Source: Protaetiibacter sp. SSC-01
GTDB lineage: Bacteria > Actinomycetota > Actinomycetes > Actinomycetales > Microbacteriaceae
DNA: 64,000 nt
Assembly (NCBI RefSeq): GCF_014483895.1
Contig: NZ_CP059987.1
Location: 124,001-188,000, forward strand
Direction: 5' to 3'
Shown here: piece by piece, positions 1 through 64,000 of the stretch
Layout of the letters: every line of letters begins with the position of its first letter
How positions within the stretch are numbered: the stretch's first letter is position 1
The notes under the pieces: generated by a model
Told to the model about the DNA's origin: nothing
Seen by the model: only the letters and a program-made list of their open reading frames with translations
Databases searched by the model: none
Made by a program: the position numbers and the translations under genes

Positions 1-328
1 CCTCATCGTGCTCCACCTCCTCGGCGCGGGACCGCAGACCTTGGGCGACCTCGCACGCGAGGCTCGCGTCACCGCGCAGACGATGGGCCGCACCGTCGAG
101 AACCTCTCACGCGACGGTCGCGTGCGCATCGTCGTCGACCCGGCCGACCGCCGCCGCCGCCTCGTCGAACGCACCCCCATGGGCGCCGTCGCCCTCGAGC
201 TGCTCGGCGGCGTCGAGGGCAGCATGTTCCCCGAGCTGGACGACCCCGAAGGATTCCGCGGCCAGCTGCTCGAGATCATCCGCTACGTGGGAGGCGACCC
301 CGACATCCGCTACGGCGACGCCCGGTAA
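1..328 (+). CDS. MarR-family transcriptional regulator, 5' truncated
   Basis: The open frame runs in from the left edge of the window, so the N terminus is missing. About 108 residues are visible, against 140-160 for typical MarR proteins. The visible part covers the DNA-recognition helix region (GDLAREARVTAQTMGRTVEN) and a basic beta-wing with the MarR signature DPADRRRRLV, followed by the dimerisation helix. It probably binds DNA as a dimer and responds to a small ligand; nothing identifies the ligand or target. Its TAA stop lies inside the apparent -10 box of the chorismate mutase gene 9 bases downstream. Family assignment is fairly sure, function unknown. Confidence 0.75.
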   Translation, partial: LIVLHLLGAGPQTLGDLAREARVTAQTMGRTVENLSRDGRVRIVVDPADRRRRLVERTPMGAVALELLGGVEGSMFPELDDPEGFRGQLLEIIRYVGGDPDIRYGDAR

Positions 329-337
329 CCTCGCCGT

Positions 338-685
338 ATGACCTCCGACGCGCCCGAGGACCCGCAGGCCGAGCTGAGCCGCTACCGGCAGAGCATCGAC
401 AACATCGACGCGGCGCTCATCCACCTGCTCGCTGAGCGGTTCAAGGCAACGCAGGCCGTCGGGCGGCTCAAGGCGGCGAGCGGCATGCCGGCCTCCGACC
501 CCGCGCGCGAGCGCGAGCAGATCGCCCGGCTGCGGGCGCTCGCCGAGGAGTCGCACCTCGACCCCGAGTTCGCCGAGAAGTGGTTCACCTTCGTCGTCGC
601 CGAGGTGATCCACCACCACGAGCGGCTCGCCGGCAACGGCGCCGGTGCTGGCGCCACGGCGGACGCCACCGCGCAGGGCGAGTGA
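338..685 (+). CDS. Chorismate mutase (AroQ type)
   Basis: The 115-residue protein has the all-helical AroQ pattern: RYRQSIDNIDAALIHLLAER, then FKATQAVGRLKAASG, then DPAREREQI. These supply the Arg/Lys/Glu residues that line the active site in this family. It converts chorismate to prephenate for Phe/Tyr synthesis in the cytoplasm. Length matches stand-alone monofunctional forms. A box TAACCT (326-331) lies exactly six bases before the ATG, so the transcript may be leaderless. The stop overlaps the GTG start of the following SDR gene (GTGA), which indicates translational coupling. The Ala/Gly/Thr-rich C-terminal tail looks disordered. Confidence 0.85.
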   Translation: MTSDAPEDPQAELSRYRQSIDNIDAALIHLLAERFKATQAVGRLKAASGMPASDPAREREQIARLRALAEESHLDPEFAEKWFTFVVAEVIHHHERLAGNGAGAGATADATAQGE

Positions 686-1611
686 CCGCCCCGGCGGACT
701 GGGACCCGCGCGCCCTGCCCCGGCTCGACGGGCGCACCGTCGTCGTCACGGGCGGCAACGCCGGCATCGGCTACTTCGTCTCGGAGCAGCTCGCCTCGGC
801 GGGGGCGCGCGTCGTCATCGCGGCGCGCTCGGCCGAGAAGGCGCGGCTCGCGATCGACTCGATCCGCTCTCGGTTCCCGGAGGCCGAGCTCGCGCACGTC
901 CCTCTCGACCTGACCTCGCTCGCCTCCGTGCGCGCGGCATCCGAGCGCATCGCGGAGTTCCGGCCTCTGCACGCGCTCGTGAACAACGCCGGCCGCGTCG
1001 TCGCGTCGCGGCGGCGGCTCGAGACCGAGGACGGCTTCGAGCTCACGGTCGGCGGCAACTTCCTCGGGCACTTCGCCCTTACGACGCTGCTGTTCCCCGC
1101 GCTCGCGGCCGACGGTCGGGTCGTGGGACTCGGCAGCGACTCGACGCGCATGGTGCGGCTCGAGCCGACGAAGCTGTGGTCGGAGCACCGCTACGGGGCG
1201 TTCCGCGCGTACGCGTACTCGAAGCACGCCGTGACGGGGTTCCAGCTGGAGCTCGCGCGGCGGCTCGCGGCGGCGGGTGACACGCGCCGCTCGCTGCTCG
1301 CGCACCCCGGGTGGGCGACGAGCGCCTACGCGGCGCGGCGCCCCGGCATCACCGACCGCGACCCGTGGCGCGGGCGCTTCTTCGAGACCCTCACGGGCTG
1401 GGTCGGGCAGGGCAAGGACCGCGGCGCCTGGCCCGTCGTGCGCGCCGTCGCCGACCCGGATGCCGCCAACGGCAGCTACTTCGGGCCGCGGTGGGAGCTC
1501 GCCGGGCGTCCGGTGCCCACGCGCCCCGTCGCATCCGCCGCTTCGCGCGAGTTCGGCGCGTGGCTGTGGGGCGACGCGGAGGTCAAGACGGGCATCCGCT
1601 TCCCGCTGTAG
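682..1611 (+). CDS. SDR-family oxidoreductase (retinol dehydrogenase/protochlorophyllide reductase-like)
   Basis: GTG at 682 was chosen because it gives a 4-base overlap with the upstream stop and places the nucleotide-binding strand near the N terminus. The frame is open further upstream but reads as shadow. The 309-residue protein shows the classical SDR signatures: TGGNAGIG for NAD(P) binding (about residues 20-27), NNAG (about 105), and YAYSK containing the catalytic Tyr and Lys (about 177-181). The layout resembles the retinol dehydrogenase/WW-oxidoreductase branch. Substrate is unknown. It is translationally coupled to chorismate mutase, but a role in aromatic metabolism is only a guess. 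Confidence 0.8.
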   Translation: MTAPADWDPRALPRLDGRTVVVTGGNAGIGYFVSEQLASAGARVVIAARSAEKARLAIDSIRSRFPEAELAHVPLDLTSLASVRAASERIAEFRPLHALVNNAGRVVASRRRLETEDGFELTVGGNFLGHFALTTLLFPALAADGRVVGLGSDSTRMVRLEPTKLWSEHRYGAFRAYAYSKHAVTGFQLELARRLAAAGDTRRSLLAHPGWATSAYAARRPGITDRDPWRGRFFETLTGWVGQGKDRGAWPVVRAVADPDAANGSYFGPRWELAGRPVPTRPVASAASREFGAWLWGDAEVKTGIRFPL

Positions 1612-1627
1612 GCGGCACCCCCCTACC

Positions 1628-1779
1628 CGCTGGTTGAGTAGCCCGCGGAGCGGGCGTATCGAAACCCCACCGACGTCATACGTTCGTCCGGTTTCGATAC
1701 GCGCCCTGCGGCCGCTACTCAACCAGCGGGAAGCGGCCGCTACTCAACCAGCGGGAGAGCGGCTGTACTCAACCAGCGG
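1628..1779. repeat. Dispersed inverted repeat, family E copy 1 with tandem right ends
   Basis: The left end gctggttgagtagc... ...cgtatcgaaacc faces a right end ggtttcgatacgc...gctactcaaccagcgg, forming a long imperfect inverted repeat. The right-end module ctactcaaccagcgg (one copy reads tgtactcaaccagcgg) then recurs two more times in tandem. It fills the space between the stop of the SDR gene and the stop of purL on the other strand. No coding sequence is apparent. Related copies lie near 11.3, 14.4, 29.5, 47.4 and 64.0 kb. Confidence 0.85.
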
Positions 1780-1788
1780 TGAGCGGCG

Positions 1789-4080
1789 TCACGCGAACCG
1801 CGCCCGCAGCGGCTCGCGGAACGTCGCCGCGAGCTCGTCCACGGACGCCGTGAAGACTCCCTGCACCTCGAGCGCGGGCTCGGTGTCGGTCACCCCGATG
1901 CGCAGCACGGGGTAGCCGCGGCCCTCGCACAGGCGCGTGAACTTGACGTCCTCCTCGCGCGGCACGGCGACGAGCACGCGGCCGGTCGACTCCGAGAAGA
2001 GCGCCGTGGCGAGGTCGACGCCGTCGCGCTCGAGCAGCTCGTCGAGGAACACGCGCGCACCCACGCCGAAGCGCAGCACGCCCTCCGCGAGGGCGATCGC
2101 GAGACCGCCGTCGGCGAGGTCGTGCGCGGCGGCGAGTAGACCCTCGTGGGCGGCCGCGGCGAGCAGCGCTCCGAGGTTCTTCTCGGCGTCGAGGTCGACG
2201 GCCGGCGGGCGTCCGCCGAGGTGGCCGTGCACGACGCCGGCCCACGCGGAGCCGTCGAGCTCCAGAGCGGTCGTGCCGAGCAGGTAGAGGTTGTCGCCGG
2301 CGTCCTGCCAGCCCGACGGCACGCGGCGTCCGACGTCGTCGATCGTGCCGAGCACGGCCACGACGGGGGTCGGGTGGATGGGCACGTCGCCCGTCTGGTT
2401 GTAGAACGACACGTTGCCGCCCGTCACGGGGATGCCAAGGGCGAGGCAGCCATCCGCGAGGCCCTCGACGGCGCGCGAGAACTGCCACATGACCTCGGGG
2501 TTCTCCGGGCTTCCGAAGTTGAGGCAGTCCGACACGGCGGCGGGCACAGCACCCGTGACGGCGACGTTGCGGTACGCCTCGGCGAGCGCGAGCTGGGCGC
2601 CCTGGTACGGGTCGAGGTAGCAGTAGCGGCCGTTGGCATCCGTCGCGAGGGCGAAGCCGAGCCCCGAGGACTCGTCGACGCGCACCATGCCGCCGTCGTC
2701 GGGGTAGCTGAGCGCCGTATTGCCGAGCACGTACTTGTCGTACTGCGCGGTGATCCAGCTCTTATCGGCGAGGTTCGCCGAGCCGAGCAGGCGCAGCGTC
2801 TGCTCCTTGAGCTCGCCGCCGTCCGTCGGGCGCGCGAGCACGGATGCGGTGTCGTCGTTCACGTGGTCGATCCACGTGGGGTAGGCGATCGGCCGCTCGT
2901 ACACGGGGCCGTCGACCGCGACCGTACGCGGGTCGACGTCGACGATTGTCTCGCCCTTCCAGTCGATGACGAGGCGGCCGGTTCCGGTGACCTCGCCGAG
3001 CACGCTCGCCTCGACATCCCACTTGCGGATCACCGCGAGGAACGCGTCGAGCTTCTCGGGCGCGACGACCGCCATCATGCGCTCCTGGCTCTCCGACATG
3101 AGGATCTCCTCGGCCGTGAGCGAGGGGTCGCGCAGCAGCACCTCGTCGAGCACGATGTGCATGCCGCCGTCGCCGTTGGAGGCGAGCTCGGAGGTCGCGC
3201 ACGAGATGCCCGCGGCGCCGAGATCCTGGATGCCCTCGACGAGGCCCTCGCGATAGAGCTCGAGGCAGCACTCGATGAGCACCTTCTCCATGAAGGGGTC
3301 GCCCACCTGCACGGCGGGGCGCTTGCGGCCCGAGCCCTCGTCGAACGACTCCGACGCGAGGATCGAGGCGCCCCCGATGCCGTCGCCGCCCGTGCGGGCG
3401 CCGAACAGCACGACCTTGTTGCCGACGCCGCGCGCGTTGGCGAGGTGCAGGTCCTCGTGGCGCAGCACGCCCACGGCGAGCGCGTTGACGAGCGGGTTGG
3501 CCTGGTAGATCGGGTCGAACCACGTCTCGCCGCCGATGTTCGGCAGGCCGAGGCAGTTGCCGTAGAAGCTGATGCCGCTCACGACGCCCGGCACGACGCG
3601 GGCGGTGTCGGGGTGGTCGAGCGCGCCGAAGCGGAGGGCGTCCATGACGGCGACGGGCCGCGCGCCCATCGAGATGATGTCGCGCACGATGCCGCCGACG
3701 CCCGTCGCGGCGCCCTGGAACGGCTCGACGTAGCTCGGGTGGTTGTGGCTCTCGATCTTGAAGGTGACGGCCCAGCCCTCGCCGATGTCGACGACGCCCG
3801 CGTTCTCGCCCATGCCGACCATGAGGTTCTTCGTCATCTCGGGGCTGACCTTCTGGCCGAACTGCCGCAGGTGCACCTTGGAGCTCTTGTAGGAGCAGTG
3901 CTCGCTCCACATGACGGAGTACATCGCGAGCTCGCCGCTCGTGGGCCGGCGCCCGAGGATCTCGCGGATGCGGTGGTACTCGTCGGTCTTGAGTCCGAGC
4001 GCCGCGTACGGCTGCTCCTTCTCCGGAGTGGCGATGGCGTTCTCGACGGTGTCGACGACGTGCGTCGAGGGGGTGCTCAC
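1789..4080 (-). CDS. purL: Phosphoribosylformylglycinamidine synthase subunit PurL
   Basis: This is the ATP-dependent synthetase subunit that converts FGAR to FGAM in the fourth step of IMP synthesis. It works in complex with PurQ (glutaminase) and PurS. The 763-residue length fits the small PurL type used with separate PurS/PurQ. The signature [20 protein letters not shown] is present near residue 100, followed by paired AIRS-like domains. The start is a GTG at 4080 preceded by GAGGAG with good spacing; the longer frame upstream is unsupported. purQ and purS lie 4.4 kb away in a separate unit, so complex stoichiometry must be coordinated between two transcripts. Confidence 0.95.
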
Positions 4081-4222
4081 GGGGGATTGCTCCTCAGAAC
4101 GGGGCGAGCGGGAACAGGGCCATCCTACCGGCGCTCGCATGCGCATCCTTCGGGCGGGATGTCGTGCACGCGTGGCAGCGGATGCGCGGCGGCCGCCCCC
4201 CGCATCCGGCACTCTGGGACGC

Positions 4223-4783
4223 ATGAGCCTCCGCCGCGTCGTCGTCCTGCACGGGTACACCGCGCACCCCGGCAAGCACTGGTTCGGGTGGCTGCGCGAG
4301 CAGCTCGCCCCGCTCGGGGTCGTGACCGAGGTGCCGACCCTGCCCGACACCGAGCACCCCGAGGCCGGCGCGTGGACGGATGCCGCGGTCGCCGCGATCG
4401 GGCGCGTCGACGCGTCCACGGCGGTCGTCGGCCACAGCCTCGGCACGATCACCGCGGTGCGCGCCCTCGGCCGCGTGTTCGACGAGCAGCCGGATGCGCG
4501 CCTCGGCTCCCTCGCGCTCGTCGCCCCGTTCGTCGACCCCGTGCCGATCTACCCCGAGCTCGACCCGTTCACGGTCGGGCTGCCGGAGCTGCCGGCGCTC
4601 GCGGCGCGCATCGACCGGCGGCTCGTCATCCGGTCGGACTTCGACCCCGAGGTGCCGATCGAGCTCGCGCCGCCCGTCGCCGCGGGGCTCTCGGCCGAGG
4701 AGGTCGTGGTGCCCGGCGCGCAGCACTTCTGCGAGTCGGAGGGCGTCACGGCGCTCCCGCCTCTCGTCGACTGGCTGCTCTAG
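4223..4783 (+). CDS. RBBP9/YdeN-type alpha/beta hydrolase
   Basis: A 186-residue single-domain hydrolase. It opens with [11 protein letters not shown] (oxyanion-hole region), carries the nucleophile elbow GHSLGT (Ser near residue 74), an Asp in RSDFDPEVP, and a late His in GAQHF, giving the Ser-Asp-His triad. Length and motif order match the RBBP9/YdeN family of small serine hydrolases; the substrate is not known. ATG 4223 places the first beta-strand directly after the start. Its stop overlaps the stop of the convergent PadR gene in the tetramer ctag, so the two transcripts end against each other. Confidence 0.8.
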
Positions 4784-5322
4784 CTGTCGATCAGGTGCTC
4801 GAGCGCCGCGAGGGTCTCCTCCGCCCACGCGATCGCCGCGCGCGCCGAGTACTCCCCTGCCGAGATGGTCATGAGCTGGTAGGGCGTATGCGCATCCGCT
4901 GGCCCCGCCTCGGTCGCCCGCCGCGCATCCGCGAGCACCTCGAGCTGCCGCTCCGCGAGGGCCCGGTGCTCCTCGACGAGCTCCCGGCACGCGCGCGCGC
5001 CGATCGCGTCGCCGAAGAAGAGCCGCAGCAGCATCCCGTTGCGCGGAGGCGTGCGAATGGGCGGTTCGCGCATGAGCTCGACGAGCCGCGCGCGCCCGGA
5101 CGCCGTGAGTCGGTACGTCGACGAGCCCGTGCGCGTGCCGCCGACGGCCTCCACGTGACCCTCCTCGCGCAGGCGCGCGAGCGCGGGGTAGATCTGGCCG
5201 AAGCTCTCGCTCCAGAACGCGCCGAGGTGCTCGAGGATCGCCTCGCGCAGGGCGTAGCCGCTCATGGGACCGACGCTCAGGGCCGCGAGCACCGCGAGGT
5301 CGGTCTGGGTCGCGCGTGCCAT
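4780..5322 (-). CDS. PadR-family transcriptional regulator (PadR-s1 type)
   Basis: The 180-residue protein starts with the PadR winged helix: LAVLAALSVGPMSGYALREA, then SFGQIYPALARLREEGHVE, then a wing and a C-terminal helical dimerisation domain (AERQLEVLADARR). The start ATG 5322 lies six bases after TATAGT, suggesting a leaderless mRNA. It is divergent from a small membrane-protein gene at 5375 and shares a short control region with an imperfect inverted repeat overlapping that -10 box. PadR proteins commonly repress themselves and the adjacent gene, so the membrane protein is the likely target. Confidence 0.88.
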   Translation of the reverse strand: MARATQTDLAVLAALSVGPMSGYALREAILEHLGAFWSESFGQIYPALARLREEGHVEAVGGTRTGSSTYRLTASGRARLVELMREPPIRTPPRNGMLLRLFFGDAIGARACRELVEEHRALAERQLEVLADARRATEAGPADAHTPYQLMTISAGEYSARAAIAWAEETLAALEHLIDS

Positions 5323-5328
5323 GCTCCG

Positions 5329-5346
5329 ACTATATCTGCTAGACAT
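5329..5346. promoter_or_regulatory. Candidate PadR operator overlapping the padR -10 box
   Basis: On the minus strand the region reads TATGTCTAGCAGATATAG. TCT and AGA flank a 3-base centre, and the symmetry extends outward with 6 of 8 arm positions matching. TATAGT, six bases before the PadR start, lies within it, so a bound repressor would block its own promoter. Spacing and A/T content fit PadR sites; identity is inferred. Confidence 0.5.
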
Positions 5347-5374
5347 ATGGATGTATCTGACAGAAAGGTCACGG

Positions 5375-5776
5375 ATGCCGTCCCTGCTCCCGCTCATCGC
5401 CGCGGTCGCCGCCGCCGCGCTCTACGCGGGCATCGTCGCGTTCCAGCTCGCGCTCGCGGCGGGCGTGCCGTGGGGCCGCGCCGCCTACGGCGGGCAGCGC
5501 GACGACCTGCCGGCATCGATGCGCGTCTCGAGCGGCGTCGCCGCCGTCCTGTGGGCGGGCTTCGCGCTCATCGTGCTCCGCCGGGTCGGACTCGTCGGCT
5601 GGGCGCCGCTCCCGGATGCGTGGCTCCCTGCCGCCGTCTGGGTCGCCGCCGCGCTCGCGGGCCTCTCCGTCGTGCTCAACGCGATCACGCGCAGCCGCAT
5701 CGAGCGCGCGATCTGGCTGCCCGCATCCGTGCTCCTGCTGGCAGCGACCCTCGCACTCGCCCTGACGGCGGGCTGA
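5375..5776 (+). CDS. Small four-helix membrane protein
   Basis: ATG 5375 was chosen for the upstream AGAAAGG and because the encoded protein then begins directly with a membrane segment. The longer frame would run through the padR promoter. The 133-residue protein has about four hydrophobic helices: LLPLIAAVAAAALYAGIVAF, GVAAVLWAGFALIVL, AVWVAAALAGLSVVLNAI and LPASVLLLAATLALAL. No catalytic motif is visible. It resembles uncharacterised actinobacterial integral membrane proteins. The divergent PadR neighbour suggests a stress- or drug-responsive role, which is inference only. Confidence 0.7.
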   Translation: MPSLLPLIAAVAAAALYAGIVAFQLALAAGVPWGRAAYGGQRDDLPASMRVSSGVAAVLWAGFALIVLRRVGLVGWAPLPDAWLPAAVWVAAALAGLSVVLNAITRSRIERAIWLPASVLLLAATLALALTAG

Positions 5777-5881
5777 GGTTGGCGGTAATCTTGCGCTGAC
5801 TGGCGTTCCGGCCACTGTCTGGCGAGGCGCGGATCCGTCACCCTGAGACACGGCCGTGATCGCGGTCGGAATGGAGGCGAC

Positions 5882-6826
5882 ATGCGGCGGCATCGGGTCG
5901 TCGTGCTCGTGCTCGACGGGGCGCAGCCGCTCGACGTCGGCATCCCCGCGCAGACCTTCCAGGCGCGCGACGAGCTGCCCTACGACGTGCTCATGTGCGG
6001 TGTCGAGCCGGGCGCCGTGCGCTCGGGCGAGGGGATGTCGTACCTCGTCGAGCACGGACTCGAGGCGCTCGAGCGAGCCGACACCGTCATCGTGCCGGGC
6101 TACCGCGAGCCCACCCGCCCGGTCGACCCGCGCGTCGTCGATGCCCTGCGCGCCGCCCGCGCGCGCGGCGCCCGGATCGCCGCGATCTGCACGGGAGTCT
6201 TCGCCGTCGCCGCCGCCGGCCTCCTCGACGGTCGCCGGGCCACCACGCACTGGCGGCACGCGCCCGACCTCGCGCGGCTGCACCCGCAGATCGACGTCGA
6301 CGGCAGCGTGCTCTTCATCGACGAGGGCGACGTGCTCACCTCGGCGGGGGTCGCATCCGGCATCGACCTGTGCCTGCACCTCATCCGCGCCGACCACGGC
6401 GTGCGGATGTCGAACGTCGCCGCCCGCAGGCTCGTCGCGGCGCCGTACCGCAGCGGCGGGCAGTCGCAGTACATCCCGCGCTCGGTGCCGGAGCAGCTCG
6501 GCGACCGCTTCGCGGCGACCCGCGCGTGGGCGCTCGAGCGGCTCGGCGAGCCGCTGACCGTGCCCGACCTCGCGCGGCACGCGGCCGTCTCGACGCGCAC
6601 CTTCTCCCGCCGCTTCGTCGAGGACACCGGCTACACCCCGCTGCAGTGGATCCTGCGGGCGCGCGTCGACCTCGCTCGCGAGCTGCTCGAGCGTACGGAG
6701 CTCCCCGTCGACCGCGTGGCGGCGGATGTGGGCCTCGGCACGGGCGCGAACCTGCGGTTGCACTTCCACCGCATCCTCGGCACGAGCCCGAGCGAGTACC
6801 GGCACATCTTCGCCCGCGCGTCCTGA
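5882..6826 (+). CDS. GlxA-type AraC-family regulator with DJ-1/PfpI domain
   Basis: The 314-residue protein has two domains. Residues 1 to about 165 form a DJ-1/PfpI amidotransferase-like sensor with the nucleophile-elbow Cys in AAICTGVFAVA (Cys near residue 103). Residues about 210-310 form a double helix-turn-helix AraC domain (DLARHAAVSTRTFSRRFVED, then VAADVGLGTGANLRLHFHRI). Members such as GlxA and FtrA activate nearby genes in response to small metabolites. ATG 5882 follows GGAGG by five bases. There is no clear partner: gap is next downstream on the same strand, 117 bases away. Confidence 0.87.
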   Translation: MRRHRVVVLVLDGAQPLDVGIPAQTFQARDELPYDVLMCGVEPGAVRSGEGMSYLVEHGLEALERADTVIVPGYREPTRPVDPRVVDALRAARARGARIAAICTGVFAVAAAGLLDGRRATTHWRHAPDLARLHPQIDVDGSVLFIDEGDVLTSAGVASGIDLCLHLIRADHGVRMSNVAARRLVAAPYRSGGQSQYIPRSVPEQLGDRFAATRAWALERLGEPLTVPDLARHAAVSTRTFSRRFVEDTGYTPLQWILRARVDLARELLERTELPVDRVAADVGLGTGANLRLHFHRILGTSPSEYRHIFARAS

Positions 6827-7942
<1,116 letters not shown>

Positions 7943-7947
7943 CCCAG

Positions 7948-8016
7948 GTCCGCGAGAGTACGTACTTTTCCCCCGAAATGGCCCCTCAGCGCCGCAAAGT
8001 ACGTACTCTCGCGGAC
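7948..8016. repeat. Inverted repeat, family A copy 1
   Basis: The left arm gtccgcgagagtacgtactt (7948-7967, continuing with tt) pairs with a right arm ending in agtacgtactctcgcggac (7998-8016), around a 26-base centre. The stem contains the self-palindrome agtacgtact. It starts six bases after the gap stop. A second copy is at 19877-19944. Confidence 0.9.
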
Positions 8017-8043
8017 GGTGGCTCGCGGGCGTAGCCTCGGGGC

Positions 8044-8448
8044 ATGGCGATCAAGACCCAGCCCACGGACGCCGACGTCACCGCGTTCCTCGACGCGGTT
8101 CCGGATGCGCGGCGCCGCTCCGAGGGGCACGCCGTGCGCGAGCTCATGGAGCGTGTGACCGGCGAGAAGCCCGTCATGTGGGGGCCGAGCATGGTCGGTT
8201 TCGGCAGCTACGCCTACCAGGGCAAGGCGAGCTCGGGCGAGTGGTTCGTCGTCGGCTTCTCGCCCCGCAAGGCCGCCCTCACGATCTACGGCGTCTACGA
8301 CGACTACGGCCCCGTCGATCCGCTCTTCGAGCAGCTCGGCACCCACACGACGGGCAAGGGCTGCCTCTACCTCAAGCGACTCGACGCGGTCGACACGGTC
8401 GTGCTCGAGACGCTCGTGCGGCAGGCGTGGGAGCGCGCGAAGCGCTGA
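8044..8448 (+). CDS. DUF1801 domain protein
   Basis: The 134-residue protein matches the YdhG-like DUF1801 fold. It has an N-terminal helix (DVTAFLDAVPDARRRSEGHA), the core MWGPSMVGFGSY, FVVGFSPRKAALTIY, and a C-terminal GKGCLYLKRLDAVD. The biochemical role of this family is not established. The box TAGCCT lies exactly six bases before ATG 8044, so the mRNA is probably leaderless. The TGA stop sits inside an 11-bp palindrome shared with the convergent purQ stop. Confidence 0.82.
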   Translation: MAIKTQPTDADVTAFLDAVPDARRRSEGHAVRELMERVTGEKPVMWGPSMVGFGSYAYQGKASSGEWFVVGFSPRKAALTIYGVYDDYGPVDPLFEQLGTHTTGKGCLYLKRLDAVDTVVLETLVRQAWERAKR

Positions 8449-8486
8449 GGTTCAGGCGGGCTGAGTCTCGGTGGGCTGAACCTCAG
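8445..8486. terminator. Palindrome spanning two convergent stop codons
   Basis: ctgaggttcag (8445-8455) and ctgaacctcag (8476-8486) form a perfect 11-bp stem with a 20-base loop. The left arm contains the TGA of the DUF1801 gene and the right arm contains the stop of purQ. There is no U tract, so intrinsic termination is uncertain. Confidence 0.5.
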
Positions 8487-9187
8487 ACGCGCGCGAGCAC
8501 CGCGTCGATCGCCGACTGGAAGAACTTGAGGCCGTCGACACCCGAGCGCATCGCATCCGGCATGTCGGGGCCGAAGCCGGGCTCGGTCGCGTGCTCGGGG
8601 TGCGGCATGAGGCCCACGACGTTGCCGCGCTCGTTCGTGAGGCCGGCGATGTCGCGCAGCGAGCCGTTCGGGTTCGCGTCGAGGTAGCGGAACGCCACGA
8701 GGCCCTCGCCCTCGAGGCGGTCGAGCGTCTCCTCGGTCGCGATGTAGCCGCCCTCGCCGTTCTTGAGCGGGATGGTGATCTCGTCGCCGACCTCGAACGC
8801 GCTCGTCCACGCCGTCGACGCGTTCTCGACGCGCAGGCGCTGGTCGCGGCACACGAAGTCGCCGTGGTCGTTGCGGATGAGGCCGCCGGGCAGCAGCTGC
8901 GCCTCGACGAGGATCTGGAAGCCGTTGCAGATGCCGAGCACGGGCATGCCGGCGTTCGCGGCGTCGATCACCTCGGACATGATGGGCGCGTGCGCGGCGA
9001 TCGCGCCGCAGCGCAGGTAGTCGCCGTAGCTGAAGCCGCCCGGCAGCACGATGGCGTCGACGCCCTGCAGTTCGTGGTCGGCGTGCCACAGCGCGACCGG
9101 CTCGGCACCGGCGAGCCGCACGGCGCGCTGCGCGTCGCGATCGTCGAGCGAACCCGGGAAGGTGACGACGCCGATGCGCACCGACAT
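8483..9187 (-). CDS. purQ: Phosphoribosylformylglycinamidine synthase subunit PurQ
   Basis: Glutaminase subunit that supplies ammonia to PurL. The 234-residue class I amidotransferase shows the nucleophile Cys in VLGICNGFQ (near residue 88) and the His-Glu pair in LMPHPEHA (near 197-200). [13 protein letters not shown] at the N terminus is typical. The ATG at 9187 overlaps the purS stop by one base (TGATG), so the two are translationally coupled and made in fixed ratio. Its stop lies in the palindrome shared with the DUF1801 gene. Confidence 0.95.
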
Positions 9188-9432
9188 CAGGCGACCTCGA
9201 CCTTCACGACGTCCTCGATGACCTGGTTCGAGAGGAACTCCTCCGCGAGGCGCTGCGCCTCGGCGAGCACGGCATCCGTGACCTCGCCGTCGACCGTCAG
9301 CTCGAACCGCTTGCCGATGCGCACGGAGCTGAACGTGGTCGAGCCCTGCTTGGCGATCGCGCCCGAGGTGGCCTTGCCGGCGGGGTCGAGGAGCTCGGGC
9401 TTCGGCATGACCTCGACGACGATGGTGGGCAC
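9187..9432 (-). CDS. purS: Phosphoribosylformylglycinamidine synthase subunit PurS
   Basis: The 81-residue accessory subunit links PurQ and PurL in FGAM synthase. It has the compact beta-alpha-beta pattern of the family: [19 protein letters not shown], then VRIGKRFEL, then VKVEV at the end. GTG 9432 was chosen because the product then begins exactly at the conserved first strand; the open frame upstream would add about 29 unrelated residues. GGGAG lies upstream. It is first in the purS-purQ unit, 38 bases downstream of a lipase-like gene on the same strand. Confidence 0.93.
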
Positions 9433-9470
9433 GGACGACTCCCGGATGTTCGAGGGGCGGGGGAACGCCC

Positions 9471-10247
9471 TCAGTCTACGACGCGCGCATGCTCGAGGTC
9501 GGCGAGCCCGCGCGGCCACGCGTCCTCGATCGACCAGCGGGCCCAGTCGGAGTAGCCCGACGCCGAGGGGTGGAAGCGGTCGGATGCGAAGAAGTCCGGT
9601 CCGTAGGCGGGCGGCAGCTGGTCGGTCATCATCCAGCGCTCGTCGCGCGCGACGACCCGGCGGGCGGCCCGCTCGAGGTTGCGCGAGTGTCGGTAGAGGG
9701 TCGTGCGCAGGGGGTCGGGCAGCAGCTCGAAGCGCGCGAAGATCGGCAGGTTCGACACGAGGATGCGCGCCTCCGGCAGCCGGTCGCTGAGCGTCTCGAG
9801 CAGGCGGCGCAGGTCGCGCGCGAACGCGCCGGCGGATCGCGCGTGGAGGGCGTCGTTCGCGCCGAGGCTCACGAACACGAGGTCGGCGGGACGCGCGAGC
9901 GCGTCGGTGAGGTACCGGTCGAGGAACTGGCCCGTGTGCACGCCGTTCTCGCCGACCGCGCGCCAGATGACGCCACGGCCCGTGCGGGCGTGCAGCTCGC
10001 GCGCGAGCGCGCCCGGCAGCGCCTCGTCCTGCGTCGCGGCGCCGACGCCCGCGGCGGTCGAGTCGCCGATGACGGCGAGGCGCAGCGGGTCGGGGCCCTC
10101 GAGCTTGCCCTCCCAGGGGCGGGCGGCATCCGGCAGCTTCTCGACGTTCGCGAGCAGTGTGCGACGCTGGGCCAGGATGCGGGCCCCGTGCAGCACGAGG
10201 AACGCGCGGCTGGCGCGCAGCGCGCGGGGTTCCACGGGGTCGGTCAC
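9471..10247 (-). CDS. SGNH/GDSL-type hydrolase
   Basis: The 258-residue protein has the four SGNH blocks: [10 protein letters not shown] (Ser, block I), a Gly in block II, LGANDAL (Asn, block III), and [10 protein letters not shown] (Asp and His, block V). It is predicted to act as an esterase or lipase. No obvious signal peptide is present, so it is probably cytoplasmic. GTG 10247 is preceded by TACACT exactly six bases upstream, supporting a leaderless start. It lies just upstream of purS-purQ on the same strand and could share transcripts with them. Substrate unknown. Confidence 0.83.
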
Positions 10248-10282
10248 GGTGCGAGTGTAGGTGAGGGATCCCGCAGCTTCGC

Positions 10283-11167
10283 TCAGCCGCGGCCGGGCGT
10301 CGTCACGAGGATGCGGTTGGCCCACGGGTCCTCGAGCTCGACCGTGCGGCCGTCGTCGCGGGTCTCGATGCCGAAGTGCGCGAGACGCTCGCCGAGCTCT
10401 CCGAGCGCGTCGGCATCCGGCACCTCGATGTCGACGCGGCCGAGGCCGAGCGTCTGCTGGCGGCGGCCGGCGCCGCGCGAGTTCCACACGTTCATGGCCA
10501 TGTGGTGGTGGTAGCCGCCCGCCGACACGAACACGGCCTGGTCGGGGATGCTGATGGTCTCGTCGAAGCCGAGGCGGTCGACGTAGAAGGCGCGGGCGCT
10601 CGCGGTGTCGCCGACCGAGAGATGCACGTGGCCGACACGCGCGTCGCCGGGGAGCGGGCCCGCGAGGCCCTCCTCGGTGAGGTTCTCCTGCAGGAAGCGG
10701 TTCGGGTCGAGGTAGACGGTGCCCATCTCGATCGTGCCGTGCACCCAGCTCCACTGCGTGCGGTCACGGTCCCAGTAGAGCTCGACGCCGTTGCCCTCGG
10801 GGTCGTCGAAGTAGAACGCGTTCGACACGAAGTGGTCGGACGAGCCCGTGAAGGTGCCCGGATGCTTCTGCGCGACCGAGTAGACGGCCGCGGCGAGCGC
10901 GGCCTTCGTGTCGAAGAGGATCGCCGTGTGGAACAGGCCCGCCTCGCGCGGCCCGGCGTGCCGCAGCTCGGGGGTGTGCACGAGGATCACGACCGGGCGG
11001 TCGCCCTCGGGCGTGCGGCGGCCGAGCACGGTGCGGGGACCGGATGCGTCGAGCTCATCGAGCCCGACGGCGTCGCGGTAGTAGCGCGTCATCGCATCGA
11101 GGTCGGCGACGTTGAGGGTCACCGCGCCCATGGCGGTGTCGTGAGCGAGGCGGGGCGTGTCGGTCAT
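10283..11167 (-). CDS. Two-domain VOC protein (CatE/catechol 2,3-dioxygenase-like glyoxalase)
   Basis: The 294-residue protein carries two vicinal-oxygen-chelate domains (about 10-140 and 165-290), the layout of extradiol dioxygenases of the COG2514 type. Possible metal ligands are His in GLFHTAILF, His residues in GHVHLSVGD and YHHHMAMNVW, and Glu in the GNGVELYW and VELEDPWANR regions. Aromatic-ring cleavage or quinone/thiol detoxification is possible. ATG 11167 was chosen because it starts at the conserved region; a box TATTGT lies ten bases upstream. An inverted repeat in the promoter suggests control by a MarR/MhqR-like protein. Confidence 0.75.
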   Translation of the reverse strand: MTDTPRLAHDTAMGAVTLNVADLDAMTRYYRDAVGLDELDASGPRTVLGRRTPEGDRPVVILVHTPELRHAGPREAGLFHTAILFDTKAALAAAVYSVAQKHPGTFTGSSDHFVSNAFYFDDPEGNGVELYWDRDRTQWSWVHGTIEMGTVYLDPNRFLQENLTEEGLAGPLPGDARVGHVHLSVGDTASARAFYVDRLGFDETISIPDQAVFVSAGGYHHHMAMNVWNSRGAGRRQQTLGLGRVDIEVPDADALGELGERLAHFGIETRDDGRTVELEDPWANRILVTTPGRG

Positions 11168-11174
11168 GGCACGT

Positions 11175-11206
11175 ACAACAATACTTGATGCGACAACTAT
11201 TCCGAC
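11175..11206 (-). promoter_or_regulatory. Candidate promoter and MarR-like operator of the VOC gene
   Basis: On the minus strand the region reads TAGTTGTCGCATCAAGTATT followed by GTTGTA. The half-sites TAGTTG and CAAGTA form an inverted pair (5 of 6 positions) around a six-base spacer and lie against the -10-like TATTGT. Catechol/quinone-type dioxygenases are often controlled by MarR proteins of the MhqR class; the regulator here is not identified. Confidence 0.4.
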
Positions 11207-11268
11207 AGTGTTGCGGGGGCGCGCACCCCCGCTGGGCGTCACCGCTCGTGACGCGGGCCGCCGCTGTA

Positions 11269-11541
11269 CCGCTGGTTGAGTGCCGCGCGCCGCGCCCGCA
11301 GGGCGCGACGCACGGCGTATCGAAACCCGAGGGACGTATGACGTGCGGAGGGATCGCATCCCGTGGCCCGCTGTTGATACGCGGGTGCGAGGGTTTCGAT
11401 ACGCGTCGTGCCGCGCGGACGCGCGGCACGACGCTACTCAACCAACGGAGAGGCGCGAGTTTCGCTACTCAACCCACGGAGAGGCGCGAGTTTCGCTACT
11501 CAACCCACGGAGAGGCGCGAGTTTCGCTACTCAACCAACGG
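11269..11541. repeat. Family E repeat copy 2 with 31-bp tandem array
   Basis: The element starts with gctggttgag, passes through gtatcgaaacc and a matching gtttcgatacgcg, and ends in a tandem array. The array is three 31-bp units (11434-11464, 11465-11495, 11496-11526) plus a 15-base partial. Each unit holds the right-end module ctactcaacc(a/c)acgg followed by agaggcgcgagtttcg. Together with flanking DNA it fills most of the 387-base gap between the VOC gene and the stop of purC. No gene is seen in that gap. Confidence 0.88.
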
Positions 11542-11554
11542 CGTGAGGGCGACG

Positions 11555-12448
11555 CTACGCCGTCAACCGCTCGATGAGCTCGCGGTACCGCGCCGCCGTG
11601 CGCTCCACGATCTCGGCGGGCAGCTCGGGCGGGGTGCCCGTCTTGTCCCAGTTGGCCGCGAGCCAGTCGCGCACGATCTGCTTGTCGAAGCTGTCGAGCC
11701 GGTGCTCGCCGCCGGCCGCGTAGAGCTCGGCATCCCAGTAGCGCGACGAGTCCGAGGTGAGCACCTCGTCCGCGAGCGTGATCTCGCCCGTCTCCGGGTC
11801 GCGTCCGAACTCGAACTTGGTGTCGGCGAGGATCACGCCGCGCGCCTCGGCGATCGCCGACGCATCCGCGAACACCCGCAGGCTCAGCTCGCGGATCGCC
11901 GCCGCATCCGCCTCTCCCACGAGCTCGACGGTGCGCTCGTACGAGATGTTCTCGTCGTGCTCGCCGAGCGGCGCCTTGTAGGCGGGGGTGTAGATGGGCT
12001 CGGGCAGGCGGTCGCCGTTCGACAGCCCGGCGGGCAGCGGGATGCCGCACACCGCCTGAGTCTGCTGGTACTCGGCCCAGCCCGAGCCGACGAGGTAGCC
12101 GCGAACGACCGCCTCGATGGGGAACATGTCGAGCCGCTTCACGAGCATGGCGCGCTCGGCGACATCCGGGGGCAGCGGGGTCTGCAGGGCGGCGAGCCCG
12201 CCGCGGGTCGGCTCGACGAGGTGGTTCGGCACGCCGAGCCGCCCGAACCACCACAGGCTCAGTTGCGTGAGCAGCGCCCCCTTGCCGGGGATGCCGGGCT
12301 CGAGCACGTGGTCGAACGCGCTCACGCGATCGGATGCGACGACGAGCGCGCGCCCCGGCTCGGTGTCGGAGAGGTAGAGGTCGCGCACCTTGCCCGAGTA
12401 CTCGTGGCGCCAGCGCAGCGCCTCGAGCCGCGGGTCGCCGGCGCTCAT
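11555..12448 (-). CDS. purC: Phosphoribosylaminoimidazole-succinocarboxamide synthase
   Basis: Joins CAIR and aspartate with ATP to make SAICAR. The 297-residue protein has the SAICAR-synthase signatures: YSGKVRDLY at the N terminus, SVFDH-like ASDRVSAFDHVL, and GVILADTKFEFG. Its size matches the longer bacterial/yeast-like form. The start ATG 12448 overlaps the purD stop by four bases (ATGA), giving purD-purC coupling. The 3' end abuts the tandem array of repeat copy 2, 13 bases past the stop. Confidence 0.95.
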   Translation of the reverse strand: MSAGDPRLEALRWRHEYSGKVRDLYLSDTEPGRALVVASDRVSAFDHVLEPGIPGKGALLTQLSLWWFGRLGVPNHLVEPTRGGLAALQTPLPPDVAERAMLVKRLDMFPIEAVVRGYLVGSGWAEYQQTQAVCGIPLPAGLSNGDRLPEPIYTPAYKAPLGEHDENISYERTVELVGEADAAAIRELSLRVFADASAIAEARGVILADTKFEFGRDPETGEITLADEVLTSDSSRYWDAELYAAGGEHRLDSFDKQIVRDWLAANWDKTGTPPELPAEIVERTAARYRELIERLTA

Positions 12449-13731
12449 CGCACGACCCGCTCGGCGATGTCGCGGCGGTAGTGGCCGCCCTCGAGACGGA
12501 TGCGGCCGAGCGCCTCGTAGGCGGCGTCGCGCGCCGCGCGGAACCCGTCGCCGCGGCCGACGACGCCGAGCACGCGCCCGCCCGTCGCGACGAAGCGGTC
12601 GTCGGAGACCGCGGTGCCCGCGTGCAGGATCGTGACGCCGGGCACCTGGGCGGCATCCGCGAGCCCCTCGATCTCGCGGCCCGTGATGGGGTCCTCGGGG
12701 TAGCCCTCGCTCGCGAGCACGACGACGACGGCGTCCTCGTCGGAGAAGGTCGGATACGGCAGCCGACCGAGCCCGCCGGTCGCGGCCGCGAGCAGCAGTT
12801 GCGAGAGCGGGGTCGTGAGGCGCGGCAGCACGACCTGCGTCTCGGGGTCGCCGAAGCGGGCGTTGAACTCGATGACGCGCACGGCGCCGCCGCCCGGGCC
12901 CCCTTCGTCGGTGATGATGAGGCCGCAGTAGAGGAGGCCGATGAACGGCGTGCCTTCCTCCTCGAGGGCGCGCACCGTCGGCAGGGCGATCGTGTCGAGC
13001 ACCTCGTCGACGAACGCGGCCTCGGCCCCCCAGCGGTCGGCGAGCCACGGCAGCGGCGAGTAGGCGCCCATGCCACCCGTGTTCGGGCCCTCGTCGCCGT
13101 CGTAGGCGCGCTTGTAGTCCTGGGCGGGGCTGAGCGGCACGACGTCGTGGCCGTCGGCGAGGAAGAAGAGCGACACCTCCTGGCCCGAGAGGAACTCCTC
13201 GACGAGCACGGGGCCGTGCTGCAGGTAGTACTCGCCGTGGGCGAGCGCCGCGTCGCGGTCGGTCGTCACGAGCACGCCCTTGCCGGCGGCGAGCCCGTCG
13301 GCCTTGACGACGTGCGGGGCACCCAGCTCGTCGAGAGCGGATGCGAGCTCCTCGCCCGTCGTGGCGCGCACGGCCCGGCCGGTCGGCACGTTCGCCTTCT
13401 CCATGATGCGCTTCGCGAACGCCTTCGAGCCCTCGAGCGCGGCGGCCGCCTTGCCGGGGCCGAACACCGGCACGCCCTTCGCGCGCAGCGCATCCGCCAC
13501 CCCCGCGACGAGCGGGGCCTCGGGGCCGACGACGACGAGCTCGATGTCGTTGTCGAGCGCGTACTGCGTGACGATGCGGCCGTTGGTCGCGTCGAGCGCG
13601 ACCGTCTCGACGCGCGCGGCGATGCCGGCGTTGCCGGGAGCGGCGGTGATCTCGTGCCCCGCGTCCTCCGCGAGGAGGGCTTCGACGATGGCGTGCTCGC
13701 GGGCACCGGATCCGAGGACGAGGATCTTCAC
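12445..13731 (-). CDS. purD: Phosphoribosylamine-glycine ligase
   Basis: ATP-grasp ligase that forms GAR from phosphoribosylamine and glycine. The 428-residue protein begins MKILVLGSGAREHAI, carries the ATP-grasp segment VVKADGLAAGKGV, and has the GARS signature PNTGGMGAYSP. The start is GTG 13731, with TAGCCT (13738-13743, minus strand) exactly six bases before it and no Shine-Dalgarno, so the transcript is likely leaderless. It heads the purD-purC operon. The 201 bases between it and the divergent gene at 13933 hold promoters but no visible coding sequence. Confidence 0.95.
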   Translation of the reverse strand: MKILVLGSGAREHAIVEALLAEDAGHEITAAPGNAGIAARVETVALDATNGRIVTQYALDNDIELVVVGPEAPLVAGVADALRAKGVPVFGPGKAAAALEGSKAFAKRIMEKANVPTGRAVRATTGEELASALDELGAPHVVKADGLAAGKGVLVTTDRDAALAHGEYYLQHGPVLVEEFLSGQEVSLFFLADGHDVVPLSPAQDYKRAYDGDEGPNTGGMGAYSPLPWLADRWGAEAAFVDEVLDTIALPTVRALEEEGTPFIGLLYCGLIITDEGGPGGGAVRVIEFNARFGDPETQVVLPRLTTPLSQLLLAAATGGLGRLPYPTFSDEDAVVVVLASEGYPEDPITGREIEGLADAAQVPGVTILHAGTAVSDDRFVATGGRVLGVVGRGDGFRAARDAAYEALGRIRLEGGHYRRDIAERVVR

Positions 13732-13932
13732 CCGGACAGGCTACCCGGCCCGCGTCGGGTGGCCCCGCGCGGCGTCGGACGCAGCGGGCGGCGAAGTGCG
13801 CAGGTGGCGGGAGGAACTACCCCCACCCGGCGCTGCGTTCGCCGCCCGGTCGTGCGGGTGCTCCCGCCGCTCGTGTCGTTGCTCCCGCCGATGGCACGCC
13901 GCGTGCGGGACGGCGCGGGGTAGCGTCGTCCC

Positions 13933-14298
13933 GTGGCGGTGAAGCGGCGGATCGGCGGGGATGCGGGGCGCGCGGCCGTGCGCGCGTGGCAGGGCGGCGC
14001 GGACGACCGGCAGACGACGGCGACGGCGGTGAGGTTCCTGCTCGAGCAGCTCGCGAGCGACCACGAGGGCAACTCGGTCGAGGTGCGCGTGCCGCCGTTC
14101 GGTGCGACCCAGGCGATCGAGGGTCCGCGGCACACGCGCGGCACCCCGCCGAACGTCGTCGAGACGGATGCCGTCACCTGGCTCGAGCTCGCCACGGGCG
14201 CGCTGACATGGGATGCCGCGGTCGCGGACGCGCGCGTCTCCGCCTCGGGTACGCGCGCCGACCTCTCCGAGGTGCTCCCCATCCGCTGGGGCGCCTGA
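13933..14298 (+). CDS. Sterol-carrier (SCP)-like family protein
   Basis: The 121-residue protein begins [19 protein letters not shown] and contains [18 protein letters not shown], then [20 protein letters not shown]. This hydrophobic-pocket strand/helix pattern is found in the bacterial SCP-like proteins that often sit next to purD in Microbacteriaceae. Lipid binding is predicted but unproven. The GTG start has TAGCGT exactly six bases upstream, so it is probably leaderless. It is divergent from purD. Family call rests on motif resemblance from memory. Confidence 0.6.
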
Positions 14299-14338
14299 GC
14301 GGACGCGCTCTCCCGCCGGGCGGTGGCGCCGCGCTTTA

Positions 14339-14453
14339 CCGCTGGTTGAGTAGCCCGCGAAGCGGGCGTATCGAAACCCCACGAACGTCTGACGCCGGTC
14401 GGGTTTCGATACGCGTGCGGTCGCTTCGCGGCCGCTCGCTACTCAACCAGCGG
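14339..14453. repeat. Family E inverted repeat copy 3
   Basis: The left end ccgctggttgagtagcc with the small stem cccgcgaagcggg leads to gtatcgaaacc. The right end ggtttcgatacgcg leads to gctactcaaccagcgg. This is the simplest complete copy: one left and one right end without tandem additions. It lies between the SCP-like gene and a small membrane-protein gene. Confidence 0.88.
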
Positions 14454-14525
14454 TGATGGGTGATCCGCGCGTGCGGCGGGCAGCGGGTGCGGCGGGCGCC
14501 CAGGCCCGTGCGCGACAATGGAGGG

Positions 14526-14930
14526 GTGAGCGAGCCCGAGAACACCGCCGACGAGACGAGCGAGAGTGCGCCCGCCGCACCCGCGTCCGCGCCCGCCGCA
14601 CCCGCACCCGCATCCGCGCCCGCCTCGGCAGAGCCCGCGCCCGCCCCCGCCCCCGCCCCCGTCGACGTCGAGCGCGCGAAGGTGCGCCGCGCCCCCAAGA
14701 TCGGCGTGTTCCTCGTCGTGGGGGCCGCGCTCGGCGCGCTCGTGACGCTCATCCTCACGAGCCTGTTCCCCGCCGACCCGAACGTCGGGTTCGCCGCGAC
14801 GTACGCCTACTTCCTCGTCTACGGCATCCCGCTCGGACTGCTCGTCGGCGGCGTCCTGGGCCTCGTGCTCGACCGCGTCAGCCTGCGCCGCTCGCGCGAG
14901 GTCGACGTCGAGCACCAGCGCGTCGACTGA
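14526..14930 (+). CDS. Small membrane protein with Ala/Pro-rich N-terminal tail
   Basis: GTG 14526 was chosen over the longer frame because the extra residues would fall in repeat DNA and a GGAGGGG lies just upstream. The 134-residue protein has an N-terminal low-complexity region rich in Ala and Pro (about residues 15-55), then two membrane helices: IGVFLVVGAALGALVTLIL and YFLVYGIPLGLLVGGVLGLV. A short charged tail follows. It belongs to a set of uncharacterised actinobacterial two-helix proteins. It is convergent with purF. Function unknown. Confidence 0.72.
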   Translation: MSEPENTADETSESAPAAPASAPAAPAPASAPASAEPAPAPAPAPVDVERAKVRRAPKIGVFLVVGAALGALVTLILTSLFPADPNVGFAATYAYFLVYGIPLGLLVGGVLGLVLDRVSLRRSREVDVEHQRVD

Positions 14931-15005
14931 CGCTCAGACGCCCCAGACGCCCAGACGCCCCAGACGCACCGGCAGCACCCACCGCACCAGCCGCATCCGC
15001 CCCCG

Positions 15006-16463
15006 TCAGCTGAGCTGGTTGCGCTCGACCCACTCGAGGTACTCGGGTGTCACCGAGCCGGTGATGTACTCGCCCGTGAAGCAGCTCATCTCGAGGTCGG
15101 TGATCGACGAGCCCTCGAGGATGGCCGACTTCATGTCCTCGACCTCCTGGTAGATGAGGTAGTCGGCGCCGAGGGCCGTCGCGATCTCGGGGATCTTGCG
15201 CCCGGATGCGATGAGCTCGGCCCGCGAGGGCATGTTGATGCCGTAGACGTGCGGGTAGCGCACGGGCGGGGCGGCCGAGGTGAAGGTGACCGAGTTGGCG
15301 CCCGCCTGGCGCGCCATATCGACGATCTCCTTCGAGGTCGTGCCGCGCACGATCGAGTCGTCGACGATGAGCACGTTCTTGCCCTTGAACTCGCTCGACA
15401 TGGCGTTGAGCTTCTGCTTGACGCTCTTCGTGCGCTGCTCCTGGCCCGGCATGATGAACGTGCGGCCGACGTAGCGGTTCTTGTAGAACCCCTCGCGGTA
15501 CTCGATTCCGAGCTTGCGGGCCACCTGCATCGCGGCGGGGCGCGACGAGTCGGGGATCGGCATGACGACGTCGATCGCGCCCGACGGCGTGTACTTCGCG
15601 ATCGTGTCGGCGAGGCGGTCGCCGAGGCGCAGACGCGCGTCGTAGACCGAGATGCCGTTCATGATCGAGTCGGGGCGCGCGAGGTAGACGTACTCGAACG
15701 AGCACGGGATGAGCCGCGGGTCCTTCGCGCACTGGCGCGCGTACAGCTCGCCCGAGCGCGTGATGAACACGGCCTCGCCGGGGGCGACATCCCGCACGAC
15801 CTCGTAGCCGCCGTGCTCGAGCACGAGCGACTCGGATGCGACCACCCACTCTTCGCCCACGAGCCCGGCGCTGCGGCGGCCCAGGATGAGGGGGCGGATG
15901 CCGTAGGGGTCCCGGAAGGCGAGCAGGCCGTGTCCCGCGATGAGGGCGATCGCGGCGTAGGAGCCCTCGACGCGCTCGTGCAGAGTCTCGATCGCGTCGA
16001 ACACCTGGTCGGGGTCGAGCTCGGCGCCGCGGATCTGCGCCTGCAGCTCGTTCGCGAGCACGTTGACGAGAAGCTCGGTGTCGGAGCTCGTGTTGAGGTG
16101 CCGGCGGTCGGTGTGGAAGAGCGCCTCGGTGAGCTCGCGCGTGTTCGTGAGGTTGCCGTTGTGCACGAGCACGATGCCGTAGGGCGCGTTGACGTAGAAC
16201 GGCTGCGCCTCCTGCTCCTTCGATGCGTCGCCGCGCGTCGCGTAGCGCACGTGGCCGAGTCCCATGTTGCCGAGCAGGGTGCGCATGTCGCGCGTGCGGT
16301 ACGCCTCGCGCACCTGCCCCTTGGCCTTGAACATGTGGATGATCGAGCCCTCGGCGGTCGCGATGCCCGTCGAGTCCTGGCCGCGATGCTGGAGGAGGGA
16401 CAGGCTGTCGTAGACCTGCTGGTTGACGGGGCTCGATGAGACGATGCCGACGATGCCGCACAT
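15006..16463 (-). CDS. purF: Amidophosphoribosyltransferase
   Basis: Catalyses the first committed step, PRPP plus glutamine to phosphoribosylamine. The 485-residue protein begins MCGIVGIV, so Cys2 becomes the glutaminase nucleophile directly after Met removal and there is no propeptide. The glutaminase domain continues through HRGQDSTGIAT. The PRPP-binding loop VLIVDDSIVRGTTSKEI sits in the C-terminal half, and MSCFTGEY near the end retains a Cys common to PurF proteins. AGGAGCAG precedes the ATG. A surface-protein gene separates it from purM, which runs the opposite way. Confidence 0.95.
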   Translation of the reverse strand: MCGIVGIVSSSPVNQQVYDSLSLLQHRGQDSTGIATAEGSIIHMFKAKGQVREAYRTRDMRTLLGNMGLGHVRYATRGDASKEQEAQPFYVNAPYGIVLVHNGNLTNTRELTEALFHTDRRHLNTSSDTELLVNVLANELQAQIRGAELDPDQVFDAIETLHERVEGSYAAIALIAGHGLLAFRDPYGIRPLILGRRSAGLVGEEWVVASESLVLEHGGYEVVRDVAPGEAVFITRSGELYARQCAKDPRLIPCSFEYVYLARPDSIMNGISVYDARLRLGDRLADTIAKYTPSGAIDVVMPIPDSSRPAAMQVARKLGIEYREGFYKNRYVGRTFIMPGQEQRTKSVKQKLNAMSSEFKGKNVLIVDDSIVRGTTSKEIVDMARQAGANSVTFTSAAPPVRYPHVYGINMPSRAELIASGRKIPEIATALGADYLIYQEVEDMKSAILEGSSITDLEMSCFTGEYITGSVTPEYLEWVERNQLS

Positions 16464-16636
16464 GCTGCGGGCTGCTCCTGTGGGTCGGGGGCGCGCACCG
16501 GATTGAGGTACGCCTCATCCTCCCACACCGATTCCGGATGCCGCCCGGGAGCGGCGTCGAGGTTGTCTCACCCCGTTCGGGGGCGATAGGGCTCTTCTGC
16601 CGGATCGGGGTACACCACCGCTGCTTGTATGGGCGG

Positions 16637-18670
16637 ATGCCGCATACACGACGCCGGCCGACGCTGAAGTCGGTTCTCGCCCTCCTGCTCGCCTCCGTCC
16701 TCTCGCTCGGCGCCGTCACCGCGGCCCACGCGGCCCCGGGCCCTACGCTGAGCGGCCTGACCGTCTCGACGGGCGCGCTCGATCCGGGCTTCGCTCCCGG
16801 CGTGACGGAGTACACGATGGAGGTGCCGTTCGGCGTCACCTCCCTCTCCTTCACCCCCACGGTCGCCGACGCGGGATCCACGCTGAGCGTGTGGAACGGC
16901 AGCGCCACCGTCGCCCCCGCGAGCGGCACACCCGTGAACGCGACCCTGCGGCTCGGGGCGAACAGCTTCTTCATCTGGGTCGTCGACGCCTCGTCGGCGT
17001 CGACGCAGTACACGGTGAACGTCACCCGCCTCGCGCCGCCCCCGCCTGCCTACGACCCGCGCCTCACCTCGCTCACGGTCTCGGTGGGCACGCTGTCGCC
17101 TGACTTCGACCCCGCCGTGACGAGCTACCAGGTCGCTGTGGCGTACGAGGAGTCGCTCGTCACGTTCTCGGCGACCTCGACCGACACGGTGACCTACTAC
17201 AACCCCGCCCGCCCCATGATCGGCGGCATGACCTTCATGCAGGTCGGCGGCAACCTGGTGCAGGTCATCGTGACGGCCGGCGACGGCACCACGACGCGCA
17301 CCTACGACATCTCGGTCACGCGCGACACCGCCCCGACGGCGGATGTCGACCTGGATGCGTTCGAGCTGTCGGTCGGCGAGCTCACCCCCGAGTTCGACCC
17401 TGCGATCACCGACTACACCGCGAGCGTGCCGTTCGCCGTCCGCTCGCTGCAGCTCACCGCGTCGCCCTCCGACCCGGCCACGACGATGGAGCTCAACGGG
17501 GCGGCGCTCGCCGACGGCGAGCCGGCCACGGTCTCGGTCAACTACAACGGCGGAAGCGGGTACTCCGTCCGCGTCGTCGCGGCGAACGGGGCCGAGAAGA
17601 GCTACTACGTGCACATCACGCGCGAGCCCCCGTCGGACGACGCAGACCTCACGGCACTCAGCATCTCCGAGGGCACGCTGTCGCCCGACTTCGACAACGC
17701 CGAGACGGCCTACACGGCGACCGTGCCGTACCTCACGACCTCGGTGACCGTCACGGGTGTCGTCTCGGATGCCACGGCCATCCTGCGCGTGAACGGCGTC
17801 GACGTGGCGTCGGGCGCGGCATCCGCTCCAGTGCCGCTCGCCGTGGGCTCGAACACCATCGTGGTCTCCGCAACGGCCGAGGACGGCGTCACCGAGACCT
17901 CCCGCACGATCACCGTGACGCGCGAGGCGCCGGATCTCGACCTCGAGGAGCTCGCGGTCGACGGCTTCGACCTCACCCCCGAGTTCGACGCCTCGGTCAC
18001 CTCCTACGCGGTCACCGTGCCGTACCTGACGACGTCGGTCGACGTCGCGGCTGCGGCCGTGGAGTCGGCGTGGGGTGTCACCATCGCGGGCGAGACCGGC
18101 CCGACGGCGAACGTCTCGCTGCCCGTCGGCACGACGACCGTCGTCGTGCGCGTGACCGCCCTGTACGGCGAGACGCGCGACTACACGATCGTCGTCACGC
18201 GTGAGGCCGCCGCGGCGGCCGTCGTCGACTTCGACCTCGAGTTCGAGGGCGGCGACCCGGCGGCGAACGCGCGCTTCGACGTCACCGCGCAGAACCTGCT
18301 CCCGGGCAGCACCGCGACGGTGACGATGCACTCGACGCCCATCGTGCTCGCGACCGCCCTCGTGGCGGGTGACCGCACGGTCACGATCTCGTCGCGGCTG
18401 CCCGCGTCGATCGAGCCCGGTGCCCACCGCCTCGTGTTCGAGGGCACGTCCGAGGACGGCTCGGCCGTGCAGGTGACGGCGTGGTTCACGGTGCTGCGGA
18501 ACGGCACGATCGGCGCCGTCTCGCTCACGGGTCCCGTCGCCTACACCGAGGCGGCCCTCGCAGCCACGGGCGCGGAGGGAACCGGTGACGCGATGCTCGC
18601 GGCCCTGCTCCTGCTGCTCGGCGGCGCGCTGCTCGTGCGCGCCTCGACTCGTCGCCGCGCGCGCATCTGA
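16637..18670 (+). CDS. Secreted cadherin-like beta-sandwich repeat protein with LAATG sortase anchor
   Basis: The 677-residue protein starts with a signal peptide (LKSVLALLLASVLSLGAVTA, cleavage after AHA). Five domains of about 95 residues follow, each opening like LTVSVGTLSPDFDPAVTSY and closing like YDISVTRD, typical of the bacterial cadherin-like beta-sandwich family. A sixth different domain (about 545-650, containing ATVTMHSTPIVLATA) precedes ALAATGAE, a membrane helix and a RRRAR tail. LAATG fits the LAXTG motif recognised by class E sortases. It is probably wall-anchored and adhesive. It sits between purF and purM. Confidence 0.8.
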   Translation: MPHTRRRPTLKSVLALLLASVLSLGAVTAAHAAPGPTLSGLTVSTGALDPGFAPGVTEYTMEVPFGVTSLSFTPTVADAGSTLSVWNGSATVAPASGTPVNATLRLGANSFFIWVVDASSASTQYTVNVTRLAPPPPAYDPRLTSLTVSVGTLSPDFDPAVTSYQVAVAYEESLVTFSATSTDTVTYYNPARPMIGGMTFMQVGGNLVQVIVTAGDGTTTRTYDISVTRDTAPTADVDLDAFELSVGELTPEFDPAITDYTASVPFAVRSLQLTASPSDPATTMELNGAALADGEPATVSVNYNGGSGYSVRVVAANGAEKSYYVHITREPPSDDADLTALSISEGTLSPDFDNAETAYTATVPYLTTSVTVTGVVSDATAILRVNGVDVASGAASAPVPLAVGSNTIVVSATAEDGVTETSRTITVTREAPDLDLEELAVDGFDLTPEFDASVTSYAVTVPYLTTSVDVAAAAVESAWGVTIAGETGPTANVSLPVGTTTVVVRVTALYGETRDYTIVVTREAAAAAVVDFDLEFEGGDPAANARFDVTAQNLLPGSTATVTMHSTPIVLATALVAGDRTVTISSRLPASIEPGAHRLVFEGTSEDGSAVQVTAWFTVLRNGTIGAVSLTGPVAYTEAALAATGAEGTGDAMLAALLLLLGGALLVRASTRRRARI

Positions 18671-18744
18671 CCCGCGCGCGCGTCTGACCCCGAGGATGCC
18701 GGCGGCGGAGATCCCCGCCGTCGGCACCCGGGTACGCTGGGCGG

Positions 18745-19872
18745 GTGACGAGCGCCCCCGCATCCGGTTCCGCACACGGCGACGCGAGCTACGCGGCCGC
18801 CGGCGTCGACACGGCGGCGGGTGACCGCGCCGTCGAGCTCATGAAGGCCTCGGTCGCACGCACCCACGGCCCCGAGGTGCTCGGCGGGGTGGGCGGATTC
18901 GCGGGGCTCTTCGACGCATCCGCTCTCACCGGCTACCGCCGTCCGCTGCTCGCGACGAGCACTGACGGCGTCGGCACGAAGATCGCGCTCGCGCTCGCGG
19001 TCGACAAGCACGACACGATCGGCCAGGACCTCGTGGCGATGGTCGTCGACGACATCGTCGTCGTGGGCGCGAAGCCGCTCTTCATGACCGACTACATCGC
19101 CACGGGCAAGGTGCACCCCGAGCGCATCGCGACGCTCGTGGCGGGCGTCGCGCGCGCGTGCGAGGCGACGGGCACGGCCCTCGTGGGCGGCGAGACGGCC
19201 GAGCACCCGGGCCTCATGGCCGCCGACGACTACGACATCGCGGGCGCCGCCGTCGGCGTCGTCGAGGCGGATGCCGTGCTCGGCCCGGAGCGCGCGCAGC
19301 ACGGCGACGTCGTGGTCGCGATCGAGAGCTCGGGGCTGCACTCGAACGGATTCTCGCTCGTGCGCCACATCCTCGACCAGCGCGGCCTCGCGTACACCGA
19401 CACCTCCGACGAGCTCGGCGGGGTCGTGGGCGAGGTGCTGCTCGAGCCGACGCGCCTCTACACGGCGCCGCTGCTGCGCGTCATCGACGAGCTGCCGGGG
19501 GCCATCCACGCCCTCAGCCACGTGACGGGCGGCGGCATCGCCGCGAACCTTGCGCGCGTGCTGCCGAAGGGCGCGTGGGTCGAGCTCGACCGCTCGACGT
19601 GGAGCCCGCATCCGGTGTTCCGCACGCTCGCCTCGTGGGGCGGCCTGTCGCTCGGCGAGACCGAGTCGACGTGGAATCTCGGCGTCGGCTTCTTCGCGGT
19701 CGTGTCGGCGGATGCCGCGAGCTCGGTCGTGCGCGCGCTCGAGAACGCGGGCCTGCCGGCGTGGGTCGCCGGGCGCGTGTCGACGGCAGCCCACGACCTC
19801 TCGGGTTTCGAGCAGGGTGCGAAGGGTGTCGACGGCGGCGCCGTGCGCCTCGTCTCCGAGTTCGCGCCCTGA
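18745..19872 (+). CDS. purM: Phosphoribosylformylglycinamidine cyclo-ligase
   Basis: Converts FGAM to AIR with ATP. The 375-residue protein carries LLATSTDGVGTKI, the DLVAMVVDDI segment, ALVGGETAEHPG and SSGLHSNGFSLVR, all typical of AIR synthetase. The GTG start has TACGCT exactly six bases upstream, which suggests a leaderless transcript independent of the surface-protein gene ending 74 bases earlier. A family A inverted repeat begins five bases after its stop, followed by the convergent DUF3073 gene. Confidence 0.95.
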   Translation: MTSAPASGSAHGDASYAAAGVDTAAGDRAVELMKASVARTHGPEVLGGVGGFAGLFDASALTGYRRPLLATSTDGVGTKIALALAVDKHDTIGQDLVAMVVDDIVVVGAKPLFMTDYIATGKVHPERIATLVAGVARACEATGTALVGGETAEHPGLMAADDYDIAGAAVGVVEADAVLGPERAQHGDVVVAIESSGLHSNGFSLVRHILDQRGLAYTDTSDELGGVVGEVLLEPTRLYTAPLLRVIDELPGAIHALSHVTGGGIAANLARVLPKGAWVELDRSTWSPHPVFRTLASWGGLSLGETESTWNLGVGFFAVVSADAASSVVRALENAGLPAWVAGRVSTAAHDLSGFEQGAKGVDGGAVRLVSEFAP

Positions 19873-19876
19873 CCTC

Positions 19877-19944
19877 GTCCGCGAGAGTACGTACTTTTCG
19901 GCGGGATAGCCCCGCGCGCACGGAAAAGTGCGTACTTTCGCGGA
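19877..19944. repeat. Inverted repeat, family A copy 2
   Basis: The arms gtccgcgagagtacgtactt (continuing tttc) and gaaaagtgcgtactttcgcg (continuing ga) flank a 23-base centre. Both arm differences from perfect pairing become G-U pairs in plus-strand RNA. It starts five bases after purM and matches the copy after gap in its arms, while the centre differs. Confidence 0.9.
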
Positions 19945-19998
19945 TGCGGGCCGCAGGCGCGCGGGGAGGCGGGCGCTTGAGCGCCAGAGATCAGCCGA

Positions 19999-20202
19999 TC
20001 AGGCGGTCTTGATGTCGTCCTCGTCGAGGTCGTCGTCCTCGTCGTCGCCGTAGGCGTACTCGGGCCACTTCTCGAGGTCCTCCTCGAGACGGGGGTTGCC
20101 GGCGAGCTCGCGCTGGAGCGAGTCGTAGTTGGTGTCCGGGCTGAAGTACTTCAGCTCCCGAGCGACCTTGGTGTGCTTTGCCTTCTGACGGCCGCGCCCC
20201 AT
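19999..20202 (-). CDS. DUF3073 protein
   Basis: The 67-residue protein has the family's conserved start MGRGRQKAKHTKVARELKYF and SPDTNYDSLQRELAG, ending in a strongly acidic tail (DDEDDDLDEDD). It is a small actinobacterial protein of unknown function, regularly found near purM. The basic head and acidic tail suggest contact with nucleic acid or ribosome, which is inference. GAGGGGGTC lies upstream of the ATG. Convergent with purM. Confidence 0.9.
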   Translation of the reverse strand: MGRGRQKAKHTKVARELKYFSPDTNYDSLQRELAGNPRLEEDLEKWPEYAYGDDEDDDLDEDDIKTA

Positions 20203-20300
20203 GCGTGACCCCCTCGTTTCAGAGCTGAGATGAATGACGGAAAAACTCCGGGGAGTCTACCACGCGCGCCCCGTTCCGCCCGGGCTGGGCGCCGGATGCA

Positions 20301-20702
20301 TCAGCCGTCGGCTGCGCGCCGCGCGGCCTTCTTCTTCCGGGCCTCCGCGACCTTCGCCGCGGCGGCCTTCGCGGCGGCCGTCGCCTTCGCGTTGACCCTC
20401 TTGGCGCCCTCGAACTCGGTGCCGAGCATCGCGAGTCCGCCGAGCGCCACGAGCGCGCCGGGGCCGGGCAGCGGCATGAGCACGACCCCGAGGGCGACGG
20501 TCGCCCCGCCCGTCACGCCGACGGCCGTGCGGTAGGCCTTGTCGGCCCGCGGGTTGCGGCGGATGCCCTCCCGCGCACCCCTCGCGGCCTTGCCCGCGGC
20601 GCGCTTGCCGCTCGCGAGGGCCGAGCCGACCATCCGTCCCGCGGCGGCGGCCGGGGATGCGGGGGCGCCCTCGAGGTCGTCGGGTTCGGGCGTCATGGAC
20701 AT
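20301..20702 (-). CDS. PGPGW-family putative membrane protein
   Basis: About 133 residues. The core TAVGVTGGATVALGVVLMPL followed by PGPGALVALGGLAMLGTEF carries the PGPG hairpin between two hydrophobic helices that defines the PGPGW family. The C terminus is a long Ala/Lys-rich helix. The start is uncertain: ATG 20702 or 20696 puts the acidic MTPEPDDLEG at the N terminus, while GTG 20747 would add 15 residues. Function unknown. It is divergent from the flavin monooxygenase gene. Confidence 0.75.
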   Translation of the reverse strand: MSMTPEPDDLEGAPASPAAAAGRMVGSALASGKRAAGKAARGAREGIRRNPRADKAYRTAVGVTGGATVALGVVLMPLPGPGALVALGGLAMLGTEFEGAKRVNAKATAAAKAAAAKVAEARKKKAARRAADG

Positions 20703-20773
20703 GCCGAAAGGGTAGGGCGGGAGGCTGAAGATCGCCTGCCCTTTCACGCGCGATGCCGGGTAACGTGAGGCGG

Positions 20774-21874
20774 GTGACCGAGCGCCCGACCGACACCTCC
20801 GTCGTGATCGTGGGCGCCGGCCAGGCGGGCCTCTCGGTGGCCTACTACCTGCGCAAGCTCGGCCTCGACGCGGGCAACGACTTCGTCGTGCTCGACCGCG
20901 GCCCGGGGCCGGGTGGCGCGTGGCAGTTCCGCTGGGAGGCGCTGCGGCTCGGCTCGACGCACCGCGTCAACGACCTGCCCGGCATGGACGAGCTCGGGCT
21001 GAGCTTCGACACGGCCGACCGCGCCCTGCCGGCGCGCGAGGTGATCGCCGACTACTACCGCCGCTACGAGCAGCACTACGACTTCAAGATCGTGCGGCCT
21101 GCCGACGTCACGCGCGTCAGGGCGACGTTCGACGGCTTCGAGGTGACGTTCGACGACGAGTACGGCGACCAGACCTTCTCGACCCAGGTGGTCGTCAACG
21201 CGACGGGCACGTGGGGGGCGCCGTTCGTGCCGTGGTATCCGGGCATGAACGGGTTCCGCGGTCGTCACGTGCACACGGTCGACTACCGCGACGCCGAGGA
21301 CTTCCGCGGTCAGGACGTCGTGGTCGTGGGCGGCGGCACGAGCGCGATCGGGTTCCTCATGGAGCTCGAGGGCGTCGCGGGTTCGCTCACGTGGGCCACG
21401 CGCCGGCCCATCGAGTTCCTCGAGGAGCAGGAGCTCAACATCGAGGGCGGCACGCGTGCCGTGACGCTCCAGGATGCGGCGGCGCGCGAGGGACGCGCCC
21501 TCCCGTCGATCGTCTCGACGACGGGCGTGCCGCGTACGCGCCGCATCCAGTCGGCGATCGAGCGCGGTCTGCTGAACCCGAGGCCCATGTTCGAGCGGTT
21601 GGAGGCGGATGGTGTGCGCTGGGCCGACGGAAGCTCCCAGCGGGCCGACGCGATCATCTGGGCGACGGGCTTCCGCCCCGAGCTGCGGCACCTCGCGCCC
21701 CTCAAGCTGCGCGAGCAGGCGGGCGGTGTGACGGTCGCCGGGGGCGCCGCCTACCGCAACGCGAACGTGTTCTTCGCGGGGTACGGTCCGACGGCATCCA
21801 CGATCGGAGCCAACCGCGCGGGCCGCACGATCGCGCGGCAGGTCGTGTCGGCGCTCAGCTCGCTCGGCTACTGA
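20774..21874 (+). CDS. Flavin-containing monooxygenase-like FAD oxidoreductase
   Basis: The 366-residue protein has an FAD Rossmann motif VVIVGAGQAGLSVAYYLR at its start and an NAD(P)H Rossmann motif VVVVGGGTSAIGFLMELEG near residue 185. ATGFRPELRHL, the ATGY-type motif of the FMO/CzcO family, lies near residue 298. It likely oxygenates or oxidises a small substrate using NADPH; the substrate is unknown. GTG 20774 follows TAACGT by seven bases. It is divergent from the PGPGW protein, with no operon partner. Confidence 0.82.
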   Translation: MTERPTDTSVVIVGAGQAGLSVAYYLRKLGLDAGNDFVVLDRGPGPGGAWQFRWEALRLGSTHRVNDLPGMDELGLSFDTADRALPAREVIADYYRRYEQHYDFKIVRPADVTRVRATFDGFEVTFDDEYGDQTFSTQVVVNATGTWGAPFVPWYPGMNGFRGRHVHTVDYRDAEDFRGQDVVVVGGGTSAIGFLMELEGVAGSLTWATRRPIEFLEEQELNIEGGTRAVTLQDAAAREGRALPSIVSTTGVPRTRRIQSAIERGLLNPRPMFERLEADGVRWADGSSQRADAIIWATGFRPELRHLAPLKLREQAGGVTVAGGAAYRNANVFFAGYGPTASTIGANRAGRTIARQVVSALSSLGY

Positions 21875-21909
21875 GCGACGCCCGGGCAGGCCCTGCCGCA
21901 TCGGGCTTC

Positions 21910-22010
21910 TTGCGCGTCGAAACGCGCGTTTGCTATACGAATTGACAGACATGACGTCCATCTCGGCGTAGAGGGGCGGACATGCGTCCTCCCCTCGGAA
22001 GGGAGGAGTA
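21910..22010 (+). promoter_or_regulatory. Control region of the glycosyltransferase gene
   Basis: The region contains a TTGACA hexamer (21942-21947), an upstream TATACG (21934-21939), and a small inverted repeat gcgcgt/acgcgc with a four-base centre (21912-21927). GGGAGGAG precedes the ATG at 22015. No well-spaced -10 partner for TTGACA is visible, so the exact promoter is unresolved. Confidence 0.3.
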
Positions 22011-22014
22011 CCTC

Positions 22015-23133
22015 ATGACCATCACGGCCCCCGCCGCCCCCGCCGCCCGGGCCACCACATCCGAACCGCTGCGCATCGGCATGATCGCCCCGCCGTGGTT
22101 CGAGCTCCCGCCCCGTGGCTACGGCGGAACGGAGGCGGTCGTCGCCGCCCTCGTCGACCAGCTCGTCGCACGGGGCCACCACGTGACCCTCGTCGCGAGC
22201 GGACCCGCCCGCACGCGCGCGCAGCGTCACCTCGCGGTCTACGACGAACCGCCGTCGCACCTGCTCGGGCTCAGCCCCGTGCCCGAGGTCGTGCTCGCCG
22301 CGGAGGCATCGCGCCTGCTCGAGGAGCACGAGCTCGACATCGTGCACGACAACTCGCTGGCCGGGCCGCTGCTCGCGCGCTCGCGCAGCATCCCGACGGT
22401 CGCGACCATGCACGGGCCCGTCACCGGCGACAACGGCGACTACTTCCGCCGCCTCGGCTCCGCCGTCGAGCTCGTCGCGATCTCGCAGGCGCAGCAGCGG
22501 CTCGCGCCCGATCTCAACTGGGCGGGCACCGTGCACAACGCGATCGACGTCGCGTCGTTCACCTTCAACGACCGCAAGGACGACGAGCTGCTCTGGATCG
22601 GCCGCTTCAGCCCCGACAAGGGGGCTCACCTCGCGATCGACGCGGCCCGCGCGGCCGGCCGCCGCATCGTGCTCGCGGGCAAGCTCAACGAGCGCGCCGA
22701 GCACGAGTACTTCGACGAGGCGGTGCGTCCGCGCCTCGGGGCCGACGCCGAGTACCTCGGAGAGGCGGATGCCGCGCTCAAGCGCGAGCTGTTCGCACGC
22801 GCCGCGGCGCTCGTCTTCCCGATCCAGTGGGAGGAGCCGTTCGGCATGGTCATGGCCGAGGCGATGGCGAGCGGCACGCCCGTGGTCGCGACCCGTCGGG
22901 GCAGCGTGCCCGAGGTGGTCGCGCACGGCGTGACCGGGTGGATCGTCGACGAGGCCGACGAGCTGCCGGATGCCATCGGGCGCGCCCTCGAGCTCGACCC
23001 CGCCGCGTGCCGCGAGCGCGCCGAGCGCTGCTTCGACCTGCCGGTCATGGCGGAGGGCTACGAGCGTGTCTACCGCTCGCTCGTGGAGGGCGGCTCGGCC
23101 GTCGCCCGCAGCGAGACGGAGCTCGCGGCCTGA
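22015..23133 (+). CDS. GT4-family glycosyltransferase
   Basis: The 372-residue protein has the GT-B fold. The N-terminal domain starts RIGMIAPPWFELPPRGYGGT (acceptor side). The C-terminal domain carries ELLWIGRFSPDKGAHLAIDA and the GT4 donor-site motif EEPFGMVMAEAMASGTPVVA with the two Glu residues of the EX7E pattern. It transfers a sugar from a nucleotide donor to an unknown acceptor. ATG 22015 follows GGGAGGAG. The convergent neighbour is a glycogen-debranching-like enzyme 22 bases away; this pairing suggests carbohydrate metabolism but does not name a product. Confidence 0.87.
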   Translation: MTITAPAAPAARATTSEPLRIGMIAPPWFELPPRGYGGTEAVVAALVDQLVARGHHVTLVASGPARTRAQRHLAVYDEPPSHLLGLSPVPEVVLAAEASRLLEEHELDIVHDNSLAGPLLARSRSIPTVATMHGPVTGDNGDYFRRLGSAVELVAISQAQQRLAPDLNWAGTVHNAIDVASFTFNDRKDDELLWIGRFSPDKGAHLAIDAARAAGRRIVLAGKLNERAEHEYFDEAVRPRLGADAEYLGEADAALKRELFARAAALVFPIQWEEPFGMVMAEAMASGTPVVATRRGSVPEVVAHGVTGWIVDEADELPDAIGRALELDPAACRERAERCFDLPVMAEGYERVYRSLVEGGSAVARSETELAA

Positions 23134-23155
23134 CGCCCGCGGCCCGCGCGACGCC

Positions 23156-25042
23156 CTAGCGCAGGGCGTGGAGCACGGCGATCGCCGCCGCCGCGCTCCA
23201 CGCCTGCGGCCGGCACGCGGCCGGGTAGGGCAGCGGAGCCGGAACCTCGGATGCTGCGTCGCCCGAGTACAGCTCCGGCATCCGGAACTCGAACGCGGCC
23301 GCCGCGCGCAGCAGGCCCTCTGCGAGCTCGGCGGCGTGGTCGCGGAGGCCGTCGGCCGCGAGGCCCGCGATCGCGATCGCGGTGTCGTGCGTCCACACCG
23401 AGCCGCCGTGATACCCGAGCGGCCAGTAGCCCGCCGCGCTCGTCGCCATCGTGCGCAGGCCGAACCCGCTCGAGAGCTCGGGCGAGACGAGCCGCTCGGC
23501 CACGAGCATCCGCTCGCGCTCGTCGAGCAGGCCCGTGCCGAGCAGGTGGCCGATGTTGCTCGTGAGCGAGTCGACGGGTCGCTTGGCGCCGTCGAGCGCG
23601 ACGGCGGGGTAGGGGCCGTGCTCGTCCTCGACCCAGAAGGATGCGCGGAACCGCTCCGCGAGCCCGGCCGCCCACGCACGCCACGGCTCGCCGTCGCCCC
23701 CGAGCTCGTCGAGCAGCTCGGCCCCGCCCACGGCGGCCGCGTAGGCGTAGGCCTGCACCTCGCACAGCGCGAGCGCGCCCTCGGCGAGGCGTCCGTCGCG
23801 CCACTGCACGGAGTCGGAGCTGTCCTTCCAGCCCTGGTTCGAGAGACCGTGGCCCGTGGTGTCGAAGTACTCGAGCAGGCCGTCGCGGTCGGGGTCGCCC
23901 GAGTCGCGCATCCAGCCGAGCGCCGCCTCGAGCGCGGACCGGAACGGCGCGACCTCCTCGAGCGTCGCCCCCGCCCGTCGCACGTCGACGAGCAGCCGGA
24001 TCCACAGCGCCGTCGCGTCGACCGTGCCGTAGTAGGTCGGCGGCAGCGCGACGCCCTCGCCCGGGATCGTGTAGCTGCCGCGCCGCAGCTCGTGCAGGAT
24101 CTTGCCGGGCTGCTCGGCGCTCGGGAGGTCGTCGCGGCCGCCCTGCCGGTTGGCGAGCACGCGCAGGGTGTCGAGCGGCAGCCGCGTGCCGAGCGGCAGC
24201 AGGAAGCGCGCCGCCCAGATCGCGTCGCGCCCGAAGAGCGTGAAGAACCACGGCGCCCCCGCGGCGAGGAACTCGTGGCGGTCGCCCGCCGTGAGTCGCA
24301 GCGCGTCGAGGTCGTCGAGCGCGCGGCGCACCCAGCGCGCGAGGCGGTCGTCGACGCCCGTCAGCTCGGGCGTCTCCCACGGGGCATCCGCGGATGCCGC
24401 CCCCACGACGGCCGCGCGGTCGCTCGCCCGCAGCTCGCACGCGACACTCGCGGTGCCGCGCGCGGGGACGACGACGCGCCAGATGAGGCGGATGCCCTCG
24501 TCGGTGCGCGTGACGATCGCGCCGGGCGCCGTCACCTCCACCTGCACGTGCTCGTCGCCCCAGCGCGCGCCGGTCTCGGTCACGTCGACGAGCACCGCGA
24601 GCGGCACCGCGGTCCCCGCCTTCACTACCTGGAGGTCGGTGAGGTCGGCGTCGAGCTCGAGCACGACGTCGACGTCGAGGTCGCGGTCGAGGCGCGTCGC
24701 GAGCGCGAACTCGTGCCGCACCCCGTCGGCACGCACGACGCGCGTGAGCGTGCCGCGCACATCGGGGTCGGCTCCCGCCGCGTCGAGCGTGCGGTGCGCG
24801 GTCGTGAAGCGCACCTTCGAGGCGGAGTCGACGAGCGTGCCGACGTGCTCGCCGGGGATGCCGGCCACCGTGAGCCGCAGCCCCCGCACGACCCGCACAT
24901 CCGACACCGCGATGCCGTCGATCGGCGCGCCGCCCATCGAGCCGTCGGGCCGCGACCACGCCTGGGCGGGAGCGCGCAACGCCACGACGGCGTCGTGGAG
25001 GAAGGGCTGGAAGGGCACTCCGGTCGCGGGGTGCGGGCTCAT
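23156..25042 (-). CDS. Glycogen-debranching-like amylo-alpha-1,6-glucosidase
   Basis: The 628-residue protein has an N-terminal beta-rich domain of the glycogen debranching N type (about 1-230) and a GH15/GH63-like (alpha/alpha)6 barrel. The barrel shows WFFTLFGRDAIWAARFLLPL, DRDGLLEYFDTTGHGLSNQG, YHGGSVWTHDTAIAIAGLA and SSGFGLRTMA. These are common in trehalose/glycogen-active and related glucosidases. It probably hydrolyses alpha-1,6 or similar glucosidic linkages in the cytoplasm; no signal peptide is seen. Start ATG 25042. It is convergent with the glycosyltransferase. Confidence 0.82.
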   Translation of the reverse strand: MSPHPATGVPFQPFLHDAVVALRAPAQAWSRPDGSMGGAPIDGIAVSDVRVVRGLRLTVAGIPGEHVGTLVDSASKVRFTTAHRTLDAAGADPDVRGTLTRVVRADGVRHEFALATRLDRDLDVDVVLELDADLTDLQVVKAGTAVPLAVLVDVTETGARWGDEHVQVEVTAPGAIVTRTDEGIRLIWRVVVPARGTASVACELRASDRAAVVGAASADAPWETPELTGVDDRLARWVRRALDDLDALRLTAGDRHEFLAAGAPWFFTLFGRDAIWAARFLLPLGTRLPLDTLRVLANRQGGRDDLPSAEQPGKILHELRRGSYTIPGEGVALPPTYYGTVDATALWIRLLVDVRRAGATLEEVAPFRSALEAALGWMRDSGDPDRDGLLEYFDTTGHGLSNQGWKDSSDSVQWRDGRLAEGALALCEVQAYAYAAAVGGAELLDELGGDGEPWRAWAAGLAERFRASFWVEDEHGPYPAVALDGAKRPVDSLTSNIGHLLGTGLLDERERMLVAERLVSPELSSGFGLRTMATSAAGYWPLGYHGGSVWTHDTAIAIAGLAADGLRDHAAELAEGLLRAAAAFEFRMPELYSGDAASEVPAPLPYPAACRPQAWSAAAAIAVLHALR

Positions 25043-25154
25043 CGGGCGTCGTCTCCTGCGCTCGTCGAACGGCTCGGATGCCTCGGGCTCGTGAGGGCGG
25101 GGGAAAAACGTTAATAGGGGCTCGCGCCGCGATCAAACCGGCGCCGACGCGGCG

Positions 25155-27200
25155 TCAACGCCGCGGGGGCTTCGCTGCGCGCTGCGGCGCCCGCACGGGC
25201 GGGCGGATGGGCTCGCCGCGGCGATCCTGACCGGGGAGCGGCCGCGAGCGTCGTCCGTAGACGAGGTCGGACGAGTCGAGCAGCCACGGCACGAGGGCGA
25301 CCACGACGCCGTGCACGAGCAGCAGCTTGTGCCGGATGCGGCGTGCCTTGTGGTTGTGCAGCGCGTTTTCCCACCAGTGGCCCACGATGTACTCGGGCAG
25401 GTAGACGGTCACGACCTCGGGCCCGTGCTCCTCGCGGTGGCGCTTGATGTAGGAGATGAGCGGCATCGAGATGTCGCGGTACGGCGACGCGATGATGCGC
25501 AGGGGGACTCGGATGTCGAACTCCGCCCACCGCCGCTCGAGCTCCTCGCTCGCCTCGTCGTCGATCGACGCGTGCACGGCCTCGATCGACGCGTGCCGCG
25601 CCGCGATCGCGTAGTCGAGGGCCTTGAGCACGGGCTTCGACATCCGTCCGACGAGCACGATCGCGTGGTCGCCGGATGCGCCGAAGACGGTCGTCGCGTC
25701 GGCGGCGATCTCGCGGTCGACATCCCGGTAGTAGCGGTTGACGCCGATCATGAGCGTGATGAGCACGAGCATCACGACGAACACGATCCACGCACCGTGC
25801 GTGAACTTGGTGACCGTCACGATGACGAGCACGGATGCCGTCATGAGTGCACCGAGGGCGTTGATCGCGAGACCGCGCCACACCGGGCCGGCAGCCTCCG
25901 AGCGCTCGCGCAGCACGCGCATCCAGTGCCGCACCATGCCGATCTGGCCGAGCGTGAACGAGATGAACACGCCGATGATGTACAGCTGGATGAGCACGGT
26001 GACGTTCGCCTGCGCCCCGACGAGCAGCACGATCGCGACGGCCGCGAGCGCGATGACGCCGTTGGAGTAGATGAGGCGGTCGCCGCGTGTCGCGAGGGCT
26101 TTCGGCGCGTAGCCGTCCTTCGCAAGCACCGAGCCGAGCAGCGGGAAGCCGTTGAAGGCCGTGTTGGCGGCGAGCAGCAGCACGGCCGCCGTCGCGGCCT
26201 GCACGACGAAGAACAGCACGCTGTTGTCGCCGAACGTCGCGGATGCGACCTGGGCGATGAGGCTGCGCTGCGGGTCGGTCGCGCATTCCTCCCATCCGAT
26301 GAGGTCGCAGGGGTTCTCGGAGTACTGCACGCCCGTGAACAGCGCGACGGCCGTGAGCCCGGAGAACAGCACGATCGCGATCGCGCCCATCGCCACGAGC
26401 GTCCGCTGCGCGTTGCGGATCTTGGGGCGCCGGAAGGCGGGCACGCCGTTCGAGATCGCCTCGACACCCGTGAGAGCGGCGCATCCGCTCGCGAACGAGC
26501 GCAGCAGGAGCAGCACGAACGCCGCCTGCGTGAGCTCGTGCGCGCGCACCTCGTAGCCGGCGCTCTCGGCGATGGGGGCGTCGCCGAGGAGCATCCGCAC
26601 GATCGCCGTGACGACCATGACGGCGATCGAGACGACGAAGAGGTAGGTCGGCACGGCGAAGGCCTTCGAGGCCTCGCGCACGCCGCGCAGGTTGATCGCC
26701 GCGAGCAGCACGACGAATCCCACGGCGAGCTCCACGCGCCACGGGTTGAGCGACGGGATCGCCGAGATGATGTTGTCGACGCCCGAGGCGACCGAGACGG
26801 CGACCGTGAGGATGTAGTCCACGAGCAGCGCGGCGGCCACGACGACCCCGGCGCGCTCGCCGAGGTTGCGCGAGGCCACCTCGTAGTCGCCGCCGCCCGA
26901 CGGGTAGGCCCTGATGAGCTGCCGGTACGACGCGACGACCACGACGAGCAGGAGCACGACGCACGCCGCGACCCAGGGGCCGAGCAGCACGAGGCTCGAG
27001 CCCCCGAGCAGCAGGATCATGAGCAGTTCCTGCGGGGCGTACGCCACGGAGGAGAGCGGGTCGCTCGCGAAGATCGGGAGCGCGAGGTGCTTGGGCAGCA
27101 GCTGCCCGTCGAGCTTCTCGGTGGGGAGCGGGTCGCCGATGAGCCAGTTCTTGGCGGACCTCGGCGGTTCGGGTGGGGCGGTCTCGCCCTCAGGGGTCAC
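25155..27200 (-). CDS. APC-superfamily permease resembling the KimA potassium importer
   Basis: About 681 residues with roughly 12 membrane helices and a cytoplasmic C-terminal domain (about 490-640). ASDPLSSVAYAPQELLMILL and RAYPSGGGDYEVASRNLG match the signature loops of KimA (formerly YdaO), a c-di-AMP-controlled K+/H+ symporter, but amino-acid transport cannot be excluded. GTG 27200 is preferred. A TTG at 27236 overlaps the stop of the upstream GntR gene (TTGA) and would add 12 residues; both lack a strong Shine-Dalgarno. Co-direction with gntR suggests one transcript. Confidence 0.72.
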   Translation of the reverse strand: MTPEGETAPPEPPRSAKNWLIGDPLPTEKLDGQLLPKHLALPIFASDPLSSVAYAPQELLMILLLGGSSLVLLGPWVAACVVLLLVVVVASYRQLIRAYPSGGGDYEVASRNLGERAGVVVAAALLVDYILTVAVSVASGVDNIISAIPSLNPWRVELAVGFVVLLAAINLRGVREASKAFAVPTYLFVVSIAVMVVTAIVRMLLGDAPIAESAGYEVRAHELTQAAFVLLLLRSFASGCAALTGVEAISNGVPAFRRPKIRNAQRTLVAMGAIAIVLFSGLTAVALFTGVQYSENPCDLIGWEECATDPQRSLIAQVASATFGDNSVLFFVVQAATAAVLLLAANTAFNGFPLLGSVLAKDGYAPKALATRGDRLIYSNGVIALAAVAIVLLVGAQANVTVLIQLYIIGVFISFTLGQIGMVRHWMRVLRERSEAAGPVWRGLAINALGALMTASVLVIVTVTKFTHGAWIVFVVMLVLITLMIGVNRYYRDVDREIAADATTVFGASGDHAIVLVGRMSKPVLKALDYAIAARHASIEAVHASIDDEASEELERRWAEFDIRVPLRIIASPYRDISMPLISYIKRHREEHGPEVVTVYLPEYIVGHWWENALHNHKARRIRHKLLLVHGVVVALVPWLLDSSDLVYGRRSRPLPGQDRRGEPIRPPVRAPQRAAKPPRR

Positions 27201-27232
27201 GGCGGGCAACTCTACGCTTCCCGCGGCGCGCG

Positions 27233-27913
27233 TCAATGGGGGGTTCGTGAGCCCTCGTCATCAGGGTTCTCACCGGGGAAAAGGCTGCTCCAGGTCTCCT
27301 GCGCGAGCGCGGCAGCGGCCTCCGCGTCGCCCGCCTCGATGAGGTCGATGAGCTCGGCGTGACGTGCGAGCGAGCCCCAGCCCTCGGGTGAGTCGAAGCG
27401 CAGGCGCACGGCACGCTCGATGAGCGGCGCGAACTGGTCGAGCACGGTCTCGAGGATGCGGTTGCCGGCGACGCGCACGGGCACGCCGTGCAGTCGCTCG
27501 TCGGCGGCGAGGGCGGCATCCGTGTCGTGCGCCGCGATGGCGGCCTCGAAGGCGTCGTTCGCGGCGCGCATCTCGGCGATGTCGTCGGATGCGAGAAGCG
27601 GCACCGCGGTGCGCACGGCGAGCGCGTGCATCGACGCCACGACGTCGCGCGCCTCGCGCACGCGCTCGAGGTCGAGCGTGCTGACGACCGTCGAGCGACC
27701 GGGCCGCGCGATGACGAGGCCGCTGCGCGCGAGCTGCAGGAGCGCCTCGCGCACAGGCGTGCGGCTGCACCCGAGCCACTCGGCGAGTTCGCCGTCGCGC
27801 AGCTGCTCGCCGGGCGCGAAGGTGCCGTCGATGATCGCAGCGCGGAGGGTGCCGAGAACGTCGTCGCGCAGCAGGGTGCGGTCGACGCGGGCTCGGTCGC
27901 TCGGGATCGGCAT
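27233..27913 (-). CDS. GntR-family regulator with FCD ligand domain
   Basis: The 226-residue protein has an N-terminal winged helix (LRAAIIDGTFAPGEQLRDGE, then SRTPVREALLQLARSGLV), the hallmark of GntR. A helical FCD domain follows (about 90-215), with ADERLHGVPVR and a late His in ARHAELIDLIEAG that may bind a metal-carboxylate ligand. ATG 27913 was chosen over the upstream frame because it starts just before the winged helix. It lies between a transporter on the same strand and a divergent esterase, the two plausible targets. A palindrome sits in the shared promoter region. Confidence 0.87.
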   Translation of the reverse strand: MPIPSDRARVDRTLLRDDVLGTLRAAIIDGTFAPGEQLRDGELAEWLGCSRTPVREALLQLARSGLVIARPGRSTVVSTLDLERVREARDVVASMHALAVRTAVPLLASDDIAEMRAANDAFEAAIAAHDTDAALAADERLHGVPVRVAGNRILETVLDQFAPLIERAVRLRFDSPEGWGSLARHAELIDLIEAGDAEAAAALAQETWSSLFPGENPDDEGSRTPH

Positions 27914-27976
27914 CGGCTTATCTTGCGCACACTCTGCCGCGGTGCGCCACGCGTCTTGACGGGATTGCGGACTGAA

Positions 27977-27990
27977 TGCAATATATCGCA
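27977..27990. promoter_or_regulatory. Candidate GntR/FCD operator
   Basis: tgcaatatatcgca is a near-perfect palindrome (tgc-ATAT-gca type, one mismatched pair). It is the most A/T-rich spot between the divergent gntR and esterase genes. Its length and symmetry fit dimeric GntR/FCD binding; assignment is inferred from position. Confidence 0.5.
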
Positions 27991-28065
27991 CATCGCGCGC
28001 GTTACAGCGGGCGACACCCCGACGACGAGACCTGGAGCCGGGGGCCTGACGAAAGGAACGAAGCC

Positions 28066-28797
28066 ATGAGCACCACCCCCCAGACGATCGTCCTCGTGCA
28101 CGGAGCCTTCGCCGAGTCCGCGAGCTGGAACGGGGTCATCCCGCGCCTGCAGCAGGCGGGCCACCGCGTGATCGCCGTCGCCAACCCGCTGCGCGGCCTC
28201 GCATCCGACGCCGCGTACGTGCGCAGCCTCCTCGAGAGCATCGACGGCGACGTCGTCGTGGCTGGGCACTCCTACGGCGGGAGCGTCGCATCCGAGGCCA
28301 CCGCCGGCCTGCCGAACGTCTCCGCCCTCGTGTTCGTCGCGAGCTTCCTGCTCGAGCCCGGCGAGAGCACGGGCGAGCTCGCCGGCCGGTTCCCGGGCAA
28401 CCTGCTCGGCACCGCCCTCGCGCCCGTGCCGTACCGCACGGGCGAGACCTCGGGCGACGACCTCTACATCGTCGACGAGAAGTTCAACGAGATCTTCGCG
28501 GGCGACGTCGACGGCGAGACCGCGGCCCTCATGGCCGCGACGCAGCGTCCGATCGCGGCTCAGGCCCTCGCCGACACCGCGACGCAGGCCGCCTGGACGG
28601 ACACCCCCTCGTGGAGCGTCATCGCGACGCAGGACCTCGCGGTGCCGCTCGAGGCGTCGCGCTTCATGGCCGAGCGTGCGGGTGCGACCGCGGTCGAGAT
28701 CGACGCCTCGCACGCGATCACGGTCTCGCAGCCCGAGGCCGTCGCCGAGGTCATCCTCGAGGCCGCCCGCAGCACCGTGCGCAGCGCCGTCCGGTGA
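28066..28797 (+). CDS. Alpha/beta hydrolase (EstC/pimeloyl-carboxylesterase-like)
   Basis: The 243-residue protein shows TIVLVHGAFAESASWNGVIP (oxyanion region), the nucleophile elbow GHSYGGSVA (Ser near residue 71), Asp in SVIATQDLAVP, and His in EIDASHAITVSQP. This fits the esterase/haloperoxidase-like branch that resembles plant methyl-esterases. Substrate unknown. ATG 28066 follows GAAAGGAACG. It is divergent from the GntR/FCD regulator and likely under its control, since a palindrome sits between them. Confidence 0.83.
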   Translation: MSTTPQTIVLVHGAFAESASWNGVIPRLQQAGHRVIAVANPLRGLASDAAYVRSLLESIDGDVVVAGHSYGGSVASEATAGLPNVSALVFVASFLLEPGESTGELAGRFPGNLLGTALAPVPYRTGETSGDDLYIVDEKFNEIFAGDVDGETAALMAATQRPIAAQALADTATQAAWTDTPSWSVIATQDLAVPLEASRFMAERAGATAVEIDASHAITVSQPEAVAEVILEAARSTVRSAVR

Positions 28798-28807
28798 GCC
28801 GGATGCC

Positions 28808-28843
28808 GTCGTCGCCCGCCGCATCCCTCCGGCGGGCGACGAC
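28808..28843. terminator. Hairpin after the esterase gene
   Basis: gtcgtcgcccgcc (28808-28820) and ggcgggcgacgac (28831-28843) form a perfect 13-bp GC-rich stem with a ten-base loop. It begins 11 bases past the stop. No U tract follows, as is common in high-GC actinobacteria. Confidence 0.6.
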
Positions 28844-28881
28844 GACGGATGCGCGGGGCCGCGCGCTCCTATGATCGTGCG

Positions 28882-29526
28882 GTGATGAGTGCACGCCGCA
28901 GACGACGCTGGCCGTGGATCGCGGCCGCGATCGTCGTCGTGCTGCTCGTGCCCGCGGCGATCCTCGGGCTCCCGATCCTGCTGCATCAGGACGGCGGATC
29001 CTCCAACCAGGAGACCCCCGTCGACGAGTGGCCCACGACGGTGACGGCGCGGGGCGACGACGGCCGCACGCGCGAGCTCACGGTGCTCTCGCCCGAGCCG
29101 GGCGGCACGGTCGACACCTCGGCGCTCGCGGTCGGCGACCGCATCGTCGTGAGCGGCACGGGCTACGACGCGGGCCAGGGCATCTACGTGGCCGTGTGCG
29201 TCATCCCGGAGCCCGGACAGCGTCCGGGGCCGTGCCTCGGCGGCGTGCCCGACCAGGAGACCGACGGATCGGCCGAGAGCTCGGGCGAGATCCAGTGGGC
29301 CCCGAGCAACTGGATCAACGACGACTGGGCGTGGAAGCTGTTCGGCGCGCGCCCGTTCGACGACGTCGCGACGGGCACCTTCACGGCCTACCTCGAGATC
29401 GTGGACCCCGTCGGCGAGAACTACGACTGCACGACGCAGCGCTGCGCGATCTTCACGCGCAACGACCACACGGCGCTCGGCGACCGCGTGCAGGACCTCT
29501 ACATCCCGGTGGGGTTCGCGGGCTGA
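28882..29526 (+). CDS. Membrane-anchored extracytoplasmic protein, unknown function
   Basis: About 214 residues. A short basic N terminus (SARRRRRW) precedes one membrane helix (IAAAIVVVLLVPAAILGLPI), followed by an extracellular domain. That domain contains GDRIVVSGTGYDAGQGIYVA and paired cysteines (CVIPEPGQRPGPC; CTTQRC), which suggest disulphide bonds. The segment resembles Ig-like modules of actinobacterial HtaA-type surface proteins. GTG 28882 is preferred over ATG 28885 because TATGAT lies exactly six bases before it, the leaderless spacing seen for many genes here. Convergent with a sortase-anchored protein. Confidence 0.65.
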   Translation: MMSARRRRRWPWIAAAIVVVLLVPAAILGLPILLHQDGGSSNQETPVDEWPTTVTARGDDGRTRELTVLSPEPGGTVDTSALAVGDRIVVSGTGYDAGQGIYVAVCVIPEPGQRPGPCLGGVPDQETDGSAESSGEIQWAPSNWINDDWAWKLFGARPFDDVATGTFTAYLEIVDPVGENYDCTTQRCAIFTRNDHTALGDRVQDLYIPVGFAG

Positions 29527-29533
29527 TTCCGGC

Positions 29534-31174
29534 TCAGCTGGTCGAGGAGCGCCGCGAAGCGACGCGTCTCGAGACCACCGTCAGCAGCAGCCCCAGCACG
29601 AACAGCGCCAGTCCCAGCGGGAGCACTCCCGCATCGGCACCCGTCGCCGCGAGCGCGGGCTGCGCCGTCACGGTGATGGCGATCTCGGCGACCTGCACCC
29701 CGTCGCGCAGCAGCACGACCGTGTGGGCACCCGCCGGCGTGGAGGCGGGGATGCGGAAGGTCTGCGAGACCGTGCCGGCGGCATCCGAGGTGGCGGTGCC
29801 GAGCACGACGGGGGTGGAGTGCAGCTCGACCGTGTACTCCTCGTCGAGCAGCAGGCCCCAGGCCTGCACGGTGACCGTGTCGCCGGCCTGCACGCTCGTG
29901 ACGCTCGCGGCCACGGTCGGCTTCGCGATCTTGCCGGTCGGCGCCGAGGCGATGACGTAGTCGTGGTGGTCGACGGCGTGTGCGGTGGCGGCGACGTAGA
30001 CCACCTCGCCCACGAGGTCGTCGGTCATGGCGAGCGTCGCCTGGTCGGCCCCGGCGATCGGCGTGCCGTCTTCGAGGAACCACTGGTACGTGAACGAGTC
30101 GGGCACGGGCGACCAGGCGCTCGTGTCGACGGATGCGGTGAGCACCCCGCCGAGGGCGTTGCGTCCGGTGACCACCGGCGCCGCCCCGGGTGTCTGGTCG
30201 GCGAGCGCGACGGTGGCCGTGTAGGCGGATCCGAGCGTCACGTAGTCCTGGTAGTCGTCGCGCTCGAGGAGGGCGGTGGCGTAGAGCGGCTGCCCGAGGA
30301 GCGCGCTCGTCGGGGCGAACGTCGCTCCCGTGCCGACGATCATGCCGTCGGTGGTCCGCCACTGGATGGTGACGGAGGTCGGGGCCGGCGTCACGCCCGA
30401 GGCGTCGTAGCCGGCGCTGAAGCTCGTGCCGAGACGACCGGCGCCGGAGACCGTGGGCACCGCGGTGACGTTCGCGAAGGAGCCGAGGTGGGCGGTCTGC
30501 GAGAAGCTCGTCGACCACGTGGCGTCGAGGTAGCCGGCCAGGTGGGCGGTGACGACGGCGTAGAAGACGGAACCGGCGGAGACGTCGGCCGAGGTGATCT
30601 GGTATCCGCCGACGACGGCGCCGGATCCGCTTCCGACGAGCGCGTTGTCGGCGACGCGCCGCCACTCCCAGTCGTAGCCCGTGGGCGTGGCGCCCCACCC
30701 GGTTCCGGAGACAGTCAGCATTCCGCCCGCGACCGCCTCACCCGGCGCCGCCAACGTCGGCTGGGTGAACTGGCGTGCCGAGACGTGCGACCAGTTGCTG
30801 GTGAGGGTCGCGATCTGACCGTCATGAGGCCCCCCGCTGACCATGACCCGCTGCACGCCGTAGAGGTCGGTGCCGATGTCGTCGATCGTCGTGGTGTACC
30901 ACTGGTCGTTGCTGAGCACCGCGCCATCGCTGACTCGGATCCACTGGGTGGATTTGAAGGTGAGGCCTGACGCACCCGGCAGCAGCGCGAGCATCGACGT
31001 GAAGCTGGACGATATCTGCACCTGGGTGCCCCAGGTGACGTTGGTGGGCATCGTCCAGGTGCCGGAGGGCACGTAGTCGGCCGCCTGGGCCGGCGCCGCC
31101 CCGAGGGCGACACCCCCGAGGGCGAGCGCGACGGCGGCGACGGATGCGGACAGGCGGCGGAGGGCGCGGGGCAT
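29534..31174 (-). CDS. Secreted Ig-like repeat protein with LAATG sortase anchor
   Basis: The 546-residue protein has a signal peptide (ASVAAVALALGGVALGAAPA, cleavage after AQA), then several beta-rich Ig-like repeats marked by phrases such as VSGAGRLGTSFSAGYD and FTYQWFLEDGTPIAGADQAT. A pre-anchor domain (YTVELHSTPVVLGTA) is followed by ALAATGADAG, a hydrophobic helix and the basic tail SRRVASRR. It is probably wall-attached by a class E-type sortase; no sortase gene is in the window. ATG 31174 is chosen; GTG 31195 would add seven residues. The final 13 residues are encoded by a dispersed repeat. Confidence 0.78.
   Translation of the reverse strand: MPRALRRLSASVAAVALALGGVALGAAPAQAADYVPSGTWTMPTNVTWGTQVQISSSFTSMLALLPGASGLTFKSTQWIRVSDGAVLSNDQWYTTTIDDIGTDLYGVQRVMVSGGPHDGQIATLTSNWSHVSARQFTQPTLAAPGEAVAGGMLTVSGTGWGATPTGYDWEWRRVADNALVGSGSGAVVGGYQITSADVSAGSVFYAVVTAHLAGYLDATWSTSFSQTAHLGSFANVTAVPTVSGAGRLGTSFSAGYDASGVTPAPTSVTIQWRTTDGMIVGTGATFAPTSALLGQPLYATALLERDDYQDYVTLGSAYTATVALADQTPGAAPVVTGRNALGGVLTASVDTSAWSPVPDSFTYQWFLEDGTPIAGADQATLAMTDDLVGEVVYVAATAHAVDHHDYVIASAPTGKIAKPTVAASVTSVQAGDTVTVQAWGLLLDEEYTVELHSTPVVLGTATSDAAGTVSQTFRIPASTPAGAHTVVLLRDGVQVAEIAITVTAQPALAATGADAGVLPLGLALFVLGLLLTVVSRRVASRRSSTS
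29537..29576. repeat. Family E variant repeat inside the 3' end of a surface-protein gene
   Basis: gctggtcgaggagcgccgcg continuing aagcgacgcgtctcgagacc is the known variant of the gctggttgag...tatcgaaacc module, with a small stem in its middle. It lies directly before the stop codon and encodes the basic tail (VSRRVASRRSSTS). Confidence 0.7.
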
Positions 31175-31257
31175 GGAGGTGCTTTCGGGTAGCACGAACG
31201 GGGTACCCCCACGCTAGGCGCCGGGGGACGGCCCGCGCGCCCCCCGTGAGGGGGCGA

Positions 31258-31899
31258 TCACCGCGCGCGCAACGCCGCCGTCACCTCGCGACGCACCTCG
31301 TCGAGCCGGCGGACGAGCAGCTCCGGCCCGTCGGTGCCGAGCGTTCCGGCGGCGAACTGCGTGCGCAATTCGGAGCGGAGGTCGGCGCGGAAGCTCGCGA
31401 GCGCGGCCTCGGCCTCGTGCATCGCGGCACGGGATGCGGCGCGGGCGTCGCGATCCTGCGCCGCCTCGGGGATCGCCTCGGCGCTGCGGATGCCGTGGCT
31501 CGTGTCGGTGCGCGCCTCCCGAGCCGCGGAGGCCAGGTCGGCCTTGAGCGAGCGCATCGCGTCGTTCACCGAGCTGCGCACCTCGTCGGCGAGCCGGCGC
31601 ACCGAGTCGGTGACGTCCGTTTCGATCTCCGCGAGCTCGTCCTGACGCGACGCGAGTTCGGCGCGGCCGGCATCCGTGATCGCGTAGACCGTGCGGCGGC
31701 CGTCGGACTCCTTCGTGACGAGCCCCTCCTCCTGCAGCTTCGCGAGCCGCGGGTAGATGGTGCCGGCGCTCGGCACGTAGGTGCCGCCGAAGCGGTCGCC
31801 GAGCGACTGGATGAGCTCGTAGCCGTGCTGCGGGCGCTCGTCGAGCAGGCTCAGCAGGTAGAGGCGCAGGTGGCCGTGGGCGAAGACGGGCGGCGTCAT
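31258..31899 (-). CDS. PadR-family transcriptional regulator
   Basis: The 213-residue protein begins with the PadR winged helix: LRLYLLSLLDERPQHGYELI, then VPSAGTIYPRLAKLQEEGLV, then the wing KESDGRRTVYAIT. A long Ala/Arg/Glu-rich helical C-terminal region follows (about 85-210), much longer than in PadR-s2 proteins. The ATG overlaps the stop of the upstream DUF4097 gene by four bases (ATGA), so repressor and putative target are made from one message. Two direct repeats with an A/T core in the operon promoter are the likely binding sites. Confidence 0.9.
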   Translation of the reverse strand: MTPPVFAHGHLRLYLLSLLDERPQHGYELIQSLGDRFGGTYVPSAGTIYPRLAKLQEEGLVTKESDGRRTVYAITDAGRAELASRQDELAEIETDVTDSVRRLADEVRSSVNDAMRSLKADLASAAREARTDTSHGIRSAEAIPEAAQDRDARAASRAAMHEAEAALASFRADLRSELRTQFAAGTLGTDGPELLVRRLDEVRREVTAALRAR

Positions 31900-32696
31900 G
31901 CGCGCACCGCGTGCAGGATGCTCACGTCGCCGCCGACCGTGTTGATGCGCACGTCGGCCCAGCGGCCGTCGAGCTCGCCGTGGCGGGCGGTGTAGCGGCC
32001 CTTGACGACGCTGATGCTCTGCGCGTCGAGCTGCAGCTTGCCGCCGACGGTCTGCACCGTGTAGCTCGCGGGCGTCTCGGGCTCGAAGCGGGCGGTGACC
32101 GCTCCTGAGACGGTGTTGACGTGCACGGTGTCGGGCACCCCCGCCGCGTCGAGCATGACCTCGCTCGAGACGCCGTCGACGTCGAAGCGGCTGATGGTGC
32201 CGGATGCGATGACGTCGCCCGAGACCGTGTTGACGCCGACCGCGCCCGTGTGGTCGCGCACCGTGACCTCGCCGCTCACCGAGTTGGCGGTGAGCTTGCC
32301 GGTGAGGCCGTCGGCGACGAGGTCGCCCGAGACCGTGTTGAGCGACGCATCCGTCTCGAGCCCCGCCACGAGCGCCTCGGCCGAGACGACGCCGAGGGTG
32401 AGGCCGATGTCGCGCGGCACGAGCACGCTCACCTCGGCCTTGATGGACGAGCCGAAGTTCTTGAAGGCGTCGATCCAGTTGTCCCAGCGCAGCTGCGGGT
32501 GGTCGATCTCGAGGCGGTCGCCGTCGAGCTTCACGAGCAGGTCGCGGCCGGTCACGCTGTGCACCTCGACGCGCACGCCCGGCTCGTCGTGACCGACGAT
32601 GTCGACGTGCCCGCCGACGAGGCCCACCTTCAGTCGGCGGATGTTCTCCAGGTCGATCACCTTCGGGCCGTCGACGAGCCACTTCTCCTGAGCCAT
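31896..32696 (-). CDS. DUF4097-family beta-repeat protein
   Basis: The 266-residue protein forms a series of short beta-strands, with recurring units such as NTVSGDLVADGLTGKL, NSVSGEVTVRDHTGAV and NTVSGDVIASGTI that would stack as a right-handed beta-helix. No signal peptide or membrane helix is visible, so it is likely cytoplasmic or peripheral. The family is often coupled to PadR or anti-sigma-type regulators of envelope stress; its molecular role is unknown. GGAGGAG precedes the ATG. It is first in a two-gene operon with the PadR gene. Confidence 0.85.
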   Translation of the reverse strand: MAQEKWLVDGPKVIDLENIRRLKVGLVGGHVDIVGHDEPGVRVEVHSVTGRDLLVKLDGDRLEIDHPQLRWDNWIDAFKNFGSSIKAEVSVLVPRDIGLTLGVVSAEALVAGLETDASLNTVSGDLVADGLTGKLTANSVSGEVTVRDHTGAVGVNTVSGDVIASGTISRFDVDGVSSEVMLDAAGVPDTVHVNTVSGAVTARFEPETPASYTVQTVGGKLQLDAQSISVVKGRYTARHGELDGRWADVRINTVGGDVSILHAVRA

Positions 32697-32718
32697 CGCG
32701 ACTCCTCCTCACTCGAAT

Positions 32719-32768
32719 CGAGATATATCGCGTCTCTCGAGAACTCACGATATATCGCGTCTCTCCAC
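32719..32768 (-). promoter_or_regulatory. PadR operator pair upstream of the DUF4097-padR operon
   Basis: The 17-base sequence gatatatcgcgtctctc occurs twice, at 32722-32738 and 32749-32765, 27 bases apart. The second copy includes the perfect palindrome cgatatatcg. A/T-rich palindromic sites of this kind are typical for PadR repressors, and both copies lie where the promoter should be. Confidence 0.65.
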
Positions 32769-32795
32769 TTCGCAACACGATTCTCGGTTCGGCCC

Positions 32796-32826
32796 TTGCA
32801 GTTGACGCAGCGTCAACGTCTAACGT
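32796..32826 (+). promoter_or_regulatory. MerR-type promoter with 19-bp spacer and operator dyad
   Basis: A -35 box TTGCAG (32796-32801) and a -10 box TAACGT (32821-32826) are separated by 19 bases. The spacer region holds the perfect dyad gttgacgc-a-gcgtcaac (32801-32817). Over-long 19-20 bp spacers with a central dyad are the defining feature of MerR-activated promoters. The regulator gene starts 25 bases further on. Confidence 0.75.
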
Positions 32827-32850
32827 CGCTGCCAAGGGAAGGAGGACGAC

Positions 32851-33594
32851 GTGGAACGCACGATCCAGGAAGTCGCCCGGCTCACGGGCGTCACGAGCCG
32901 CACGCTGCGGCACTACGACGACGTCGGGCTCGTGCGACCGAGCAGCGTCGGCGCCGGCGGCATCCGCCGCTACGACGCGGATGCGCTCGTGCGCCTGCAG
33001 CGCGTACTGCTGCTGCGCGAGCTCGGGCTCGGCCTCCCCGCGATCGCCCGCGTGCTCGAGGGGCAGACGGATGACGCCCACGCGCTGCTCGCACACCGCG
33101 AGTGGCTGCGTCAGGAGCAGGACCGCCTCGCCCGCCAGCTGGCGAGCGTCGAGGCGACCATCGAGGCACTGGAGGGAGGTGAGGAACCGATGGCAGAGAA
33201 CATGTTCGACGGCTTCGACCACACGCAGTACAAGGACGAGGTCGAGCAGCGCTGGGGCAGGGACGCGTACGCGAAGTCCGACGCCTGGTGGCGCGGCATG
33301 AGCGACGCCGAGCGCGGCGACTGGCAGGCGCGGAGCGCGCAGCTCGGAGCCGACTGGATCGCCGCGGCCGAGTCCGGCATCGCGCCGGAGTCCGACGAGG
33401 CGCAGGAGCTCGCCCGCCGCCATGTCGAGTGGCTGGCCGGCATCCCGGGCACCCCGGGCGCCGACAGGGAGTACGTCGTGGGACTCGGCGAGCTGTACGT
33501 CGCCGACCCGCGCTTCGGCGCGAACTACGGCGGCGAGCAGGGCGCGGCGTTCGTGCGCGACGCGCTGCGCGTCTACGCGGATGCCCACCTGTAG
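32851..33594 (+). CDS. MerR-family TipAL-type regulator
   Basis: The 247-residue protein has a MerR winged helix (VARLTGVTSRTLRHYDDVGL, then YDADALVRLQRVLLL), a coiled-coil dimer helix (about 75-110), and a C-terminal TipAS domain (about 125-247: FDHTQYKDEVEQRWG, AWWRGMSDAERGDW). TipAL-type proteins bind thiopeptide-like or other macrocyclic drugs through TipAS and activate their own promoter. GTG 32851 follows GGAAGGAGGAC. A second ribosome-binding site and ATG at 33190 could give free TipAS domain. No resistance gene lies adjacent in the same direction. Confidence 0.9.
   Translation: MERTIQEVARLTGVTSRTLRHYDDVGLVRPSSVGAGGIRRYDADALVRLQRVLLLRELGLGLPAIARVLEGQTDDAHALLAHREWLRQEQDRLARQLASVEATIEALEGGEEPMAENMFDGFDHTQYKDEVEQRWGRDAYAKSDAWWRGMSDAERGDWQARSAQLGADWIAAAESGIAPESDEAQELARRHVEWLAGIPGTPGADREYVVGLGELYVADPRFGANYGGEQGAAFVRDALRVYADAHL
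33174..33192 (+). promoter_or_regulatory. Internal ribosome-binding site and start for a TipAS-like short product
   Basis: ggagggaggtgaggaaccg immediately precedes an in-frame ATG at 33190, codon 114 of the MerR gene. The short product (about 134 residues) would contain the drug-binding domain without the DNA-binding part, as known for tipA of Streptomyces. Confidence 0.6.
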
Positions 33595-33618
33595 AAGGCG
33601 ACCCGCCCAGGGAGAGTG

Positions 33619-33654
33619 CGCCCGCGCATCCGTCTTCACCCGGATGCGCGGGCG
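33619..33654. terminator. Bidirectional terminator hairpin
   Basis: cgcccgcgcatccg (33619-33632) pairs perfectly with cggatgcgcgggcg (33641-33654): 14 bp with an eight-base loop, between the convergent MerR gene and the small gene after yczE. Confidence 0.7.
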
Positions 33655-33658
33655 TCGC

Positions 33659-33763
33659 TCACTGCGGCTGTCGCGCCTCGCGTCCGTTGCGGACGACGGC
33701 GACGACGGTCGCGACGGCACCCCAGAGGGCGAGCGCGGCGAGCGCGAGCAGGAGGAGCATCAT
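33659..33763 (-). CDS. Small single-helix membrane protein coupled to yczE
   Basis: A 34-residue open frame starting with ATG ATG; the first ATG overlaps the stop of the YczE gene (ATGA). Nearly all of it is one hydrophobic helix (LLLLALAALALWGAVATVVA) ending in a basic tail (RNGREARQ). Coupling to yczE and a terminator hairpin directly after its stop suggest that it is expressed. It could be a small transmembrane partner. Homology could not be checked, so this is a moderate call. Confidence 0.45.
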   Translation of the reverse strand: MMLLLLALAALALWGAVATVVAVVRNGREARQPQ

Positions 33764-34416
33764 GCGATCACCTCCCCTGCGGGTGCGGCGTCCGCCACGG
33801 GACGGGGGCGGGGTGCCTCGGGCACGTGGAAGAACGGGAGCGTCAGGCCGACGAGGGGGCCGATGAGGAGGGCGAAGGCCACGGTGCCGATGCCGACCTG
33901 GCCGCCGAGCAGCCACCCGACGGCGAGCACGGTGACCTCGATGCCCGTGCGCACGGCCCAGATGGGCCAACCCCAGCGGGCGTGGATGCCGGTCATGAGC
34001 CCGTCGCGCGGGCCGGGGCCGAAGCGCGCACCGACGTAGAGGCCCGTCGCGATCGCGAGCATCACGAGACCGCCCGCGAAGACGAGGCCCTGCATCCACC
34101 ACTCGTGCTGCTGCGGGATGACGGCGAGTCCGATGTCGGCCGCCGGGCCGATGAGCAGGATGTTGAGCACCGTGCCGATGCCGGGCTTCTGGCGGATGGG
34201 GATCCACAGCAGCAGCACGACGGCGCCGACCGCGACGACGACGATGCCGAACCCGATGCCGGTCTGCGCCACGATGCCCTGCGTGAGCACGTCCCACGGG
34301 CCCACGCCGATGCCCGCGCGCACCATGGCGGCGATCGCCACGCCGTAGAGGAAGAGGCCGACGAGCAGCTGCGCGATGCGGCGGGTCCAGAGCAGGGTGG
34401 CGGTCACGGTGAACAT
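33760..34416 (-). CDS. yczE: YczE/YyaS/YitT-family integral membrane protein
   Basis: The 218-residue protein has about five to six membrane helices: AQLLVGLFLYGVAIAAMVRA, then GIVVVAVGAVVLLLW, GLVFAGGLVMLAIATGLYVG and later segments. It carries the characteristic GIGVGPWDVLTQGIVAQTGI and RFGPGPRDGLMTGIHAR loops of YczE proteins. ATG 34416 was chosen as the first start after the shared promoter. It is divergent from a MocR-type regulator; yczR-yczE pairs are recurrent in actinobacteria and firmicutes. The transported substrate is unknown. A 34-residue ORF follows in the same unit. Confidence 0.85.
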   Translation of the reverse strand: MFTVTATLLWTRRIAQLLVGLFLYGVAIAAMVRAGIGVGPWDVLTQGIVAQTGIGFGIVVVAVGAVVLLLWIPIRQKPGIGTVLNILLIGPAADIGLAVIPQQHEWWMQGLVFAGGLVMLAIATGLYVGARFGPGPRDGLMTGIHARWGWPIWAVRTGIEVTVLAVGWLLGGQVGIGTVAFALLIGPLVGLTLPFFHVPEAPRPRPVADAAPAGEVIA

Positions 34417-34427
34417 CTCATCCGGCA

Positions 34428-34520
34428 ATTGGCCCTTGAACAAGAAGCCAATCTGGCTACACTGGCCGCATGAACACGCTGTCGGCCCGCGCATTGGCCT
34501 TGCTCATGGTGGATTGGCGC
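34428..34520. promoter_or_regulatory. MocR operator cluster and yczR promoter
   Basis: ATTGGC (34428-34433) faces GCCAAT (34447-34452), and ATTGGCCCTTG recurs as ATTGGCCTTG about 65 bases further on, inside the regulator gene, followed by GATTGGCGCC. A promoter TTGAAC (34436-34441), 16-base spacer, TACACT (34458-34463) lies within the cluster, with the start codon six bases after the -10. Repeated boxes with varied orientation are typical of MocR/GntR-type sites. Confidence 0.6.
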
Positions 34521-35888
34521 CGCTCCGGCGGGCCGGCCTACCAGGCGCTCGCCGACCGCATCCGGCTCCTCGTGCTCGACGGCCGCATCCCGCTCGGCAC
34601 CCGCCTGCCCGCCGAACGCGAGCTCGCGACCCACCTCGGCCTCAGCCGCACGACCGTGTCGGCCGCCTACGCCGAGCTGCGCGACACCGGCTACCTCGAG
34701 AGCGTGCGCGGCTCGGGCAGCACCGCGCGCCTGCCGCAGGACGCGTCGATCGACCTCGACCTGCTCGCGGATGCGCCCCTCGACTTCTCGAAGGCGTCGC
34801 TGCCCGCGCTCCCCGCCGTCGCGGAGGCCGCGACCGCCGCTGCCGCGCGACTCCCGAGCTTCCTGAGCGACAGCGGCTTCGACCCCTTCGGTCTGCTCGT
34901 GCTGCGCCGCGCCATCGCCGACCGCTACACCGAGCGCGGCGTGCCCACCGACCCCGAGCAGCTCATGATCACGGTCGGCGCGCAGTCGGCCATCCACCTC
35001 GTCGCGCGCACCCTGCTCGGCCGCGGCGACCGCGCGATCGTCGAGTCGCCCGGCTACCCGCACGCCTTCGACGCCCTCAAGGCCGCCGGCGCGCGGCTCG
35101 TGCCGGTCGCCGTCACGACCGACGAGGGCTGGGACGAGCTCGGCCTCGAGCAGGCCTTCCAGCGCACGAGCCCCACGCTCGCCTACCTCATGCCCGAGTT
35201 CCAGAACCCCACGGGCCGCACGATGGATGCCGCGACGCGCGCCAAGGTGCTCGAGCTCGCGGCGCGCGAGGGCACGACGCTCGTCATCGACGAGACGATG
35301 ACGGGGCTCGGCCTCGACGGTCAGCCGCGCCCCGCTCCCTTCCCCGTCGCGCCGAACGTCGTCGTCATCGGCTCGGTCGGCAAGTCGATCTGGGGCGGCC
35401 TCCGCCTCGGCTGGATCCGCGCCGAGCGCGACCTCATCCAGCGTCTCGCGCGCGTGCGCTTCGCGAGCGACCTCGGCACGCCCGTGCTCGACCAGCTCGT
35501 CGTCGCCGAGCTCGTGCCCGACTACGAGCAGATCCTCGCCGGACGCCGCGCCTACCTGCGCCAGGGTCGCGACCACCTCGCGAAGCGCATCCGTCAGCAA
35601 CTGCCGGAGTGGCGGATGCCGCACGTCGAGGGCGGGATCGTCGCGTGGGTCAACATCGGCGCGCCCGTGAGCTCGCAGCTCGCGCTCGCCGCCCGCACCG
35701 AGGGCCTCGTGATCGGCGCCGGCCCCCGCTTCGGGCTCGACGGCGTCTTCGAGCGCTTCCTGCGCATCCCGTTCGGCATGCCTGCCGACCAGCTCGACCG
35801 CGGTGTCGACGCGCTCGCGGCGGCGTGGAACTCGGTCACGCGCCGCGGTCTGCGCCTCGACGACGCCAACCTCGCCCACGTCGTCTGA
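34470..35888 (+). CDS. yczR: MocR-type (GntR-aminotransferase fusion) transcriptional regulator
   Basis: The 472-residue protein has an N-terminal GntR winged helix (ADRIRLLVLDGRIPLGTRLP, then HLGLSRTTVSAAYAELRDTG), a linker, and a class I aminotransferase-like domain (about 115-465) with the PLP lysine in GSVGKSIWGGLRLGW (near residue 308). MocR proteins sense PLP or an amino-compound. Divergence from yczE and shared boxes indicate that it controls that membrane protein. TACACT sits six bases before the ATG, so it is likely leaderless. A family B inverted repeat starts at its stop codon. Confidence 0.9.
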   Translation: MNTLSARALALLMVDWRRSGGPAYQALADRIRLLVLDGRIPLGTRLPAERELATHLGLSRTTVSAAYAELRDTGYLESVRGSGSTARLPQDASIDLDLLADAPLDFSKASLPALPAVAEAATAAAARLPSFLSDSGFDPFGLLVLRRAIADRYTERGVPTDPEQLMITVGAQSAIHLVARTLLGRGDRAIVESPGYPHAFDALKAAGARLVPVAVTTDEGWDELGLEQAFQRTSPTLAYLMPEFQNPTGRTMDAATRAKVLELAAREGTTLVIDETMTGLGLDGQPRPAPFPVAPNVVVIGSVGKSIWGGLRLGWIRAERDLIQRLARVRFASDLGTPVLDQLVVAELVPDYEQILAGRRAYLRQGRDHLAKRIRQQLPEWRMPHVEGGIVAWVNIGAPVSSQLALAARTEGLVIGAGPRFGLDGVFERFLRIPFGMPADQLDRGVDALAAAWNSVTRRGLRLDDANLAHVV

Positions 35889-35950
35889 CGCTGACCGGTC
35901 GGTTTCTGGCCTCAAACCCCGGGAATGAGGCCAGAAACCGACCAGTCAGC
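35889..35950. repeat. Inverted repeat, family B copy 1
   Basis: gctgaccggtcggtttctgg (continuing cctca) pairs with tgaggccagaaaccgaccag (continuing tcagc) with a single mismatch, around a 12-base centre. It begins directly after the stop of the MocR gene. A second, less perfect copy is at 59278-59339. Confidence 0.9.
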
Positions 35951-36089
35951 GGAGGGTGACCCCCAGCGGATTGGAAGTTAAGGGCCCCTCGCGGCTGAAA
36001 TACTGAGCGCGGGCACGGTGCCGTGCCGCCTACCCGAGCCGCGATCGCGGCATCCGCAGCACCACTGCATCCAGCACCCCGGGGGAACC

Positions 36090-39000
36090 GTGTCTCTGCT
36101 CTCCGTGTTCAGCCTGCGCAACCGCGCACTGATCGCCCTGCTCACGATCGTCGTCGCGATCTTCGGGGGCTACGCGCTCACCGCGCTCAAGATGGAGCTG
36201 TTCCCCTCGCTCACGCTGCCCAACGTCACGGTCGTCACGACCTACCCGGGCGCGAGCCCCGACGTCGTCGAGGAGTCGGTGTCGACCCCCATCGAGACGG
36301 CGCTGCAGGGCATCGAGGGCCTCGAGGAGACCTCCGCCACGTCGTCGTCGGGCGTCTCCACGGTGCAGGCCTCGTTCACCTACGGCACGGACCTCACGCG
36401 CGCCGAGCAGAAGGTCGAGCTCGCGATCGGCCGCATCTCGTCGCAGCTTCCCGACGCGGTCGACCCCACGGTCGTCACCTTCTCGCTGAGCGACTTCCCC
36501 ATCGTGCAGCTCGCCGTCACGAGCGACCTCGAGCCGGCCGAGCTCGCCGGCCGCCTCGCCGACATCGCCGTACCCGAGCTCGAGCAGGTCGCCGGCGTGA
36601 GCTCCGCGTCCGTCTACGGCGCCACCGGCCAGCGCATCACGATCACGCCGGATGCCGCCCTCCTCGCGGGGAACGGCCTCAGCACCCAGGCCATCCGCGA
36701 CGCCCTCAAGGCGAACGGCGCCCTGCTCGCCGCGGGCCAGATCGACGAGGACGGCAAGACCCTCACGGTGCAGGCGGGCACGCGCATCGAGTCGACCGAC
36801 GAGCTCGGCGCCCTGCCGCTCGTCGGCTCCGGCCTCACGATCGCCGACGTCGCATCCGTCGAGATCACCGAGAACCCGGTCACGGGCATCTCGCGCGTCA
36901 ACGGCGAGCCTTCCCTCACCGTCGCGATCACCAAGACCCCCGCCGGCAACACGGTCGACGTGTCGCACGGCGTGCAGGAGAAGCTCGCCGAGCTCGAGGA
37001 GGCCCTCGGCGGCAACACGACGTTCTCGGTCGTGTTCGACCAGGCGCCCTTCGTCGAGCACTCGATCGAGTCGCTCGCGACCGAGGGCCTGCTCGGCCTC
37101 GCCTTCGCCGTCGTCGTGATCTTCCTCTTCCTCTTCTCGGTGCGCTCGACGCTCGTCGCGGCGATCTCGATCCCCGTCTCGGTGCTCATCACGTTCGTCG
37201 CGATGCTCGCCACGGGCTACTCGCTCAACGTGCTGACCCTCGGCGCCATCACGATCGCGATCGGCCGCGTCGTCGACGACTCGATCGTCGTCATCGAGAA
37301 CATCAAGCGGCACCTCGGCCTCGGTGCCGCGAAGAAGGATGCGGTGCTCGTCGGCGTGCGCGAGGTCGCGTCCGCGATCACCGCCTCGACCGTCACGACG
37401 GCCGCGGTGTTCCTGCCGATCGCGCTCGTCGGCGGCCTCACGGGCGAGCTGTTCCGCCCGTTCGCGCTCACGGTGACGATCGCGCTCGCGTCGTCGCTGC
37501 TCGTCGCGCTCACGATCGTGCCGGTGCTCGCCTACTGGTTCCTCAAGGCCAAGCCGCACCACGCGCACAACGCGGCCGAGGCGGAGGCGCCCGCGCACGA
37601 CGACCTCGACGCGGAGCTCGCGAGGCCGGACCGCCTGCAGAAGGCGTACCTCCCCGTCATCCGGTGGACCGTCGCGCATCCCGTCGTCACGCTCATCTCG
37701 GCCGTCGTCGTGCTCGGCATCACGCTCGCGCTCGTGCCGATCGTGCCCACGAACTTCGTCGGCAACTCGGGCCAGAACACGCTCTCGGCGCGCCAGACGC
37801 TGCCCGCCGGCACGAGCCTCGACGCACGCGACGAGGCCGCGGCCCAGTTGGAGGAGAAGCTCGGGGAGGTCGACGGCATCGAGACCGTGCAGGCCACGAT
37901 CGGCTCGAGCGGCGGCCTCAGCATCGCCCTCGGCTCGCTCTTCGGCGGCGCCGAGGCCAACACCTTCTCGATCACGACCGAGGAGGGCGCCGACCAGGAG
38001 CGCATCCGCGCCGACGTGCAGGACGTCATCGACGGCATGGGCGACGACGCCGGCGAGATCACCATCTCCTCCGGCAGCACCGGCTTCTCGAGCGACATCG
38101 CGATCGAGATCACCGCGCCCGACGCCGAGACGCTCCGGGAGGCGACGGATGACGTGGTCGCCGCGATGCGCGACCTCGACGTCGCCCAGCAGGTCGAGTC
38201 GAACCTCTCCGCCACGCAGCCCTACATCGCGATCGACGTCGACCGCGAGAAGGCGGCGGCGCTCGGCCTCACCGAGGTCGCTGTCGGCGGCATCGTCGCC
38301 GAGGCGATGCTGCCCGTGCCGGTCGGCTCGGTCGAGTTCGACGGCGACAACCTCTCGATCTACATCGCCAACACCGCGAAGCCCACGACCGTTCAGGAGC
38401 TGCGCGACTTCGTGCTCTTCGCGACGCCGCTCGGCCCCGTGACCGTCGGCGACGTCGCGACGGTCGAGCAGGTCGACGGGCCCGCGTCCATCTCGACGCA
38501 GCGTGGCATCCGCACGGCGAGCGTCTCGGTGACGCCCGCGACCGCCGACGTCGGGTCCGCCTCGGCCGCGGTGCTCGCCGAGCTCGAGTCGCTCGAGCTG
38601 CCGGGTGGCGTCAGCGCCACGATCGGCGGCGTCACGAGCGACCAGGAGGAGGCGTTCACGCAGCTCGGCATCGCGCTGCTCGCCGCGATCCTCATCGTCT
38701 ACACGGTCATGGTGGCGACGTTCCGCAGCCTCCGGCAGCCGCTGCTCCTGCTCGTCTCGGTTCCGTTCGCGGCGACCGGTGCGATCCTGCTGCAGCTCGC
38801 ATCCGGCATCCCGCTCGGCGTCGCGTCGCTCATCGGCCTGCTCATGCTCATCGGCATCGTCGTCACCAACGCGATCGTGCTCATCGACCTCGTGAACCAG
38901 TACCGTGACCGCGGGCTCGCCGTGAACGACGCGCTCGTGCACGGTGCCAGCCGGCGTCTGCGCCCGATCCTCATGACGGCCCTCGCGACGATCTTCGCGC

Positions 39001-39212
39001 TCCTGCCGCTCGGCCTCGGCCTCACCGGCCAGGGCGGCTTCATCTCGCAGCCGCTCGCGATCGTCGTCATCGGCGGGCTCATCTCGTCGACCGTGTTGAC
39101 GCTCGTGGTGCTCCCCTCGCTCTATTCGCTCGTCGAGGGCGCGAAGGAGCGTCGCGAGGCGAAGCGCGCGACGAAGGATGCGGAGGCCGCGGCGCCCGTG
39201 CCGGTGGGCTGA
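36090..39212 (+). CDS. RND-superfamily exporter (HAE1/SwrC-like)
   Basis: The 1040-residue protein has the RND plan: a first helix (LIALLTIVVAIFGGYALTAL), a large extracytoplasmic loop, helices 2-6, a repeat of this arrangement, and the proton-relay motif GRVVDDSIVVIENI (near residue 395). FPSLTLPNVTVVTTYPGASP matches hydrophobe/amphiphile exporters such as SwrC/YerP of Bacillus. GTG 36090 is chosen because the protein then begins SLLSVFSLRNRALI as in homologues. No membrane-fusion protein or outer-membrane channel gene is adjacent, as expected for a one-membrane cell. Substrate unknown. Confidence 0.87.
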   Translation: MSLLSVFSLRNRALIALLTIVVAIFGGYALTALKMELFPSLTLPNVTVVTTYPGASPDVVEESVSTPIETALQGIEGLEETSATSSSGVSTVQASFTYGTDLTRAEQKVELAIGRISSQLPDAVDPTVVTFSLSDFPIVQLAVTSDLEPAELAGRLADIAVPELEQVAGVSSASVYGATGQRITITPDAALLAGNGLSTQAIRDALKANGALLAAGQIDEDGKTLTVQAGTRIESTDELGALPLVGSGLTIADVASVEITENPVTGISRVNGEPSLTVAITKTPAGNTVDVSHGVQEKLAELEEALGGNTTFSVVFDQAPFVEHSIESLATEGLLGLAFAVVVIFLFLFSVRSTLVAAISIPVSVLITFVAMLATGYSLNVLTLGAITIAIGRVVDDSIVVIENIKRHLGLGAAKKDAVLVGVREVASAITASTVTTAAVFLPIALVGGLTGELFRPFALTVTIALASSLLVALTIVPVLAYWFLKAKPHHAHNAAEAEAPAHDDLDAELARPDRLQKAYLPVIRWTVAHPVVTLISAVVVLGITLALVPIVPTNFVGNSGQNTLSARQTLPAGTSLDARDEAAAQLEEKLGEVDGIETVQATIGSSGGLSIALGSLFGGAEANTFSITTEEGADQERIRADVQDVIDGMGDDAGEITISSGSTGFSSDIAIEITAPDAETLREATDDVVAAMRDLDVAQQVESNLSATQPYIAIDVDREKAAALGLTEVAVGGIVAEAMLPVPVGSVEFDGDNLSIYIANTAKPTTVQELRDFVLFATPLGPVTVGDVATVEQVDGPASISTQRGIRTASVSVTPATADVGSASAAVLAELESLELPGGVSATIGGVTSDQEEAFTQLGIALLAAILIVYTVMVATFRSLRQPLLLLVSVPFAATGAILLQLASGIPLGVASLIGLLMLIGIVVTNAIVLIDLVNQYRDRGLAVNDALVHGASRRLRPILMTALATIFALLPLGLGLTGQGGFISQPLAIVVIGGLISSTVLTLVVLPSLYSLVEGAKERREAKRATKDAEAAAPVPVG

Positions 39213-39214
39213 GC

Positions 39215-39790
39215 TCAGTCCTCCGAGTGCGGGGTGAGGGTCATCGACTCGTTCCACTCGGGAACGCTCGGATAGACGTAGTGGTACCCGATGCTCGTCA
39301 CCGGCGAGCCGACGGGGGTGAGGGTGATCTCCCCCTGATCGACGCAGGCCGCGTCGTCGACCGTCTCGACGAACGTGATGGTGGTCTCGGTGCGCGCCGT
39401 CTGCGCCCACGTGAAGCCGCACAACCCGGGGTACTCGCCGACGGCGGGTGCCGTGGTGCCGTCGTCGGTGATCGTCACGACGATGCCGTACGACTGGGGG
39501 ATCTGGCCGGCCCACACGCCGGCCACGGTGACGGCCGGCGTCGGCGTCGGGGTCGGGGTCGCGGTGGCGGAGGCGGCTGCGGGCGAGCAGTCGTCCGCGG
39601 CCTGCGCGGGGGCGGGAGCGCCGAGCGTGCCCACGGCCACGAGCGCGCCGATCGCGAGCAGGCCCAGCACACCGTGACGGACGCGGCCGGAACGCCAGAC
39701 GACGGCGACACCGATGGCGACGAGCAGGACGGCGCCGAGCGCGATGAGCGAGGTGTCGGTGGAGCCGGTGGCGGCGAGGCACTCGGGCAT
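39215..39790 (-). CDS. Small secreted protein with sortase-like LAATG motif at the N terminus
   Basis: The 191-residue protein has an unusual order. It opens MPECLAATGSTDTS, then a hydrophobic helix (LIALGAVLLVAIGVAVVW) and basic RSGRVRH, the order of a cell-wall sorting signal but at the front. A second hydrophobic stretch (GVLGLLAIGALVAVGTLG) ends in APAPAQA, a signal-peptidase site, followed by ADDC. A Thr/Pro linker (about 75-88) leads to a small beta-rich domain with Cys residues. ATG 39790 is the only start that keeps this region; no strong Shine-Dalgarno is visible. It is convergent with the RND gene two bases away. Confidence 0.65.
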   Translation of the reverse strand: MPECLAATGSTDTSLIALGAVLLVAIGVAVVWRSGRVRHGVLGLLAIGALVAVGTLGAPAPAQAADDCSPAAASATATPTPTPTPAVTVAGVWAGQIPQSYGIVVTITDDGTTAPAVGEYPGLCGFTWAQTARTETTITFVETVDDAACVDQGEITLTPVGSPVTSIGYHYVYPSVPEWNESMTLTPHSED

Positions 39791-39855
39791 GTGCGTTTTC
39801 CCCCTGTTGAGTTCGATCAGGCTCACACGAGGGGCACGGAAGTCCCCTCTGCGAA

Positions 39856-40833
39856 TCACTGTTCGTCGTCGGCCTCGACGAGGGGGAGCACCTGCGGAGT
39901 GAGCGTGCGCTCGTAGAAGTCGAGGATGCGCTCCTTGAGCCCGTCGTCGATCATCGCGATCGAGTGCAGGCGGCCCTCGACCTGCACGAACGTCGTGTCG
40001 ACCCCGACCCCGCGCAAGGTTCGCACGAGGATGCGCGCCTGCTCGAGCGGGATCATCTCGTCGGTCGAGTGGGCGACGAGGAACGGCGGGTCGGTGTCGT
40101 CGACCCACGTGTTGGGCGACGCCGCGAGGGCGAGCGGGCACTCCATCGTGGCGACGCATCCGAGGTAGGCGGCCTGCACGGGCAGGAAGTCGTCGGTCGC
40201 GGCGACGCCCGTGAGGTCGACGGGGGCCGAGAGCTCGACGACGGCCGCGACGCGCGACCCCGTGTCGAGCGGCCCCGTGCCGCGCGTGCCGAGCAGCGAC
40301 ACGAGGTTGCCGCCGGCGGAGCCACCGAGCGCGCCGATGCGGTCGGGGTCGATGCCGAACCGCTCCGTCTGCTCGGGCTCGCGCAGCCACTCGACGGCGG
40401 CGACGAGGTCGTCGATCGCCGCGGGGTAGGGGTTCGCGGGCGCGAGGCGGTAGTCGACGGCGAAGGTCGGGTAGCCGGATGCGCCGAGCCACTGGCACAC
40501 GGCACGCCACGCGATGTCGTTCTTCGAGCCGCGGGCCCAGCTGCCGCCGTGGACCACGACGACGGCCGCCCGAGGTGGCTCGTCGAGCGGGTCGAAGTCG
40601 GGCGGCATGCACGCGTCGAGGAACAGCGGCTGCCCGTCGACGGCGCGATAGGGGATGTCGACCGTCGTCGGCACGGTCGGGTCGGTGGCGAGGTGGGGGT
40701 TGCTCGAGACGACGACCCCCTCGACCTCGACGTCCGCCTCGTCGCCGGTGGGGGCGCATCCGCCCGCCGCGAGCCCGAGCGCGCCCAGCACGAGGGCCGC
40801 GAGGGCGGCACGTGTCGGGTTCGCGGCGCGCAT
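39856..40833 (-). CDS. Lipoprotein alpha/beta hydrolase (BD-FAE/carboxylesterase-like)
   Basis: The 325-residue protein starts with a lipoprotein signal (ALVLGALGLAAGGC, lipobox Cys near residue 26), so it is anchored outside the membrane. The hydrolase domain has VVVVHGGSWARGSKND (HGG oxyanion motif), GALGGSAGGNLVSLL (nucleophile Ser), an Asp in the AHSTDEMIP region and His in VEGRLHSIAM. This resembles carboxylesterases that act on acetylated sugars or similar esters. ATG 40833 is chosen because it gives the lipobox at the usual distance. TACCGT lies nine bases upstream. Confidence 0.8.
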   Translation of the reverse strand: MRAANPTRAALAALVLGALGLAAGGCAPTGDEADVEVEGVVVSSNPHLATDPTVPTTVDIPYRAVDGQPLFLDACMPPDFDPLDEPPRAAVVVVHGGSWARGSKNDIAWRAVCQWLGASGYPTFAVDYRLAPANPYPAAIDDLVAAVEWLREPEQTERFGIDPDRIGALGGSAGGNLVSLLGTRGTGPLDTGSRVAAVVELSAPVDLTGVAATDDFLPVQAAYLGCVATMECPLALAASPNTWVDDTDPPFLVAHSTDEMIPLEQARILVRTLRGVGVDTTFVQVEGRLHSIAMIDDGLKERILDFYERTLTPQVLPLVEADDEQ

Positions 40834-41092
40834 GATCGCACTACGGTAACCCCGCTTCGCAGCGATTCTCGGCGGATCCTCGGGTGGCACCGCTATGCTC
40901 GTGCGGTCGGCTCTCGACGAATCGCGGCTTGTCGCCGCGTCTTATGCACTGTGTAGGTCGAGCGGGCCGGATCGTCCACGCATCCGTGGACGAGGAATTC
41001 CTTGAGGAAAACGGCCCCGGCCCACCTGCGTCCGGGTTCTCGTCGCGTGCGTCTGCGCGCGGCGCACACTCATGAGCACCGGAGAGACATCC
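40834..41092 (+). promoter_or_regulatory. Structured leader of the DEAD-box helicase gene
   Basis: A 259-base gap without a gene. A TATGCT hexamer (40894-40899) is a weak -10 candidate. Two hairpins follow: cgcggc/gccgcg (40923-40939) and a nine-bp stem tcgtccacg/cgtggacga with a four-base loop (40972-40993). An A-rich stretch (gaggaaaacgg) lies after them. Cold-inducible DEAD-box genes often have long structured leaders; that function is inferred here. Confidence 0.4.
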
Positions 41093-43114
41093 ATGGCGTA
41101 CAACGCCCGCGCGCCCCAGGGCGCCAAGAAGAACAACGCCCACAAGGGCGGCAAGAAGGTCGGCGGTCCGTCGGCGAAGCACCGCGGCTACCAGCCGGAG
41201 ACGGATGCCGCCCGCGGCGGCAAGAAGCCCCGCTGGTCGAGCGAGCAGCGGGCCGCGTACGGCCACCCCGTCGAGCGTCCCCGCGGCAAGCGCACCGAGC
41301 GCGCCGAGGACGGTCGCCCTAACTGGGAGCCGCGCGGCAAGGATGCGCGTGCGTCCGTCGAGCGCGCCCCCGCGGCCCGCAAGCGCGACGGCTACGGCCG
41401 CGACCGCGACCGCTTCGTCCGAGAGGACGACGCGCCGCGCACGGGCGGCTACCGGGGTCGGGACGGCGCGCCGTCCTCCCGCAGCAACCACGCCGGCGAT
41501 CGCCCGCACCGCCTCGCGGGCGACCGGCCGCTGCGTCGCTTCGGCGACGACCGCCCCCGCCGCTTCGAGGACGAGCGCCCGCAGCGCCGCTTCGACGACG
41601 AGCGCCCGCGTCGCAACGACGGCGAGCGCCCCCAGCGTCGCTTCGACGACGACCGTCCCCGTCGCGACGAGCGCCGACGCTACGAGTCGGACCGCCCGCG
41701 CTTCGAGCGCGACGACCGTCCGCGTCGCGACGACCGTCCCCGCTTCGAGCGCGACGAGCGTCCCCGCCGCGAGTTCGGCGACCGCCCGCGTCGCGACCGC
41801 GACGACCGCCGCTTCGACGAGCGTCCGCGCCGCGAGTTCACCGACCGCACCGACCGTCGCGACGACCGCGCCCCGCGCCACCACGTCGACGACGTTGTGC
41901 TCGAGCGCCTCGAGGCGCAGGCCGTCGAGGCGACCGAGGTCGAGAACGCGTCGTTCGCCGACCTCGGCCTCGGCCAGAACATCGTCCGCGCGCTCGCCGA
42001 GCTCGGCGCCGAGAGCCCGTTCCCGATCCAGGCGGCGACGATCCCGGATGCGCTCGCGGGTCGCGACGTGCTCGGCCGCGGCCGCACGGGCTCGGGCAAG
42101 ACGATCGCCTTCGGCGCCCCGCTCGTGGAGCGCCTCCTGCAGATGCAGGCGGGCGACCAGAAGCGCCGCGAGTTCGGTCGCGCTCCGCGCGCGCTCATCC
42201 TCGCGCCGACGCGTGAGCTCGCCCTGCAGATCGACCGCACCGTGCAGCCGATCGCGCGCAGCGTGGGCCTCTTCACGACCCAGATCTACGGCGGCGTGCC
42301 CTACGCACGTCAGCTGGGCGCCCTCGAGCGCGGAGTCGACATCGTGATCGGCACGCCCGGTCGCGTGCAGGACCTCGCCGACTCGGGCCGTCTCGACCTG
42401 TCGAACGTGCAGATCACGGTGCTTGACGAGGCCGACCACATGTGCGAGCTGGGCTTCGCCGAGCCGGTCACCGCGATCCTGAATCACACCCCCGACGGCG
42501 GCCAGCGCCTGCTGTTCTCCGCGACCCTCGACAAGGGCGTCGCCGAGATCGTCGATGCGTACCTCACCGACCCCGCGGTCTACGAGGTCGCGGGCGAGGA
42601 CCAGGCGAGCTCGACGATCGAGCACCGCGTGCTGCTGCTCGACCAGCGCGACAAGCAGGAGGTGCTCATCGAGCTCGCTGCGGGTCCCGGCAAGAAGCTC
42701 GTGTTCGCGCGCACCCGCGCGTTCGCGGAGCAGCTCGCCGACCTGCTCGACGATGCGGGCATCCGCGCCGAGTCGATCCACGGCGACCTCACGCAGTCGC
42801 GCCGACAGCGCGCGCTCGACAAGTTCGCGAACGGTCGCGTGCAGGCGCTCGTGGCGACGGATGTGGCCGCGCGCGGCATCCACGTCGACGACGTGTCGCT
42901 CGTGATCCAGGCGGATGCGCCCGACGAGTACAAGGCGTACCTGCACCGCGCGGGCCGCACGGGCCGCGCCGGCAAGGAGGGCACCGTCGTGACCCTCGTG
43001 CCGCGCAACCGTCGCCGCCGCACGGAGGACCTGCTCTCGCGCGCCGAGATCGTGGCCGAGTGGACGCCCGTCGTCCCGGGCGACGACATCATCCGCGAGC
43101 TCGCCGGCCGCTGA
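41093..43114 (+). CDS. DEAD-box RNA helicase with long charged N-terminal extension
   Basis: The 673-residue protein has a disordered N-terminal half (1 to about 280) full of repeated Arg/Asp blocks such as RRFDDERPRR and RPRFERDDRPRR. A complete helicase core follows: PFPIQAATIP (Q motif), GRGRTGSGKT (I, near residue 330), APTRELALQ (Ia), GTPGRVQD (Ib), LDEADHM (II, near 444), FSATLDKG (III), VFARTRAFAEQ (IV), ATDVAARGIHV (V) and HRAGRTGR (VI). It unwinds structured RNA, probably during ribosome assembly or cold. ATG 41093 has GGAGAG upstream; ATG 41072 would add seven residues. A repeat/hairpin element follows its stop. Confidence 0.92.
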   Translation: MAYNARAPQGAKKNNAHKGGKKVGGPSAKHRGYQPETDAARGGKKPRWSSEQRAAYGHPVERPRGKRTERAEDGRPNWEPRGKDARASVERAPAARKRDGYGRDRDRFVREDDAPRTGGYRGRDGAPSSRSNHAGDRPHRLAGDRPLRRFGDDRPRRFEDERPQRRFDDERPRRNDGERPQRRFDDDRPRRDERRRYESDRPRFERDDRPRRDDRPRFERDERPRREFGDRPRRDRDDRRFDERPRREFTDRTDRRDDRAPRHHVDDVVLERLEAQAVEATEVENASFADLGLGQNIVRALAELGAESPFPIQAATIPDALAGRDVLGRGRTGSGKTIAFGAPLVERLLQMQAGDQKRREFGRAPRALILAPTRELALQIDRTVQPIARSVGLFTTQIYGGVPYARQLGALERGVDIVIGTPGRVQDLADSGRLDLSNVQITVLDEADHMCELGFAEPVTAILNHTPDGGQRLLFSATLDKGVAEIVDAYLTDPAVYEVAGEDQASSTIEHRVLLLDQRDKQEVLIELAAGPGKKLVFARTRAFAEQLADLLDDAGIRAESIHGDLTQSRRQRALDKFANGRVQALVATDVAARGIHVDDVSLVIQADAPDEYKAYLHRAGRTGRAGKEGTVVTLVPRNRRRRTEDLLSRAEIVAEWTPVVPGDDIIRELAGR

Positions 43115-43117
43115 TCC

Positions 43118-43274
43118 TGTTGTGCAGGGCTTCTGCTGTTGTGCAGGAGTCCCGCGCGGTTCTGCAGGAGATCGAAGCGCGTGGCCTGAGTTTCCAGGCC
43201 ACGCGCTTTCGCGTTGGCGGGAACTCCTGCACAACAGCGAACTCCTGCACAACAGCGAACTCCTGCACAACAGC
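43118..43274. repeat. Compound inverted-repeat element D with 18-bp tandem units
   Basis: Three perfect 18-base units gaactcctgcacaacagc lie at 43221-43238, 43239-43256 and 43257-43274. Inverted partial units (ctgttgtgcagg..., ctgttgtgcaggagt) lie at 43118-43150. A 14-bp hairpin sits between the two arms. The element starts four bases after the helicase stop and occupies half of the 328-base gap; no gene is seen in the rest. Confidence 0.9.
43175..43208 (+). terminator. 14-bp hairpin at the centre of element D
   Basis: aagcgcgtggcctg (43175-43188) pairs perfectly with caggccacgcgctt (43195-43208), loop agtttc. It is probably the terminator of the helicase gene; no long U tract follows. Confidence 0.6.
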
Positions 43275-43442
43275 ATCCGCGCGCAACCCCCGTGCGCAGA
43301 TGAGCGGCGCATGAACAGCGGATGACGCGCTCGCGCGGGCTCTTGCGCGATGTCGGCGCCGCGCGATAGGGATGGAGCGGCCCCCAAACGGGGGGTAACC
43401 CGACCAACGCTGTCCCCTTCGAACAACGGAGCACCGCGCGTC

Positions 43443-46400
43443 ATGTCAATTCAAGAACCCTCCGAGGCGTCGCGCACAGGAGCGCGCCGCCGCCTCGCAG
43501 CCGTCGCCACGGCGGCCGCAGCAGCCCTCGGGCTGACCTCCCTGAGCGCGACCCCCGCGCTCGCCGCCGACGTCACCCACACGATCGCCGAGGTGCAGGG
43601 AACGGGTGCCAGCACCCCGCTCGCCGGCCAGACGGTCACGGTCGAGGGCGTCGTCACGGGCTACTACGCCGCCCCCTCGAACTACCGCGGTCTCTATCTG
43701 CAGACCGCCGGATCGGGCGGCGACACGGACGCCACGCCCGGCGCATCCGACGGCCTCTTCGTCTACTTCAACCAGGCCTACCCGCCCGTCGCCGTCGGCG
43801 ACCTCGTGCGCGTCACGGGCACGGCGGGCGAGAACGGCGGCCAGACGCAGATCACGGCGACCGTCGCATCCGCGTTCGAGCTGCTCGAGGCGGGAGCCGG
43901 CCTGCCCGAGGCCACGCCGCTGCCCGACACCGTCGTCGGGCCCGACCGCGAGGCGTTCGAGGGCATGCTCGTGCAGCCGACCGGCGACTACCGCCTCGCG
44001 TCGAGCCACGAGCTCTACAACTTCGGCTCGCTGTGGCTCTCGGCGGGCGGCGAGCTCGTCAAGTCCACGGAGACGACGGATGCGGGCCCCGCCGCCGACG
44101 CGATCGCGGCGGCCAACCTCGCGCGGCGCCTCATCGTCGACGACGGCTACTCGATCCGCGTCGACAACAGCCAGCACCTCGGCGACCAGCCGTACTTCAC
44201 GGCCGACACGGTGGTCCGCAACGGCGACCGCTTCGTGGCGCCCGAGAAGGCCATGGTGCTCGGCTACGGCTTCGACGCGTGGCGTCTGCAGCCGCAGGTG
44301 CCGATCACCGACGCGAGCGACGCGTCGTACAAGCCGACGTTCGAGTCGCTCAACCCGCGTCCCGCATCCGCCCCCGAGGTCGGCGGCGACGTGCAGTTCG
44401 GCGCGTTCAACGTCTTCAACTACTTCACGACGTTCGGCGGCGACGCACGCGGCGCCGCGAACGCGGAGCAGTTCGCGAAGCAGAAGGCCAAGATCGTCTC
44501 GGCCATCAACGGCCTCGGCGCGGATGTCGTGGCGCTGCAGGAGATCGAGAACTCCGTCGAGCTGGGCGAGCCGGTCGACGAGGCCCTCGCCGACCTCGTC
44601 GCGGGTCTCAACGCCGCAGCGGGTGCCGGAACGTGGGACTACGTGCCCACGCCCGACGTGCTCGCGGTCCCGGGCGCGAACGACATCATCACGACGGCGA
44701 TCATCTTCAAGCCGTCGGTCGTGACGCCCGTCGGCGACAGCTTCGCCGACACGGATGCCGTGTGGGACATCGCGCGCAAGCCGATCGCCCAGACCTTCGA
44801 TGTCGGGGACGACCGTCTCGTGACGGTCGTCGTGAACCACTTCAAGTCGAAGTCGCCGCCGAGCGGCAACACGGCGCCCGAGCCGGCGGACGGCCAGGGC
44901 TTCTTCAACGCGGAGCGCGTCGTGCAGGCCGAGCGCCTCGCGGCCTTCGTCGGCGGCATCACGGCCGACCCGGAGAAGAGCTCCGACGTCATCCTGCTCG
45001 GCGACTTCAACGCGTACGGCCAGGAGGACCCGATCCAGGCGCTCACGGGCGCGGGCTTCGTGGACCTCGTGTCGACGAGGGCGGCGGGTCAGTACACCTA
45101 CACCTTCAACGGCGAGCTCGGCTCGCTCGACCACGCGCTCGTCACCCCGTCGCTCGCGGCGTCGGTCACGGGCGTCGGCGTGTGGGGCATCAACTCCGCC
45201 GAGTGGAGCGACCGCGGCTACGCGTTCGGCGCCACCGACGGAACGAGCCCCTATCGCTCGAGCGACCACGACCCCGTGGTCGTGGGGGTCAGCAGCGTGC
45301 CGCCCCCGGTCACGATCGACCTGCTGAGCATCAACGACTTCCACGGTCGCCTCGAGGCCTCCTCGACGACCGCGGGTGCCGCAGTGCTCGGCGGCATGGT
45401 GCGCTCGTACGAGGCGCAGAACCCCAACACCCTCTTCGTGGGTGCGGGCGACCTCATCGGAGCCTCGACGTTCACGTCGTTCATCCAGCAGGACCAGCCC
45501 ACGATCGACGCCCTCAACGCGATCGGCCTCGACGCGAGTTCGTTCGGCAACCACGAGTTCGACAAGGGACGCGCGGATGTCGACGAGCGCATCCTCGAGG
45601 AGGCCGACTGGCCCTACCTCGCGGCGAACCTCTACGACCGCGCGACGGGCGAGCCCGCCTACCAGGAGTACGAGCTGCGGGAGTTCGACGGCGTCACGAT
45701 CGGCTTCATCGGGGCCGTCACGGAGGACCTCGAGGAGCTCGTGAGCCCTGCGGGCATCGCGAGCCTCCAGGTGCGCGAGGTCGTGCCGGAGGTCAACCGG
45801 GTCGCGGAGCAGCTCTCCGACGGCGACGAGGCGAACGGCGAGGCCGACGTGCTCGTGCTCCTCGTGCACGAGGGGGCGGCATCGACCGACATCTCGAGCG
45901 CGACCGACGACTCCAACTTCGGTCGCATCGTGAACGGCGCGGACCCGGAGATCGACATGATCATCTCGGGCCACACGCACCTCGCGTACGACTTCGACGT
46001 GCCGATCCCGGGCACCGACCGCACGCGTCCGGTCATCTCGTCCGGCCAGTACGGGGCGATGTACGGGCACTCGCGCATCGTCTACGACCCGGCGACCGAC
46101 GAGCTCACGATCGACACAGAGAACCTGAACCTCATCGGCGCCTTCGCGCCCGACCCCGCCGTCGCGGAGATCGTGGCGGATGCCGTCGAGGTGGCGGCGG
46201 AGCTCGGCTCGGTGTCGCTCGGCACGATCTCGCAGGACATCCGCCGCGCCGTGCAGGACGACGGGGCTGAGAACCGCGGGGGCGAGTCGCTCATCGGCAA
46301 CCTCATCGCGGATGCGCAGCTCGCCGCGACCGCCGACCTCGCGACGGATCTCGCGATCATGAACCCGGGCGGCATCCGCGCAGACCTCGTCTACGCGGGC

Positions 46401-47441
46401 ACGGGCGAGGGCGACCCCGACGGCAACGTCACGTACGCGGAGGCGGCGCTCATCCAGCCGTTCGCCAACACGCTCGTGACGCTCAACCTGACGGGTGCGC
46501 AGCTCAAGCAGGTGCTCGAGGAGCAGTGGCAGCCGGCGGGTGCGGCGCGTCCGTACCTCAAGCTCGGCCTGTCGCAGGGTCTCGAGTACGTTTACGACCC
46601 GGCCGCCCCGGCGGGATCGCACATCACGTCGATCACGCTGAACGGCGAGCCGGTGACCGACGGCCAGGTGCTCAAGGTCGTGACCAACTCGTTCCTCGCC
46701 GCGGGCGGCGACAACTTCGCGACCCTCGCCGAGGGCACGGATGTCGCCGACTCCGGGCGCGTGGACCTCGACGCCTTCGTGGCCTACATCGGCGAGAACT
46801 CGCCGGTCACGCCCGACCTCGCGCAGCGCGCCGTCGGCGCGACGCTCTCGGCCCCGGCCGACGGGGTCGCGTACCAGGCGGGCGAGCAGGTGACGGCCGA
46901 GCTGTCGTCGCTGCTGTTCAGCACGGGCGGGCCCGAGTCGGGCGAGGCGACGATCAGCCTCGGCGGCGAGGTGCTCGGCTCGGGAGCCGTGACGCGCACG
47001 ATTGTCAACACGACCGACGAGCAGGGTCAGGCGACCGTGACGTTCACCGTCCCGGAGGGCGTCGAGGGCACGCAGGTGCTCACGATCACCGGGCCGGGCG
47101 GCACCGAGGTGACGCTGCCGATCGAGGTGGCGGAGGCCGAGGAGCCGGCCGAGCCGGTCGGCACGCGCACGAGCGCATCCGCTCCGCTGCTCGTCTGGAA
47201 CAGCCCGGTCGACTACAGGGTCACGGTGCGCACCGACGACGGCTCGCCCGCGGTCGGCACGGTCATCGTGCGCGACGGCCTCAAGGTCATCGCGACGGTC
47301 GACCTGGCCGAGTCCGCCGACGGCAAGGTGACCGTGAAGCTCGGCAAGCTCAAGCGCGGCATCCACCTGCTGACGGCGCAGTTCAGCGGCGACGGCTTCG
47401 AGCCCTCGCTCAGCTGGCCGTCAGTCGTCGTGGTGCTGTAA
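43443..47441 (+). CDS. Secreted fusion of ExeM/NucH-type nuclease and 5'-nucleotidase
   Basis: The 1332-residue protein has a signal peptide (RRRLAAVATAAAAALGLTSL, cleavage near ALA). An OB-like domain (about 45-130) and an endonuclease/exonuclease/phosphatase domain (about 316-620) follow, with LQEIEN, VVNHFKSKS, LLGDFNAYGQED and SDHDPVV. Next is a metallophosphatase domain (about 622-850: SINDFHGRLE, GAGDLIGAS, GNHEFDKG, SGHTHLAY), then a 5'-nucleotidase C domain (about 920-1110: NPGGIRADL) and Ig-like modules to the end. All catalytic motifs are intact. It probably degrades extracellular nucleic acid to nucleosides plus phosphate. No sortase or membrane anchor is seen at the C terminus. 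Confidence 0.9.
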   Translation: MSIQEPSEASRTGARRRLAAVATAAAAALGLTSLSATPALAADVTHTIAEVQGTGASTPLAGQTVTVEGVVTGYYAAPSNYRGLYLQTAGSGGDTDATPGASDGLFVYFNQAYPPVAVGDLVRVTGTAGENGGQTQITATVASAFELLEAGAGLPEATPLPDTVVGPDREAFEGMLVQPTGDYRLASSHELYNFGSLWLSAGGELVKSTETTDAGPAADAIAAANLARRLIVDDGYSIRVDNSQHLGDQPYFTADTVVRNGDRFVAPEKAMVLGYGFDAWRLQPQVPITDASDASYKPTFESLNPRPASAPEVGGDVQFGAFNVFNYFTTFGGDARGAANAEQFAKQKAKIVSAINGLGADVVALQEIENSVELGEPVDEALADLVAGLNAAAGAGTWDYVPTPDVLAVPGANDIITTAIIFKPSVVTPVGDSFADTDAVWDIARKPIAQTFDVGDDRLVTVVVNHFKSKSPPSGNTAPEPADGQGFFNAERVVQAERLAAFVGGITADPEKSSDVILLGDFNAYGQEDPIQALTGAGFVDLVSTRAAGQYTYTFNGELGSLDHALVTPSLAASVTGVGVWGINSAEWSDRGYAFGATDGTSPYRSSDHDPVVVGVSSVPPPVTIDLLSINDFHGRLEASSTTAGAAVLGGMVRSYEAQNPNTLFVGAGDLIGASTFTSFIQQDQPTIDALNAIGLDASSFGNHEFDKGRADVDERILEEADWPYLAANLYDRATGEPAYQEYELREFDGVTIGFIGAVTEDLEELVSPAGIASLQVREVVPEVNRVAEQLSDGDEANGEADVLVLLVHEGAASTDISSATDDSNFGRIVNGADPEIDMIISGHTHLAYDFDVPIPGTDRTRPVISSGQYGAMYGHSRIVYDPATDELTIDTENLNLIGAFAPDPAVAEIVADAVEVAAELGSVSLGTISQDIRRAVQDDGAENRGGESLIGNLIADAQLAATADLATDLAIMNPGGIRADLVYAGTGEGDPDGNVTYAEAALIQPFANTLVTLNLTGAQLKQVLEEQWQPAGAARPYLKLGLSQGLEYVYDPAAPAGSHITSITLNGEPVTDGQVLKVVTNSFLAAGGDNFATLAEGTDVADSGRVDLDAFVAYIGENSPVTPDLAQRAVGATLSAPADGVAYQAGEQVTAELSSLLFSTGGPESGEATISLGGEVLGSGAVTRTIVNTTDEQGQATVTFTVPEGVEGTQVLTITGPGGTEVTLPIEVAEAEEPAEPVGTRTSASAPLLVWNSPVDYRVTVRTDDGSPAVGTVIVRDGLKVIATVDLAESADGKVTVKLGKLKRGIHLLTAQFSGDGFEPSLSWPSVVVVL

Positions 47442-47447
47442 TACCCC

Positions 47448-47484
47448 CGCTGGTTGAGTAGCCGCGAAGCGGCGTATCGAAACC
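47448..47484. repeat. Family E repeat copy 4, left end only
   Basis: cgctggttgagtagccgcga continuing agcggcgtatcgaaacc starts seven bases after the nuclease stop. The matching right end is absent; a different hairpin (47488-47528) follows at once. Confidence 0.8.
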
Positions 47485-47487
47485 AGG

Positions 47488-47528
47488 AGCGGCCCGCAGG
47501 TCCATCCCACTGGTGCCTGCGGGCCGCT
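47488..47528 (+). terminator. Terminator-like hairpin after the nuclease gene
   Basis: agcggcccgcagg (47488-47500) pairs perfectly with cctgcgggccgct (47516-47528), 13 bp with a 15-base loop. The remaining gap to recQ at 47798 holds no gene; it contains an A/T-richer inverted repeat at 47633-47654. Confidence 0.6.
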
Positions 47529-47632
47529 GCGCGGCCGTGCACCGCGTGGGGTTTCTGGGGTCTACATAAAGGTGCGGGGGTCGCCGCCCCCCGACGGCGA
47601 TCCCCCGCTCCGGATTTCCCCCCAGATATCCG

Positions 47633-47654
47633 GTTACCTTGCAAAGAAGGTAAC
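47633..47654. promoter_or_regulatory. Inverted repeat in the recQ upstream region
   Basis: gttacctt-gcaaag-aaggtaac is a perfect eight-bp inverted repeat with a six-base centre, in the only A/T-rich part of the 356-base gap before recQ. It could be an operator; no regulator is linked to it. Confidence 0.35.
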
Positions 47655-47797
47655 GATTCAATCCGGCGAATGCGATGACCCCGAAGGGGGGACACCCGAG
47701 CGGGGGTGTTCACGCTCACATGTCCGCCAGATGCGAGTGGTCCACAGACCGCACTCCGCCCCCGGCCGACGTCCGCACCTCCGGGTACGGTAGGCGC

Positions 47798-49753
<1,956 letters not shown>

Positions 49754-49854
49754 TGGGTCGGCGAGAGCTCCCAGCGTCCGCATAGGAACGGCCGAGCTCG
49801 GTCGAGCCCGCGCGGCGCAGCATGGGTTCCACCCGAACCCGTGGAGGAGCACGC

Positions 49855-50823
49855 ATGATCCACATCCCGGAACCCGACCTCACCCCCGACGGACCCCGCT
49901 ACCAGGGGCGGCCGCTGGCGCGATCCGACGAGGAGGTCGTCGACCAGGGTGCGACCTTCGACGTCGCGACGCTGCTCACGCGGCGACGGATGCTGAGCCT
50001 CGTGGGCATGGGAGCGGGCGCTGCGATCCTCGCCGCCTGCGCGCCCGCCCCGACCACGACGTCGTCGCCGACCGCATCCGGGTCCGCGGGTGCGGACGAG
50101 ATCCCCGACGAGACAGCGGGCCCCTACCCGGGCGACGGCTCGAACGGCCCCGACGTGCTCGAGCGCTCGGGCATCGTGCGCTCCGACATCCGCTCGAGCA
50201 TCGGCGGCGGTGCGACGGCCGACGGTGTGCCGCTCGCCTTCACCCTCACGGTGACCGACATGGCGAACGGCGACGCGCCCTTCGCGGGCGTCGCCGTCTA
50301 CGCGTGGCACTGCGACGCCGAGGGGCGCTACTCGATGTACTCCGACGGCGTCGAGGACGAGACCTACCTGCGCGGGGTGCAGGTCGCGGATGCCGACGGC
50401 CGCGTGGCCTTCACGTCGATCTTCCCCGCCTGCTACACGGGCCGATGGCCGCACATCCACTTCGAGGTCTACCCCGACGTCGAGGCGATCACGGATGCCG
50501 GCAACGCGATCGCGATCTCGCAGCTCGCGCTCCCCGAGGCCGCATGCGCCGCGGTCTACGCCGACCCGCGCTACGACGGCTCCGCGCGCAACCTCTCACA
50601 GGTGACCCTCGCATCCGACAACGTGTTCGGCGACGATGGGGGCGCGCTGCAGCTGGCGACGGTGAGCGGGAGCGTGGAGCGCGGCTACGAGGCGTCGCTG
50701 CTCGTGCGCGTCGACACCCGCACACCGGTCGCCTCCGGCTCCGCGACCGGGTCGGGTGGCATGCCCGGTCGTCCGGGCGGAGGCCCGGGTGAGCCGCCGG
50801 GCGACGCCCCGCCGCGCTCCTGA
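49855..50823 (+). CDS. Exported intradiol ring-cleavage dioxygenase (lipoprotein)
   Basis: The 322-residue protein has a twin-arginine-like start (TRRRMLSLVGMGAGAAILAA) with a lipobox ILAAC near residue 62, so it is probably folded, exported by Tat and lipid-anchored. The mature domain keeps the intradiol iron ligands: Tyr in VEDETYLRGVQ, and ACYTGRWPHIHFEV with Tyr and two His. Such proteins resemble the beta chain of protocatechuate 3,4-dioxygenase; the extracellular substrate is unknown. GGAGGAG precedes ATG 49855. The C terminus is Gly/Pro-rich. A 17-bp terminator follows. Confidence 0.87.
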   Translation: MIHIPEPDLTPDGPRYQGRPLARSDEEVVDQGATFDVATLLTRRRMLSLVGMGAGAAILAACAPAPTTTSSPTASGSAGADEIPDETAGPYPGDGSNGPDVLERSGIVRSDIRSSIGGGATADGVPLAFTLTVTDMANGDAPFAGVAVYAWHCDAEGRYSMYSDGVEDETYLRGVQVADADGRVAFTSIFPACYTGRWPHIHFEVYPDVEAITDAGNAIAISQLALPEAACAAVYADPRYDGSARNLSQVTLASDNVFGDDGGALQLATVSGSVERGYEASLLVRVDTRTPVASGSATGSGGMPGRPGGGPGEPPGDAPPRS

Positions 50824-50865
50824 CTGCCGCGCCCCTGGCCATCGCGCCCCGGGCGACCGCCGAGA

Positions 50866-50904
50866 CGACGAAGGGCGCAGGAATCGCTCCTGCGCCCTTC
50901 GTCG
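50866..50904. terminator. Strong bidirectional terminator
   Basis: cgacgaagggcgcagga (50866-50882) and tcctgcgcccttcgtcg (50888-50904) form a perfect 17-bp stem with a five-base loop between the convergent dioxygenase and flotillin genes. Confidence 0.85.
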
Positions 50905-50913
50905 ATCGGAAGG

Positions 50914-52422
50914 TCAGCTCTCGGCTGCCCCCGTGGCCGGCTTCGCGCCGCCGCGCTTCGGCGAGGGCGCGCTGCCGCCGCCGTTCGCGCCGAGCGTCGC
51001 GCCCGCGACGCCGCCGAGCAGCGCCGACAGGTCGAGACCCGTGAGGTTCTTGACGACCGCGGGCACCTCGCTCGCGACCTGGCCGACCGTCTTCGTGACG
51101 GCGGAGGCGCCATCCGTCGAGACGACGGTGAGGTTGCCGATCGAGGCGAGCGGCTCGGCGACGGCCCGCGTGATGTCGGGCAGGCGCGCGATGATCTCGG
51201 ATGCGAGGGCCGCCTCGCCGTACTTCTTGAGCGCCTCGGCCTTGGCGTCGATCGCCTGGGCTTCGGCGAGACCCTCGGCGGCGATCGCCGCGGCGCGCGC
51301 CTCACCCTCTGCGCGGATACCGGCGGCGAGGGCGACCTGCTTGTCCCGCTCGGCGATACCGGCAAGGCGCACGGCCTCCGCCGCAGCCTCCGCGTCCTGC
51401 ACGGCCGCGACCTTGTTCGCCTCGGCGATCTTGGTGCGCTTGAAGGCGTCGGCCTCGGTCGCGGCGTTGGCCGCGTCGCGCTCGGCGTTCGCCGCCTGCA
51501 CCGTGGCGTAGGCCTCGGCCTCCGCGGGCTTGCGCACCGTGATGTCGAGGCGCTCCTGCTCCACACGCGCCTGCTCGGCGAGGGCCTCGCGCTGCTGGGC
51601 GGCGACGACCTTGTCCTGCTCGGCGGTCGCGAGCTGACCGGCGGCGTTCGCCTCGGCGTTCGCGCGGTCGGTCTCGGCCTTGATCGCGGCCTGCTTGAGG
51701 CTCAGCGCCTTCTGACGCTCGGCGATCTGCTCGGCCGCCTCGATGCGCGCGAACTCGGCGGCGCGCTGCGTCTCGGCCTCCTTGACCTCGGCGTTCTGAC
51801 GGGCGAGGGCGGCCTCCGCACGACCGAGGTCGGCGAGGTAGCTCGTGCCGGGCGTCGAGATGTCGGAGATGTTGAGCAGGTCGACCTGGAGGCCCTGCTC
51901 GGCGAGGTCGGCCTTCGTGGCCTCGACCACGGCCTCCGACAGCGCGTTGCGGTTCGAGATGATCTCCTGGATCGGCATGTTGCCGATGATGGAGCGCAGC
52001 GAGCCCTCGAGCGACTGCTGGATGATCTGGGTCAGCGAGTTCTGCTGCGAGAGGAAGCGCTGGGCGGCGCGGCGCACGCCCTCGGCGGTGCCCGAGACCT
52101 TGAAGTTCACCGACGCCTGGATGGCGAGCTTGATGAAGTTCTTGTCGACGCCCTCGACGGCGATGCCGATCTGGCGCTGCTCGAGCGACACGAGGAAGCC
52201 CTGCTGCAGGATCGGCCAGATGAAGACGCGGCCGCCGATGACGACGCGCTGTCCGGCATCCGGCTCGGCGACCTTGCCGCCGGCGCCGCGGCCGACGACG
52301 ACCATGGCCGAGTTCGGCGGCACGCGCTTGATGCGGCCGGCGATGAACGCGAAGATCGCGAGCACGACGACGACGATCGCGATGACGGCGAAGACGGTGA
52401 CGTTCTCGCTGATGAAGTTCAC
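50914..52422 (-). CDS. Flotillin-like SPFH-domain protein
   Basis: The 502-residue protein has one N-terminal membrane anchor (VTVFAVIAIVVVVLAIFAFI), an SPFH domain (about 40-210, containing SLEQRQIGIAVEGVDKNFIK), and a long Ala/Glu/Gln-rich coiled coil (about 215-410). A Gly-rich C-terminal region follows. Flotillins organise membrane microdomains. GTG 52422 was chosen because the anchor then starts immediately; the upstream frame overlaps the nfeD stop region. GAAAGG precedes it. The partner NfeD gene lies 34 bases upstream in the same operon. Confidence 0.9.
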   Translation of the reverse strand: MNFISENVTVFAVIAIVVVVLAIFAFIAGRIKRVPPNSAMVVVGRGAGGKVAEPDAGQRVVIGGRVFIWPILQQGFLVSLEQRQIGIAVEGVDKNFIKLAIQASVNFKVSGTAEGVRRAAQRFLSQQNSLTQIIQQSLEGSLRSIIGNMPIQEIISNRNALSEAVVEATKADLAEQGLQVDLLNISDISTPGTSYLADLGRAEAALARQNAEVKEAETQRAAEFARIEAAEQIAERQKALSLKQAAIKAETDRANAEANAAGQLATAEQDKVVAAQQREALAEQARVEQERLDITVRKPAEAEAYATVQAANAERDAANAATEADAFKRTKIAEANKVAAVQDAEAAAEAVRLAGIAERDKQVALAAGIRAEGEARAAAIAAEGLAEAQAIDAKAEALKKYGEAALASEIIARLPDITRAVAEPLASIGNLTVVSTDGASAVTKTVGQVASEVPAVVKNLTGLDLSALLGGVAGATLGANGGGSAPSPKRGGAKPATGAAES

Positions 52423-52456
52423 GGGGGCGTTGCCTTTCGTGGTGGTGGACTGAGGT

Positions 52457-52966
52457 TCAGCTGTCGGCTGCGGGCGGCTCGGCGGCGGGCGGCTGGTCGG
52501 CAACCGGCACGGCGCGCTCGATGCGCACGCGCGAGCCCTGCAGCTCGATGACCCGGATGCGCGTGTCGCGCGGGATGGTCTCGTCGGCGAACGCGAGTCG
52601 CGTCTCGATCTCGTGCGGGCCGTCGAGGCTCACCTCGCCGGACGTCGTCGTCACGGTCGAGCGGGTGACTCCGTAGAGGCCGACGGGCGAGCTCGGGGTG
52701 CCGTCCTCGCTGCGGCGGAGGCTGCGGATGAGCACCTGCACGCCGATGAACACGATGACGCCGATGACGGCCGAGATGAGGTACGCCGACCAGTCGGGCA
52801 GGCCGTTCGCGATCGCGACGGCGCCCGAGGCGCCGAACACCGTGAGCGCGCTGCCGACGGCGGTGCCGGAGAGCGCGCCGTCGAGGAAGTCGAGGATCTC
52901 GTCGAACACGAGCGAGAAGACGACGAGCAGCAGTCCGATTCCGCCGACGATGAGGAAGGGGAGCAT
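52457..52966 (-). CDS. NfeD-family membrane protein
   Basis: The 169-residue protein begins with a hydrophobic helix (LPFLIVGGIGLLLVVFSLVF), has a second membrane region (about 45-75), and ends in an OB-fold-like domain (about 90-150: VGLYGVTRSTVTTTSGEVSL, then IRVIELQGSRVRIERA). NfeD proteins act with flotillins, and gene order here (nfeD then flotillin) is the classic pairing. Length matches short NfeD forms lacking the protease domain. It is divergent from plsC; a 29-bp inverted repeat lies between. Confidence 0.87.
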   Translation of the reverse strand: MLPFLIVGGIGLLLVVFSLVFDEILDFLDGALSGTAVGSALTVFGASGAVAIANGLPDWSAYLISAVIGVIVFIGVQVLIRSLRRSEDGTPSSPVGLYGVTRSTVTTTSGEVSLDGPHEIETRLAFADETIPRDTRIRVIELQGSRVRIERAVPVADQPPAAEPPAADS

Positions 52967-52990
52967 GCGTCGAGTCTAGGGGCGCTGGGG

Positions 52991-53099
52991 GCGGGGACCG
53001 AGGGGCGTTTCCGAGTCGCATGCCCCCGCGTGCCGCCTGCGGCGGCGCGCTCCCGCCAGACCCGATGCCAGCGACTCGGAAACGCCCCTCGGTCCCCGC
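52991..53099. repeat. Perfect 29-bp inverted repeat C
   Basis: gcggggaccgaggggcgttt continuing ccgagtcgc (52991-53019) is perfectly complementary to gcgactcggaaacgcccctc continuing ggtccccgc (53071-53099), around a 51-base centre. It fills the divergent gap between nfeD and plsC. No second copy was noticed in the window. Confidence 0.92.
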
Positions 53100-53148
53100 T
53101 CGGGCTCCTATGCGCGACGCGGCATGCGGGCGGTGCGACGCTGGAACG

Positions 53149-53853
53149 ATGCGTTTCGTCAGCCGGCTGCTCCTCGCTCCACTGGCCCGGCTCGTGTTCC
53201 GCCCGCGCGTGATCGGCCGCCGCAACGTGCCGAAGCGCGGTGGCGTCATCCTCGCCTCCAACCACCTCGCGTTCATCGACAGCATCGTGCTGACGCTCGT
53301 CGCCCGCCGCTCGGTCTCGTTCATGGCGAAGTCGGCCTACTTCACCGGCCGCGGCCTGAAGGGCCGCCTGCAGCGCGCGTTTTTCAGCGGCGTCGGCGCC
53401 GTGCCGGTCGAGCGCGGCGCGGGCTCCGCGGCGCAGGACGCGCTCGACGCGGGCCTCCGCGTGCTCGAGGCGGGCGACGCGTTCTCGATCTACCCCGAGG
53501 GCACCCGCTCGCGCGACGGCCGTCTCTACCGCGGCCGCACGGGCGTCGCGTGGCTCGCGCTCACGGCGGGCGTGCCCGTCGTGCCCGTGGGCCTCATCGG
53601 CACCGATCGGATGCAGCCGGGCGGCAAGGGACCCATCCGCTTTGCGCGCGTCACGGTCGAGTTCGGCGAGCCGATCGACCTCTCGTCCTTCGGCCCCGCC
53701 ACCTCGGGACGCGCCCGGCGCGAGGCGACGGATGCCGTCATGGCCGCCATCCAGCGCCTCTCCGGCCAGGAGGAGGCGGGCGTCTACAACGAGCCGCCGC
53801 CCGCGACCGTGCGCGAGCGCGTGGGCCGCATCCTGCACCCCGAGCGCCGCTGA
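53149..53853 (+). CDS. plsC: 1-acyl-sn-glycerol-3-phosphate acyltransferase-like protein
   Basis: The 234-residue protein has the PlsC/LPLAT motifs: ILASNHLAFIDSIVL (HX4D), then FFSGVGAVPVERGAG, YPEGTRSRDG (EGTR) and VPVVPVGLIGTD. It transfers an acyl chain to lysophosphatidate in membrane lipid synthesis, or acts in a related acylation. ATG 53149 is chosen because the first hydrophobic segment starts immediately; the longer frame would read through inverted repeat C. A weak GACGCT box lies six bases before it. It is divergent from the nfeD/flotillin operon. Confidence 0.88.
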   Translation: MRFVSRLLLAPLARLVFRPRVIGRRNVPKRGGVILASNHLAFIDSIVLTLVARRSVSFMAKSAYFTGRGLKGRLQRAFFSGVGAVPVERGAGSAAQDALDAGLRVLEAGDAFSIYPEGTRSRDGRLYRGRTGVAWLALTAGVPVVPVGLIGTDRMQPGGKGPIRFARVTVEFGEPIDLSSFGPATSGRARREATDAVMAAIQRLSGQEEAGVYNEPPPATVRERVGRILHPERR

Positions 53854-53932
53854 GCCGGCGGCCCGCTGCCATGCGCGCGGGTGCGCGCGCAACCGGGTGT
53901 GCCGCGGTCGGGCACGGGGATAACGTCATCGC

Positions 53933-54802
53933 ATGACGTTCAACGAGGGCTCCGACATCAGCAAGGGTCGCGCACGCCGGCGCACGGGCGGCATCGCGGT
54001 CGGCGGCGGGGCCGGCGTCATCGGCCTCATCGTCGTGCTCGTGGGCGCGTTCACGGGGTTCGACCTCACGCCGCTTCTCGGCGGGGGCACGGGCGGCGGC
54101 GGCGGCGGGCAGGACTCGTCGCTCGAGCAGTGCCAGACCGGCGAGGACGCCAACACGAACCTCGACTGCCGCATGCAGGGAGCGGCCGCGTTCCTCGACA
54201 GCTACTGGACCGACCAGTTCGAGACCGGCTACCGGGCCTCCGAGGTGATCCTCTTCACGGGCTCCACGAACACCGGATGCGGCGGCGCGACGAGCGCGGT
54301 CGGCCCGTTCTACTGCCCGCCCGACGAGATGATCTACCTCGACACCGGCTTCTTCGACGAGCTCACGAGCCGCTTCGGTGCGAACGGCGGCCCGGCCGCG
54401 CAGCTCTACGTCATCGCGCATGAGTGGGGCCACCACATCCAGAACATCACGGGCCGCATGGACGGCCTCGACACCTCCCAGACGGGCCCGACCTCCGACG
54501 GCGTGCGACTCGAGCTGCAGGCCGACTGCTACGCGGGTGCGGCGCTCGGCGCGGCCGAGACGACGGAGGACGAGAACGGCGTGCCGTTCCTCGACCCGCT
54601 CACCGACGCGGAGTGGGCGGATGCGCTGAGCGCGGCATCCGCTGTCGGCGACGACAGCATCCAGGAGCAGACGCAGGGCCAGGTGACGCCCGAGACGTGG
54701 ACGCACGGCGCGAGCGAGCAGCGGCAGCGCTGGTTCCAGGCGGGCCGCACGGGCGGCTGGACGGCGTGCGACACCTTCGCCGCGAGCGGCTCGTCGCTCT
54801 GA
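53933..54802 (+). CDS. YpfJ-type neutral zinc metallopeptidase
   Basis: The 289-residue protein has one membrane anchor (GVIGLIVVLVGAFTGF), a Gly-rich linker and a large extracytoplasmic domain. The zinc motif is HEWGHHIQ (near residues 164-171), with a downstream Glu in LELQADCYAGA as the probable third ligand. These define the YpfJ/PF04228 family. Substrates are unknown. ATG 53933 has TAACGT exactly six bases upstream, so it is probably leaderless; no Shine-Dalgarno is visible. Confidence 0.88.
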   Translation: MTFNEGSDISKGRARRRTGGIAVGGGAGVIGLIVVLVGAFTGFDLTPLLGGGTGGGGGGQDSSLEQCQTGEDANTNLDCRMQGAAAFLDSYWTDQFETGYRASEVILFTGSTNTGCGGATSAVGPFYCPPDEMIYLDTGFFDELTSRFGANGGPAAQLYVIAHEWGHHIQNITGRMDGLDTSQTGPTSDGVRLELQADCYAGAALGAAETTEDENGVPFLDPLTDAEWADALSAASAVGDDSIQEQTQGQVTPETWTHGASEQRQRWFQAGRTGGWTACDTFAASGSSL

Positions 54803-54961
54803 AGCTTTCCTGTAGGGATCCCCACCGAGATTGGCGGGTTCCCACAACGAGCGGTGGGCCCGGATGCGCCCCCTTCGTACGGCGCGGACCACGTGTTGGA
54901 CGCGCCCCGCGGCGCCGACCTACCGTGAGGTCATCCCCGATCTCCCCTCATGGAGGACGTC

Positions 54962-57082
54962 ATGACGCGCACCGACGCCGTAACCCAGACCCCCGAGGCC
55001 GCCACCGTCGACCTGCCCGACGAGGTGGCCACGCCCCGCAGCGCAGCGAGCGAGTCGGCCGAGCTCACGGTCGACGTCGCGTGGCTCGGAGAGTACCTGC
55101 TCGGCCGCTGGGCCGAGGACCGCAAGGCGTCCCGCGCCCTCGCCTCGCGCCCCGAGTTCTGGTACCAGGGCGGGCTGACGCTCGACGAGCACCGCACCCG
55201 CGTGCTCGGCCAGCTGCACCGCCTCGTCGAGGAGGACGCCGTGCACCGCGCCTTCCCGACGCGCTTCGGCGGCCGCGACGACCACGGCGGCAACATCGCC
55301 GCGTTCGAGGAGCTCGTGCTCGCCGACCCGTCGCTGCAGATCAAGTCGGGCGTGCAGTGGGGCCTCTTCGCCGCCGCGATCCTGCACCTCGGCACCGAAT
55401 ACCACCACGAGAAGTTCCTGCCCGCGGCCATGAGCCTCGAGGTGCCGGGCGCCTTCGCGATGACGGAGATCGGCCACGGCTCGGATGTCGCCTCGGTCGC
55501 CACGACCGCGACCTACGACCCCGACACCGACGAGTGGGTCATCAACACCCCGTTCCGCGCCGCGTGGAAGGACTACCTCGGCAACGCGGCCCTTCACGGC
55601 CGTGCGGCGACCGTCTTCGCGCAGCTCATCACTGGTGGCGTCAACTACGGCGTGCACGCGATCTACGTGCCCATCCGCGACGAGAAGGGCCAGCTCCTCC
55701 CCGGCGTGCAGAGCGAGGACGACGGCCTCAAGGGCGGTCTCAACGGCATCGACAACGGCCGCCTCGCGTTCGACCACGTGCGCGTTCCCCGCACCAACCT
55801 GCTCAACCGCTACGGCGATGTCGACGAGAACGGCGTCTACACCTCGCCCATCGAGAGCCCCGGCCGCCGTTTCTTCACGATGCTCGGCACGCTCGTGCAG
55901 GGTCGCGTGTCGCTCGACGGCGCCTCGACGCTCGCGTCGAAGCTCGCGCTGCACATCGCGATCACCTATGGCACGCAGCGCCGGCAGTTCACGGGTGGCA
56001 CGAGCGACGAGGAGGTGCTGCTCGACTACGGGCGCCACCAGCGCCGCCTGCTGCCGCGCCTCGCGCAGACCTACGCGATGTCGTTCGCGCACGAGGAGTT
56101 CCTCGACCTCTTCGACCGCGTCTTCTCGGGCGTCGAGGACACGACCGAGACCCGCGAGGACCTCGAGACGATCGCGGCGGCCCTCAAGCCGCTCTCCACG
56201 TGGGGTGCGCTCGACATCCTGCAGGAGGCCCGCGAGGCGTGCGGCGGCTCCGGCTTCATGGCCGAGAACCGTCTCACCCAGCTGCGCAGCGACCTCGACA
56301 TCTACGCGACCTTCGAGGGCGACAACAACGTGCTCCTGCAGCTCGTCGCCAAGCGCCTGCTGACCGACTACGCCAAGAAGTTCAAGAACGCGGATGCCGG
56401 GGCGATGGCCCAGTACGTCGCCGGCCAGGTGGGTGAGGCCACCGTCAACCGCACGGGCCTCCGCCAGCTCGGCCAGGCGATCGCCGACTTCGGCTCGACC
56501 GCCCGCTCCGTCGGCTTCGTGCGCGACGAGGCGTCGCAGCGCCAGCTGCTCACCGACCGCGTGCACACGGCCGTCGCGGAGCTCGCCGGGAAGCTGCGCC
56601 CCGCATCCAAGCTGTCGCCGGTCGACGCGGCTGCGCTCTTCAACCGCTACCAGAACGACCTCATCAAGACGGCGCGCGCCCACGGCGAACTGCTGCAGTG
56701 GGAGGCGTTCACGCGGGCGCTCGCGAAGGTGCCCGAGGGCGACACGAAGCAGGTGCTCACGTGGCTGCGCGACCTGTTCGGCCTCGGCCTCATCGAGAAG
56801 GATGCCGCGTGGTACCTCACGCACGGCCGCCTCTCGGGCCAGCGCGCGGCCGCCATCACGGCGTACATCGACGACCGTCTGCTGCCCCGCATCCGGGCCC
56901 ACGCGCTCGACCTCGTCGGCGCCTTCGGCCTCACGCCCGAGCTCGTGCGCGCGCCGATCGCGTCGGGTGTCGAGCAGCAGCGGCAGGACGAGGCCCGCGG
57001 CTACTACGCCGAGCTCCGCGCCTCGGGCGAGGCGCCCGTCGACGAGAAGACGCTCAGGAAGCAGAAGGCCGCGAAGAAGTAG
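54962..57082 (+). CDS. Acyl-CoA oxidase/dehydrogenase-family flavoenzyme
   Basis: The 706-residue protein has the FAD acyl-CoA dehydrogenase core with AFAMTEIGHGSDVAS (substrate/FAD loop), QGRVSLDGAST, and ATFEGDNNVLLQLVAKRLL (near residue 450), whose Glu is the catalytic base in acyl-CoA oxidases. A long C-terminal helical domain follows, matching acyl-CoA oxidase length, not the 380-residue dehydrogenases. It probably starts fatty-acid beta-oxidation. ATG 54962 follows GGAGG by five bases; ATG 54950 would add four residues. Its last 29 bases overlap the end of a convergent gene. Confidence 0.88.
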   Translation: MTRTDAVTQTPEAATVDLPDEVATPRSAASESAELTVDVAWLGEYLLGRWAEDRKASRALASRPEFWYQGGLTLDEHRTRVLGQLHRLVEEDAVHRAFPTRFGGRDDHGGNIAAFEELVLADPSLQIKSGVQWGLFAAAILHLGTEYHHEKFLPAAMSLEVPGAFAMTEIGHGSDVASVATTATYDPDTDEWVINTPFRAAWKDYLGNAALHGRAATVFAQLITGGVNYGVHAIYVPIRDEKGQLLPGVQSEDDGLKGGLNGIDNGRLAFDHVRVPRTNLLNRYGDVDENGVYTSPIESPGRRFFTMLGTLVQGRVSLDGASTLASKLALHIAITYGTQRRQFTGGTSDEEVLLDYGRHQRRLLPRLAQTYAMSFAHEEFLDLFDRVFSGVEDTTETREDLETIAAALKPLSTWGALDILQEAREACGGSGFMAENRLTQLRSDLDIYATFEGDNNVLLQLVAKRLLTDYAKKFKNADAGAMAQYVAGQVGEATVNRTGLRQLGQAIADFGSTARSVGFVRDEASQRQLLTDRVHTAVAELAGKLRPASKLSPVDAAALFNRYQNDLIKTARAHGELLQWEAFTRALAKVPEGDTKQVLTWLRDLFGLGLIEKDAAWYLTHGRLSGQRAAAITAYIDDRLLPRIRAHALDLVGAFGLTPELVRAPIASGVEQQRQDEARGYYAELRASGEAPVDEKTLRKQKAAKK

Positions 57083-58598
57083 CGGCACCCGTCTCGCGCA
57101 CGCGGCCGAGGCCCTCCCGGGGGCCTCGGCTTCGCGTTGCGAGGTCGTCGATCGCGGGGCCCTCGATGAGCCGGCCGGTCGCCTCGAAACGCGAGCCGTG
57201 CGCGGGGCAGTCCCACGTCTTCTCGGCCGCGTTCCAGCGCACGATCGCGCCCGCGTGCGGGCACACGAGGCACACCTCGGTCGTTCCGCGCTCGGATGCG
57301 ATGGTCGCCGTCGGCAGCAGTCGCGTGTCGTCGTCCTCGCGGCGGGCACGCACGACGCGGGCCACGGCCTCGGCGTAGCCGCGGGCGTACCACGCGAACA
57401 CGGCGGCGCTCGCGCCGAGACCCACGCCGACCGTCTGCGGGAGGGTGGGCCGCATCCCGAGCACGCGCTGCCAGCCCTCGCGCTTGCCCGTGAGGTCGGC
57501 CTCGAGCAGCACGGCGGCCGCGACGGCGCCCGTCATGCCCCACTTCTCGTAGCCGGTCGCGAGGTAGGCGCGCTTGCGCGTGCGCGGCATCCATCCGACG
57601 AACGGGATGCCCGAGAAGGGCGCGTAGTCCTGGGCCGACCAGCGGTGGGTCGGCTCGGCGCCCGGCCAGTGCTGCTGCGCCCATCGCTCGAGCTCGCCGT
57701 AGGGGTCGGCGTCGTCGTCCTGGCGGCCGACGCCGTGGCCCGCGCCGCCGACGACGAGCGCACCGCGATGCCAGCGGACGCTGTGCGCGGGGCTTCCGGC
57801 GCTGAGGAACATGCCGGTGCCCTCGGTGCCCTCGGTGCCCGCCGCGCCCTCGGGCGGGCGGAGCGCGACGGCGTAGCTGCGCTGCGCCTCGACCTTCATC
57901 CAGTAGAGGCCGCGCCGCAGCTGCGGGGTTCCGGTCGCGAGTACGACGGTCGGCGCCGACACGGTGCCGAGGGCGGTGTGCACGACGGTGCGGTCGCCGA
58001 ACTCGAGCCGCTGAACGCGGGCGCCCTCGACGATGACGCCGCCCAGCTCCCGCACGTCGGAGGCGAGTTGCGCGAGCACCTCCATGGGGTCGAACTGCAC
58101 CTGGTCGTCGAGCACGATCGCCCCGAAGCCGGGGTCGGGGAGCTGGGCGCCGTCCTCCCAGCGCACGGGGAGGCCCGCATCCGTCGCCGCCGCGTACTCC
58201 TTCTTGAGGGCGTCGAGCTGGTCGGGCGTCTCGGCCCACGTGACCGAGGGGCGGCGGTCGAACGGCACGCCGCGGCTCTCGAGGTAGTCGACCATCCAGT
58301 CGAACGCGGCGCGCTGACTGTCGACGTAGGCCTGGAAGACGGGGCGCACGTTGCGGCTCTTCACGCGCTGCAGCTTGACCCCCTGCAGCAGGCTCAGCTT
58401 CGCGGTCGTGTTCCCCGTCGCGGCTGCGCCCACGTCGCGCGACTCGAGCACGATGACGCGGCGTCCGCGGCGGGCGAGCAGCAGCGCGGTCGTGAGGCCC
58501 GTGAGGCCGGCGCCGACCACGACGTGGTCGAACTTGCCGCCCTCGGGGAAGGGGTCGGTCGGGATCGCGGGGCGTCCGGCTCGCCAGAGTGACGTCAT
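57054..58598 (-). CDS. FAD-dependent oxidoreductase with C-terminal Rieske domain
   Basis: The 514-residue protein begins with a FAD Rossmann fold (VVVGAGLTGLTTALLLARR) of the DAO/glycine-oxidase type (to about residue 400). It ends in a Rieske [2Fe-2S] domain: VCLVCPHAG supplies Cys-x-His and CPAHGSRF supplies the second Cys/His pair. This fusion is known in actinobacteria but has no assigned substrate. ATG 58598 lies six bases after TACCGT, again the leaderless spacing. The 3' end overlaps the acyl-CoA oxidase gene by 29 bases on opposite strands. Confidence 0.87.
   Translation of the reverse strand: MTSLWRAGRPAIPTDPFPEGGKFDHVVVGAGLTGLTTALLLARRGRRVIVLESRDVGAAATGNTTAKLSLLQGVKLQRVKSRNVRPVFQAYVDSQRAAFDWMVDYLESRGVPFDRRPSVTWAETPDQLDALKKEYAAATDAGLPVRWEDGAQLPDPGFGAIVLDDQVQFDPMEVLAQLASDVRELGGVIVEGARVQRLEFGDRTVVHTALGTVSAPTVVLATGTPQLRRGLYWMKVEAQRSYAVALRPPEGAAGTEGTEGTGMFLSAGSPAHSVRWHRGALVVGGAGHGVGRQDDDADPYGELERWAQQHWPGAEPTHRWSAQDYAPFSGIPFVGWMPRTRKRAYLATGYEKWGMTGAVAAAVLLEADLTGKREGWQRVLGMRPTLPQTVGVGLGASAAVFAWYARGYAEAVARVVRARREDDDTRLLPTATIASERGTTEVCLVCPHAGAIVRWNAAEKTWDCPAHGSRFEATGRLIEGPAIDDLATRSRGPREGLGRVRETGAATSSRPSAS
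57105..57130 (+). terminator. Terminator-like hairpin after the acyl-CoA oxidase gene
   Basis: gccgaggccc (57105-57114) and gggcctcggc (57121-57130) form a ten-bp stem with a six-base loop, 22 bases after the oxidase stop. It lies within the coding region of the convergent oxidoreductase. Confidence 0.5.
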
Positions 58599-58703
58599 GC
58601 CGCGACGGTACGCGCGGGCGGGCGCGCGGCGCATCGGGCTTGACGCGATGGGCGGATGCGCCTATCGGCTCGGCGGGCGGAGGCGCGGCCGGCGCGTCGG
58701 TCG

Positions 58704-59225
58704 TCAGTCGTCGAGGTAGTCCTCGAGCTCCTCGCGGAGGGTCTGCAGCGCGCGCGAGCGGGCGATGCCCGAGAGCGGCTTCGTGCGGCCGGCGCCCGGC
58801 ACGGATGCGGCGGCCTGGGTGATCTCGTCGAGCGCGCGCAGTCGGGCCTCGGCGATGACGCCGCGCACGGCCTCCTCGTCGGCGGCGAGGCGACGCAGCT
58901 CCTCCGCGAGCTCCTCGAGCACCCGGATTCGGCGCTTCAGTCGGCGCGTGTCGACGGCGTGGTAGTCGTCCGCGGTGATCGCGCGACCCCGCCGCCCGTG
59001 GGCCTTCTGCCGCGCCTTCTCGAGGCGCTCGGCATCCGTCTCGGCCTGCGTCGCGAGCAGCTCGAACTCGCGGCGCACGGCATCCGCGTACCAGTCCTCG
59101 TCGAAGCCGCGGTCGTCGCGCAGGGCGCGCACGAGCATGAGGTTCTTGGCCGCCTGACGCACGGCCGCGAGCGACACGATGGTCGCGTCGGCGACCATCT
59201 CGCTTCGGCGCGGCTGACGGGTCAT
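58704..59225 (-). CDS. Charged helical hypothetical protein
   Basis: I do not recognise this 173-residue protein. It is predicted almost wholly helical, with strongly charged segments: RQKAHGRRGRAITADDYHAV, then RRLKRRIRVLEELAEELRRL (a coiled-coil candidate, about 90-115), ending in acidic LEDYLDD. No Cys, no membrane segment and no catalytic motif were seen. ATG 59225 is preceded by TAGCGT at eight bases. It lies between the FAD/Rieske gene on the same strand and a divergent hydrolase, with a family B repeat in the promoter gap. Confidence 0.6.
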   Translation of the reverse strand: MTRQPRRSEMVADATIVSLAAVRQAAKNLMLVRALRDDRGFDEDWYADAVRREFELLATQAETDAERLEKARQKAHGRRGRAITADDYHAVDTRRLKRRIRVLEELAEELRRLAADEEAVRGVIAEARLRALDEITQAAASVPGAGRTKPLSGIARSRALQTLREELEDYLDD

Positions 59226-59277
59226 CGCCGCCCACGCTAGCGCGGCCGCGGGTCACCACGTGCAGGCCCCACGCGCG

Positions 59278-59339
59278 CTGACCGGTCGGTTTCTGGCCCT
59301 AAACCGGGTGAATGAGGCCGATAACCGACCACTCAGCGG
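59278..59339. repeat. Inverted repeat, family B copy 2
   Basis: The left arm gctgaccggtcggtttctgg (continuing cc) is identical to the left arm at 35889. The right arm ggccgataaccgaccactca (continuing gc) has five mismatches to it, against one in copy 1. It lies in a divergent promoter region, unlike copy 1. Confidence 0.85.
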
Positions 59340-59343
59340 TAGA

Positions 59344-59363
59344 TTACTTCGCATGCGAACTAA
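59344..59363 (+). promoter_or_regulatory. Palindromic operator over the hydrolase start codon
   Basis: TTACTTCGCATGCGAACTAA has ten-base arms with one mismatch, and its centre TTCGCATGCGAA is a perfect 12-base palindrome containing the ATG at 59353. TAGATT lies seven bases before the start. The MarR gene ending the operon is the obvious candidate to bind here. Confidence 0.65.
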
Positions 59364-60222
59364 CACGGATGCCGCGTTCGCCGTCGAGGTGCCGCGCGGC
59401 CGGGTGGTCGGCCGGGTGCGCATGCCCGAGAGCGCCCCTTCCGGCGTCGTCGTGATCCACCCCGCGACGGCCACGCCCGAGCGGTTCTACGCCGCCTTCG
59501 CCGGGTACGCGACCTCGCGCGGCCTCGCTGCCGTCACCTACGACCTGCACGGCACGGGCGCATCGGGCGACCCGCGCGAGCACCGCGGCACCCGGATGCG
59601 CGACTGGATGAGCGAGGACGTCCCCGCCGTCGCCGCGTGGACGCGCGAGCAGTTCCCCGGCCTCCCGCTCTCGGCGGTCGGGCACAGCATCGGCGGCCAC
59701 GCCATGGTGCTCGGGTACGGGCTCGAGGGCGTCTCGCGCTTCGCGACGGTCGCGAGCCACGTGGCGTCGACGCGCCGCATCGCATCCCTCGGCGAGCGGA
59801 TGCGCGTGGCCGCGATCCTCAACGTCGTCGGCCCGGGCCTGAGCCGCGCCCTCGGCTACATGCCCGGGCGGCGGCTCGGCCTCGGCGAGGACATGCCCGC
59901 CGCCGCCATGATCGAGTGGGGTCGCTGGTCGCGGCACGACGGCTACTTCTTCGACGACCCGACGATGGGTGCCGCGGAGGCTGCGGCGCGCGTGACGGTG
60001 CCGGCGCTCATGGTCGGCGCCTCGGACGACCCGTGGGCGTCGCCGCGGCAGGTCGACGCGCTCGCGGCGCGCCTCGAATCCGCTGCCCCCGAGCGGCGCA
60101 CCTTCACACCCGACGAGCTCGGCGTCGCGAAGGTCGGCCATCACGGGCTACTGCGCCGCGGCGTCGGCGAGCGGGCGTGGCCCGAGCTGCTCGACTGGCT
60201 CACCGATGGGCGCCCGGCGTGA
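59353..60222 (+). CDS. Serine alpha/beta hydrolase of an autoregulated hydrolase-MarR operon
   Basis: The 289-residue protein carries VVVIHPATATPERFYAAFAG (oxyanion region), a DLHGTGASG loop, the nucleophile elbow AVGHSIGGHAMV (Ser near residue 111), Asp in VGASDDPWASP and a late His in KVGHHGLL. This resembles the YheT/serine-aminopeptidase-like esterases. Substrate unknown. ATG 59353 is inside a strong palindrome. The stop overlaps the GTG of the MarR gene (GTGA), so regulator and enzyme are coupled. Confidence 0.83.
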   Translation: MRTNTDAAFAVEVPRGRVVGRVRMPESAPSGVVVIHPATATPERFYAAFAGYATSRGLAAVTYDLHGTGASGDPREHRGTRMRDWMSEDVPAVAAWTREQFPGLPLSAVGHSIGGHAMVLGYGLEGVSRFATVASHVASTRRIASLGERMRVAAILNVVGPGLSRALGYMPGRRLGLGEDMPAAAMIEWGRWSRHDGYFFDDPTMGAAEAAARVTVPALMVGASDDPWASPRQVDALAARLESAAPERRTFTPDELGVAKVGHHGLLRRGVGERAWPELLDWLTDGRPA

Positions 60223-60644
60223 GCGCCCCGCGCCTCGTCTTCGGCCTCATGCGGGCGGAGCGCGGCGTGCGCCGCTGGATCGACGCGCGGGCCGGCCACG
60301 CCGCGGTGGGCGCCGCGGGTGCCGGGGTACTGTTCCACCTCGCCCGGCACGAGCCGAGCACCGTGACAGATGTCGCGCGCGCCCTCGAGGCGTCGCCCGC
60401 GGGCGCGACGGGCCTGCTCAACCGGCTCGCCGCATCCGGGGTGATCGAGAAGAGCACAGACCCGGATGACGCGCGCGTCGTGCGCGTGCGCCTCACGGAT
60501 GCGGGCCGCGCGCTGCTGCCCGAAGCGGCGGCCGCGCTCGCCGACCTCAACGCCGCCCTCACGGCGGGCTTCACCCCCGCCGAGCTCGAGGTCGTCGACC
60601 GCTGGCTCGCGCAGGCGGCTGGCATCCCTCGCGACCGGTCGTAG
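60219..60644 (+). CDS. MarR-family regulator coupled to a hydrolase
   Basis: The 141-residue protein has the MarR winged helix: STVTDVARALEASPAGATGL, LLNRLAASGVIEKS, wing DPDDARVVRVRLTDAGRALL, flanked by dimerisation helices. GTG 60219 overlaps the stop of the upstream hydrolase by four bases. A palindrome at the operon start is the likely binding site, implying autorepression relieved by a substrate or product of the hydrolase. The last few codons run into an imperfect inverted repeat (60630-60689). Confidence 0.88.
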   Translation: MSAPRLVFGLMRAERGVRRWIDARAGHAAVGAAGAGVLFHLARHEPSTVTDVARALEASPAGATGLLNRLAASGVIEKSTDPDDARVVRVRLTDAGRALLPEAAAALADLNAALTAGFTPAELEVVDRWLAQAAGIPRDRS

Positions 60645-60689
60645 ATCCGCCTCAAACCGCGGTTTGGGCACGAAATGCGACCACTCGCG
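60630..60689. repeat. Imperfect inverted repeat overlapping the MarR stop codon
   Basis: cgcgaccggtcgtagatccg (continuing cctcaaaccgc) is matched by a right arm whose complement reads cgcgagtggtcgcatttcgt (continuing gcccaaaccgc). The centre ccgcgg is self-palindromic. The 60-base structure includes the MarR TAG stop. It shares ggtcg and caaacc motifs with family B. Confidence 0.6.
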
Positions 60690-60725
60690 AGGACCGCGCG
60701 GGATGACGCGCCCCCGAGAACGAGC

Positions 60726-60752
60726 GAAGCCCCTGCGCAACGCAGGGGCTTC
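60726..60752 (-). terminator. tRNA operon terminator
   Basis: gaagcccctgcg (60726-60737) and cgcaggggcttc (60741-60752) form a perfect 12-bp stem with a three-base loop, three bases beyond the 3' end of tRNA-Phe. Confidence 0.75.
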
Positions 60753-60755
60753 GAG

Positions 60756-60831
60756 TGGTGGCTCCGACGGGCGTCGATCCCGTGACCTCACGATTTTCAG
60801 TCGTGCGCTCTACCAACTGAGCTACAGAGCC
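60756..60831 (-). tRNA. tRNA-Phe (GAA)
   Basis: Read on the minus strand, the 76-base gene starts GGCTCTGTAGCTCAGTTGG and ends GGAGCCACCA with CCA encoded. The anticodon loop CTGAAAA gives GAA, for phenylalanine. The acceptor stem GGCTCTG pairs with CGGAGCC, with one G-T pair at its inner end, and the T-arm ACGGGATCGACGCCCGT is intact. It is the last of three tRNAs on this strand; an eight-bp hairpin (60832-60850) lies directly before it. Confidence 0.95.
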
Positions 60832-60890
60832 TCAGCGGCTGCGCCGCTGATTGTGCGAGAGCCTCCCCTTTCGGAAAGGCTCTCGACCAG

Positions 60891-60964
60891 CGACCCTGAC
60901 GGGACTTGAACCCGCGACCTCCGCCGTGACAGGGCGGCACGCTAACCAACTGCGCTACAGGGCC
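60891..60964 (-). tRNA. tRNA-Asp (GTC)
   Basis: On the minus strand the 74-base gene starts GGCCCTGTAGCGCAGTTGG. The anticodon loop CTGTCAC gives GTC, for aspartate. The acceptor stem GGCCCTG pairs with CAGGGTC with one G-T pair; discriminator G. CCA is not encoded. It lies between tRNA-Glu and tRNA-Phe. The 59-base spacer to tRNA-Phe holds a stem cgagagcc/ggctctcg (60856-60885). Confidence 0.95.
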
Positions 60965-60986
60965 TTGCATATTCAGTTTGATCGGT

Positions 60987-61062
60987 TGGTGACCCCAACG
61001 GGATTCGAACCCGTGCTGCCGCCGTGAAAGGGCGGTGTCCTAGGCCACTAAACGATGGGGCC
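60987..61062 (-). tRNA. tRNA-Glu (TTC)
   Basis: On the minus strand the 76-base gene starts GGCCCCATCGTTTAGTGGCC and ends GGGGTCACCA with CCA encoded. The anticodon loop CTTTCAC gives TTC, for glutamate. The T-arm sequence ACGGGTTCGAATCCCGT is regular. It is first in the tRNA-Glu-Asp-Phe cluster. Downstream of its promoter side, 61063-61370 has no gene; it holds the divergent control regions of this cluster and the M23 gene. Confidence 0.95.
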
Positions 61063-61244
61063 ATGACGGCGAACCGCATAGCAACCGAGGGTCAAGCATA
61101 CGTGGCGATCGCCATTAACGCGAATCGAGCGCCGACGCCCGCCGACGCACCGTGGAAGAGGCCATTTCCGGCCGTCTCGGAGCCGCGGCGGCGGCGGATG
61201 CGCCCCATCGCGTTTCGCGGATGCGGGCGCGCCCTGCACGGGAA

Positions 61245-61295
61245 CTTCAACTGATAGTTGAGGCTTGACCCGCCGACCGGGCATCCTGGTATGCG
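61245..61295 (+). promoter_or_regulatory. Candidate promoter and inverted repeat upstream of the M23 gene
   Basis: An inverted repeat cttcaact-gat-agttgagg (61245-61263, 7 of 8 arm positions) lies directly before TTGACC (61265-61270). TATGCG follows after 19 bases (61290-61295). The long spacer makes the promoter tentative. Confidence 0.35.
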
Positions 61296-61302
61296 CGACG
61301 GC

Positions 61303-61338
61303 TGTTGTTAGTGTGGTTGATGTTGCTCATGTGACATA
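61303..61338 (+). repeat. Four tandem 9-bp direct repeats upstream of the M23 gene
   Basis: TGTTGTTAG, TGTGGTTGA, TGTTGCTCA and TGTGACATA follow one another without gaps. They share TGT at the start of each unit. The array lies about 33 bases before the ATG of the M23 gene. Confidence 0.45.
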
Positions 61339-61370
61339 ACGACGCGGCTGTCGCAGGGAAACGGGGAGAC

Positions 61371-62597
61371 ATGCAGTACCGAGGGGGAGCGGAGCGCACG
61401 AGCGCCCGCCGACGCACGCGCGCCAGCGCGCCCATCGCGGCCATCGCATCCGTGCTCCTGACGATCACGCTCGGCGTGCAGCCGGCCGTCGCCGCGCCCG
61501 CGGACTACCCCAGCTGGGCCGACGTGCAGGCCGCCAAGCGCGACGAGGCCACCGCCAAGGCGAAGCTCGACTCCCTCAACAAGGCGATCGTCGCTGCGCA
61601 GGCAGAGGTCGACCGCACCCAGGCCGAGGCGCAGAAGGCAGGCGAGGAGTACGCCGCCGCCGAGGAGGCGTACGACGCGCAGGTGCTCGTCGTCGCCAAG
61701 CTGCAGGAGCAGCGCGCCGCAGCGCAGGCCGAGGCCGACGAGGCGAAGCGCCAGTCGACGCAGCTCATCAACAACCTCGCCAAGCAGGGCGGCACCGACC
61801 TCACCGCGGGACTCTTCAGCGACTCCGGCGACGCCGACGGCTACCTCTACCGCATCGGCACCATGCAGAAGGTCACCGAGCGCAACGGCGCCGTCTACGC
61901 GCGCGCCCTCCAGCTGCAGAACACCGCCAAGTCGCTCGCCGAGCAGGAGCAGGTCGCCCAGGACAAGCTCGCCGAGCTCAAGGCCGAGGCCGAGGCGAAG
62001 TTCCAGGTCGCGCAGGAGGCCGCCGCCGCGGCCGCCACGAAGCTCGCGGAGCACGAGGAGGCGAAGGCGAAGGCGCAGGCCCTCGTCGCCTACCTCACCG
62101 ACCGCCGCGAGGTCACCGAGGCCGACTACCTCGAGGGCATCCGCCAGCAGTGGGGCTCGGGCGCCGCGGGCGAGGTGAGCGCGAGCGGATGGGCGCGCCC
62201 CGCCGCCGGCTACATCTCGAGCAGCTTCGGCTGGCGCTACCACCCGATCTACCACGTGTGGAAGGGCCACTCCGGCGTCGATCTCGCGGGCCAGGGCTGC
62301 GGCGCCCCCATCTACGCCGCCCACGCCGGACGCGTCACCTACGCCGGCTGGTACAGCGACCTCGGCAACTACATCACCATCGACCACGGCGACGGCACCT
62401 CGTCGGGCTACGGCCACATCATGCCCGGCGGCATCGGCGTGCACGTCGGCCAGCAGGTCGGCCCCGGCCAGCTCATCGCGAAGGTCGGCACGACGGGCGG
62501 CTCCACGGGCTGCCACCTGCACTTCATCATCCGCGTCAACGGCGACCTCACCGACCCGGTGCCGTTCATGCGTCAGCGGGGCATCACCCTTGGCTGA
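61371..62597 (+). CDS. Secreted coiled-coil M23 peptidase (murein hydrolase/activator type)
   Basis: The 408-residue protein has a signal peptide (APIAAIASVLLTITLGVQPA, cleavage near AVA). A long coiled coil (about 45-245) starting DYPSWADVQAAKRDEATAKA follows, then an M23 LytM domain (about 275-405) with the zinc residues in KGHSGVDLAG and GCHLHFII. It resembles PcsB/EnvC/RipA-associated hydrolases that split septal peptidoglycan. GGGGAG precedes the ATG. It is followed 18 bases later by an NlpC/P60 paralogue with the same coiled-coil start, so both probably act in cell separation. Confidence 0.92.
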   Translation: MQYRGGAERTSARRRTRASAPIAAIASVLLTITLGVQPAVAAPADYPSWADVQAAKRDEATAKAKLDSLNKAIVAAQAEVDRTQAEAQKAGEEYAAAEEAYDAQVLVVAKLQEQRAAAQAEADEAKRQSTQLINNLAKQGGTDLTAGLFSDSGDADGYLYRIGTMQKVTERNGAVYARALQLQNTAKSLAEQEQVAQDKLAELKAEAEAKFQVAQEAAAAAATKLAEHEEAKAKAQALVAYLTDRREVTEADYLEGIRQQWGSGAAGEVSASGWARPAAGYISSSFGWRYHPIYHVWKGHSGVDLAGQGCGAPIYAAHAGRVTYAGWYSDLGNYITIDHGDGTSSGYGHIMPGGIGVHVGQQVGPGQLIAKVGTTGGSTGCHLHFIIRVNGDLTDPVPFMRQRGITLG

Positions 62598-62615
62598 GCG
62601 GATGCGGCGGTCGCG

Positions 62616-63947
62616 ATGACCCCGCCGAGACCCGGGCACGCGACGACAGCCGCCGTGTCCCTCGCTGCGGCGTTCGCGCTCACGGCCACCGGCGCGGCCC
62701 CCGGCGCCGCGGCGGCGCCGATGCTGCGCGGCGACTACCCGACCTGGTCGGAGGTGCAGGCCGCGAAGCAGAACGAGGCGGCCACGCGCGCCGAGGTCGC
62801 CAAGATCGAGAAGCTCGTCATCGACCTGCTCGCCGAGTCCGACCGGCTCGGCAAGGAGGCGCTCATGGCGGCCGAGGAGGCGAACCTCGCACGCGCCGCG
62901 CTCGCCGACGCCGAGGCCAAGTCGACGCGCCTGTCCGCCCAGCTCGTCGACGCGCAGAAGCGGGCCGACGACTCGGCGGCCCTCGCATCCGGTCTCGTGG
63001 CGCGCCTCGCGCGCGCGGGCGGCGGCAACGCCTCCATGGCGCTCGCGTTCTCGTCCGAGTCGGATGCCGACGAGCTGCTCGCGCGCCTCGGCACGATGTC
63101 GAAGCTCAGCTCGTCGTCCGCGGCGCTCGTCGAGCGCGCGCTCTTCGACAAGAAGGCGCTCGGCTCCCTCCAGGAGGAGGCGGTCGTCGCCGAGAAGGAG
63201 CGTAAGCGACTTGCGGATGCCGCGCAGCAGGCCGCCGACGCGGCCGCGGAGGCAGCATCCGCCGTCGAGGCGCAGCTCGCGCAGCACGCGTCGACCCAGG
63301 CGGTCATGTATGCCCAGCTCGCGAGCCTCAAGGGCACCACGGCGGAGCTCGAGCGGCAGTACATCGAGGGGCTCGCCAACCAGCCGACGACCCCGCCGGC
63401 GCAGCAGCCGGGGAGCCCGGGTGGCACGCCGGGCTCGGGGCAGCCGACGCAGCAGCCCACCCAGGCGCCGACCCAGCAGCCGACGCAGCAGCCGAGCCCG
63501 ACGCCGACGCAGCAGCCGGGCAACCCGCCGCCCGCCGACCCGACTCCCCCGCCGCCCGTGCCCTCGCTCGTCGACGGAGCGATCGCGTTCGCGAAGGCGC
63601 AGCTCGGCAAGCCCTACGGCAACTCGATGGGTCCTAACGCGTACGACTGCGCGGGCCTCGTGAAGGCGGCGTACGCATCCGTCGGCGTGTACGTCGGACC
63701 GTGGGGCTCGACGAGCCAGTACAACTACCTCGCCGGGCAGAACCGGCTCGTGCCGGTCGGGCAGATCCAGGCGGGAGACCTGCTGTTCTACTCGACGGGC
63801 GGATCCGCGAGCGCCACCAAGTACCACGTCGCGATCTACCTCGGCGGCGGGCAGATGCTCGAGGCGCCGTACCCGGGGCTCACCGTGCGCATCACGTCGA
63901 TGCGCACCCTCGACCTCGTGCCGTACGCGGGGCGGCCGACGGGGTAG
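62616..63947 (+). CDS. Secreted NlpC/P60 peptidoglycan hydrolase with coiled coil
   Basis: The 443-residue protein has a signal peptide (AAVSLAAAFALTATGAAPGA, cleavage near AAA). A coiled coil (about 40-250, opening DYPTWSEVQAAKQNEAATRA like its neighbour) follows, then a Pro/Gln/Thr-rich linker (about 255-310) and an NlpC/P60 domain (about 320-440). YDCAGLVKAAY holds the catalytic Cys, and KYHVAIYLGGG the His. It is probably a RipA-like endopeptidase that cuts the D-Glu/diaminopimelate bond. Co-transcription with the M23 gene is likely (18-base gap). The ATG lacks a strong Shine-Dalgarno. Confidence 0.92.
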   Translation: MTPPRPGHATTAAVSLAAAFALTATGAAPGAAAAPMLRGDYPTWSEVQAAKQNEAATRAEVAKIEKLVIDLLAESDRLGKEALMAAEEANLARAALADAEAKSTRLSAQLVDAQKRADDSAALASGLVARLARAGGGNASMALAFSSESDADELLARLGTMSKLSSSSAALVERALFDKKALGSLQEEAVVAEKERKRLADAAQQAADAAAEAASAVEAQLAQHASTQAVMYAQLASLKGTTAELERQYIEGLANQPTTPPAQQPGSPGGTPGSGQPTQQPTQAPTQQPTQQPSPTPTQQPGNPPPADPTPPPPVPSLVDGAIAFAKAQLGKPYGNSMGPNAYDCAGLVKAAYASVGVYVGPWGSTSQYNYLAGQNRLVPVGQIQAGDLLFYSTGGSASATKYHVAIYLGGGQMLEAPYPGLTVRITSMRTLDLVPYAGRPTG

Positions 63948-63975
63948 CCCTCCGCCGCGCGCCCTGCGCCTCACC

Positions 63976-64000
63976 CGCTGGTCGAGTGCGTTCGGCCGCG
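63976..64000. repeat. Family E repeat copy cut by the window end
   Basis: cgctggtcgagtgcgttcgg matches the left end of family E. It begins 28 bases after the NlpC/P60 stop and continues past the window edge. Confidence 0.55.

Follow-up and report, generated by a model that had tools for sequence, protein, structure and literature searches.

The gene described here encodes a protein of 191 aa, P0001, on the minus strand at 39790..39215 of the window, the 64,000-nucleotide stretch of Protaetiibacter sp. SSC-01 DNA that was analysed. Its translation starts MPECLAATGSTDTSLIALGAVLLVAIGVAVVWRSGRVRHGVLGLLAIGALVAVGTLGAPAPAQAADDC. A hydrolase gene adjoins it upstream and an RND-like transporter gene lies tail to tail with it; both neighbours are retained beside the corresponding gene in genome G006. 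The features of the locus, in the direction of transcription of P0001, are as follows.

39856..40833, minus: alpha/beta hydrolase (BD-FAE/Abhydrolase_3) with a lipoprotein-type signal, LAAGGC; adjoins P0001 upstream
39800..39805, minus: AGGGGG, ribosome-binding-site-like, at 9 nt spacing from the ATG at 39790
39215..39790, minus: P0001 precursor with N-terminal sortase-type module, including the stop codon
39779..39790, minus: N-tail MPEC; the Cys4 codon is 39779-39781
39764..39778, minus: LAATG sortase motif, residues 5-9, with a predicted cut at T8/G9
39695..39754, minus: hydrophobic helix 1 (TM1), residues ~13-32, N-out by the positive-inside rule
39674..39694, minus: basic loop RSGRVRH, predicted cytoplasmic
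39620..39673, minus: hydrophobic helix 2 (TM2), residues ~40-57, signal-peptide-like
39599..39607, minus: AQA, residues 62-64, predicted signal-peptidase I site
39587..39589, minus: Cys68, four residues past AQA, predicted disulfide partner of Cys4
39530..39586, minus: Ser/Ala/Pro/Thr-rich linker, wall-spanning-like in composition
39218..39529, minus: beta domain with its own Cys pair C124/C149, from a low-confidence model and homologue L004
36018-39212, tail to tail with P0001: RND-like transporter gene, named from our own reading of its sequence

Anatomy and start of the precursor

The sequence-only reading had placed a sortase-type signal at the N terminus of this protein, and all of its elements are present: LAATG, a hydrophobic helix, RSGRVRH, a second helix and AQA. 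The order of a sorting signal (L-A/P-x-T-G, then a hydrophobic helix, then a basic cluster) is kept, and what departs from such signals is the location, since the motif lies at residues 5-9 of 191 and not at the C terminus; the other modules described below likewise carry it N-terminally. TM2 and AQA together have the hydrophobic core followed by A-x-A that characterizes Sec/signal peptidase I substrates, but TM1 with an acidic N-tail precedes them, and the basic start of an ordinary Sec signal is missing. The term 'Cys-rich beta domain', used in the same reading, is loose, as two of the four cysteines (C124 and C149) lie in the domain, the others being C4 in the N-tail and C68. No Pfam model matches P0001 above cut-offs, and the NCBIfam models LAETG and LPXTG_anchor both match residues 5-33 below cut-off. 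AlphaFold2, run on the single sequence, models helices with low confidence at 10-33 and 39-57; with a mean pLDDT of 55.7 the model is too weak for a fold search or for assigning cysteine pairs. A lipoprotein reading was rejected: there is no lipobox ([LVI][ASTVI][GAS]C), C4 precedes both helices and C68 follows AADD.

The start codon deserves attention, as an in-frame GTG stands at the beginning of helix 2, where translation could in principle begin, the motif before it then being a matter of chance. This can hardly be the case. The ATG at 39790 is preceded by the ribosome-binding-site-like sequence, as are several homologue starts (a strict script found none for some), and the N-tail is conserved across genera and families, which largely refutes the idea. 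Homologues of P0001 starting only at helix 2, the pattern that would have spoken for it, were not seen. The window has 3963 start codons, counting both strands, and in just two cases does L[AP]xTG begin at residues 3-10: after the P0001 ATG and after a GTG that falls within the C-terminal signal at 29653. So rare among window starts, and part of a module conserved in other genera, the motif is not there by chance; a gene-fusion accident or wrong start is ruled out by the same conservation in several genera.

Two proteins with C-terminal LAATG are encoded in the window (motifs at +18557 and -29653), as had been pointed out before. Elsewhere in the same genome (L150; G000:C1:1057000-1058300) is a C-terminal LAETG signal with a basic tail that has Cys as its last residue (RARRRVAAC), and a C-terminal signal in genome G106 (L181) has repeated motifs, LAFTG...LANTGLAFTG, within ~25 residues.

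Distribution of the module and its exchange between exported proteins

Among 60 relatives searched, the whole module is found in G006, G031 and two proteins of G034. The closest homologue of P0001, in G006, has 50% identity over residues 1-175 and keeps the entire first 70 residues; the similar N termini suggested earlier for other Microbacteriaceae are borne out as a module conserved across genera. A DNA pattern applied to 398 family genomes hit 18 sites in 17 genomes, compared with 4 for the reversed pattern, and 11 of the 18 were judged to be modules when the loci were read. With a profile made from ten modules (E 1e-5), 44 of 299 family genomes match, a figure that includes C-terminal signals. 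A second profile, running from the L of LAxTG to AxA, was built without cysteines to avoid selecting for them; among the matches listed, its full-length hits are the known modules plus L143, L144, L146 and L145, the last near a contig edge. By hand tally the motif-bearing module occurs in at least 30 of the 299 Microbacteriaceae genomes, 28 of these coming from the profile and detector work and two (G030, G143) from the L051-domain search described below. At the level of the order (297 genomes) there are four more modules outside the family, in three other families (L184-L187), all four with both cysteines, and none were counted outside the order among 246 genomes of the phylum. A scan of contigs from named organisms matched 19 stretches, of which one was confirmed, in a Microbacteriaceae MAG.

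Some candidates were set aside. L189 passes the module detector, but its LPITG is internal, has no preceding Cys and is followed by an AAC site. In this locus (G882, outside the order, ~1501), LPITG, a helix, a basic stretch, a second helix and a lipobox-like ASAAC follow one another in a 700-aa open frame; this may be a related hairpin with a lipoprotein site at its end. A plasmid-borne trait was rejected as well: P0001 has no plasmid match, and where M1 peptidase homologues occur on plasmids (16 actinobacterial records), the similarity covers the 175-residue query only from residue 95 onward and leaves out the module. Two small Microbacteriaceae genomes, G077 and G175, near 2 Mb in size, have one or two modules (L043, L052, L069), with mature parts in separate sequence groups.

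The proteins behind the module are diverse. In a comparison of 46 mature parts (from 43 modules found by the detector and L184-L186, with L187 omitted), blastp gave 17 groups, between which distant kinship is possible; the module is thus an exchangeable front end. Pfam searches on four members other than P0001 and L024 identified L045 as Peptidase_M1 and L077 as Hydrolase_4, with no match for L003 and L015.

Most modules were found with profiles built from modules, so the invariance of the motif is in part a result of selection, and only searches with mature domains are free of this bias. With the M1 domain alone, 150 family genomes gave nine proteins: six with the module, one lipoprotein (LLAGC, the second copy in G019) and two with a plain signal peptide and no N-terminal Cys. 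With the L051 domain alone, the same number of family genomes gave 12 proteins, six with the module and six whose N-terminal signals are of other kinds, the stretch up to the domain being free of Cys; new modules from this search are L202 (NCGP-LPGTG), L205 (TCSA-LASTG) and L207 (TCDE-LAVTG). In total, the hairpin proteins retrieved by mature domains have the motif and both cysteines in 12 of 12 cases (6 M1, 6 L051 family), and of the nine hairpin-less homologues eight have plain signals without either Cys and one is a lipoprotein. The plain-signal L051-domain homologues L208-L212 all have AYWTT/NxGxGxG(S) just past the signal peptide and form a separate family of small exported Microbacteriaceae proteins.

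Paired cysteines around the hairpin

Two conserved cysteines, unremarked in the sequence-only reading, belong to the module: one precedes LAxTG and the other follows the signal-peptidase site. In an alignment of 30 hand-picked modules, every row having the motif, C4, L5, T8, G9, A64 and C68 are invariant and A62 is nearly so. The module detector, which needs LxxTG, two helices and a basic stretch and does not require Cys, yielded 43 distinct N-terminal modules and 48 C-terminal signals (one of the latter, L025, is doubtful and L181 is counted twice; none were dropped). Of the 43 modules, 42 have a Cys among the 6 residues that precede the motif, against 0 of the 48 C-terminal signals (Fisher p 2.7e-25); the one module without it is L075, with 18 residues between the nearest Cys and the motif. 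When the detector was rerun on all 216 loci, 51 were found, 49 of them with the N-tail Cys and the remaining two being L075 and L189. The second Cys, past AxA, is present in 43/43 modules, at a longer gap in L073 and L146. In Sec-like controls taken from the same DNA (30 picks of a crude script, less the module proteins L042, L058, L071 and L146; some are membrane proteins), the 15 aa next to the cut contain a Cys in 0 of 26 cases and the 20 residues next to it in 1 of 26.

The distance of the first Cys from the motif is not fixed: it is 1, 2 or 3 residues in 19, 18 and 5 of the 42 modules, respectively, and 4 in L187. Such variation fits a tether, which needs no single site, and rules out an extended sortase recognition motif that includes the Cys, as does the lack of this Cys in the C-terminal signals examined. 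In P0001 itself the candidate partner of C4 is C68: L004, a homologue of its domain on another single-helix protein, has equivalents of C124 and C149 only, which leaves C4 and C68 for each other. Outside the helices the number of cysteines is even in 41 of 43 modules (the odd ones are L049, with three, and L075, whose distant Cys is left uncounted) and exactly two in 16 proteins. Each of the 13 M1-peptidase members, followed as far as its stop codon, has two cysteines only, one on each side of the hairpin.

Parity does not discriminate between disulfides within and between molecules, and even numbers and two-Cys proteins would be equally compatible with C4 and/or C68 pairing with another molecule to give wall-linked or secreted multimers. 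We regard this as improbable, since both cysteines co-occur beside two predicted cuts on 17 sequence groups, for which self-tethering is the better fit.

In the 25 aa past the post-AxA Cys the fraction of Pro and Thr is 0.44, against 0.17 further on (40 of 43 modules), which indicates that a wall-spanning-like linker begins at the proposed joint. For the 48 C-terminal controls, the mean over the 25 residues that lead up to the motif is 0.23. The linker position, the matched post-AxA Cys and the absence of that Cys in plain-signal homologues are all unpredicted by an earlier suggestion, in which the LAATG peptide acts as a decoy for sortase, or is set free as a signalling peptide, and has nothing to do with what becomes of the mature protein. 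An N-terminal motif would indeed give an 8-residue fragment if cut; as the idea explains neither the paired cysteines nor the reuse on 17 sequence groups, it has lost ground and appears very improbable.

A different view is suggested by three hairpins that hold both cysteines despite a lost or degenerate motif. In L042 (G026), a hydrolase orthologue, MTDCRAGTWLG replaces the motif; L074 has a Cys, ten residues and a degenerate TALTG, with the post-AxA Cys present; L145, near the contig edge, has both cysteines and no motif. The disulfide may therefore matter in these proteins without sortase, which keeps alive an alternative in which AxA is cut, sortase never acts and the hairpin, with its two clear hydrophobic segments, stays as a disulfide-pinned membrane anchor, LAxTG being an ancestral relic. 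Against this stand the retention of LxxTG in all 12 hairpins from mature-domain searches and, in the 30-row alignment (rows chosen with the motif), the invariance of its L, T and G. On balance the membrane anchor is unlikely, and the two-helix anchor proposed earlier survives as this rival or as an intermediate step. L042 is a natural test case for the sortase-independent alternative.

Sortase E and the proposed anchoring route

The presence of a matching sortase, expected earlier from the C-terminal LAATG proteins, is borne out: the genome's only PF04203 match is a class E sortase according to NF033747 (224.5 bits, cut-off 160). A sortase is found in 49 of 49 genomes tested, whether the module is present or absent, and co-occurrence is therefore uninformative. 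In 25 regions of up to 11 kb around module genes no sortase was picked up, a weak result, given a motif script uncalibrated on any known sortase. As for oxidative folding machinery, VKOR was looked for in 16 module genomes and occurs in all 16.

The N-tails are acidic: 39 of 43 contain D/E, and 2 of 43 have K/R at a distance of up to 6 residues from the motif. By the well-established positive-inside rule, the acidic tail together with the basic residues after TM1 predicts that the N terminus is outside, the loop inside and the mature part outside. This topology would put the sortase motif at the outer face of the membrane, as it is in C-terminal signals according to the consulted part of PMC5148588, where class E is given as the LAXTG class of sortases. 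Oxidative folding of exported proteins in Actinobacteria is described for MdbA in the consulted part of PMC9974433.

The most likely explanation is that these proteins are anchored to the wall by sortase E through their N terminus, with a disulfide as tether (probability about 0.57). The first ~68 residues of P0001 would be a removable anchoring module. The acidic N-tail would lie outside, TM1 would run inward, the basic loop would be cytoplasmic and TM2 would run outward. Signal peptidase I would cut after AQA and a disulfide would form between Cys4 and Cys68, taking the place of a peptide bond between the mature protein and the stretch that immediately precedes the motif. Through this bond the mature protein would stand upstream of the motif, in the same relative place as in an ordinary sortase substrate. 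Sortase E would then cut between T8 and G9 and transfer MPECLAAT, with the mature protein attached, to a cell-wall precursor, and the membrane hairpin G9-A64 would be lost. The product would be a two-chain protein with its N terminus fixed to the wall, its C terminus free, and releasable by reduction.

Identical evidence from the motif and cysteines would serve for a variant in which sortase attaches the N-peptide to the wall, AxA remains uncut and TM2 is retained, so that the disulfide ties membrane to wall like a staple. Such an arrangement is quite unlikely, as the A-x-A that closes TM2 hardly varies and homologous domains elsewhere have ordinary signal peptides.

Disulfide-tethered anchoring, as proposed above, has partial parallels. 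Bacterial lipoproteins too are held by the N terminus and have their C terminus free, and the M1 peptidase also exists as a lipoprotein, but P0001 has no lipobox at either module Cys and its N-tail Cys precedes the first helix. In proinsulin-type processing, two chains are held by disulfides after a connecting segment is excised; in the present case a membrane hairpin would be the part cut out, and one of the chains, of ~8 residues, would be wall-bound. MYXO-CTERM tags are C-terminal, occur in myxobacteria and are processed by another enzyme; a hydrophobic helix and a basic cluster follow the motif, and to our knowledge there is no LxxTG. As described in the consulted part of PMC11980579, these myxosortase signals likewise contain an invariant Cys within a short signature motif, after which further elements come. 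Class E substrates with C-terminal LAXTG, such as the Streptomyces chaplins ChpA-C, share with the module the LAxTG, the hydrophobic helix and the basic residues, as far as the consulted part of PMC5148588 describes them. Relative to that description, the signal of the module is N-terminal and leads on to a second helix, AxA and the mature protein; it has a Cys before the motif, and the mature part is not peptide-bonded upstream of the motif. A search of the literature, mostly outside subscription journals, for sortase signals at the N terminus, sortase substrates tethered by a disulfide and the sortases of Microbacteriaceae returned nothing on such anchoring.

Taken more broadly, the odds are slightly better than even that this is a new class of sortase substrate in Microbacteriaceae and relatives: an exchangeable N-terminal module, in front of at least 17 groups of exported domains, that signal peptidase and sortase E would cut out in the form of a membrane hairpin. 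What remains would be a surface protein of two chains, bound to peptidoglycan via an N-terminal peptide of ~8 residues and a reducible disulfide. Since sortase signals are defined as C-terminal, annotation and surfaceome pipelines are expected to call these proteins membrane or secreted. If the proposal is true, sortases can anchor proteins by the N terminus, leaving the C terminus free, through a bond that redox conditions can release; class E sortases would have more substrates than thought, and the module would be a natural N-terminal, reducible tag for surface display.
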